A DNA stretch of 28,722 bases, from the IMG/VR virus record IMGVR_UViG_3300031167_000025, positions 1-28,722 of that record; one strand, given 5' to 3'. The notes beneath the pieces were generated by a model that ran no database searches, was not told the origin of the DNA, and saw only the letters and a list, made by a program, of their open reading frames with translations. Source of the DNA: a virus. Made by a program: the position numbers and the translations under genes. Of this stretch, positions 1-28,722 are shown piece by piece. Numbering within the stretch: position 1 is the first letter of the stretch; each line of letters starts with the position of its first letter.

Positions 1-57
1 ATTAAAAAAGGAGATACTATACCAGAAGGCTGGAAATTAGGAAGAAGATTAAACTAA
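1..57 (+). CDS. C-terminal end of a probable endonuclease-type phage protein (partial)
   Basis: Frame 1 is open from the window edge and ends at TAA 55-57, giving 18 residues. The tail contains IPEGWKLGRR. Short Pro-x-Gly-Trp-x-x-Gly-Arg tails of this kind occur at the C-termini of many phage homing-endonuclease-like proteins, where they form a small DNA-binding patch. The rest of the gene lies outside the window, so the family is inferred from this motif alone. A perfect 7-bp hairpin (59-77) follows the stop codon. Confidence 0.5.
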   Translation: MKKGDTIPEGWKLGRRLN

Positions 58-274
58 CTTAAGTAAGAGATACTTAAAACAGACATCTATGGAGTCTATA
101 AATGAAATAGGGGTAATAGAACGGACATCCTTAATGCCGATCTCTGAGGAATAAGACAGGTGATAGAGTCTCCCAGTAATTTGACTTTTTTTAATGTGGT
201 AAGACACTAATGTGTTTGTTTGAAAGCAAATAAAACCGTTAAAATCCAGTTTAGTAATCTTGCTAAACGAAGAT
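58..274 (+). other. Non-coding leader of the tRNA cluster, hairpin-rich
   Basis: No convincing gene is present. Visible structure: a 7-bp hairpin at 59-77 (TTAAGTA, loop AGAGA, TACTTAA); two short AGAC/GTCT hairpins; ACAC-TAAT-GTGT near 207-218; and GTTTAG/CTAAAC just before tRNA-Thr (about 249-268). The stretch probably belongs to the tRNA transcript. No function can be assigned. Confidence 0.35.
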
Positions 275-351
275 GCTTCCATAGCTCAGTTGGCTAGAGC
301 AGCTGATTTGTAATCAGCAGGTCGTAAGTTCGAGTCTTACTGGAAGCTCCA
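275..351 (+). tRNA. tRNA-Thr (TGT)
   Basis: This is a complete cloverleaf. The acceptor pairs GCTTCCA with TGGAAGC, the D-stem is GCTC/GAGC, the anticodon stem is GCTGA/TCAGC with loop TTTGTAA (anticodon TGT at 309-311), and the T-stem is GTAAG/CTTAC with loop TTCGAGT. All stems are fully paired. CCA is encoded at 349-351. It decodes ACA and wobble ACN codons, which suit an AT-rich phage. Confidence 0.96.
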
Positions 352-393
352 ATATTAGTTGGTTCATTGACTTACTGGAATAAACGTATTAAT

Positions 394-466
394 TGTCCTA
401 TGGTGTAACTGGCAACACGTCTCGTTTTGGTCGAGAAGAGTCGAGGTTCGAGCCCTTGTGGGACAA
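394..466 (+). tRNA. tRNA-Gln (TTG)
   Basis: The acceptor TGTCCTA pairs with TGGGACA (one G-T). The D-stem is GTGT/ACAC. The anticodon stem is TCTCG/CGAGA with loop TTTTGGT, placing anticodon TTG at 427-429. The T-stem is CGAGG/CCTTG around TTCGAGC. The discriminator is A466. CCA is not encoded and would be added after transcription. Confidence 0.94.
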
Positions 467-467
467 C

Positions 468-521
468 AATAGGAAGTAAGGTAAGCGCACCTTTTTAATG
501 TCAGAACACATTAAACCTATT
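468..521 (+). ncRNA. Compact three-way-junction RNA between tRNA-Gln and tRNA-Ser
   Basis: Three helices abut with almost no unpaired bases. The closing stem is AATAGG (468-473) with CCTATT (516-521). Hairpin 1 is AAGGT/ACCTT (478-482/489-493, loop AAGCGC). Hairpin 2 is TTTAATGT/ACATTAAA (494-501/508-515, loop CAGAAC). All 19 pairs are Watson-Crick. It fills the spacer between two tRNAs exactly, so it could be a processing element or an independent small RNA. It is not a known family to me; function unknown. Confidence 0.5.
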
Positions 522-523
522 TT

Positions 524-605
524 GGAGGATTGGACAATGGTTGTCAAACTGTCTTGAAAACAGTCGGGTGTTAAAGCTTTGCAGGTTCGAATCCTGTGTC
601 CTCCG
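524..605 (+). tRNA. tRNA-Ser (TGA)
   Basis: This is a class II tRNA with a long variable arm (about 565-581). The acceptor GGAGGAT pairs with GTCCTCC (one T-G). The D-stem is GACA/TGTC. The anticodon stem is ACTGT/ACAGT with loop CTTGAAA, anticodon TGA at 555-557. The T-stem is GCAGG/CCTGT with loop TTCGAAT. The discriminator is G605, as expected for tRNA-Ser. CCA is not encoded. Confidence 0.94.
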
Positions 606-640
606 CCGTGACTGTTTGTGTCAGTCGGTAAAATAAACAT

Positions 641-650
641 AGATATATAG
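641..650 (+). promoter_or_regulatory. AGATATATA motif, possible phage promoter
   Basis: The 10-mer AGATATATAG lies 50 bases upstream of the small gene at 701. The core AGATATATA recurs at 11171, 19185, 21125 and 24438, each ahead of a gene, with GGATATATA variants at about 25638 and 26591. The recurrence suggests a -10-type phage promoter element; activity is inferred only. Confidence 0.35.
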
Positions 651-700
651 AAATCGCTAAATGAATTAGTAAGAATAAATAAGATTAAGAATAAAAAGTA

Positions 701-844
701 ATGTCAAATAACACACAAAGCAACAGTAGTAGTCAAGTAAACACAACAAGGAATACATTTAACACGAATGTATCTAATTTAAAAATGTTAGGAAGTTCTA
801 GAAGAATCCAATGGGATAGTAAAAGAAGACACCGAGCAATTTAA
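701..844 (+). CDS. Small basic hypothetical protein (47 aa)
   Basis: An ATG-to-TAA reading frame inside the tRNA region. The N-terminal half is rich in Ser, Asn and Thr (MSNNTQSNSSSQ), and the C-terminus is strongly basic (SSRRIQWDSKRRHRAI). This two-part composition is unlikely by chance in such AT-rich DNA. The leader is A-rich, and an AGATATATA motif lies upstream. The basic tail could bind nucleic acid. I do not recognise a family. Confidence 0.6.
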   Translation: MSNNTQSNSSSQVNTTRNTFNTNVSNLKMLGSSRRIQWDSKRRHRAI

Positions 845-905
845 AAAGTAAACAGTACTTTAAATACTTCCCATAAGAACAGTGTCCCAGTTAAAGTCTT
901 TTAAT

Positions 906-946
906 TAGGTTCGAAAGAATAAGGATTGTGATATCACGGTCGCCTA
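906..946 (+). ncRNA. Small three-way-junction RNA before the first tRNA-like sequence
   Basis: A short closing stem TAGG (906-909)/CCTA (943-946) encloses a TTC-GAAA-GAA mini-hairpin (910-919) with a GNRA-type loop, and a stronger hairpin GATTGTG/CACGGTC (924-930/935-941, loop ATAT). The layout resembles the element at 468-521. The closing stem is weak and chance folding is possible. Confidence 0.3.
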
Positions 947-950
947 TAAC

Positions 951-1027
951 AATTGATTAGTTTAATGGTAAAACAATTGGGAATTTAAATTCCCAATAGA
1001 ACATAGGTTCGAATCCTATATCAATTG
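951..1027 (+). tRNA. tRNA-like gene with an aberrant palindromic anticodon arm (isotype undetermined)
   Basis: The acceptor AATTGAT/ATCAATT is perfect, the D-stem is GTTT/AAAC with a GG-containing loop resembling tRNA-Gly, and the T-stem ATAGG/CCTAT with loop TTCGAAT is canonical. The anticodon arm (976-997) is 22 nt instead of 17 and is a perfect palindrome from ATTGGGAA through TTCCCAAT. It folds as 7-8 bp with a 6-8-nt loop, so no normal 7-nt anticodon loop exists. If TTTAAA is the loop, TAA or TTA could be exposed. It may be a decayed tRNA or a non-decoding tRNA mimic. Confidence 0.55.
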
Positions 1028-1032
1028 CAAAG

Positions 1033-1122
1033 TATAAGGAAAACAGAACAAATAAACAAAGGCGGATTTGGTTTCCAACATCGAAGTAATTCGGTTCTGC
1101 GGGTTCGAATCCCATTCTTATA
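1033..1122 (+). ncRNA. tRNA-like remnant with T-arm and pairing ends
   Basis: The ends TATAAGG (1033-1039) and TCTTATA (1116-1122) pair like an acceptor stem. A T-arm-like GCGGG-TTCGAAT-CCCAT follows on the 3' side, with one C-A mismatch. Between them lie a hairpin CGAA-GTAA-TTCG (1082-1093) and the sequence TTCCAAC, which could be a loop with a CCA anticodon. No good D-arm exists, and about 20 A-rich bases sit where one should be. It is probably a decayed or rearranged tRNA. Confidence 0.35.
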
Positions 1123-1127
1123 TTTAA

Positions 1128-1522
1128 GTCATTACCCAAAGGGTGAAGGACATGGGTTAGGATTTAATTCCATCAATAGCATTCCCTAAAGATGCTCAGT
1201 TAATCTACGGGATTAGCAAGTATAAGTACTGTGAAAAGTAAGTGAAGCTAGGACAAGCTGGAATAAGATAAAGGTTTATCTCCAGTCCCAGATATTTCTA
1301 GAAACCTCGAAAGACCCGAAACTTTTCTCAGTATTTTTTTATAACTAGGCCCAAAACCAATGCATTGGCTAGGGATCGAAGCTCACAGATGACGGGTTTA
1401 TTAATGCAATTATAATATAGCTTCGGTTAAATTATATTTTAATAGATTGGCGCGGATGCTGGCCGAACCGTTGGTCGGATTAGTTGGTAACTCTAAGGCG
1501 TTTCGCAAAGTTACACATTATT
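1128..1522 (+). other. About 400 bases without a gene; dense hairpins, possible structured RNA
   Basis: No plausible ORF is present. Clear local helices: TTACCC-AAA-GGGTGA (1132-1146); AGCAT/ATGCT (1178-1196); GTTAATC-TACGG-GATTAGC (1199-1217); CTGGA...TCCAG enclosing GATAAA-GG-TTTATC (1258-1285); the palindrome CCAATGCATTGG (about 1357-1368); CGAAGCT/AGCTTCG (1377-1383/1419-1425); CCG-A-ACC/GGTCGG (about 1461-1477); and GTAACT/AGTTAC with inner GCG/CGC (about 1489-1514). This density suggests one or more untranslated RNAs. I see no match to tmRNA, RNase P or a known riboswitch. Confidence 0.4.
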
Positions 1523-1625
1523 TACTGGATATCGTTGCACCGACACCGTTCGAAAGGTTATATTTAAGAATCGGTCTTTATAGTAGGTGATTAATATCGC
1601 AGCCTAGCATATCCAGTATTTTTTA
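1523..1625 (+). ncRNA. Three-way-junction small RNA ending in a poly-T tract
   Basis: A perfect 10-bp closing helix joins TACTGGATAT (1523-1532) and ATATCCAGTA (1609-1618), followed at once by a T-run (1619-1624). Inside are ACCGA/TCGGT (1539-1543/1571-1575), which holds ACC-GTTCGAAA-GGT, and TAGG/CCTA on the 3' side (about 1583-1606). A long closing stem plus U-tail is what an independently terminated small RNA would show. It ends just before the HNH gene leader. Function unknown. Confidence 0.5.
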
Positions 1626-1649
1626 TTAACATCATTAAACCTAAAAACA

Positions 1650-2159
1650 ATGGGTCCAGATTTTAAAAAAACATTAGTATTAGATTCAAGTTACATACCT
1701 AGGAGTATTGTATCTTCGAGTAGAGCATTCATTATAGTATATAAAGGTAACGCAGAAGTTGTTGCTAATCACCCTGTATGTTTCAATCTAGTAGATGAAG
1801 ATCTTAAAATCCATAAGCCATCAATCATCCGAATCCCTAAGTATGTTAAAACTGCAATACATAAGGTTCCATTAACCAAGCCTAATATTTTTAAGAGGGA
1901 TGGCAATGAATGTGTATATTGTGGACATAGTGTCAGAAAGGATCTTACAATAGATCATGTGATACCTAAATCAAAGGGAGGAAAGGATAAGTGGAATAAC
2001 TTAGTTACCGCTTGTTTTAAATGTAACAATAAAAAAGCGAGTCTTTCTTTAGAGGAATTTGGTGCAGATATAGAAGAACCTATACGACCTCATTACATTA
2101 TGTTAATGAAGCAAATCAATCACATATATAAAGAATGGAAGATATACCTTTCGCTCTAA
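1650..2159 (+). CDS. HNH endonuclease
   Basis: This 169-residue protein cuts DNA with a metal-dependent HNH (beta-beta-alpha metal) site. The zinc-binding pairs are C88/C91 (CVYC) and C122/C125 (CFKC). Between them is the catalytic DH pair (D102-H103) in TIDHVIPKSKGG, and N116/N117 in WNNL. The N-terminal half (TLVLDSSYIPRSIVSSSRA) matches the leader domain common to stand-alone bacterial and phage HNH proteins of about 170 aa. It sits right after the RNA-rich region and may be mobile, although I see no intron boundaries. It could also help in genome processing. Confidence 0.9.
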   Translation: MGPDFKKTLVLDSSYIPRSIVSSSRAFIIVYKGNAEVVANHPVCFNLVDEDLKIHKPSIIRIPKYVKTAIHKVPLTKPNIFKRDGNECVYCGHSVRKDLTIDHVIPKSKGGKDKWNNLVTACFKCNNKKASLSLEEFGADIEEPIRPHYIMLMKQINHIYKEWKIYLSL

Positions 2160-2169
2160 TATATAGATT

Positions 2170-2958
2170 ATGATAAACATAGAGCTATTAAACATCGAAA
2201 CATCAGAACATGATTCAAGAGATCTTGTTATTGAAAGCATTAATAATCCAACATTTGAATTTCCAGAATCAGTAGATTATAGAAAGGATCTTCCAAGAGC
2301 ATGGGATCAGGGAAGTGATGGACCATGCTCAGCGTATGCTGCGGCCGCTATTAAAACTTGGCAAGAATTAAAAGACTATGGATCTACTGAGGAATTGTCT
2401 AGATATTTTATATACAATCTAAGGCATAATGCTCCTAAAAAAGGTATGACACCTCGACACACTATGCAGCTTCTAAGAAAATATGGAATTCCATATAAAG
2501 ATTCTTTTAAAAGAAGATGGAAGAAGAAAGAGGATATTCCACAAGAAGTAATGGATGAGGCAATAAACCATAGAATACTCGGTTATGCTAGAATCATGAC
2601 GGTTGATGGATTAAAGAAATCTATCTATAAGAATGGACCTGCCTATATTGCAATGCCAGTATTTAATGATTCATCTTCATTTTGGAAAGCAAACTTTAAT
2701 GAAAGAATATTAGGCGGACATGCGTTATGTGTTGTCGGTTACAATAGTGATGGTTTTATCTTAAGAAATTCATGGGGAAGCAATTGGTCTGATAGAGGAC
2801 ATACTACATACCCATACTCTGATTGGGGATCTCACTATGAGGCATGGACTAGTATTGATGAAAAGTCAAATGCTCCAGTTCTTAATACTACAAAGAAAAA
2901 AGATGCTGTAAAAAAACGGAGATCTATCTTTAGAAGATTTTTATCTATCTTTAAATAA
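2170..2958 (+). CDS. Papain-family (C1) cysteine protease
   Basis: A 262-aa protein with the complete papain signature: oxyanion Gln47 and catalytic Cys53 in QGSDGPCSAYA, catalytic His184 in GGHALCVVGY, and Asn200 in RNSWGSNWSDRG. There is no signal peptide, so it should act in the cytoplasm or inside the virion. The C-terminus is basic (KKRRSIFRRF). No inhibitory propeptide is obvious; only about 45 residues precede the active site. Possible targets are host proteins or phage structural precursors. It starts 11 bases after the HNH stop, with a TATATAG sequence between. Confidence 0.88.
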   Translation: MINIELLNIETSEHDSRDLVIESINNPTFEFPESVDYRKDLPRAWDQGSDGPCSAYAAAAIKTWQELKDYGSTEELSRYFIYNLRHNAPKKGMTPRHTMQLLRKYGIPYKDSFKRRWKKKEDIPQEVMDEAINHRILGYARIMTVDGLKKSIYKNGPAYIAMPVFNDSSSFWKANFNERILGGHALCVVGYNSDGFILRNSWGSNWSDRGHTTYPYSDWGSHYEAWTSIDEKSNAPVLNTTKKKDAVKKRRSIFRRFLSIFK

Positions 2959-2974
2959 ACTATTCTCATTTTAT

Positions 2975-2992
2975 GTATATAATATCATATAC
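2975..2992 (+). promoter_or_regulatory. Inverted repeat upstream of the 3001 gene
   Basis: GTATAT-AATATC-ATATAC is an inverted repeat with 6-bp arms and a 6-base spacer, just before the start at 3001. Its geometry matches the GTTATA-N6-TATAAC repeats in the phage promoter modules further right. It may be an operator or promoter core. Confidence 0.3.
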
Positions 2993-3000
2993 AATACATT

Positions 3001-3348
3001 ATGAGTAAAATAGAACAGCCAAAAATCTACGTGAATATAGATCCGGATCTAGAAGAGTTTTTAAATATATTAAAAGACGGTTCCAGTTGGGAACTTGTAA
3101 GAGAACGTGACGGACTTACGAAACGATCTAAAGATGTTAAATGGATTCAATATGACTTAAATGGAAGTTATGATTCACATCATAATAAAGCGGAGATTGG
3201 AATGTCTTTATTAATGTCTCCATTCAACCACGGATTTACATGGCAAACTTCAGCAATCACTGAGATTATAGAGAGTGGAGAAGACTATGTACAATTCAAA
3301 ACACTAAACAGCAATTACAAACTATCTAAAATAAATAAAAATGATTAA
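3001..3348 (+). CDS. Hypothetical protein (115 aa)
   Basis: An acidic soluble protein with no signal peptide, membrane segment or cysteine motif. It begins MSKIEQPKIYVNIDPD, and the later segment has the mixed pattern of a small alpha/beta domain. I do not recognise a family. It follows an inverted repeat and overlaps the KTSC gene start by 8 bases, so the two are probably translationally coupled. Confidence 0.75.
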   Translation: MSKIEQPKIYVNIDPDLEEFLNILKDGSSWELVRERDGLTKRSKDVKWIQYDLNGSYDSHHNKAEIGMSLLMSPFNHGFTWQTSAITEIIESGEDYVQFKTLNSNYKLSKINKND

Positions 3349-3637
3349 GACACAAACTAACGTGTATGATTCTTCTACTATTGAAGCATCGACATATGAT
3401 TTTAAAACTAAGGAGTTATTTGTAGTATTTAAACACGCAACATATATCTATAAAGATGTACATGTTGTTGATTATTACTCATTTGCAAATGCAACATCAC
3501 AGGGTATTGCGCTGAACTCAGTTATTAAAGGAACTTATAGTTTCGAGAAAATAGAAGACGTTGAATCATATATTGCAACATGTAATACTATCGGAGCATA
3601 TATTAATGATAAAGGTGAAGAAGATGTCAAAGCCTAA
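3341..3637 (+). CDS. KTSC domain protein
   Basis: The 98-aa product matches the KTSC domain: near the N-terminus a Ser pair in YDSSTIEASTYD, then a strand-rich core (ELFVVFKHATYIYKDV), and a final IKGTYSF like the family's conserved Lys-x-x-Tyr end. KTSC domains (about 60 aa) occur in phage and bacterial proteins, alone or fused to nucleic-acid enzymes. Their role is unclear, with nucleic-acid binding suggested. The start overlaps the previous gene. Confidence 0.8.
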   Translation: MIKTQTNVYDSSTIEASTYDFKTKELFVVFKHATYIYKDVHVVDYYSFANATSQGIALNSVIKGTYSFEKIEDVESYIATCNTIGAYINDKGEEDVKA

Positions 3638-3755
3638 TAATCCTGATTTTATATATTGGGAAGATACATGGAACGATAAAAAACCAAAAACTCCAAAAAC
3701 AGAATGTTGTGGCGATTGGGATGGTGAGGGTAACTGTTGCACTAAAATATTATAA
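3624..3755 (+). CDS. Small cysteine-rich protein (43 aa)
   Basis: The ATG at 3624 overlaps the KTSC stop by 14 bases. I prefer it to the upstream ATG at 3561, which would run deep into the KTSC gene. The product is MSKPNNPDFIYWEDTW..., ending with two Cys-Cys pairs in ECCGDWDGEGNCCTKIL. The paired cysteines could bind a metal. No family recognised. Confidence 0.55.
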   Translation: MSKPNNPDFIYWEDTWNDKKPKTPKTECCGDWDGEGNCCTKIL

Positions 3756-3764
3756 AATAAAGAC

Positions 3765-4088
3765 ATGGGATTATTACAAAAAATAGAATGGAAAACTAGG
3801 AAGTGGAACATTACTTTTAAATTACTAGATATTCAATTACGAGATGGTGGAGGATATTGGGGGTTTACGTTTTGTGAATTAACTAATAATTATATACAAT
3901 ACTCGTTAGCATCTATTGAGTTTGTTTTGCCGAATGGAGCAGAACGAAAAAGAATGTCAATAATCGACTGGGATTTGTTGTTTTTAAGAACGCCAATACG
4001 TAATTGGGTTAACCATATTGATGAAAGTATTTTATGGGGACATAAACCATCTAGTATTGAGAGAATATTATACGCAATTTTAAAATAA
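3765..4088 (+). CDS. Hypothetical protein (107 aa)
   Basis: A basic, Trp- and Ile-rich protein (IEWKTRKWNITFKLLDIQ, then GGGYWGFTF) without a signal peptide. The alternating hydrophobic pattern suggests a small beta-rich fold. It follows the cysteine-rich gene by 9 bases and is the last gene before the first promoter module, so it probably closes the left-hand operon. Function unknown. Confidence 0.72.
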   Translation: MGLLQKIEWKTRKWNITFKLLDIQLRDGGGYWGFTFCELTNNYIQYSLASIEFVLPNGAERKRMSIIDWDLLFLRTPIRNWVNHIDESILWGHKPSSIERILYAILK

Positions 4089-4096
4089 GTTACTTA

Positions 4097-4139
4097 AAGT
4101 TTTTTTATATCAATTAAAAGTGTTATATTTACTTATAAC
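4097..4139 (+). promoter_or_regulatory. Promoter module copy 1
   Basis: A conserved block from AAGTTTTTTTATATC to TATTTACTTATAAC, ending 15 bases before the ATG at 4154. The -7-like TATATTTAC is at 4124-4132. The inverted repeat GTTATA-N6-TATAAC covers it. AAAATAAGT lies just upstream (4082-4090). Five further clear copies occur at 4842, 5779, 7283, 11805 and 15608. Confidence 0.8.
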
Positions 4140-4153
4140 AAAAACAAATAAAC

Positions 4154-4789
4154 ATGGAACCAGAAAAAGATATATTCGACGAGTGGGCCGATGAAAGAGA
4201 AGCCAAATCATGGATTAGAAAAAAACTAGAATTCATTCCATTGTGGTGGGAAAGAGATGGTAACAGTATGCACCTTGAATTTACAAGAGGAGTAAAGAAT
4301 CTTATTTATTGGTTTCCTATCATATGGAAAGATCGTAACTGGGATTCTCATTATATCTTTGAGATCTTAAAACATAAATTGACATCACAAGCAAATTATA
4401 TCGCAGAACAGGACAGACATACAAGGGCTCAGAAGGATGCAAGGGATATGAAGCGATGTGTTGAGTTAATGAAATTAATTGATGATGGTTTTTATGAGGG
4501 AGAATATTGTGATTATCATAAAACAAAGAATTGGTTTGAACCATTAGATGATAATACAGGTTCATCAACATGGGAATCTAGAGAACTAGAAGAAAACTTC
4601 GATGACTATTTCGCTAAATATCCATTAATCCATAAAAGAGCATTAAATGGCGAAGGACCTTTTGGTAAAAATGATACAGAAAAGAGCAAACAAATAATAG
4701 CAATGAATATTGGAAACATTAACCAAGAAAGAGCACATTCGTTATTGTTTAAAATAATGAAAGATAATATTCTTGGATGGTGGGATTAA
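4154..4789 (+). CDS. Hypothetical protein (211 aa), conserved phage type
   Basis: An acidic, Trp-rich soluble protein. Segments such as IYWFPIIWKDRNWDSHYIFE, followed by an ILKHKL helix and a long charged helix (about residues 85-115), resemble conserved proteins of unknown function in several large phages. No catalytic motif is visible. It starts directly behind promoter copy 1 and stands alone between two promoter modules, so it is probably expressed as a single-gene early unit. Confidence 0.8.
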   Translation: MEPEKDIFDEWADEREAKSWIRKKLEFIPLWWERDGNSMHLEFTRGVKNLIYWFPIIWKDRNWDSHYIFEILKHKLTSQANYIAEQDRHTRAQKDARDMKRCVELMKLIDDGFYEGEYCDYHKTKNWFEPLDDNTGSSTWESRELEENFDDYFAKYPLIHKRALNGEGPFGKNDTEKSKQIIAMNIGNINQERAHSLLFKIMKDNILGWWD

Positions 4790-4793
4790 CTCT

Positions 4794-4812
4794 TATCTAT
4801 AATCAATATAAA
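4794..4812 (+). promoter_or_regulatory. Shared upstream box (TATCTATAATCA-type)
   Basis: TATCTATAATCAATATAAA here and TATCTATAATCATTATAAA at 11767-11785 differ at one base. Each lies about 20-30 bases before a promoter module. This suggests an extra regulator site or upstream element used only by these two promoters. Confidence 0.35.
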
Positions 4813-4841
4813 TAACAATTATATTGAAAACAGTTACCCAA

Positions 4842-4884
4842 AAGTTTTTATATATGATATAAAATGCTTATATTTACTTATAAC
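4842..4884 (+). promoter_or_regulatory. Promoter module copy 2 (divergent)
   Basis: AAGTTTTTATATATGATATAAAATGC leads into TTATATTTACTTATAAC, ending 15 bases before the ATG at 4900. The -7 core and right arm are kept. The left arm is shortened to TTATA, and the AAAATAAGTG box is absent. Confidence 0.72.
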
Positions 4885-4899
4885 TAATAACTAAAACAT

Positions 4900-5199
4900 A
4901 TGTCAATCAACAAAGTATTAATTCAGGCACAGTATTCAGAAAATTATTCAGAAAATGAAGTTCCTTTTTGGAAAAAGAAAGGTGGACAGGTATTTGAAAT
5001 AGAAATAGATGCAGATCTATTAATGTATTCTGATCCTGCAAAGATCTTTACGGAGATGTTGATGAAACATTGTAACGAGCAGTGGAAATACGAGTATGTC
5101 TCTCATGAGATATTGTTTAGTAAACCTATAATAATAGGTACGGCTGATGAATACAAGAAGACATATCACTACTTAGAGGCAGATAAGGAAAATGTCTAG
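4900..5199 (+). CDS. Hypothetical protein (99 aa)
   Basis: It begins MSINKVLIQAQYSENY and continues with an acidic alpha/beta-like body. The N-terminal strand followed by an E/W-rich segment is of a type seen in phage orphans. No motif gives a function. The gene is driven by promoter copy 2, and its stop overlaps the next start by 8 bases, suggesting coupled translation with the flavodoxin-fold protein. Confidence 0.75.
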   Translation: MSINKVLIQAQYSENYSENEVPFWKKKGGQVFEIEIDADLLMYSDPAKIFTEMLMKHCNEQWKYEYVSHEILFSKPIIIGTADEYKKTYHYLEADKENV

Positions 5200-5746
5200 G
5201 GGTTTAATCGTAGTATCAGACTCAAATCCATTAGGACTTTCTCATAAGTTAATAGCCCCGACAATAAAACTATTATACACTAAAAGGGGTTTTAAATGTG
5301 ATATAATAGACTTACATAGAGATGAATTTAACCCTATGGCAAATAGGGACTCCCTATCTAACAAATTATCAAAACACTATAAGCATCACATAAAAACAGC
5401 AGATCATATACACTTCATTACAAGCGTTAATTTAGGTGGAATTTCGCCAGGGCTTGAGGGTTTCTTTGAACAAGTATTGACAAGTGGATTTGCATATGAT
5501 AGTATTGATGGTAAACCAAAGGGTAGGTTGCACAAGAAAGAAGTTTATTTTTATCTACAACATACCAAGACCATGAAAACTAAATTCAATGCGGCTTGGT
5601 TAAGATTAAAGTTTAGTGTGATTCCTACCATTTTTAAAACAAGTACTATATTTCAGAGTGGATTATCATGGGGAGATAGAGAAATTAAATCAAAGAAGAT
5701 CAATAAGGTTAGAAATACCTTAATAAAGAAACTATTTAACGATTAA
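5192..5746 (+). CDS. Flavodoxin-fold NAD(P)H oxidoreductase-like protein
   Basis: The 184-aa product fits the NADPH-dependent FMN reductase/quinone reductase group. It has an N-terminal strand with a phosphate-binding turn (VVSDSNPLGLSHKL), a conserved central strand and loop (HFITSVNLGGISPGLEGFF), and the FEQVLTSGFAYD helix-turn typical of these enzymes (compare the family's DRVFTPGFAF). It would carry FMN and reduce quinones or other acceptors in the cytoplasm. The first loop is not a perfect flavodoxin T-x-T-G-x-T, so activity is uncertain. Phages rarely carry this fold; it may adjust host redox state. Confidence 0.75.
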   Translation: MSRGLIVVSDSNPLGLSHKLIAPTIKLLYTKRGFKCDIIDLHRDEFNPMANRDSLSNKLSKHYKHHIKTADHIHFITSVNLGGISPGLEGFFEQVLTSGFAYDSIDGKPKGRLHKKEVYFYLQHTKTMKTKFNAAWLRLKFSVIPTIFKTSTIFQSGLSWGDREIKSKKINKVRNTLIKKLFND

Positions 5747-5778
5747 CTGTTAATAACTTTTTAAAATAAGTGCTCTAG

Positions 5779-5820
5779 GGTTTTTTTATATCAATATAAA
5801 GTGTTATATTTACTTATAAC
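5779..5820 (+). promoter_or_regulatory. Promoter module copy 3
   Basis: GGTTTTTTTATATCAATATAAA leads into GTGTTATATTTACTTATAAC, ending 15 bases before the ATG at 5836. An AAAATAAGTG box lies at 5763-5772. The inverted repeat over the -7 core is intact. Confidence 0.8.
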
Positions 5821-5835
5821 TAATAAACAAATATT

Positions 5836-6141
5836 ATGAACGCACAAGAACAGGTAAAAGAAGTAAGAGATATAGTAAGACACTATTTCGAAGAAAACAG
5901 TATGTATGCTGGGATTGATGATATGAGTACTGATAATAAAGAACATGTTATTAATATCGGTGCTAGTATATTATGTACTAAATGGGGTATTGGATATGAA
6001 GGTGGTAGTTTTGTACAAGCTGTCGTTGAAAACGATTTACAAGGTGCAATTGGAAGAGCAGATGGAATAAGCTTGAGAGCTTTAAAATTCTTTTGTCAAT
6101 TAATGTATAATACTGGTCAACCAGTTTTTAAAGAAATATAA
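5836..6141 (+). CDS. Hypothetical protein (101 aa)
   Basis: A helical acidic protein: MNAQEQVKEVRDIVRHYFEE, then Gly-rich turns (GIGYEGGSFVQAVVENDL), ending in a helix with a Cys (LKFFCQLMYNTGQP). This pattern is seen in phage proteins of unknown function. It is the first gene of a four-gene unit (5836-7201) behind promoter copy 3. Confidence 0.75.
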   Translation: MNAQEQVKEVRDIVRHYFEENSMYAGIDDMSTDNKEHVINIGASILCTKWGIGYEGGSFVQAVVENDLQGAIGRADGISLRALKFFCQLMYNTGQPVFKEI

Positions 6142-6144
6142 ACT

Positions 6145-6426
6145 ATGAAAAATTTAAACAAAATATTTTACGTATCAATAATACTTATACTATTTTCAAG
6201 TTGTGCTAACACTGTTGATGTTCAAGATTGTGTTGTTTATAATCCTTCTGGCTTCTGGTCAGGATTATGGCACGGAATCACATTACCTTTTTCTTTTATA
6301 GGGAGTTTATTCTCAGACAATATTGCAGTATACTCTATTAATAATAATGGAGGTTGGTATAATTTTGGATTTGTATTAGGTACGACTGCTGCATTTAAAA
6401 CAACAACTACTAAATCAAAAAAATAA
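6145..6426 (+). CDS. Small phage-encoded lipoprotein (93 aa)
   Basis: A signal peptide (MKNLNKIFYVSIILILFSSC) ends in lipobox LFSSC with acylated Cys20. The body has a second hydrophobic segment, SGLWHGITLPFSFIGSLF, and ends NNNGGWYNFGFVLGTTA. A similar arrangement is found in small membrane proteins carried by bacterial genomes and prophages. It should sit in the host membrane; a role in superinfection exclusion or membrane integrity is possible but inferred. It starts 3 bases after the preceding stop. Confidence 0.82.
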   Translation: MKNLNKIFYVSIILILFSSCANTVDVQDCVVYNPSGFWSGLWHGITLPFSFIGSLFSDNIAVYSINNNGGWYNFGFVLGTTAAFKTTTTKSKK

Positions 6427-6427
6427 T

Positions 6428-6601
6428 ATGAGTAAATTTAAAATTGGTGATAAAGCCACAAAAGAAAAAGGATATAAATTTCCATGTACAATAGTATCTG
6501 TATTTGAAACAAAGGAAGGTAATATTAGATTAGTTGCAGAAATGGATGAATTCGGATTATTACATATATTTAACGAAAGTCAATTAACCTTAAACAATTA
6601 A
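6428..6601 (+). CDS. Small hypothetical protein (57 aa), conserved phage type
   Basis: An ATG right after the lipoprotein stop opens a frame that ends 3 bases before the 6605 start. Sequence features: a KIGDKATKEKGYKFPC start, a strand-rich middle (TIVSVFETKEGNIRLVAEM) and an LLHIFNESQL end. This is the pattern of a small SH3-like or beta-barrel phage protein that recurs in many phages. The exact fit between its neighbours supports it as a real gene. Confidence 0.75.
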   Translation: MSKFKIGDKATKEKGYKFPCTIVSVFETKEGNIRLVAEMDEFGLLHIFNESQLTLNN

Positions 6602-6604
6602 ACC

Positions 6605-7201
6605 ATGGGTAATACTGCAGACAAAGCAAAATTAGAATTTGAAGTTTTAAGAAGTACAGTAGAAGATGCAATCATAGCACCTTTTGAAAAAGAGATACTT
6701 GCATTAGTAGATAAGTTTGGTGAAAGCGGACAGAGTGGAGGCTCTGCACAATATACTGCAAGCGCAATATCATTAGCAGTTAAGAAATTATGTATGCGGG
6801 AACCTATATGCGATATTACCGGTATTGATTCCGAATGGAACGACGTTAGGGAATATTGCGACGGTAGAGAGACATATCAGAATAAAAGATTGTCGTCGGT
6901 ATTTAAAGAAGGGAAAGAAGGAACTCCATATTATTTAAATGCAATCGTTTTTAAAGGACAAGATGATAGTACTTTCACAAGTAATTCAGTTAAATTAAAA
7001 GATGGAAGTAAACTTGGAAGTAGCCAATCCATTAAATTACCATTCAAACCTAAAACATTTTATGTAGATGTTATTGAAACAGAATGGCACAAGAATAAAG
7101 AGACTGGTGAATTAACTGTACAACCAGGCGGTGGCTGGTGGACCTCAGTTATTAAAGACGAAAGTCAATTAGAAGAGGTATTTGATTACTATCAGAAATA
7201 A
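6605..7201 (+). CDS. Hypothetical protein (198 aa), conserved phage type
   Basis: An acidic soluble protein. The segment TYQNKRLSSVFKEGKEGTPY followed by YLNAIVFKGQ and later LPFKPKTFYVDVIE looks like a protein of unknown function found in many large phages. It has no signal peptide or catalytic signature. It is the last gene of the unit begun at promoter copy 3. A 7-bp inverted repeat lies 3' of it (TGTTCATTAATAATGAACGA region, about 7221-7240) and may stabilise or end the transcript. Confidence 0.8.
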   Translation: MGNTADKAKLEFEVLRSTVEDAIIAPFEKEILALVDKFGESGQSGGSAQYTASAISLAVKKLCMREPICDITGIDSEWNDVREYCDGRETYQNKRLSSVFKEGKEGTPYYLNAIVFKGQDDSTFTSNSVKLKDGSKLGSSQSIKLPFKPKTFYVDVIETEWHKNKETGELTVQPGGGWWTSVIKDESQLEEVFDYYQK

Positions 7202-7282
7202 GTCGTTCACTTCTTGTGAGTGTTCATTAATAATGAACGATAAATGAACATATCTAAAAACTTTATGAAAATAAGTGCTCTA

Positions 7283-7325
7283 AAGTTTTTTTATATCAAT
7301 TAAAAGTGTTATATTTACTTATAAC
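7283..7325 (+). promoter_or_regulatory. Promoter module copy 4
   Basis: AAGTTTTTTTATATCAATTAAAAG leads into TGTTATATTTACTTATAAC, ending 13 bases before the DNA ligase ATG at 7339. An AAAATAAGTG box lies at about 7268-7277. This copy is nearly identical to copies 1 and 6. Confidence 0.82.
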
Positions 7326-7338
7326 TAATAAACAACAT

Positions 7339-8652
7339 ATGAAAAAATCAAATTTACAATTAATACAAGATTTTATAGAGGCATCTAACTCCTCAAACTC
7401 AAATACTGATAAATTAAATGTTTTAAAAACATATACGGAATATCCGGTAGTTTGTAGTGCATTGCTATATACATATGATCCTTATAAACAATACTATGTT
7501 ACTTCAAAGAATTGCAAGAAGAGGTCAGACATTGTTGGAGCACCAGGTCAATATTTTGATCTTTTCGATCTACTTGATGATCTTAATAATAGAGTAATCA
7601 CTGGACATGTCGGAATTGGAGCAGTTAATCAATTTGTAAGTGAAAACCAAGAATTTGAGGACATTATCTTTAATATTATTGATGGAAACCTTAAAACAAG
7701 GTCGACTGCATCTATGATTAACAAGGTAGTTCCTGGATTGATACCGACATTCGATGTTGCATTAGCAGAAGCATATAATGCCAAAACTAAAAAGAAGGTA
7801 AACTGGGACGACGGATGGTACGTTAGTCGTAAATTAGATGGAGTAAGATGTATATGTATCATTGATGAAAATAGTGATGCTAAGTTTTATTCTAGAGCTG
7901 GTAACGAATTCAAAACTCTTGGTAAAATTGCAGAAGTAATCAAAGCATCTGGCGCAAAGAACGTTATATTAGACGGAGAGGTTTGTATTTTAGATGAAAA
8001 AGGAGATGAAGATTTCCAGAGCATCATAAAAGAAATAGGACGTAAAAACCACACCATTGAATTTCCAAGACTAATAACTTTTGATATTTTAACACCAGAT
8101 AATTTTGATACAGGAACATCTAGGAATATATTAGGTAAAAGATACGAAGCATTAGACGCTTTCATGGATATTTACATGAAGTCTTTCAATAATCATATTT
8201 CAATGACTTATCAAGAAATTGTAGAAGATGATAAACAACTAGAAGATCAGATTGCAAAAGCAAACAAATACGGATGGGAAGGTTTAATGATTCGTAAGAA
8301 CGATATTTATAAAGGTAAAAGATCTTCAGATATTCTAAAGATTAAATCATTTGTTGATGATGAGTATATTGTAGTTGCTGTAGAAAATTCAATCAATAGA
8401 GTTATCGTTGAAGGTAAAGAGGTTGAAGAAATGATGCTAAAGAATATCATTATAGAACATAAAGGATCTAAGGTTCATGTTGGTAGTGGATTCTCACATG
8501 AACAAAGACGACATTACTTTTTAAATCCTAATGATATTGTAGGTAAAACAGTTACAGTTCAATATTTTGAAGCAACTGAAAACCAAGAGGGAGGATATTC
8601 ATTAAGGTTTCCAGTGATAAAGGCAATCTACGAAACAAAGAGAGATTTTTAA
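7339..8652 (+). CDS. ATP-dependent DNA ligase
   Basis: A 437-aa nick-sealing ligase. The adenylated lysine is K165 in SRKLDGVR (motif I). Further nucleotidyltransferase motifs are LDGE at 211-214 (III), FDIL at 248-251 (IIIa), EGLMIRK at 314-320 (IV) and LKIK at 333-336 (V). An OB-fold domain follows. The N-terminal ~150 residues are a helical DNA-binding region. I start at ATG 7339, not the in-frame ATG at 7306, because 7306 lies inside the promoter module. It probably joins nicks in phage replication and repair. Confidence 0.95.
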   Translation: MKKSNLQLIQDFIEASNSSNSNTDKLNVLKTYTEYPVVCSALLYTYDPYKQYYVTSKNCKKRSDIVGAPGQYFDLFDLLDDLNNRVITGHVGIGAVNQFVSENQEFEDIIFNIIDGNLKTRSTASMINKVVPGLIPTFDVALAEAYNAKTKKKVNWDDGWYVSRKLDGVRCICIIDENSDAKFYSRAGNEFKTLGKIAEVIKASGAKNVILDGEVCILDEKGDEDFQSIIKEIGRKNHTIEFPRLITFDILTPDNFDTGTSRNILGKRYEALDAFMDIYMKSFNNHISMTYQEIVEDDKQLEDQIAKANKYGWEGLMIRKNDIYKGKRSSDILKIKSFVDDEYIVVAVENSINRVIVEGKEVEEMMLKNIIIEHKGSKVHVGSGFSHEQRRHYFLNPNDIVGKTVTVQYFEATENQEGGYSLRFPVIKAIYETKRDF

Positions 8653-8663
8653 ATATAAAATAT

Positions 8664-8888
8664 ATGGAAAGTAAAAAGAAATTCACACCGATATATGAAC
8701 CAACTAGCGATATGCGAACTAATTCATTATCTAAAGTAGAGGGAGGTTCTACGGTTACTATCATATATGAGGGATATCGGGTAGATTACACGAATATAAA
8801 GAATCCGATAAGATATTTGGAAACAGTATTCGCGAAAACGAAAGAGGAAATAATAGGAGTATTAATTAACGGAAAACCACATAAATAG
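8664..8888 (+). CDS. Hypothetical protein (74 aa)
   Basis: It starts 11 bases after the ligase stop, so it probably shares that transcript. A basic N-terminus (MESKKKFTPIYEP) leads to a strand-rich middle (STVTIIYEGYRVDY) and a helix (KTKEEIIGVLING). No known domain recognised. Its reading frame fits tightly between neighbours. Confidence 0.7.
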   Translation: MESKKKFTPIYEPTSDMRTNSLSKVEGGSTVTIIYEGYRVDYTNIKNPIRYLETVFAKTKEEIIGVLINGKPHK

Positions 8889-8893
8889 AGCGT

Positions 8894-9592
8894 ATGAATT
8901 TAATATTAGGAGATGGATTACTAGGAAGTGCAGTGATTGGGGCAAGCGGCTGGCCGTTTGTTTCTAGAAGAGAAAATGGATTCGATCTTAATAATGAATC
9001 ATCATGGAGAAACAATGTACCGAATGGAGTTGCTAATATTATTAATCTTATAGCAAATACAGATACTTATAGTAAAGACATCGATGAGTTGTTTGAAACT
9101 AATTATCGTGGAGTCGTTAAGCTTGTTGATTACTGTAATGATAAGCGCATTAAGCTTATTCATTTCTCAACAGACTACGTTTATGAGAACTCTAAGTCAA
9201 ACGCAAAAGAGACAGACAAAACTAAACCTACTACACCATACGCTATGTCTAAGGCACTTGCTGACGAGTACATAATGAAACATTCTAATAATTATTTAAT
9301 TCTTAGAGGAGCCCAGAAAGACGATCCATTTCCATACGATACAGCATTTGTAAATCTACATGGAAACTTTGATTATCCCGATGTTATTGCAGATATTGTA
9401 ATAGATATGGTTAGAAGCGAAGCAGTTGGATTATACAATATCGGGACAGCCACTAAATCTATGTATGATTTAGCTAAGTTAACAAAACCGCAAGTAGAAT
9501 CAGCAATAGCGCCTGACCACTTCCCAAACGATGTTACGATGAATTTATCAAAAATGAATAAACACTTAAAACAATGGCAGGACCAAGAATAA
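8894..9592 (+). CDS. RmlD-like NAD(P)-dependent sugar-nucleotide reductase/epimerase
   Basis: A 232-aa extended short-chain dehydrogenase. It begins with a dinucleotide-binding loop GDGLLGS (6-12). The catalytic set is Ser92/Thr93 in HFSTDYVYE and Tyr116-x-x-x-Lys120 in TPYAMSKA. The STDYVY signature is typical of dTDP-4-dehydrorhamnose reductase and related epimerases. It is shorter than RmlD (about 290 aa), with a reduced C-terminal substrate domain, so the substrate may differ. It precedes a zinc-ribbon gene and a 2OG oxygenase in one coupled unit. Confidence 0.82.
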   Translation: MNLILGDGLLGSAVIGASGWPFVSRRENGFDLNNESSWRNNVPNGVANIINLIANTDTYSKDIDELFETNYRGVVKLVDYCNDKRIKLIHFSTDYVYENSKSNAKETDKTKPTTPYAMSKALADEYIMKHSNNYLILRGAQKDDPFPYDTAFVNLHGNFDYPDVIADIVIDMVRSEAVGLYNIGTATKSMYDLAKLTKPQVESAIAPDHFPNDVTMNLSKMNKHLKQWQDQE

Positions 9593-9807
9593 CAATATGT
9601 AGTGGATGTCTAGAAGATTTCCAGAACAATGACTTATATACAGTATCTAGATTTATAAATAGATCAGTTGGTATTAAGAGTGGATTGTACGGAGTTCCTT
9701 ATTGTGAAAAATGTATCAAAGATACTGATTCATATCATAAAATAACAACTCAGCCCAAGAATAAAATTAAAGAAGCGCTAGCTAAAAAGAAACCCAAAAA
9801 GAAATGA
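9574..9807 (+). CDS. Small zinc-ribbon protein (77 aa)
   Basis: Two cysteine pairs, CSGC near the N-terminus and CEKC about 40 residues later, form a likely four-Cys zinc site. The C-terminus is a basic tail rich in Lys and Pro (ALAKKKPKKK). It overlaps the RmlD-like gene by 19 bases and the oxygenase by 4 (ATGA). It may bind nucleic acid or act as an adaptor. No named family recognised. Confidence 0.75.
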   Translation: MAGPRITICSGCLEDFQNNDLYTVSRFINRSVGIKSGLYGVPYCEKCIKDTDSYHKITTQPKNKIKEALAKKKPKKK

Positions 9808-10538
9808 TAAACCCTAAGATTGCAGTAGCAGCAGGCTCATTAACCGCAACATATAATAATGCAGCGGAATTCCCTCATATAGTATTTGATGATTTTATAG
9901 ATCCATCAATACTAAAGGATGTTAATGTGGAAGCTCAGATGATATTAAACGAAGATGAGGAAACTAGAAATTGGAGATTTGGCATTAACGAGGCAGATCA
10001 TCCAGATCAAATATTAAAGAAAGGTATTAAAGACCTAGAGAAAATGACACCCTCTATGAATTTACTATGTAGATACTTTAATGATGATGCATTTATGGTA
10101 TTCTTGAGAGAATTAACAGGTTTAAAGGATCTTGTGCCCGACTGGGGATTTGCAGGTGGAGGATTCCATGTAACATCACCTGGTGGATTATTAGGAATTC
10201 ATCATGATTTCAATTTCAAAGATGACATGGGACCTGAGAGAATGTATCGTAAAATAAACTTGCTTGTTTATATAAACGAAGAGTGGGAAGACGAGTGGGA
10301 TGGGGCTCTAGAGCTTTGGAAATCTGATTTAACGAATGATTTTAAAACATTGCAGCCAAAATATGGTAGAGCAGTTTTATTTAATATAGAGAATGCGCCA
10401 CACGGACATCCCCGCCCATTAAAATGCCCAGAAGGAGAAACTCGAAGAAGTTTAGCGTTCTATTATTATGACAAAGTAGTGCCAACTAATGAATTGTATG
10501 AAAGAGCATATTGGAAATACGGTAAAGAATTAAAATAA
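9804..10538 (+). CDS. 2-oxoglutarate/Fe(II)-dependent oxygenase (prolyl-4-hydroxylase-like)
   Basis: A 244-aa dioxygenase. The iron ligands are H133 and D135 in GIHHDFNF and probably H200 in NAPHGHPRPL. Arg214/Arg215 in ETRRSLAFYYY would hold 2-oxoglutarate. The N-terminal EFPHIVFDDFID is typical of P4H-like enzymes found in phages and sugar-modification clusters. It would hydroxylate a protein, nucleotide or sugar substrate. ATGA overlap with the zinc-ribbon gene implies coupled expression. Confidence 0.88.
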   Translation: MINPKIAVAAGSLTATYNNAAEFPHIVFDDFIDPSILKDVNVEAQMILNEDEETRNWRFGINEADHPDQILKKGIKDLEKMTPSMNLLCRYFNDDAFMVFLRELTGLKDLVPDWGFAGGGFHVTSPGGLLGIHHDFNFKDDMGPERMYRKINLLVYINEEWEDEWDGALELWKSDLTNDFKTLQPKYGRAVLFNIENAPHGHPRPLKCPEGETRRSLAFYYYDKVVPTNELYERAYWKYGKELK

Positions 10539-10549
10539 ATTGAAATAGG

Positions 10550-10581
10550 TTGAAACTTTTCAATATAACTATATATAAATT
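10550..10581 (+). promoter_or_regulatory. Class 2 promoter (TTGAAAC-N17-TATAAATT)
   Basis: TTGAAAC at 10550-10556 and TATAAATT at 10574-10581, separated by exactly 17 bases, stand 24 bases ahead of the histone-like gene. The same layout with 17 bases recurs at 12691, 20775, 21471 and 25346. It looks like a -35/-10 pair rather than the Bacteroidota -33/-7 pair. Confidence 0.55.
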
Positions 10582-10605
10582 AAGAATTTTAAAAAAGAAA
10601 TTATT

Positions 10606-10785
10606 ATGATACAAGATTTAATTACACAATTAGAACAAACAGTAGAAGATATTAGAACTGATGCTGCTAAATTTGACGAAAAAGGAAATAAGGCTGCAGG
10701 AACAAGAGTTCGTAAAGCAATGCAAGCTATTAAAGGTTTAGCACAAGACGTAAGAGTCGCAGTTTCAGAAGCTAACAACTCTTAA
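10606..10785 (+). CDS. Histone H1-like (Hc1-type) DNA-binding protein (59 aa)
   Basis: The product matches the small histone H1-like proteins widespread in Bacteroidota. A helical N-terminus (MIQDLITQLEQTVEDIRTDA) precedes the hallmark KGNKAAGTRVRKAMQ and a final helix (IKGLAQDVRVAVSEA). Family members are about 58 aa, as here, and are thought to bind DNA and help compact it. In a phage it may package or protect DNA or alter host chromatin. It has its own class 2 promoter. Confidence 0.85.
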   Translation: MIQDLITQLEQTVEDIRTDAAKFDEKGNKAAGTRVRKAMQAIKGLAQDVRVAVSEANNS

Positions 10786-10843
10786 ATTAAATTAGATCAC
10801 GATTGCAGCGAATAATTCTAGATAAGTAAGACTGTTTTTCAAT

Positions 10844-10873
10844 GATCTATTAGTCTATCACACTAGACTTTAA
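10844..10873 (+). other. Hairpin between histone-like gene and tRNA-Ala
   Basis: AGTCTA and TAGACT pair over a 6-base loop (TCACAC) near 10851-10868. The surrounding 10786-10886 stretch has no gene. The hairpin may be a weak 3' end signal for the histone-like mRNA, but no T-run follows. Confidence 0.3.
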
Positions 10874-10886
10874 ATAAAGGTGATTT

Positions 10887-10960
10887 GATAAGGAAGTTAT
10901 GATACTATCATATTCAGTGATTTTGATTACAGGATATATACTACTTCTAAATACCTTATC
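10887..10960 (+). ncRNA. Three-way-junction RNA directly upstream of tRNA-Ala
   Basis: The closing stem is GATAAGG (10887-10893) with CCTTATC (10954-10960), backed by AAGT/ACTT. Inside are TATGAT-ACT-ATCATA (10898-10912) and GTGAT-TTTG-ATTAC (10917-10930). It ends 4 bases before the tRNA. The design recalls the elements at 468-521 and 1523-1618, although the sequences are unrelated. It could guide tRNA 5' processing or be a separate RNA. Confidence 0.42.
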
Positions 10961-10964
10961 TAAT

Positions 10965-11037
10965 GGGGGATTGGTGAAATTGGCTATCACGCTGCCCTTG
11001 CACGGCTGTATTTTGAGTTCGAGTCTCAAATTCTCCA
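10965..11037 (+). tRNA. tRNA-Ala (TGC)
   Basis: The acceptor GGGGGAT pairs with ATTCTCC and keeps the alanine identity pair G3-U70. The D-stem is GTGA/TCAC. The anticodon loop CTTGCAC puts TGC at 10999-11001. The T-stem is TTGAG/CTCAA around TTCGAGT. Oddities are one T-T mismatch in the anticodon stem (10993/11007) and a 4-base variable loop. The discriminator is A11037. CCA is not encoded. Confidence 0.88.
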
Positions 11038-11057
11038 CATTGTGCTTATCAGCAACA

Positions 11058-11090
11058 AAGGCTTTATATATTAATATATAAAGCCTTTTT
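11058..11090 (+). terminator. Strong intrinsic terminator after tRNA-Ala
   Basis: AAGGCTTTATATAT and ATATATAAAGCCTT pair over a 2-base loop and are followed by a T-run. The A-run before the stem makes it able to act on both strands. It ends the histone-like/tRNA-Ala unit. Confidence 0.9.
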
Positions 11091-11096
11091 ACTTTT

Positions 11097-11167
11097 AAAG
11101 ATCTCCTGATTCCATAAATATAGTAGTTTGTCGTTATTCAATTGTATTTGTCCAGGAGATCTTTTTT
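11097..11167 (+). terminator. Conserved 62-nt structured terminator motif, copy A
   Basis: The outer helix GATCTCCTG/CAGGAGATC (11100-11108/11153-11161) is extended by AAA/TTT and followed by T6. The inner helix is AAATATA/TGTATTT (11116-11122/11143-11149), with an internal loop beginning ATTCCA. The apical loop of 20 nt includes GTTTGT and TTATTCAA. Copy B at 19098-19159 keeps length, loops and helices with compensatory changes. The loop sequence GTTTGTCGTTAT (11126-11137) is fully complementary to 11182-11193 in the next gene's leader. Confidence 0.75.
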
Positions 11168-11170
11168 ATT

Positions 11171-11180
11171 AGATATATAG
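11171..11180 (+). promoter_or_regulatory. AGATATATA motif before GIY-YIG gene
   Basis: AGATATATAG sits right after terminator copy A and 26 bases before the ATG at 11206. The predicted transcript would begin near the 12-nt stretch complementary to the terminator loop. The same order, terminator motif then AGATATATA, is seen at 19098-19193. Confidence 0.45.
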
Positions 11181-11205
11181 TATAACGACAAACAAACTAT
11201 ATAGC

Positions 11206-11703
11206 ATGTACATTTACAAAATTACAAACAATCTTAATGGAAAGTCTTATATTGGACTTAAATCTAAAACTGTAGAAGAATCTGAGGATTATTACGGTTC
11301 AGGGAAACTTATAAACCAAGCTATTGATAAGTATGGTAAGGAAAACTTCACAAAAGAAATATTAGAAAGAAACATAGACTCTCATGAGATCTTAAATGAC
11401 CAGGAGATCTATTGGATAAAATATATTGATACATTCAATAAAGGTTATAATTTAACCAAGGGAGGCCAGGGAAATCTAGGGCGTGTTACTTCAGAGGAAA
11501 CCAGGGCTAAGTTAAGTGAAGCTGCTAAACAACCTCTATCCGAAGAGACTAAAGAAAAGATTAGACAAAAGGCTAAGTTAAGAAAAGGCCGTAAGGTGAC
11601 TGAAGAAACTAGATTAAAATTAATAAAAGTAGCAACAGGCCGTAAGATGTCTGAAGAAACTAGACTAAAGATGTCTAATTCTGCGAAGAATAGAAGAAAA
11701 TAA
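11206..11703 (+). CDS. GIY-YIG homing endonuclease with NUMOD3 repeats
   Basis: The N-terminal nuclease domain (1-90) carries YIY (2-4) and YIG (15-17), then YYGSGKLINQAIDKYGKENF and a catalytic-type Glu in DQEIYWI. The C-terminal half has repeated NUMOD3 DNA-binding modules with the pattern S-E-E-T-R-x-K, four times from about residue 105 on. This is typical of free-standing SegA-like phage homing endonucleases. It lies between terminator copy A and the lipoprotein unit, a common insertion site for such mobile genes. Confidence 0.92.
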   Translation: MYIYKITNNLNGKSYIGLKSKTVEESEDYYGSGKLINQAIDKYGKENFTKEILERNIDSHEILNDQEIYWIKYIDTFNKGYNLTKGGQGNLGRVTSEETRAKLSEAAKQPLSEETKEKIRQKAKLRKGRKVTEETRLKLIKVATGRKMSEETRLKMSNSAKNRRK

Positions 11704-11715
11704 TTGAAAGTTTTT

Positions 11716-11757
11716 CACAAGGATTTTTTTATGTCGTTTTTCTTGTTTATAATATAA
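11716..11757 (+). promoter_or_regulatory. Degenerate promoter module copy
   Basis: CAAGGATTTTTTTATGTC, followed after a T-rich stretch by TTTATAATATAAAG, resembles the promoter module (compare CAAGGGTTTTTTTATATC in copy 6). The -7 core is changed to TATAATATA. It lies about 88 bases before the intact copy 5, so the lipoprotein gene may have tandem promoters. Confidence 0.35.
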
Positions 11758-11766
11758 AGAATGTCC

Positions 11767-11785
11767 TATCTATAATCATTATAAA
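11767..11785 (+). promoter_or_regulatory. Shared upstream box, second copy
   Basis: TATCTATAATCATTATAAA matches 4794-4812 at all but one base. It precedes promoter copy 5 by about 20 bases, as the first precedes copy 2. Confidence 0.35.
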
Positions 11786-11804
11786 CTACAAAATAAATAC
11801 ATAA

Positions 11805-11846
11805 AAGTTTTTTTATATCAATATAAAGTGTTATATTTACTTATAA
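11805..11846 (+). promoter_or_regulatory. Promoter module copy 5
   Basis: AAGTTTTTTTATATCAATATAAAG leads into TGTTATATTTACTTATAAC, ending 15 bases before the lipoprotein ATG at 11862. The AAAATAAGTG box is absent, and the shared TATCTATAATCA box is used instead. Confidence 0.8.
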
Positions 11847-11861
11847 CTAAAATTTTATATC

Positions 11862-12626
11862 ATGAAAAAATACTTATTTATTACAGTAGCATTATTTATT
11901 TCAACGTCATTCACCTCATGTGATAAGGAGGCAATATACGAAGAGCCGATCGAACTAGAACCTATTAGTGACGCTAGGTTATGTATTAAACGCACAGTAG
12001 AACGGGCAAGTACCTTATTTATTAGTGGAAACACTAAAATATATGAATATACTTACACTGGATCGAGATTATTAAATTGGACCTTAACTCGAATTGACGA
12101 AAGTACTACGTCAAAGGAAACATACGATAATACTTATAAAAACGGATTAATAACCAGTATGTCAATATATAATACATTAGGTCGAGATGATTCTTATGAT
12201 TTTGAGTATGATAGTGCAGATAGGGTAATTAAACAAATTAAAAACAATGTGGTTGAATTCACATATATCTATATTGGCAATTCTGTGGAAAAATACGATT
12301 CTTCTGGAGAATTACAAGTGAAGCAAACATATGACGAGTACGATAACATGATTCAGCGTAAATCTAAGAATGCAATTAATACATGGGAGATTGTCGATAT
12401 GACTCATGATGATAAAAACATGGCATTTAAGAATGTAGATATATGGTACCCTACTAGCCCATTTAGATATAAAAGTAGCAACAATTTTATTACACAGGTT
12501 TCAAGTACAGACAACTGGTCTCTAACTAGAGATATAACATACGATTTGAGTGATTTTCCAACAGAGATTACAACATATCACCCTGATGGTATGATAAGTA
12601 TAGAAACCTTAGAATATAACAAGTAA
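11862..12626 (+). CDS. Lipoprotein with YD-repeat-like strands (254 aa)
   Basis: A lipoprotein signal (MKKYLFITVALFISTSFTSC) puts the acylated Cys at 20. The mature part has repeated beta-hairpin units of Rhs/YD type, such as YEYTYTGSRLLNWTL, FEYDSADRVIKQIKN and QTYDEYDNMIQRKS. Bacteroidota surface lipoproteins often have this build. In a phage, behind a strong early-type promoter, it could coat the host envelope or block a receptor. That role is inference. It has a promoter and a possible weak terminator (12635-12666) of its own, as an independent moron would. Confidence 0.82.
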   Translation: MKKYLFITVALFISTSFTSCDKEAIYEEPIELEPISDARLCIKRTVERASTLFISGNTKIYEYTYTGSRLLNWTLTRIDESTTSKETYDNTYKNGLITSMSIYNTLGRDDSYDFEYDSADRVIKQIKNNVVEFTYIYIGNSVEKYDSSGELQVKQTYDEYDNMIQRKSKNAINTWEIVDMTHDDKNMAFKNVDIWYPTSPFRYKSSNNFITQVSSTDNWSLTRDITYDLSDFPTEITTYHPDGMISIETLEYNK

Positions 12627-12634
12627 TATTCAAC

Positions 12635-12666
12635 AAAGACGAGGACTACATTAATTTATGGTCTTT
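12635..12666 (+). terminator. Possible weak terminator after the lipoprotein gene
   Basis: AAAGAC (12635-12640) and GTCTTT (12661-12666) pair over a 20-base loop, followed by TTCTTG. The long loop makes it a weak candidate. Confidence 0.3.
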
Positions 12667-12690
12667 TTCTTGTTATAATCAACCTTTAAG

Positions 12691-12722
12691 TTGAAACAAA
12701 TCAACATTACATTATATAAAAT
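12691..12722 (+). promoter_or_regulatory. Class 2 promoter before UDP-glucose dehydrogenase
   Basis: TTGAAAC (12691-12697), exactly 17 bases, then TATAAAAT (from 12715). Transcription would start shortly before the ATG at 12744. It shares spacing and both boxes with the one at 10550. Confidence 0.55.
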
Positions 12723-12743
12723 ATAAATTAATCAAAAATTATT

Positions 12744-13649
12744 ATGCAAAACATAGGTATCATAGGTCAGGGTTTCGTAGGGGGAGCAATTAAAGAAGGT
12801 TTCAAAGACCACTTCAGTTTGTTTTTATACGATAAATTCAGTGATGGTAAATCAAATACAAATCTAGAAGGAGTAGTTGCAAATGCAGATGTTATATTCG
12901 TATGTGTTCCCACACCAATGGATGCTAGAACGGGGGAAGCTTCAATATCTATAGTCGAGGAAGTAATATCTGAAATAGACGATATTGCTGGAGATTTAGG
13001 TAAAAATCCAACACTTATTATTAAGTCAACTGTTCCACCAGGAACTACACAACACTGTAATGATATATCAAGATATTGTGAGGTTGTATTTAATCCAGAA
13101 TTCTTAACAGAAGCAAATGCAGTTAATGACTTTAAAAATCAAAATAGAATAATTATAGGAACATGTGATGGATATCAAGCTGACGAAGTTGTTGCTATAT
13201 TTAGAAAAGTATTTCCAGATGTTTTAATTCCAGTAACAGAATCACAGGAGGCTGAAATGTGTAAGTATATTACTAATACATTCCTTTCTGTCAAAGTCAG
13301 TTTCGCTAATGAAATTTACGATATATGTGAAGCTCATGGAATCGATTATGAAGTTGCAAAAGACTTAGCTATATTAGATCCAAGATTAGGTAATTCGCAT
13401 TGGATGGTTCCAGGGCCAGATGGTGATAGAGGATTTGGAGGACATTGTTTCCCAAAAGATCTGCATGGACTATGTTATGTTGCTGAAGAATTTGGAGTAG
13501 ATGTAGATGTTTTGAAAGCAACATTAACCACTAATAATAGAGTTAGAGCGGATCGAGATTGGGAATCACAGGACGGTCGAGCAATCATAAACTATGAACA
13601 GATAAAACCAAATAAGGTTAGATCTTTCTTCAATAGTTTGTTTGCATAA
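12744..13649 (+). CDS. UDP-glucose/GDP-mannose dehydrogenase family protein, short form
   Basis: This NAD-dependent enzyme would oxidise a UDP-sugar to its uronic acid. The N-terminal Rossmann loop is IGIIGQGFVGGAI, followed by VFVCVPTPMD-type and KSTVPPGTT segments, FNPEFLTEANA, and the catalytic Cys235 and Lys238 in FGGHCFPKDL. K184 and N189 in LSVKVSFANE are also kept. At 301 aa it lacks the C-terminal UDP-binding domain of the usual 390-440 aa enzymes, so it may be dimer-altered or have another substrate. It could modify host or phage surface sugars. Confidence 0.88.
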   Translation: MQNIGIIGQGFVGGAIKEGFKDHFSLFLYDKFSDGKSNTNLEGVVANADVIFVCVPTPMDARTGEASISIVEEVISEIDDIAGDLGKNPTLIIKSTVPPGTTQHCNDISRYCEVVFNPEFLTEANAVNDFKNQNRIIIGTCDGYQADEVVAIFRKVFPDVLIPVTESQEAEMCKYITNTFLSVKVSFANEIYDICEAHGIDYEVAKDLAILDPRLGNSHWMVPGPDGDRGFGGHCFPKDLHGLCYVAEEFGVDVDVLKATLTTNNRVRADRDWESQDGRAIINYEQIKPNKVRSFFNSLFA

Positions 13650-13681
13650 TAAACAAATAACGAATACCATATATAAAGATC

Positions 13682-14116
13682 ATGAGAAACATACTATTAT
13701 TTTGGCCTAACTTCATAAGCGAAGGATGGTTTACAGTTAGATATTACAAAGCAGTAAGATCTATTAAGGAAGAACTTGAACAAGCTAATCTTAGAATAGA
13801 TTGGATCGGTAGAATATACACAGTTGTTAATATAGATGAAAGCTTAACGGAACAGCCAGACATAATGCAACAAGCATACGTATTTAAACAATTAGGTCCT
13901 ATCAATGATATCTTAATTAAGTATGGTTTATCGAATGATGCTTTTCCAGAACTAAGTAAGATTAGTGATAATTCTTATTTGGTTGTATTATATCCGGAGA
14001 ACGATAACTTCAATTTATATGGTTTCTTTAGAAACTTAATATTTGCAGGAATGGTCGCCGGCGCTGGTTATGGAATATATCAAGTTGTTTTAAATCTTAT
14101 TGAAGCATATAAATAA
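13682..14116 (+). CDS. Membrane-anchored hypothetical protein (144 aa)
   Basis: A soluble N-terminal region with KAVRSIKEELEQANLRIDWIG is followed by one membrane segment near residues 115-138 (LIFAGMVAGAGYGIYQVVLN). The protein is likely tail-anchored in the host inner membrane. The stop overlaps the next start (TAATG), so it is coupled to the nuclease gene. Upstream CATATATAAAG may be a -10-type box. No family recognised. Confidence 0.75.
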   Translation: MRNILLFWPNFISEGWFTVRYYKAVRSIKEELEQANLRIDWIGRIYTVVNIDESLTEQPDIMQQAYVFKQLGPINDILIKYGLSNDAFPELSKISDNSYLVVLYPENDNFNLYGFFRNLIFAGMVAGAGYGIYQVVLNLIEAYK

Positions 14117-14871
14117 TGGAAACGACAATAGTAAGGGTCGAAAAACACGGGCTTAGGCACTATGAGGTAACATCAGGTGACGGTCGAATTATTGGAGTAT
14201 TTCCATCAATAACAACAGTATTAGGCGAGACTAGTGATAAGAGTGGCTTAGCAAAGTGGAGAGAAAGAGTCGGACCTGAAGAAGCAGATAGAATATCAAA
14301 TCTATCGATGAACAGGGGAACGATAATGCATAGGTTAATTGAGTTGTATAAGGCAACGAAAGGAACCAGTGCTAGTAGATTAAAGGAACTAAAAAAGATA
14401 GCATCAACTGACGAAGAGATCAATCAATATTCCGAGAATGTAGATGGTACTATTTGGTTAGAATCAGGCTGGGAAATGTTCATGAAATTCTATGATAACT
14501 CTGATAAATTCTTCGATAGAATAAAGAGAGTTATATCAGCAGAGAATTTCTTATGGTCAAAGGTTGGATATGCTGGAACTGTAGATAATATTTCAGAAAT
14601 GACTGATGGTAATATCTTGGTGATAGATTATAAAAACTCAAGAAGACCTAAAAGAGATGCGTGGATCCAAGATTATTTGGTGCAAGGTTCATCATACTTC
14701 GTTGCCCATTGGGAAAGAAGTGGAATCAAACCGAATGGCGTGGAAATATGGATAGCGAATGAGGAGGATAGTATTCCTCAAATATTTAAATTAACAGAAG
14801 AAGATATTAAATACTATTTTAAAGAATTTCAAAGAAGATTAGAATTATTTAAAGAAAAATATCCGGTTTAA
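14116..14871 (+). CDS. PD-(D/E)XK (RecB/Cas4-like) exonuclease
   Basis: The 251-aa protein shows all elements of the superfamily: H72 in NRGTIMHRLIE, E143 in SAENFLW, D157 in GTVDNIS, D171 and K173 in VIDYKNS, and Q190/Y194 in QGSSYF. The N-terminal SITTVLG...LAKWRERVG is typical of phage and MGME1-like single-strand exonucleases. It probably trims DNA during phage recombination or repair. No four-Cys iron-sulfur cluster is present, so it is not a true Cas4. Confidence 0.88.
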   Translation: METTIVRVEKHGLRHYEVTSGDGRIIGVFPSITTVLGETSDKSGLAKWRERVGPEEADRISNLSMNRGTIMHRLIELYKATKGTSASRLKELKKIASTDEEINQYSENVDGTIWLESGWEMFMKFYDNSDKFFDRIKRVISAENFLWSKVGYAGTVDNISEMTDGNILVIDYKNSRRPKRDAWIQDYLVQGSSYFVAHWERSGIKPNGVEIWIANEEDSIPQIFKLTEEDIKYYFKEFQRRLELFKEKYPV

Positions 14872-14882
14872 CACAACAAATT

Positions 14883-15587
14883 ATGAAAATATTTATTAGA
14901 AACATATGGATTCATCTTAGATGGTTCATTGTAACAGTACCAGTCCAATTATTTGGAGTATTGACTGCGTTTTACATGGTCCCTATTGCGTATGCATTTA
15001 GAGGATTAGGCAAGTGGAGTCCATTTTGGATATGGATGGATGATGGGAGAATTGACCCCAAATCAAAATCTGGATATTCATCAGACTATTATGTCTTTTT
15101 AGATAGAAGAGGTTTAGTGAAAGAGGATTTCAAACTTGCATATTATTGGATGGCATCAAGGAACCGAGTTATAAACTTTAGAAGCTTATTCAAAGTACCT
15201 TCAGCTAAATTCCCTAAGAAATCAGGTAACAACAACATCGTTATTACTAAAACAATAATTGACGACTTACGAAAATATAATGGAACTCCGATAAGACAGG
15301 ACGGAAGATGGGAAGCTCGTGCCGAATTAAAATATTTACCAGACAATAAATCTCAAGATATTTGGCAAGTAAATACTGGAGAAATTCAATCTAACAAAAC
15401 ATCGATTATTGGGACAGGTTATATCTTATATAGAATAGGAAATTGGCACTCATTCAGGTATTCTAAATGTTTTGAGATTAAAGCAATAAACAGAAACTTA
15501 ACAATATGGCTTGGAACTAACAATTCAACGAATATGATTGCTGCTAAATTTCAACCAATAAAACCATGGGATATCCATCTTAGATAA
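14883..15587 (+). CDS. Phage membrane protein (234 aa)
   Basis: One long or two close membrane segments lie in residues 12-40 (RWFIVTVPVQLFGVLTAFYM...). After them comes a polar domain with RGLGKWSPFWIWMDDGRID and later GTGYILYRIGNWHSFRYSK. The arrangement (N-terminal anchor, then a Trp- and Tyr-rich domain) recurs in phage proteins of unknown function. It is the last gene before promoter copy 6. A role at the host membrane is likely but not defined. Confidence 0.75.
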   Translation: MKIFIRNIWIHLRWFIVTVPVQLFGVLTAFYMVPIAYAFRGLGKWSPFWIWMDDGRIDPKSKSGYSSDYYVFLDRRGLVKEDFKLAYYWMASRNRVINFRSLFKVPSAKFPKKSGNNNIVITKTIIDDLRKYNGTPIRQDGRWEARAELKYLPDNKSQDIWQVNTGEIQSNKTSIIGTGYILYRIGNWHSFRYSKCFEIKAINRNLTIWLGTNNSTNMIAAKFQPIKPWDIHLR

Positions 15588-15607
15588 TTTTTGAAAATAA
15601 GTGTACA

Positions 15608-15651
15608 AGGGTTTTTTTATATCAATTAAAAGTGTTATATTTACTTATAAC
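15608..15651 (+). promoter_or_regulatory. Promoter module copy 6
   Basis: AGGGTTTTTTTATATCAATTAAAAG leads into TGTTATATTTACTTATAAC, ending 18 bases before the ATG at 15670. The AAAATAAGTG box lies at about 15594-15603. All features of the module are present. Confidence 0.82.
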
Positions 15652-15669
15652 TAATAAACAAAACAAAAT

Positions 15670-16344
15670 ATGAGTAAGATAGATGACGCATGGCAAATCC
15701 TAAGAATCCAAGGAGAATTCACAAAAGGATTTGATACCTTTAACGAAATAGACATTCCCTGCGTTTCCGTATTTGGAAGTGCTAGAACAAAGGTAGGAAG
15801 TAAATGGTATAATGAAGCAAGGGAATTTGCAAAACTAATAGCATGTGAAGGATTCGGAGTAATTACTGGAGGAGGCCCTGGAATAATGGCAGCATCTAAT
15901 CACGGAGCTCATGAAGTTTCAGGTAAATCCATCGGAATTGGTATTGAGTTACCGTTTGAATCAGGGATGAATAAATACGTTGATTTAGGAATGGAATGTA
16001 GATACTTTTTTACAAGAAAGGTAATGTTCCTTAAATATTCACAAGCATTTGTAGTATTTCCAGGAGGACTTGGAACATTAGATGAATTGTTTGAAGCAAT
16101 TACACTATCTCAATGTGGACATAATGTTAAATATCCTATAGTATTGGTTGGAAAAGATTATTGGTCAGGATTAATTGATTGGTTAAAAGATACCGTATTA
16201 GAGAGTGGATGTATGAGTCCTAGTGATTTTGATTTATTTAAAATTGTAGATACTGCTGATGAAGCAAGGAACGAGGTAATGGAACATCATTATAAGAAGG
16301 TAACAGCCCCTGGATATGTAGGTAAGGATTTTAAAAACTTTTAA
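15670..16344 (+). CDS. LOG-family phosphoribohydrolase-like protein
   Basis: A 224-aa Rossmann-type protein of the TIGR00730/LOG family. It has SVFGSART near the start, GGGPGIMAASNHGA (67-80), the R116-K117 pair, and the hallmark PGGLGTLDE (131-139). Family members cleave the ribose-base bond of nucleoside monophosphates such as AMP or cytokinin nucleotides. In a phage it may recycle or remove nucleotides, or act on a nucleotide signal; that is inferred. It leads the unit with two orphans and the RNA ligase. Confidence 0.9.
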   Translation: MSKIDDAWQILRIQGEFTKGFDTFNEIDIPCVSVFGSARTKVGSKWYNEAREFAKLIACEGFGVITGGGPGIMAASNHGAHEVSGKSIGIGIELPFESGMNKYVDLGMECRYFFTRKVMFLKYSQAFVVFPGGLGTLDELFEAITLSQCGHNVKYPIVLVGKDYWSGLIDWLKDTVLESGCMSPSDFDLFKIVDTADEARNEVMEHHYKKVTAPGYVGKDFKNF

Positions 16345-16347
16345 TAT

Positions 16348-16623
16348 ATGAAATATTTTATAGAACATAATCAGTATTTTAATGAATTAGGAATTCCAAG
16401 TGATCCATACTTTAGAGTATATCACATGAAGAGGTTTTTAGGATTAATATCTTATAAGAAATATTCAACAGAGACTACTTGTGGAATTGGAGATTGCTAT
16501 AATACTCCAATTAATTTCAAATCTGAAAAAGTAGCAAAGAAATTTATTAAAAACATACTTTGTTTAGGTATTAAAACAGAAAACACGAAAATAACTACAA
16601 TTAAAGAAATAAGCTGTGAGTAA
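16348..16623 (+). CDS. Hypothetical protein (91 aa)
   Basis: A basic protein with three cysteines in the body (TTCGIGDCYNTP and LCLGIK). The N-terminus MKYFIEHNQYFNELG and a mid-segment VYHMKRFLGLISYKKYS show no known domain. It starts 3 bases after the LOG stop and overlaps the next start by 8 bases, so the set is cotranslated. Confidence 0.72.
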   Translation: MKYFIEHNQYFNELGIPSDPYFRVYHMKRFLGLISYKKYSTETTCGIGDCYNTPINFKSEKVAKKFIKNILCLGIKTENTKITTIKEISCE

Positions 16624-16924
16624 AAACATTACATATAACATAGGGTACGAAGGTTTCGGTACTAGTGGAATACTTTCTAAATTCCCAACACTATTAGAAA
16701 ATACAAGTTTCACTGAATTTGTTAAAATAGTAAGAGATACTCAATCAATAGACACTTTATGGGAATGGGCCACTGATTTTAGAGTTACCACATCAACAAT
16801 GTGTTTGTTTATTAGAATAGATGATGGGGAATTCTATTGGGAGTATAAGATAAAGCTTATGAATGTCCGAGAATACAGAGCTAAATGGGAAAGCAAGTAT
16901 GGCCCATGGAACATGGAATATTAA
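16616..16924 (+). CDS. Hypothetical protein (102 aa), GTG start
   Basis: The start is GTG at 16616, overlapping the previous stop by 8 bases. A later ATG would remove most of the protein. The product is aromatic-rich: NIGYEGFGTSGILSKFPTLL at the N-terminus, IRIDDGEFYWEYKIKLMN in the middle, and a KYGPWNMEY end. No family recognised. Confidence 0.7.
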   Translation: MSKNITYNIGYEGFGTSGILSKFPTLLENTSFTEFVKIVRDTQSIDTLWEWATDFRVTTSTMCLFIRIDDGEFYWEYKIKLMNVREYRAKWESKYGPWNMEY

Positions 16925-16962
16925 AGCAGAATTAAGAGTAATATAACCTATAAAGAATTAAT

Positions 16963-18006
16963 ATGAGAAAGCTAGCAACAATTAAAAAGATTGATAATAT
17001 CGTTCCAATCGAAGGAGCAGATATGATAGAACTTGCAGTTATAGGAGGATGGAACGTAGTAGTCGGTAAAGCGGTAAAACATTCTATTGGAGATCTAGTA
17101 GTTTATTGTGAGATTGATTCATTTTTACCAATAGAACCTGAATTTGAGTTCTTAAGAAAAAGTTCTTACAGAAAAATGTTAGATGACGAAGGATTTCGTT
17201 TGAAAACCATTAGACTTAGAGGACAATATTCACAAGGACTTGTATTACCATTAGGTGATGCAATAGAAGTAATGAATAGAAGATCAGATATTAGGCATGT
17301 TGTTCCATTCGGAGAGGGAGATGACGTAACTGAAATGCTAGGTATTATCAAGTATGATCCACCAATCCCACCTGAATTAGCAGGGAAAGTTAAAGGTAAC
17401 TTTCCAAGTTTCTTAAGAAAAACTGATGAGGAAAGAATTCAAAATCTTGATGCTGAATTTGCATCATGGAAAGATGAAGATCTTAAGTTCTATGTTACTG
17501 AGAAATTAGATGGAAGTTCTGCTACATATTACTGGAGAAATGGAGAATTTGGAGTATGTTCAAGGAATTTAGAGCTTTTAGAAACTGAAGGAAATTCATT
17601 CTGGAAAGTTGCAAGAGAACTTAAATTAGAAGAAAAGTTATCAAAACTAGGAAGGAACATATCTCTTCAAGGAGAATTAATAGGTGAAGGGATCCAAGGA
17701 AACAGATATCGTATAAAGGGCCAAACTGTTAGATTCTTTAATGTATTTGATATTGATAAATACAAAAGAGTCGGATATCCTGAAATGACTAATCTAATTA
17801 GTGAGGTATTCGAATTACAGATGGTTCCAGTTTGTGCTGTTCCAGGCTTTGAATTACCAGAAACTGTTCAAGATCTATTAGAACTTGCAGAAGCTAAATC
17901 TATATTAAACAATAAAGCACAAAGAGAAGGAGTTGTTATTAGAAGTAGCGACAATACTATTTCATTTAAAGCAATTAGTAACAAGTTTTTATTAAAATCA
18001 GAATAA
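16963..18006 (+). CDS. RNA ligase, Rnl5 (DRB0094) type
   Basis: A 347-aa enzyme. An N-terminal OB-like domain (1-110: LATIKKIDNIVPIEGADMIE and IGDLVVYCEID) precedes the adenylyltransferase domain with nucleophile K181 in TEKLDGSSATYY. Later motifs are QGELIGEGIQGNRY (III region), FNVFDI, REGVVIRSS (IV) and SFKAISNKFLLK (V). This order defines the Deinococcus-type Rnl5 group, which seals nicks with a 3'-OH RNA strand. With several phage tRNAs present, repair of cleaved tRNA or RNA is a plausible job. Confidence 0.92.
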   Translation: MRKLATIKKIDNIVPIEGADMIELAVIGGWNVVVGKAVKHSIGDLVVYCEIDSFLPIEPEFEFLRKSSYRKMLDDEGFRLKTIRLRGQYSQGLVLPLGDAIEVMNRRSDIRHVVPFGEGDDVTEMLGIIKYDPPIPPELAGKVKGNFPSFLRKTDEERIQNLDAEFASWKDEDLKFYVTEKLDGSSATYYWRNGEFGVCSRNLELLETEGNSFWKVARELKLEEKLSKLGRNISLQGELIGEGIQGNRYRIKGQTVRFFNVFDIDKYKRVGYPEMTNLISEVFELQMVPVCAVPGFELPETVQDLLELAEAKSILNNKAQREGVVIRSSDNTISFKAISNKFLLKSE

Positions 18007-18024
18007 ATTTAAAATAAGCATAAT

Positions 18025-19089
18025 ATGAAGAAAAACAAGGAATTTTTATACAACTATTTAAATGCATATTCACCAGCAGGGCAAGAGCAAGAGGGACAGG
18101 CTATCTGGGAAAATTACATTGAAGATCATGTTGATGTAATTAAAACCGATGCATATGGAACGTCGTATGGTATTAGAAGAACAAAGAATGTAGAACAACC
18201 TTTAAAAGTTGTGATTGAGGCACATTGCGATGAAATCGCTTGGATAATTACACATATCGAGGCTGATGGTATGATTAGAGTTAAAAGACATGGTGGATCA
18301 GATAATATGATTGCACCTAGTAAAACTGTGATGATACATACACATAAAGGTGCAAAGGTTAAAGGATTATTCGGTTGGCCTGCAATTCATACAAGAAATG
18401 CATATACTTCAATGGGATATGATCAGCATGAATTATGGGTAGATACTGGGTTAAAAGATCTTGCTGCTGTAAATAAAGCAGGAGTTGAAGTTGGAAACTT
18501 AATTACATTCGATGATCAGTTCCATGAAATGGGAGACTTTTACGTAGGGAGATCATTAGATAATAAGATCGGCGGTTATATCATTGCAGAAGCTCTTAGA
18601 GAGATCTCAGAGAAGAAACATGAATTACCTTATGATTTATACGTTGTAAATTCAGTTCAAGAAGAGGTTGGATTACATGGTGCTAAGAAGATTGCTAAAT
18701 TATTACAAGCAGATCTTGCGCTAGTTCATGATGTATGTCATTCACTTAGTTTGAAAATGGATTCAGCTAAAGATGGAAGTATGAAAGCTGGGGATGGTCC
18801 ATGTATTGAATATACTCCACAGAATCACAGAGGTATTAATAAGATGATTAGGAAAATTGCTGATGAGAATAAAGTACCACTTCAATTAATAGTAGGATCA
18901 ATGGGGAATGACACTATGGCATTCTTTATGGAGAATACTCCGACTGCAATCATAGCAACCCCTCTTAAGTATATGCATACAACTGTTGAAATGGCGGCAA
19001 AGAAAGATGTTAAAAGAGCTATTAAGTTGTTTGTAAAGTTCTTATTGGAATTAACACCAGCAAAAATTAATGAAATAAATAATAAATAA
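18025..19089 (+). CDS. M42-family metallo-aminopeptidase
   Basis: A 354-aa peptidase of the glutamyl-aminopeptidase/endoglucanase-like M42 group. The two-metal site is complete: H67 and catalytic D69 in EAHCDEIAW, bridging D179 in RSLDNKIGGY, E213-E214 in VQEEVGLHGA, D236 in LVHDV, and H318 in KYMHTTVE. These enzymes form large cytosolic tetrahedral dodecamers and trim peptides. Full length and full motifs suggest activity. A phage copy is unusual; it may release amino acids during late infection or shape a phage protein. It ends just before structured terminator copy B. Confidence 0.92.
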   Translation: MKKNKEFLYNYLNAYSPAGQEQEGQAIWENYIEDHVDVIKTDAYGTSYGIRRTKNVEQPLKVVIEAHCDEIAWIITHIEADGMIRVKRHGGSDNMIAPSKTVMIHTHKGAKVKGLFGWPAIHTRNAYTSMGYDQHELWVDTGLKDLAAVNKAGVEVGNLITFDDQFHEMGDFYVGRSLDNKIGGYIIAEALREISEKKHELPYDLYVVNSVQEEVGLHGAKKIAKLLQADLALVHDVCHSLSLKMDSAKDGSMKAGDGPCIEYTPQNHRGINKMIRKIADENKVPLQLIVGSMGNDTMAFFMENTPTAIIATPLKYMHTTVEMAAKKDVKRAIKLFVKFLLELTPAKINEINNK

Positions 19090-19094
19090 TTCTT

Positions 19095-19164
19095 AGAGAC
19101 CTCCTGATTCCACCTAGTATATTCGTTTGTAATTATTCAATATACTTGTCCAGGGGGTCTTTTT
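19095..19164 (+). terminator. Conserved 62-nt structured terminator motif, copy B
   Basis: The outer helix is GACCTCCTG/CAGGGGGTC (19098-19106/19151-19159) and is followed by T5. The inner helix AGTATAT/ATATACT (19116-19122/19140-19146) is perfect. The loop carries GTTTGT and TTATTCA, and the internal loop begins ATTCCA. Compared with copy A the third outer pair changes T-A to C-G and the inner helix changes sequence while staying paired. Confidence 0.75.
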
Positions 19165-19184
19165 ATTATAAACAATAGGAATTA

Positions 19185-19193
19185 AGATATATA
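19185..19193 (+). promoter_or_regulatory. AGATATATA motif before the 19227 gene
   Basis: AGATATATAATATAC lies 34 bases before the ATG at 19227 and 20 bases after terminator copy B. The leader contains ACAAACAA (19212-19219), a sequence also found in the leader after copy A (11189-11196). Confidence 0.42.
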
Positions 19194-19226
19194 ATATACA
19201 TAAAACTTAAAACAAACAATAGAGTT

Positions 19227-19535
19227 ATGAATAAATTAAATAAATTTTTTACAAACCACGGGTCAAAGGTTATAGTTATACTTTTAGTATTGTTATACTT
19301 TAAATCATGTAGTGTTGATACTGGATTAACTAGGGTCAAGAAAGAAATTAAAATAGAACATGCCAACTTTGCTGAATTAAAAGCAACGATTGAAACATTA
19401 CCTACTAAACTTGATGTAAGAATTGAGGGTCTTAAGGCTGAGAAGAGAATGATTCAAGGTACAGACAGAAAAATGTTAGATGTTCAACGTCAAAATGAAA
19501 TCGAACGTTTAATCGAAGAATTAGAATCTAAATAA
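19227..19535 (+). CDS. Single-span membrane protein with coiled coil (102 aa)
   Basis: A membrane segment at about 15-33 (KVIVILLVLLYFKSCSVD) is followed by a charged helical domain of about 65 residues (RVKKEIKIEHANFAELKAT ... ERLIEELESK) with heptad-like spacing. It would be anchored in the inner membrane. The next gene, 1 base away, encodes a four-span membrane protein, so they may form a complex. Function unknown. Confidence 0.78.
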   Translation: MNKLNKFFTNHGSKVIVILLVLLYFKSCSVDTGLTRVKKEIKIEHANFAELKATIETLPTKLDVRIEGLKAEKRMIQGTDRKMLDVQRQNEIERLIEELESK

Positions 19536-19536
19536 T

Positions 19537-20379
19537 ATGACTAAAAATAAAATAATAAACGGATTTATCATTGGTACATTTGTATCACTGTATATTTTAG
19601 TGAGTGTTGTATCAACAATCCACGTTATAGACTTTTTTGAATTATCAAACCCTTATTGGTTAGCAGTAACCTTAGCAATTGGCTTTGAATTAGGAGCTGC
19701 CGCATCACTTGCAGCACTTTTAACTCTAGATAAAATGAATAAAAGTTTAGTATGGGCATTGTTTATTACAATTACAGCGATGCAGATGCAGGGAAATATG
19801 TACTATGCATTCATTAATATAGAGAACTTCCAAGGATGGGTTGAATTATTCAACTTAGTCGAATGGGAACCTTTAGCACAGAAAAGATTATTAGCTGCAG
19901 TATCTGGAGCAATATTACCTCTAGTAGCATTAGGATTTATTAAATCGTTAGTAGACTATATTAAACCTGAATCTGAGGTTGGAGAATTAACCGCAATGGA
20001 TTTAAAGGAAGTTACTGAAGATATTAATCAAACTGAAAAAAAAAGTGAACTAGCAATTGACATCGCTGATAATGTAGATCTTAATGAATTAATTCTAGAA
20101 GATCTATTAGAAAATCAGGAAGACTATGATGAAGTTGAACCAGAAGCAATCCCTTTTACTAAAGAAGAGGAAGAAAAACTATGGGATTCTACTAAATTAA
20201 CTGAGAATGATATTGAGGTAATAGTAGAAGCTAATGAAAATCCAGTCGAACCTTCTAAAGAATTGAAGGAAGCAACTAGATTATATTCAGATCCTGAGCC
20301 AGATGCTCCAATAACTGGAGGAAGTAAAGGTCCTTTATATGAATATAGAACTTCTAAAAGAAAGGTTGATGAAGATTAG
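19537..20379 (+). CDS. Four-span membrane protein with acidic tail (280 aa)
   Basis: Membrane segments lie near 8-30, 40-65, 70-88 and 118-140. After residue ~145 comes a long acidic tail rich in Glu and Asp (EDLLENQEDYDEVEPE) ending in a basic stretch (YEYRTSKRKVDED). The segment AIGFELGAAASLAALLTLDK resembles membrane proteins seen in other Bacteroidota phages. It probably interacts with the 19227 product. No transport or enzymatic signature is visible. Confidence 0.78.
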   Translation: MTKNKIINGFIIGTFVSLYILVSVVSTIHVIDFFELSNPYWLAVTLAIGFELGAAASLAALLTLDKMNKSLVWALFITITAMQMQGNMYYAFINIENFQGWVELFNLVEWEPLAQKRLLAAVSGAILPLVALGFIKSLVDYIKPESEVGELTAMDLKEVTEDINQTEKKSELAIDIADNVDLNELILEDLLENQEDYDEVEPEAIPFTKEEEEKLWDSTKLTENDIEVIVEANENPVEPSKELKEATRLYSDPEPDAPITGGSKGPLYEYRTSKRKVDED

Positions 20380-20773
20380 TTTACAAAAACCATACATAAC
20401 ACAAAAGATTGAAGCAAGTGCCCTTAAAACGATACTTGCTTCAACTTATCAAACTGCTTATCGTTTATATCTAATAACAAGTGGTATCAAGGAAGTCCAA
20501 TCATTCTACGAGAGTGACAATCCTGATTTTTATGTATTAGCATCAGTGAAAACTGAAGCTGCTCCAGTGGGACAGGTACGAGATCAGATATGGAATATCA
20601 AACACCTGCACCCTTTATTAAATAAAAAACCAAGATATTTATTAAGAGTAACAGTTACTAATAAATTAACTAACAAGAACGTATATTCTTGCGAATTGGT
20701 ATCTATTAAGCGAGAAACTATTTACAATCAAATACAAGAATGTATATTAGATTTAGACGTGTTATTAAAATAA
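20369..20773 (+). CDS. Hypothetical protein (134 aa)
   Basis: I choose ATG 20369, which overlaps the previous stop by 11 bases, over the in-frame ATG at 20339 deep inside that gene. The product has a helical N-terminus (SALKTILASTYQTAYRLY), then a strand-rich part (LLRVTVTNKLTNKNVYSCEL) and a final acidic helix. No family recognised. It ends the membrane-protein unit. Confidence 0.72.
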   Translation: MKISLQKPYITQKIEASALKTILASTYQTAYRLYLITSGIKEVQSFYESDNPDFYVLASVKTEAAPVGQVRDQIWNIKHLHPLLNKKPRYLLRVTVTNKLTNKNVYSCELVSIKRETIYNQIQECILDLDVLLK

Positions 20774-20774
20774 C

Positions 20775-20806
20775 ATGAAACTTTATAAAATATAGATGTA
20801 TAATTA
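20775..20806 (+). promoter_or_regulatory. Class 2 promoter before the 20831 gene
   Basis: ATGAAAC (20775-20781), exactly 17 bases, then TATAATTA (20799-20806). The ATG at 20831 lies 24 bases on, the same distance as for the histone-like gene. Confidence 0.5.
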
Positions 20807-20830
20807 ATTATTAATAATAAACAAAAGAAC

Positions 20831-21049
20831 ATGTCACAAGAAACTCAAGAACAAACAAAGGAACAGGAAACTGTAACACAGGAACAACAGACTCCGGTAT
20901 TTGAAGAAATAAATAGTATGGATTCGGATTCAGCATTAAATGTATTGATTCAAGCTGCTAATTTAGCACAAACATCAGGTCGTTTAAGTGTTAGGGATTC
21001 TGTATTACTTGCAAAAGCAATTGATACTGTCCGTCCAGGTAGTATTTAA
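20831..21049 (+). CDS. Small acidic protein (72 aa)
   Basis: The first 30 residues are mostly Gln, Glu and Thr (MSQETQEQTKEQETVTQEQQ), probably disordered. The rest forms helices (SALNVLIQAANLAQTSGRLS and DSVLLAKAIDTV). It has its own class 2 promoter and a strong terminator, so it is probably made in quantity as a single-gene unit. Function unknown. Confidence 0.78.
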   Translation: MSQETQEQTKEQETVTQEQQTPVFEEINSMDSDSALNVLIQAANLAQTSGRLSVRDSVLLAKAIDTVRPGSI

Positions 21050-21070
21050 TATTTCTTTATGAAGAAGGTG

Positions 21071-21103
21071 AAAGGGTTCTAATTTCTAATTAGAACCCTT
21101 TTT
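21071..21103 (+). terminator. Intrinsic terminator after the 20831 gene
   Basis: GGGTTCTAATT pairs with AATTAGAACCC over a 3-base loop, flanked by AAA on the left and T5 on the right. A strong hairpin with U-tail. Confidence 0.92.
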
Positions 21104-21124
21104 CATTTTAACAGGGATTGTCAT

Positions 21125-21133
21125 AGATATATA
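21125..21133 (+). promoter_or_regulatory. AGATATATA motif before the 21172 gene
   Basis: AGATATATAAAATTTATAG follows the terminator and lies about 39 bases before the ATG at 21172. Confidence 0.4.
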
Positions 21134-21171
21134 AAATTTATAGTGCAATTATAAATATAATTCATCCTATT

Positions 21172-21474
21172 ATGAAACAACTTTTAGATAAATTTTGTAA
21201 CTTATTTCCTCTTATTGAATTCGAAGTAATAGAAAAAGAAATCAAAGCTCAAATGTCGGTAGAATCTATTTCGACAGGGGAGAAGGAAATCAGAAGAATG
21301 CTGACAGAAGCAAAAAGAGCCCTGTCAAAATATAAGAAACTACATAAGCATGGCAAAGCAAGTGCTGACGAAGTATTTGATCACGAATGGAGGGTCCATG
21401 AATTACAAGATCAATTGATGAAATTCCAAGATGACAGTACTGAGCTAGATAGCGATGATACCTTTAATATTTGA
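21172..21474 (+). CDS. Hypothetical helical protein (100 aa)
   Basis: A charged, mostly helical protein: MKQLLDKFCNLFPLIEFEVI, then EIRRMLTEAKRALSKYKKLH and a coiled-coil-like DHEWRVHELQDQLMKF, with an acidic end. It stands alone between an AGATATATA motif and a class 2 promoter. No family recognised. Confidence 0.75.
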   Translation: MKQLLDKFCNLFPLIEFEVIEKEIKAQMSVESISTGEKEIRRMLTEAKRALSKYKKLHKHGKASADEVFDHEWRVHELQDQLMKFQDDSTELDSDDTFNI

Positions 21475-21502
21475 AACTAAATAGGTATTTTTGATATAAA
21501 TT
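21471..21502 (+). promoter_or_regulatory. Class 2 promoter overlapping the 21172 gene end
   Basis: TTGAAAC at 21471-21477 overlaps the last codons of the preceding gene. After exactly 17 bases comes TATAAATT (21495-21502). The next ATG is at 21539. Confidence 0.55.
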
Positions 21503-21538
21503 ATATATTAAAAACAATCATTAAAACAAAGAAAGTAT

Positions 21539-21808
21539 ATGCAGGTAACACCTATATTAGTTGTCAGAATGCCATTCAATAGAACGGAAGATGAAGTATC
21601 TAATGTGTTTATGGACTTCCAGGAGACACCAATATCTGATGAGTATAATTTACTAGTACTTAAGAACTATGAACCAGGTGAAACCGAGATACAGTTTGAG
21701 TGTGTTAATAGTAGCCATAGCGTAGTGGAGTTCGAGGAACTTAAATTAAAGCTATTGAAAGAGATGGAAACTAACCAAGTTACTAGACAAAATAATAAGA
21801 TTAAGTAG
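21539..21808 (+). CDS. Hypothetical protein (89 aa)
   Basis: The N-terminal half resembles a short alpha/beta fold (QVTPILVVRMPFNRTEDEV, then EYNLLVLKNYEPGE), and the C-terminal half is a charged helix. It begins the run of small genes that leads to ThyA. No known domain. Confidence 0.72.
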   Translation: MQVTPILVVRMPFNRTEDEVSNVFMDFQETPISDEYNLLVLKNYEPGETEIQFECVNSSHSVVEFEELKLKLLKEMETNQVTRQNNKIK

Positions 21809-21814
21809 CATTCA

Positions 21815-22024
21815 ATGGACTTAGAAGAATTTGAACAATTATATATTGATTTAGTTAATCCCAGCGTATTAATAGAACATTTTGAAAACGATAGTGAGTT
21901 TTTAGATTGGTTACGGCTAGGAACAGTTGAAGAGATGGGATGGGCACTCAAAGCATTTATTAAAGAAGAATTATATTATCATTGTAGTCTTATTAAAAAG
22001 GAAATGGAAAATGGAACAATATAA
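21815..22024 (+). CDS. Small acidic protein (69 aa)
   Basis: An acidic helical protein (MDLEEFEQLYIDLVNPSVLI ... EELYYHCSLIKKEM). It starts 6 bases after the preceding stop and overlaps the next start by 14 bases. No family recognised. Confidence 0.68.
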   Translation: MDLEEFEQLYIDLVNPSVLIEHFENDSEFLDWLRLGTVEEMGWALKAFIKEELYYHCSLIKKEMENGTI

Positions 22025-22454
22025 TGAAAGTTATTACTTAGGAGAACTAGCAGGAGAAATCATTGAAATGAAATATCTTCCAACACTGGAGACAGATATG
22101 CTTAAGACCTTTAACGTTGTTAAAGTAGATGATGATGAACTCATAGAGAATAATAGGCTTAACGATATATTAGATAATTCATATACATTTAATGGAGGAT
22201 CTGGAGATTCAAAAGCTGCGCATAAGAATTGGATCAACCATGTTTATGTATTAGCAGAGAAACACCTACCCGAGAAACTAGAATGTAAAATCAATAAAGT
22301 GAAGCCATCTGATATGGATTCCTTTAAAAAAGGTTTAAAGAATTATTTATGGAATACTGATTTAAGCTGGTATATGCCGGAGGATGATTTCTTTAAACCA
22401 AATCATATGTTTGCGTGGTGTTCTACTATAATATTAACAAGAACTAAACAATAA
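22011..22454 (+). CDS. Hypothetical protein (147 aa)
   Basis: I choose ATG 22011, which overlaps the previous stop by 14 bases, because the in-frame ATG at 21927 would overlap that gene almost fully. The product has YLGELAGEIIEMKYLPTLE, a central acidic region, AAHKNWINHVYVLAEKHLP, and a Trp-rich end (YLWNTDLSWYMPEDDFF). Likely soluble. Function unknown. Confidence 0.7.
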   Translation: MEQYNESYYLGELAGEIIEMKYLPTLETDMLKTFNVVKVDDDELIENNRLNDILDNSYTFNGGSGDSKAAHKNWINHVYVLAEKHLPEKLECKINKVKPSDMDSFKKGLKNYLWNTDLSWYMPEDDFFKPNHMFAWCSTIILTRTKQ

Positions 22455-22470
22455 GCAAAAACAACATATA

Positions 22471-22713
22471 ATGATAACATTAGATCAATTTATTAAAGAA
22501 CATAGAGAAGCGCATAACACTAAAGATGCAGTTTACTCTGCATATCATTACGATGCAATGGAGGCCTATGCAAAACAAAGAGTAATAGAGGAGATGGAGT
22601 TAATACCTCATTTAGAAACTCCTTTGGGCGAGGAGATTAGATTAAGTTACTATTATGTATTAAAAAGAATTAAAGAACTAAAGAATAAATCATGGAAGGT
22701 TTCGAAAACATAG
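22471..22713 (+). CDS. Hypothetical protein (80 aa)
   Basis: A helical protein: MITLDQFIKEHREAHNTKD, then YHYDAMEAYAKQRVIEEM and YYYVLKRIKELKNKSW. It overlaps the next gene by 22 bases. The pattern is like small phage orphans of middle regions. No function visible. Confidence 0.68.
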   Translation: MITLDQFIKEHREAHNTKDAVYSAYHYDAMEAYAKQRVIEEMELIPHLETPLGEEIRLSYYYVLKRIKELKNKSWKVSKT

Positions 22714-23018
22714 AGATTGGATTGAAGAAAGATCTGATAGGCAAAGAATTTATCTATAAAAGCAAATACGGTGGAGTACTTAAAGGAACTGTTGATACAG
22801 TATACCTTTCATATACAATGTCAAGCGACGCTGAGTTAGCAAGAAAGTTAAAGGTGCTGTTTAGTAGCAAAAGTGGTAAAGTTAATCTTAAACCAGAAGA
22901 TGAGACTCCAATCGATGTAGAATTCTCATGGACAGGTATGAAATACAATGCACATATCAGATCTGCTAACGGAGTCGAATACACAATAAATAAGGACGAA
23001 TTATATTTTTTAAATTAA
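22692..23018 (+). CDS. Hypothetical protein (108 aa)
   Basis: A beta-rich protein. KDLIGKEFIYKSKYGGVLKG then TVDTVYLSYTMSS at the start, and VEFSWTGMKYNAHIRSANGV near the end, suggest a small SH3-like barrel. It ends 12 bases before thyA and may share its transcript. Confidence 0.7.
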   Translation: MEGFENIEIGLKKDLIGKEFIYKSKYGGVLKGTVDTVYLSYTMSSDAELARKLKVLFSSKSGKVNLKPEDETPIDVEFSWTGMKYNAHIRSANGVEYTINKDELYFLN

Positions 23019-23030
23019 CAATACGATTAA

Positions 23031-24137
23031 ATGATTAGCATAGAAACACAATATCACAATTTATTAGATGAGTTATTAAACAAATCAAATAAGAAGGATG
23101 ATAGAACTGGAACAGGGACGCTTTCAGTTTTTGGTAGACAAATAAGACATAATATGTCGGAGGGTTTCCCATTACTTACCACAAAGAAGATGGCAGTAAA
23201 AACAATGATGACAGAACTTAAATGGTTTCTGAAAGGAGACACTAACATAAAGTATCTTGTTGACAATGGGTGTAATATATGGAATGGGGATTCTCATAAA
23301 GCATATATCACTGCGATGAATAAGCACTATATTGAAGGTGGAGATGTTGCAACACAGAAAGAATTCATAAATCTAATTAAAGAAGATGATGAGTTTGCTG
23401 GGATATGGGGAGAACTTGGACCAATATATGGAGCACAATGGAGAAGTTGGAGAGTTGGTAAAGGAATTAAAACTACTTTGAAAACTGAAGATAATCAGGT
23501 ATTGTATGAGGCAGGTTCTATGTATATAGATCAGATCAAAATAATATTAGAGCAACTTAAAACAAACCCAGATTCTCGTAGGATGATAGTATCTGCATGG
23601 AATGTAGGAGAACTTGATGGAATGACCCTTCCACCTTGTCATTATGGATTCCAAGTTTATACAAGAGAATTATCTCCAATGGAAGTATTAGAACAAGCGA
23701 AGAAAGATGGGATATGGGATGATGGTTCTGGATTTGATGGTGCAGATGAATTTAGTAAGAATTCTGATGGAGAATTATTCCATGAATATCTTGGTAGAAT
23801 TCAATCAAAGTTTAAAACTAGAGCAATATCATTAATGTGGAACCAAAGATCAGTAGATACTTTACTAGGTCTTCCATTTAATATCGCAAGTTACGGAGCT
23901 CTACTTTGTTTATTAGCAAATGAAGTAAATATGGTTCCAGAAGAATTAATTGGAAGTTTGGGAGATGTTCATTTATATTCTAATCATATTAAACAAGCAA
24001 AGGAACAATTAAGTAGGGAAGCATATGAATTACCTACTGTGGAATTTACTAACATTGATTTGTTAGCAGGTGAATTCGACTTCAAAGTTAACAATTATAA
24101 ATCACACGCCGCAATTAAGGCACCATTATCTAATTAA
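23031..24137 (+). CDS. thyA: Thymidylate synthase (ThyA type) with insertions
   Basis: It methylates dUMP to dTMP using methylene-tetrahydrofolate. Signatures: R25 in DDRTGTGTLS, R183-R184 in PDSRRMIVSAWN, nucleophile C203 in LPPCHYGFQVY, and NQRSVDTLLGLPFNIASYG, where N284 selects uracil over cytosine. At 368 aa it exceeds the usual ~264-300. Inserts lie around 140-165 and at about 213-262, between the strand after the active Cys and the RSVD segment. The insert is acidic and Gly-rich and its role is unknown. Supplies dTTP for phage replication. Confidence 0.96.
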   Translation: MISIETQYHNLLDELLNKSNKKDDRTGTGTLSVFGRQIRHNMSEGFPLLTTKKMAVKTMMTELKWFLKGDTNIKYLVDNGCNIWNGDSHKAYITAMNKHYIEGGDVATQKEFINLIKEDDEFAGIWGELGPIYGAQWRSWRVGKGIKTTLKTEDNQVLYEAGSMYIDQIKIILEQLKTNPDSRRMIVSAWNVGELDGMTLPPCHYGFQVYTRELSPMEVLEQAKKDGIWDDGSGFDGADEFSKNSDGELFHEYLGRIQSKFKTRAISLMWNQRSVDTLLGLPFNIASYGALLCLLANEVNMVPEELIGSLGDVHLYSNHIKQAKEQLSREAYELPTVEFTNIDLLAGEFDFKVNNYKSHAAIKAPLSN

Positions 24138-24138
24138 A

Positions 24139-24438
24139 ATGAGTTTAAAGACAATTAAAGAAGAGTATATGAGTACTTCAAAGAACGAGATACTAGGATC
24201 AGTTATAGATAATTTTATATTTGGATTCCTAGGAGCAATACTCATGGTTTTTATAGCGGAGAGAATAGATATAATGGTTCTAGTAGGTTATATGGTTTAT
24301 TATTTCTTTTTAGGAAGAGTTGTTAATAGACCTAAATACGTAACTTCATTGGGTAAATTTATAGTGTTTCCAGTTCCAACCGCATTGGGTGGATTCGCAG
24401 GATATAAATTAGCGTATCTTATTTCATCTTTAATGTAA
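24139..24438 (+). CDS. Small membrane protein (99 aa)
   Basis: I choose ATG 24139, 1 base after the thyA stop, over an in-frame ATG at 24070 inside thyA. Membrane segments lie near 25-42 (FIFGFLGAILMVFIAERI), 46-62 (MVLVGYMVYYFFLG) and 75-97. Overall hydrophobic, with few charges in the core. It could be a small channel-like or holin-like protein, but nothing proves this. Confidence 0.72.
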   Translation: MSLKTIKEEYMSTSKNEILGSVIDNFIFGFLGAILMVFIAERIDIMVLVGYMVYYFFLGRVVNRPKYVTSLGKFIVFPVPTALGGFAGYKLAYLISSLM

Positions 24439-24450
24439 GATATATAGACT

Positions 24451-25059
24451 ATGAAAACAAGACACTCAGCGGGATTCGCTATAATCTATAAAGGTAAAAT
24501 ACTATTAGGACATACGACTGGTCGCAAGAGTAGCACAGGATATGGTATACCTAAGGGTGGGATTGAAAAAGGAGAAAGTCATATTGAAGCTGCAATCAGA
24601 GAAACTTACGAAGAAGTTGGTATTAAAGTAGATCGCAAACTAATAGATCCTACTGAATATACGTTTACATATACTAGTAAGAAATATCAGACTAATAAAG
24701 TAATTTATTATTTTATAGTAGAGATAGATAATCTTTCTCAGATTGGATTAAAAAGTGAGATTGTTTCAAAAAGCAAACTACAACTTGAAGAAATTGATGA
24801 TGCTAGATTCTTTGCGTATAAAGATGCTCAGAAACTAACGATGTTTACGCAGCTAAGTGTAATTAGTGCACTATTAGGTAAAGGCCTGTTAGAAGCTAAG
24901 ACAATTGGTGGTAAAAACATAGAACCTAATCAAGAAATCAATGCAACTCAAGACGGGGTTGTAGAGGATCCTAGGTTAAACAAGATCAGAAAATTCAAAG
25001 CAACAATACAGGATTATAAATCATATTGGGATGATAGAGTCAGTAAGGGAAATAATTGA
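24451..25059 (+). CDS. Nudix hydrolase
   Basis: A perfect Nudix box, G-x5-E-x7-R-E-U-x-E-E-x-G-U, runs from G36 to I58 (GGIEKGE ... RETYEEVGI), preceded by YGIPKG. The enzyme cleaves nucleoside diphosphates linked to another group, such as oxidised dNTPs, NADH, ADP-ribose or capped RNA. About 60 residues after the Nudix fold form a charged C-terminal extension with unknown role. It overlaps the next gene by 29 bases. An AGATATATA motif lies immediately upstream (24438). Confidence 0.92.
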   Translation: MKTRHSAGFAIIYKGKILLGHTTGRKSSTGYGIPKGGIEKGESHIEAAIRETYEEVGIKVDRKLIDPTEYTFTYTSKKYQTNKVIYYFIVEIDNLSQIGLKSEIVSKSKLQLEEIDDARFFAYKDAQKLTMFTQLSVISALLGKGLLEAKTIGGKNIEPNQEINATQDGVVEDPRLNKIRKFKATIQDYKSYWDDRVSKGNN

Positions 25060-25348
25060 ATCGCTAATAGGCGAATGGGGTTGGTTGATCGGCGTTGCAG
25101 TATTTTCTATTGCTTTTAAAGATTCAATATCAAAACTATGGAGTGGGCTGAGTTTCCTAATGGGGAATGATTTCAATGTAGATGATATTGTATGGATAAA
25201 CGGTAACAAGAAAGCTAGGATAGTTCGACAGTCAATCTACAGAACGACATTCTATTTATATGATCACGAAAGGAAGTTCGTTGTACCAAACAACAGGATA
25301 TGGAGCTTGAATCTTGAAAAAGATTTAGACAAAATGAAAAAGAATTAG
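25031..25348 (+). CDS. Minimal MscS-like mechanosensitive channel protein (105 aa)
   Basis: One N-terminal membrane helix (about 15-32, WGWLIGVAVFSIAFKDSISK) continues into LWSGLSFLM, like the pore-lining TM3 of MscS. It is followed by the MscS beta domain: DFNVDDIVWINGNKKARIV, then RTTFYLYDHERKFVVPNNRI, close to the family's I-P-N-s end. Normal MscS has three or more helices and a large vestibule. Here only pore helix plus beta domain remain. It could form a small pore, alter host MscS, or support lysis. Starts inside the Nudix gene (29-base overlap). Confidence 0.72.
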   Translation: MIESVREIIESLIGEWGWLIGVAVFSIAFKDSISKLWSGLSFLMGNDFNVDDIVWINGNKKARIVRQSIYRTTFYLYDHERKFVVPNNRIWSLNLEKDLDKMKKN

Positions 25349-25377
25349 AAACTTTCTAAGGAATTCTAATATATAAT
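25346..25377 (+). promoter_or_regulatory. Class 2 promoter before the 25417 gene
   Basis: TAGAAAC (25346-25352), 17 bases, then TATATAAT (25370-25377). The first box overlaps the preceding stop codon. The ATG at 25417 lies 39 bases on. Confidence 0.48.
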
Positions 25378-25416
25378 ATGTAGAATAACTCTATACACAA
25401 AAAACTTTATTACATT

Positions 25417-25596
25417 ATGGATTTCATCAACGAAGTAGATCCGACTTCGCTAGATGGACAAACCGAAAAATTATCTGTTGAAAAATCGAATACGATTGAA
25501 GATATGGTAGACTTCGAGTCTATTAACTTTAACGAATACGATGAAGAGTCTGATGACTATTACTTGTTCCAATTTGGTGTTGGCGGTCCCGCCTAA
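25417..25596 (+). CDS. Small acidic protein (59 aa)
   Basis: An ATG-to-TAA frame encodes a strongly acidic peptide (MDFINEVDPTSLDGQTEKLS ... YDEESDDYYLFQFGVGGPA). It is flanked by a class 2 promoter and a terminator, so it is a single-gene unit. The acidic character may mimic DNA or bind a basic protein. No family recognised. Confidence 0.7.
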   Translation: MDFINEVDPTSLDGQTEKLSVEKSNTIEDMVDFESINFNEYDEESDDYYLFQFGVGGPA

Positions 25597-25608
25597 CAAA
25601 CTACAAAA

Positions 25609-25633
25609 CATAATTGAAAGATTATGTTTTTTT
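25609..25633 (+). terminator. Intrinsic terminator after the 25417 gene
   Basis: CATAAT and ATTATG pair over TGAAAG and are followed by T7. The stem is AT-rich, so moderate strength is expected. Confidence 0.75.
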
Positions 25634-25702
25634 GTGAGGATATATATCAATATAGGAAAGTAATAAGGATCAATCAAGATTACAAAAAAGACATTAAATA
25701 AC

Positions 25703-25945
25703 ATGAATGCATTTGAAATAGTATTAACATTAACAATAGTAGGTATATTCGCTTTTGTTATTAAGCAAATTACAGCTAAAAAGAAAACGAAGAAATCAAA
25801 TACTAGTGGAGGTTCTACTGGTGGAGGTTCTAATAACGGCGGAGGGGCCGATGTAATAAACGAATCAGGTCATCCAGAATATGATGATGCAGGTTTTCTT
25901 ATAAAGCCTGAACATGGAGATACTCAAAACCACCATGTAAAATAA
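25703..25945 (+). CDS. Small membrane protein with Gly-rich linker (80 aa)
   Basis: An N-terminal membrane helix (4-21, FEIVLTLTIVGIFAFVIK) is followed by a Lys-rich stretch (TAKKKTKKS), a Gly/Ser linker (GGSTGGGSNNGGG) and an acidic/His-rich tail. A GGATATATA motif lies upstream (25638). Its place just before the secreted lytic enzyme makes a holin- or spanin-like role thinkable, but the sequence does not prove it. Confidence 0.7.
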   Translation: MNAFEIVLTLTIVGIFAFVIKQITAKKKTKKSNTSGGSTGGGSNNGGGADVINESGHPEYDDAGFLIKPEHGDTQNHHVK

Positions 25946-25966
25946 TCATTTATTTTGAAAATAATT

Positions 25967-25997
25967 GCCCAAACATTTTTTTGTTTGGGTTTTTTTG
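25967..25997 (+). terminator. Strong intrinsic terminator before the lysis-type gene
   Basis: GCCCAAACA and TGTTTGGG pair over TTTTTT and are followed by T7. Directly downstream, GCTTATATTAGTATTATAAG may be a promoter for the 26031 gene. Confidence 0.9.
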
Positions 25998-26030
25998 CTT
26001 ATATTAGTATTATAAGTTAAAATAAGAATT

Positions 26031-26549
26031 ATGAAGAAATATCCTATATTACTAGCAGCATTAATGGTACCTATATTAGTACAAATGCCGCCGGCTTTAG
26101 CTAAAAAAGTTAAAGATGTTGAAGTTCCATTCAAAAGAGCTAGAGTTTTTGAGGTTGTTAAGATAGAACCTAAGACAATATCTACGGTTTTCATAGAAAA
26201 TAACCTTATAGATGCTATGATTCAAGTAGAGTCGCTTGGAAATGACTCGGCGGTTGGAGATTTACATTTAGTAGGTAATGAAGCGGTCGGAGCCTTACAA
26301 ATCAGGCCAATAATGCTTAGAGAAGTTAATAGAATCTTAAAGATTCAAAAATCTATTAAAAGATATAAAAAGAAGGACAGATTCAGTAGAGAAAAATCTA
26401 TTGAGATGTTTTTAGTATGGAAGAACTACCACCATCCGGAGGGAGGATTTGAAACTATTGCAAGAAATTGGAATGGAGGACCTCGAGGATATAAAAACAA
26501 AAGGACTGAGTACTATTGGTCCAAAATTCAAAAAGAGTTGATGAGGTAA
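26031..26549 (+). CDS. Secreted lytic transglycosylase-like protein (172 aa)
   Basis: A cleavable signal peptide (MKKYPILLAALMVPILVQMP, cut after ALA24) leads to a lysozyme-fold SLT-like domain. The catalytic Glu67 lies in AMIQVESLGND, followed by GNEAVGALQIRP, the family's G-x-x-Q-I core, and a C-terminal helix with IARNWNGGPRGY. Similar proteins cut peptidoglycan in the periplasm. As a phage enzyme it could be the endolysin, exported by the host Sec system so that a holin would only need to activate it, or an entry enzyme. Confidence 0.82.
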   Translation: MKKYPILLAALMVPILVQMPPALAKKVKDVEVPFKRARVFEVVKIEPKTISTVFIENNLIDAMIQVESLGNDSAVGDLHLVGNEAVGALQIRPIMLREVNRILKIQKSIKRYKKKDRFSREKSIEMFLVWKNYHHPEGGFETIARNWNGGPRGYKNKRTEYYWSKIQKELMR

Positions 26550-26569
26550 TTATAATGCCATGTTAATTC

Positions 26570-26600
26570 TGTTATTCTAGAATAATAATGGGATATATAT
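26570..26600 (+). promoter_or_regulatory. Palindrome and GGATATATA motif before the 26626 gene
   Basis: TTATTCTAGAATAA (26570-26583) is a perfect palindrome. GGATATATATTAG follows at about 26591. Together they may form an operator and -10-type box for the gene at 26626. Confidence 0.33.
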
Positions 26601-26625
26601 TAGATAAAAATAGTTTTATTAATAT

Positions 26626-27021
26626 ATGAATACTGAGAAATCACCAAAAGAACTAATCGGGGAATTATACAAGTTATTTGCCACTTTTAAGGTAAAGATG
26701 GAAGATCCTAATTTCATTCAGATTGAGAATTCTCTTAACCAATTGGTAGAGAACCAAAATGACATGAAAAAAGAGATGCGAGAGATGAAAAGACAGCTCT
26801 TGAGCCCTTTTGATGGAGTTATCGTTGAAACCAAAAAGAATACAGAAGCTCGTTTAGAATCTGAAGAGAGCCGGATTACTCGTGAACTACGAACAGAGGA
26901 ACATAAAGAACTTATGAGATTTAAATCTACATTCGTTAAATTAGGATGGACACTTGTTACAGGTATTGGTGGTATTATTGCATTTTTAATTACAAACGCA
27001 TTAAACTTATTTAGTAAATAA
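26626..27021 (+). CDS. XhlA-like coiled-coil protein with C-terminal membrane anchor (131 aa)
   Basis: A long charged helix with heptads (ENQNDMKKEMREMKRQL, then a second helical part rich in Glu and Arg) ends in one membrane segment at about 106-127 (LGWTLVTGIGGIIAFLITNA). This build matches XhlA/haemolysin-type phage membrane proteins that work with lysis enzymes, though bacterial tail-anchored proteins look similar. Close to the transglycosylase-like gene, a role in lysis is plausible. The stop overlaps the next start (TAATG). Confidence 0.72.
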   Translation: MNTEKSPKELIGELYKLFATFKVKMEDPNFIQIENSLNQLVENQNDMKKEMREMKRQLLSPFDGVIVETKKNTEARLESEESRITRELRTEEHKELMRFKSTFVKLGWTLVTGIGGIIAFLITNALNLFSK

Positions 27022-27488
27022 TGGTAACATATATAATTACACTAAAATCGATACATGATGTTCTGTATAAGATACAAAATAACCAAGGTACTATAAAAAA
27101 TATAATGGTTTCAGTTAAATCAAAAGAATCAGGGAAACATACTAAGAGTATTTCTTTTGGTAATTTAGAGGATTTGACAACTGAAATTGCTAAATGTAAT
27201 GTTGACGGGTGTTTCAATTTAAATTTATTTCAATTGAAGAAGTTTAACATAGATATAAATAAAAAGGGATCTAATAAGTCTACTAAGAATATAGTGAAGT
27301 ACGACAGTCGAGTATCTAAATTCGAATCGTCTTCTGATAATATTGAAAAAGCTAATATGATCTTACTCGATTATTATATGACAGGTTTTAATAAAATTAA
27401 AGCAACATGGAATGGGATTGATATTGATGAGTATATCTTAGCACAAAATGAATACATTGCACTGGGATATATTCAATTATATTTCTAA
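27021..27488 (+). CDS. Hypothetical protein (155 aa)
   Basis: It overlaps the previous stop by 1 base. The N-terminus (MVTYIITLKSIHDVLYKIQ) and the middle (KKGSNKSTKNIVKYDSRVSK) are basic. The C-terminal NKIKATWNGIDIDEYILAQ could be a small fold. No family recognised. It lies just before the fibre gene and may be a virion or chaperone component. Confidence 0.68.
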   Translation: MVTYIITLKSIHDVLYKIQNNQGTIKNIMVSVKSKESGKHTKSISFGNLEDLTTEIAKCNVDGCFNLNLFQLKKFNIDINKKGSNKSTKNIVKYDSRVSKFESSSDNIEKANMILLDYYMTGFNKIKATWNGIDIDEYILAQNEYIALGYIQLYF

Positions 27489-27524
27489 TTAAAAGAAAAT
27501 AGAATAAAAATACAATAAACTACA

Positions 27525-28722
27525 ATGGCTAAAAAACCAATTAATAAATCGGAATATAAAAATAGTAAAGGTAAATTCCAACCTCAATATCCTACTAGGG
27601 ATAAGGGAGTATCTCGTAGTAGATTACCCCTTACCCATGATGAAATGGATTATAATTTTGATCTAATAGGTCAGATTATTGGTGGTTATGAGGTAATGGG
27701 GACTGGATTAGACGGTGACTTTGATCTAGTTGCTGATTTAAATAAAGTATTACAGCTTCATTTAGTAGTAAACACAGATACAGTATTGATTGCTTCAGGA
27801 GCAACTATTGGTGATTATGTTTGGATTCCTACGTTAATAGGAAGTGGACCTGCTGGTGAAAGAGGACCTACTGGATCAACAGGGCCATCGGGTTCAGATG
27901 GAGTAGATGGAGCACATGGATTAGTCGGAGCAGAAGGACTACGAGGAGCAGAAGGACTACGAGGAGCAGAAGGACTACGAGGAGCAGAAGGTTTAGCCGG
28001 AATAGAAGGAATACAAGGATTAGATGGAGCTGCTGGTTCTGATGGAGCTGATGGAGCTGCCGGTTCTGATGGAGCTGATGGTTCTGATGGAGCTGCTGGA
28101 GGAACAGGGCCTGTTGGTCCTAGTGGATCACAAGGAACTGCAGGTGCACCAGGAACTTCGACATTCTTTCATGTCGCGTATTCAGACGATATTAATGGTA
28201 CTGGATTTACACAATCACCTCTTGGTAAAACATATATAGGTACTTATGTTGATTCAAACGATGATGATAGCCAAATCGCTAGCGATTATACATGGATTTT
28301 AATAAGAGGAACTGATGGAACACAGGGATTTCAAGGAGATAATGGAGATGATGGATCTACTAGTTATTTACATATAGCATACTCAAATAACTTAGTTGGC
28401 GATTTAGATTTTAGTATTACTGATTCAGTTGGTAGAACATATATAGGAATATATACTGATGGATTATCGCCTGATTCAATGGACCATACTTTATATAAAT
28501 GGACTTTAATTAAAGGAGAATCTGGACCTGTTGGTCCTAGTGGATCACAAGGAACACAAGGAACTGCGGGAACTTCGACATTTTTTCACGTTGCATATGG
28601 AGACGATGTTAATGGCGTTGGATTTACACAATCACCTCTAGGTAAAACACACATAGGTACTTATGTTGATTCAATTCAATTAGACAGTAATACTCCTTCT
28701 GATTATACATGGCTTTTAATAA
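27525..28722 (+). CDS. Collagen-like tail-fibre protein (partial, N-terminal 399 codons)
   Basis: It begins MAKKPINKSEYKNSKGKF, then a short domain with LPLTHDEMDYNFDLIG, a motif frequent at the N-termini of phage fibre proteins that attach to the baseplate. From about residue 107 come Gly-x-y repeats (GPAGERGPTGSTGPSG and others), interrupted by globular modules that start STFFHVAY and end DYTWILI. The modules recur three times, the first and third nearly identical. The frame is open to the window end. The collagen part should form a trimeric stalk. Confidence 0.9.
   Translation, partial: MAKKPINKSEYKNSKGKFQPQYPTRDKGVSRSRLPLTHDEMDYNFDLIGQIIGGYEVMGTGLDGDFDLVADLNKVLQLHLVVNTDTVLIASGATIGDYVWIPTLIGSGPAGERGPTGSTGPSGSDGVDGAHGLVGAEGLRGAEGLRGAEGLRGAEGLAGIEGIQGLDGAAGSDGADGAAGSDGADGSDGAAGGTGPVGPSGSQGTAGAPGTSTFFHVAYSDDINGTGFTQSPLGKTYIGTYVDSNDDDSQIASDYTWILIRGTDGTQGFQGDNGDDGSTSYLHIAYSNNLVGDLDFSITDSVGRTYIGIYTDGLSPDSMDHTLYKWTLIKGESGPVGPSGSQGTQGTAGTSTFFHVAYGDDVNGVGFTQSPLGKTHIGTYVDSIQLDSNTPSDYTWLLI
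27927..27998 (+). repeat. 18-bp tandem repeat in the collagen-like stalk
   Basis: GGAGCAGAAGGACTACGA occurs three times without change (27927, 27945, 27963), and a fourth unit at 27981 diverges after 11 bases. Each unit encodes Gly-Ala-Glu-Gly-Leu-Arg, two collagen triplets. The perfect identity suggests recent slippage and likely length variation. Confidence 0.9.
28110..28674 (+). repeat. 417-bp spaced duplication in the fibre gene
   Basis: A 29-bp identical segment (28110-28138 and 28527-28555) and a 106-bp segment (28152-28257 and 28569-28674) recur at the same 417-bp offset. The longer pair differs at about 13 positions by eye. Between them lies a more diverged copy of the same module (residues STSYLHIAYSNN...). 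This points to duplication of a fibre unit by recombination. Confidence 0.85.

Follow-up and report, generated by a model that had tools for sequence, protein, structure and literature searches.

A phage-specific branch of the MscS superfamily reduced to the pore helix and the beta-domain

Trimmed members of the MscS superfamily

Microsporidian MscS2 consists of TMH3 and the beta-domain and forms a heptamer, its N-terminal truncation being, to the knowledge of the authors who described it, unique to microsporidia (PMC11262690). The protein is hard to handle, and kink residues were named for both MscS and MscS2, P129, G143 and P166 (PMC11262690). Another trimmed MscS, TcMscS from Trypanosoma cruzi, possesses one bulky hydrophobic gate residue and is a tension-gated channel of 478 pS (PMC12334622), so that a strongly trimmed MscS can retain tension gating. 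With respect to viruses, a survey of viral transport proteins contains mechanosensitive channels from algal and giant viruses only (PMC6163359), and a 2026 study reports MscL genes in estuarine Caudoviricetes (PMC13288924). The virus channels of these two papers are either a 261-aa MscS-like protein with three TMs or of the MscL type, and differ from the phage protein dealt with here; no phage protein restricted to TM3 and the beta-domain occurs among them. No description of such a phage protein was found in open-licence papers.

The gene presented below, hereafter mini-MscS, is located in a window of 28,722 nt, i.e., the whole stretch of DNA analysed (IMG/VR virus record IMGVR_UViG_3300031167_000025, positions 1 to 28,722). 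Its product belongs to a branch of the MscS superfamily that is specific to phages and in which only the pore helix (TM3a/TM3b) and the beta-domain remain. This TM3-beta-only form of MscS, previously described only in microsporidian parasites, is found here in a bacterial virus and in hundreds of metagenome virus sequences. Like the phage proteins, MscS2 from Nematocida displodere (PMC11262690) comprises a TM3-like helix and a beta-domain only, TM1/TM2 and the cage being lost, and the lengths are similar, short microsporidian members counting 73-95 aa and phage proteins 98-170 aa. However, MscS2 belongs to eukaryotic parasites, is bacterially derived and keeps the equivalents of P129, G143 and P166, whereas most phage proteins keep only that of P166 (P86). 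TcMscS (171-aa entries 9sdg and kin; 9bgq; PMC12334622) similarly consists of TM3 and a beta core devoid of the C-terminal alpha/beta cage, shares with the phage proteins a single bulky hydrophobic residue at the gate and matches them structurally with a Z of 7.2, but it has kept an N helix and TM2 and is a demonstrated mechanosensitive channel. Escherichia coli MscS, YnaI, MscK and Helicobacter pylori MscS share the TM3b plus beta-domain fold of the phage protein (Foldseek probability 1.00), but possess TM1/TM2 paddles and a C-terminal cage, and display x-G-x-V where the phage proteins have K/R-x-A-R-I. As another case of extreme truncation of MscS, represented in phages by more than 250 sequences, the family offers a deep alignment for structural work and a bacterial test system, and bears on the smallest part of MscS able to form and gate a pore.

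Predicted fold and extent of the phage family

The preliminary description of the window, made from its letters, proposed a 105-aa ORF at 25031-25348 that starts within a Nudix gene and keeps only the TM3-like helix and the beta domain of MscS. These coordinates are exact, the ORF starting 29 nt inside the Nudix ORF, and the reduction to helix and beta-domain is supported by the profile, the model and the conservation of the family (Table 1). An overlap of 29 nt with the upstream ORF also occurs in L056, L057 and L060, reduced to 26 nt in L059 and to 4 nt in L064-L066. The Pfam profile PF00924 (MS_channel_2nd) matches residues 31-94 of the window protein with 26.3 bits (E 8.1e-6; curated cut-off 20.2 bits), and a six-frame search of the window locates it at the same site with 26.4 bits. 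The top sequence match among solved structures, H. pylori MscS (4hw9) over residues 19-95, is weak (E 0.013). Comparison of a phage-only with a cellular-only profile gives a probability of 94.7; a comparison mixing phage and cellular rows was excluded as circular, and the separate profiles were used instead.

Table 1. Features of the mini-MscS locus (positions in the window)
Feature	Position	Strand	Basis or remark
Nudix hydrolase gene, 202 aa	24451..25059	+	NUDIX 59.4 bits; overlaps mini-MscS by 29 nt
Conserved C-terminal tail, TIG...EDPRLNKIRKFK...DYKSYWDDRVSKGNN, about 50 aa	24901..25056	+	Fused to Nudix in the window
mini-MscS gene, 105 aa plus stop	25031..25348	+	PF00924 26.3 bits; AF2 pLDDT 80.5; Foldseek top 50 MscS family
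Long helix, residues 2-45 (TM3a + TM3b equivalent)	25034..25165	+	DSSP of AF2; alignment with E. coli and H. pylori MscS and YnaI
Hydrophobic segment, residues 12-29	25064..25117	+	Pore-facing by homology A23 (Ec L105) and I27 (Ec L109); then K30 (Ec Q112)
Beta-domain, residues 46-97	25166..25321	+	Pfam, AF2, conservation
Phage-specific motif KKARIVRQ, residues 60-67	25208-25231	+	Within the beta-domain
PN, residues 86-87		+	Within the beta-domain
Small acidic ORF ending FGVGGPA	25417..25596	+	Next downstream in several clade-1 relatives
Putative SLT-type lysin, N-terminal signal-like segment	26031..26549	+	SLT E 5.8e-4, 19.9 bits, just under the cut-off of 21.3
Coiled-coil protein, C-terminal hydrophobic segment, XhlA-like by eye	26626..27021	+	Conserved downstream; phrog_2990 E 5.7e-5

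Structure prediction, chosen beforehand as the check on which the MscS assignment could fail and run on the monomer, predicts an MscS fold and leaves the observation standing. The AlphaFold2 model, built from 14 phage sequences with neither cellular MscS in the alignment nor templates, reaches a pLDDT of 80.5 and consists of a helix (residues 2-45) followed by the strands of the MscS beta-domain (DSSP); an earlier model from 3 sequences (pLDDT 56.7) gave meaningless structural matches and was replaced by this one. Among the top 50 Foldseek matches listed for the PDB, all belong to MscS, MSL, YnaI, MscK or Flycatcher1 with a probability of 1.00, and TM-scores on the query for the MscS-family matches are about 0.5-0.6. 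VIA-align gives a Z of 9.3 with AtMSL10 and of 7.2 with TcMscS over 90-99 residues, the other rows, mostly Tudor, CarD and similar small barrels, covering the beta part only. AlphaFold has been trained on MscS structures, and the model consequently represents support rather than proof. The window protein thus displays the beta-domain and the TM3-beta fold of the MscS superfamily and lacks both the canonical paddle, as 15 residues precede TM3a, and the C-terminal alpha/beta cage, as the chain ends about 8 residues past the beta-domain and PF00924 is the only domain found.

Searching IMG/VR, first with single members and later with alignments, successively yielded 2, 6, 13, 8, 29 and finally 256 confirmed relatives, of which the best 80 were kept; some of the contigs are near-duplicates, and the E-values are relative to candidate stretches. 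Comparison with these relatives thus reveals same-sized homologues in many phage contigs, the 74 distinct complete proteins measuring 98-170 aa. None of the 41 N-terminal extensions and none of the 37 C-terminal extensions long enough to be tested contains a hydrophobic segment, the maximal mean Kyte-Doolittle values over 17 residues being 1.04 and 0.61, respectively, whereas the TM3a segment has a median of 1.85. The part of the family examined is therefore uniformly devoid of TM1, TM2 and the cage. A quick tree of 30 proteins resolves two well supported groups of 15 each, to which a later scan added a third; the proteins of this marine-looking group are 156-170 aa in length, their ends being longer and disordered in appearance. 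The PF00924 cut-off is exceeded by relatives from each of the three clades (L142 29.8, L154 31.8 and L105 30.2 bits). A T4-type Gp23 capsid gene scores above its cut-off in ten contigs, which identifies at least those ten as T4-like phages. Between the window and its nearest relative, pN is 0.137 and pS 0.811 for the mini-MscS gene, and dN/dS ranges from 0.02 to 0.15, about 0.1, in pairs diverged enough for estimating both. The gene is under strong purifying selection in many phages.

With respect to other collections, seven family queries against 50,697 deposited phage records retrieved nothing convincing, and a cellular MscS query against such records matched faecal records lacking annotation and contigs of bacterial or prophage appearance. 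In 84,980 bacterial and archaeal genomes, scanned twice with short peptide patterns that could miss cellular relatives, 0 relatives were found. Up to an E of 1, no PHROG family corresponds to the window protein, and none corresponds to the other members tested at a useful E. Three viral proteins of BFVD (A0A516LVN0, A0A1B1IQW5 and A0A516MLU7; 104-138 aa) share the predicted fold (E 8.5e-8 to 2.8e-6) but only 24-28% identity, and relatives of mini-MscS have therefore already been deposited, though not recognised.

Conserved positions and possible function

In the alignment with MscS, whose register sets K30 of the window protein against Q112 of E. coli MscS, the constrained positions of the helix are residues 17, 23, 27, 30 and 39. 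Among the 74 proteins, residue 23 (the pore-facing L105 of E. coli) is A or G in 70, residue 27 (L109) is bulky and hydrophobic in all 74, residue 30 (Q112) is K or R, again in all 74, and residue 39, corresponding to the G121 hinge, is G in 69 and A in 5. Conservation is much higher in the beta-domain than in the helix, and nearly all phage members exhibit in this domain the hallmark (K/R)xAR(I/V)xR, at the place occupied by xGxV in solved cellular MscS. In 29 of 30 proteins, the segment preceding the helix carries a net negative charge, which, following the positive-inside rule, fits an N-out, C-in orientation as for TM3 of MscS.

By analogy with MscS, TcMscS and MscS2, mini-MscS is tentatively regarded as probably forming a ring of single-pass subunits, most likely a small pore of the inner membrane that acts as a constitutive or low-threshold leak. 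The protein would cross the inner membrane once, with the N-terminus outside and the beta-domain in the cytoplasm, where this domain would join the subunits in a ring, their number probably being seven, as in MscS, TcMscS and microsporidian MscS2. The narrow pore walled by the helices would be constricted once, at the hydrophobic residue 27, with the lysines or arginines of residue 30 forming a ring below. A small leak of this kind, low-threshold or constitutive, could shift the ion and solute balance of the host during infection and, in some phages, might act alongside lysis genes, not as a classical osmotic safety valve. Owing to the lack of the TM1/TM2 tension-sensing paddle, a leak or an otherwise gated pore is likelier than an osmotic valve; judged from the sequence, an osmotic or leak channel role, close to the change in host osmotic response suggested earlier, is possible.

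Several features argue against a pore. The hydrophobic core is of limited length and, in many proteins of clade 1, includes a charge at position 15, and the equivalents of P129 and G143 are lost in 29 of 29 phage proteins (D47 and A62, respectively), that of P166 (P86) being kept in 26 of the 29. In addition, E. coli MscS deprived of both C-terminal domains is not inserted in the membrane, according to a work cited in PMC11262690, and the function of the microsporidian precedent, MscS2, is itself unproven. The wider proposal, that a widespread phage family uses the MscS pore-and-beta ring, free of tension sensor and cage, as a dedicated infection-time membrane pore and would represent the first minimal TM3-beta channel family in bacterial viruses, is possible, with rather more doubt. 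If true, it would provide the smallest natural system for asking whether TM3 plus beta alone gates, and it may also hint at how T4-like phages influence the membrane of their host.

Gene neighbourhood and rival readings

In the clade of the window, the slot directly upstream of mini-MscS is occupied by unrelated phosphohydrolases, namely Nudix in the window, L061 and L063, and a PAP2 phosphatase in L057, L059, L060 and L064-L067, as well as in L062 at a distance of one gene. The tail, about 50 aa long and terminated by YWDDRISKG, is joined to PAP2 in L057, L059, L060 and L064-L066 (six relatives) and forms a stand-alone ORF in L001/L056 and L002/L058; its coordinates in relatives are 5865-6029 (L001), 5082-5273 (L002) and 4187-5023 (L030). 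The tail is also under purifying selection and, in the window and in contigs G001 and G002, is found only at the mini-MscS locus. Swapped enzymes (Nudix, PAP2) accordingly sit before a constant tail which overlaps the mini-MscS gene.

The main rival reading, itself rather unlikely, is a non-conducting, membrane-anchored ring, in which the MscS beta-ring would have been reused as an oligomeric scaffold at the cytoplasmic side of the host membrane and hold partners, e.g., the upstream enzyme through its tail. The far better conservation of the beta-domain as compared with the helix, the basic motif of this domain, unlike cellular MscS, and the occurrence of a conserved tail on unrelated enzymes encoded directly upstream in overlapping frames are all consistent with such a scaffold. 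However, the positions of the MscS pore face (23, 27 and 30) and of the G121 hinge (39) are constrained too, and the tail is absent from most of the family and thus cannot be a general partner.

A role in lysis, either as a small pore resembling a holin or pinholin or as a membrane-depolarising helper late in infection, is distinctly improbable. A peptidoglycan hydrolase (SLT-like, glucosaminidase or amidase) occurs within three genes on either side in several phages. The hydrolases nearby are an amidase directly upstream in L062, a glucosaminidase that immediately follows in L064-L066 and lies two genes off in L057/L060, an SLT-like gene three genes away in the window, and amidase-like ORFs, recognised by eye, in L105/L107/L111. 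The T4-type holin model matches nothing in 30 contigs, but this search had no positive control and many of the contigs are fragments. Synteny among close relatives, moreover, is not independent evidence, and in the marine clade no lysin lies within 2 kb of mini-MscS, the neighbours being PhoH-like or structural-looking genes. The lysis helper of the preliminary description is thus at most partly supported, the hydrolases being a few genes away at most in several phages of clade 1, while the larger marine clade has none within 2 kb; the link is suggestive for clade 1 only. The window protein has no match to a holin family (PHROG, E up to 1), which is still compatible with a new holin.

A dominant-negative subunit, another early suggestion, would co-assemble with host MscS and block the channel, and the protein has indeed retained the oligomerising beta-domain and TM3. 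This reading is disfavoured and highly improbable, since the family keeps its own K/R-x-A-R-I/V-x-R signature across very divergent phages, in contrast to the x-G-x-V of solved cellular MscS; the best cellular sequence matches are weak, and the family-wide conservation suggests self-assembly. A chance or decayed ORF, or a functionless fragment of a host gene, as the small size and the overlap with the Nudix frame might suggest, is ruled out by the 256 confirmed relatives, the shortness of all complete ORFs examined and the dN/dS of about 0.1.

Other ORFs recur around the locus. The FGVGGP(A/G) C-terminus of the small acidic ORF is conserved in clade-1 phages, the ORF also lying some genes away from mini-MscS in L107 and L111. 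A conserved small membrane protein of about 100 aa (24139-24438) is encoded in the window, L002, L030 and L031, where its gene separates thymidylate synthase from the Nudix slot. An HExxH-like motif (HETIHFQQ / HESIHIKQQ) marks a small ORF of membrane type that recurs near mini-MscS in both clades (L043 7689-8036, L044 7935-8288, L045 7372-7725, L083 3609-3965 and L001 3687-4052); two of its members have no Pfam match. Downstream of the cluster, a collagen-like protein with Gly-X-Y repeats, probably a fibre, runs off the end of the window (27525-28721).

On mini-MscS, no capsid-targeting signal was seen by eye. About 20 ORFs in G002, the contig behind L002, and 4-5 in G001, behind L001, begin with an MKxxKLFEEFINE-like sequence resembling the T4 capsid targeting sequence, which is cut after (L/I)xE; their sites include 66248-69808, 84499-87430 and 168287-172472 in G002, and 23723-31791 in G001. 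One of these ORFs has a match in phrog_2667, a PHROG family of internal head proteins (E 0.004), and together the ORFs may represent a large set of co-packaged, injected proteins. Elsewhere in the window, the phage genome encodes an M42 glutamyl aminopeptidase (18025-19089; Pfam 218 bits) and a papain-family (C1) cysteine protease (2170-2958; 42.3 bits).
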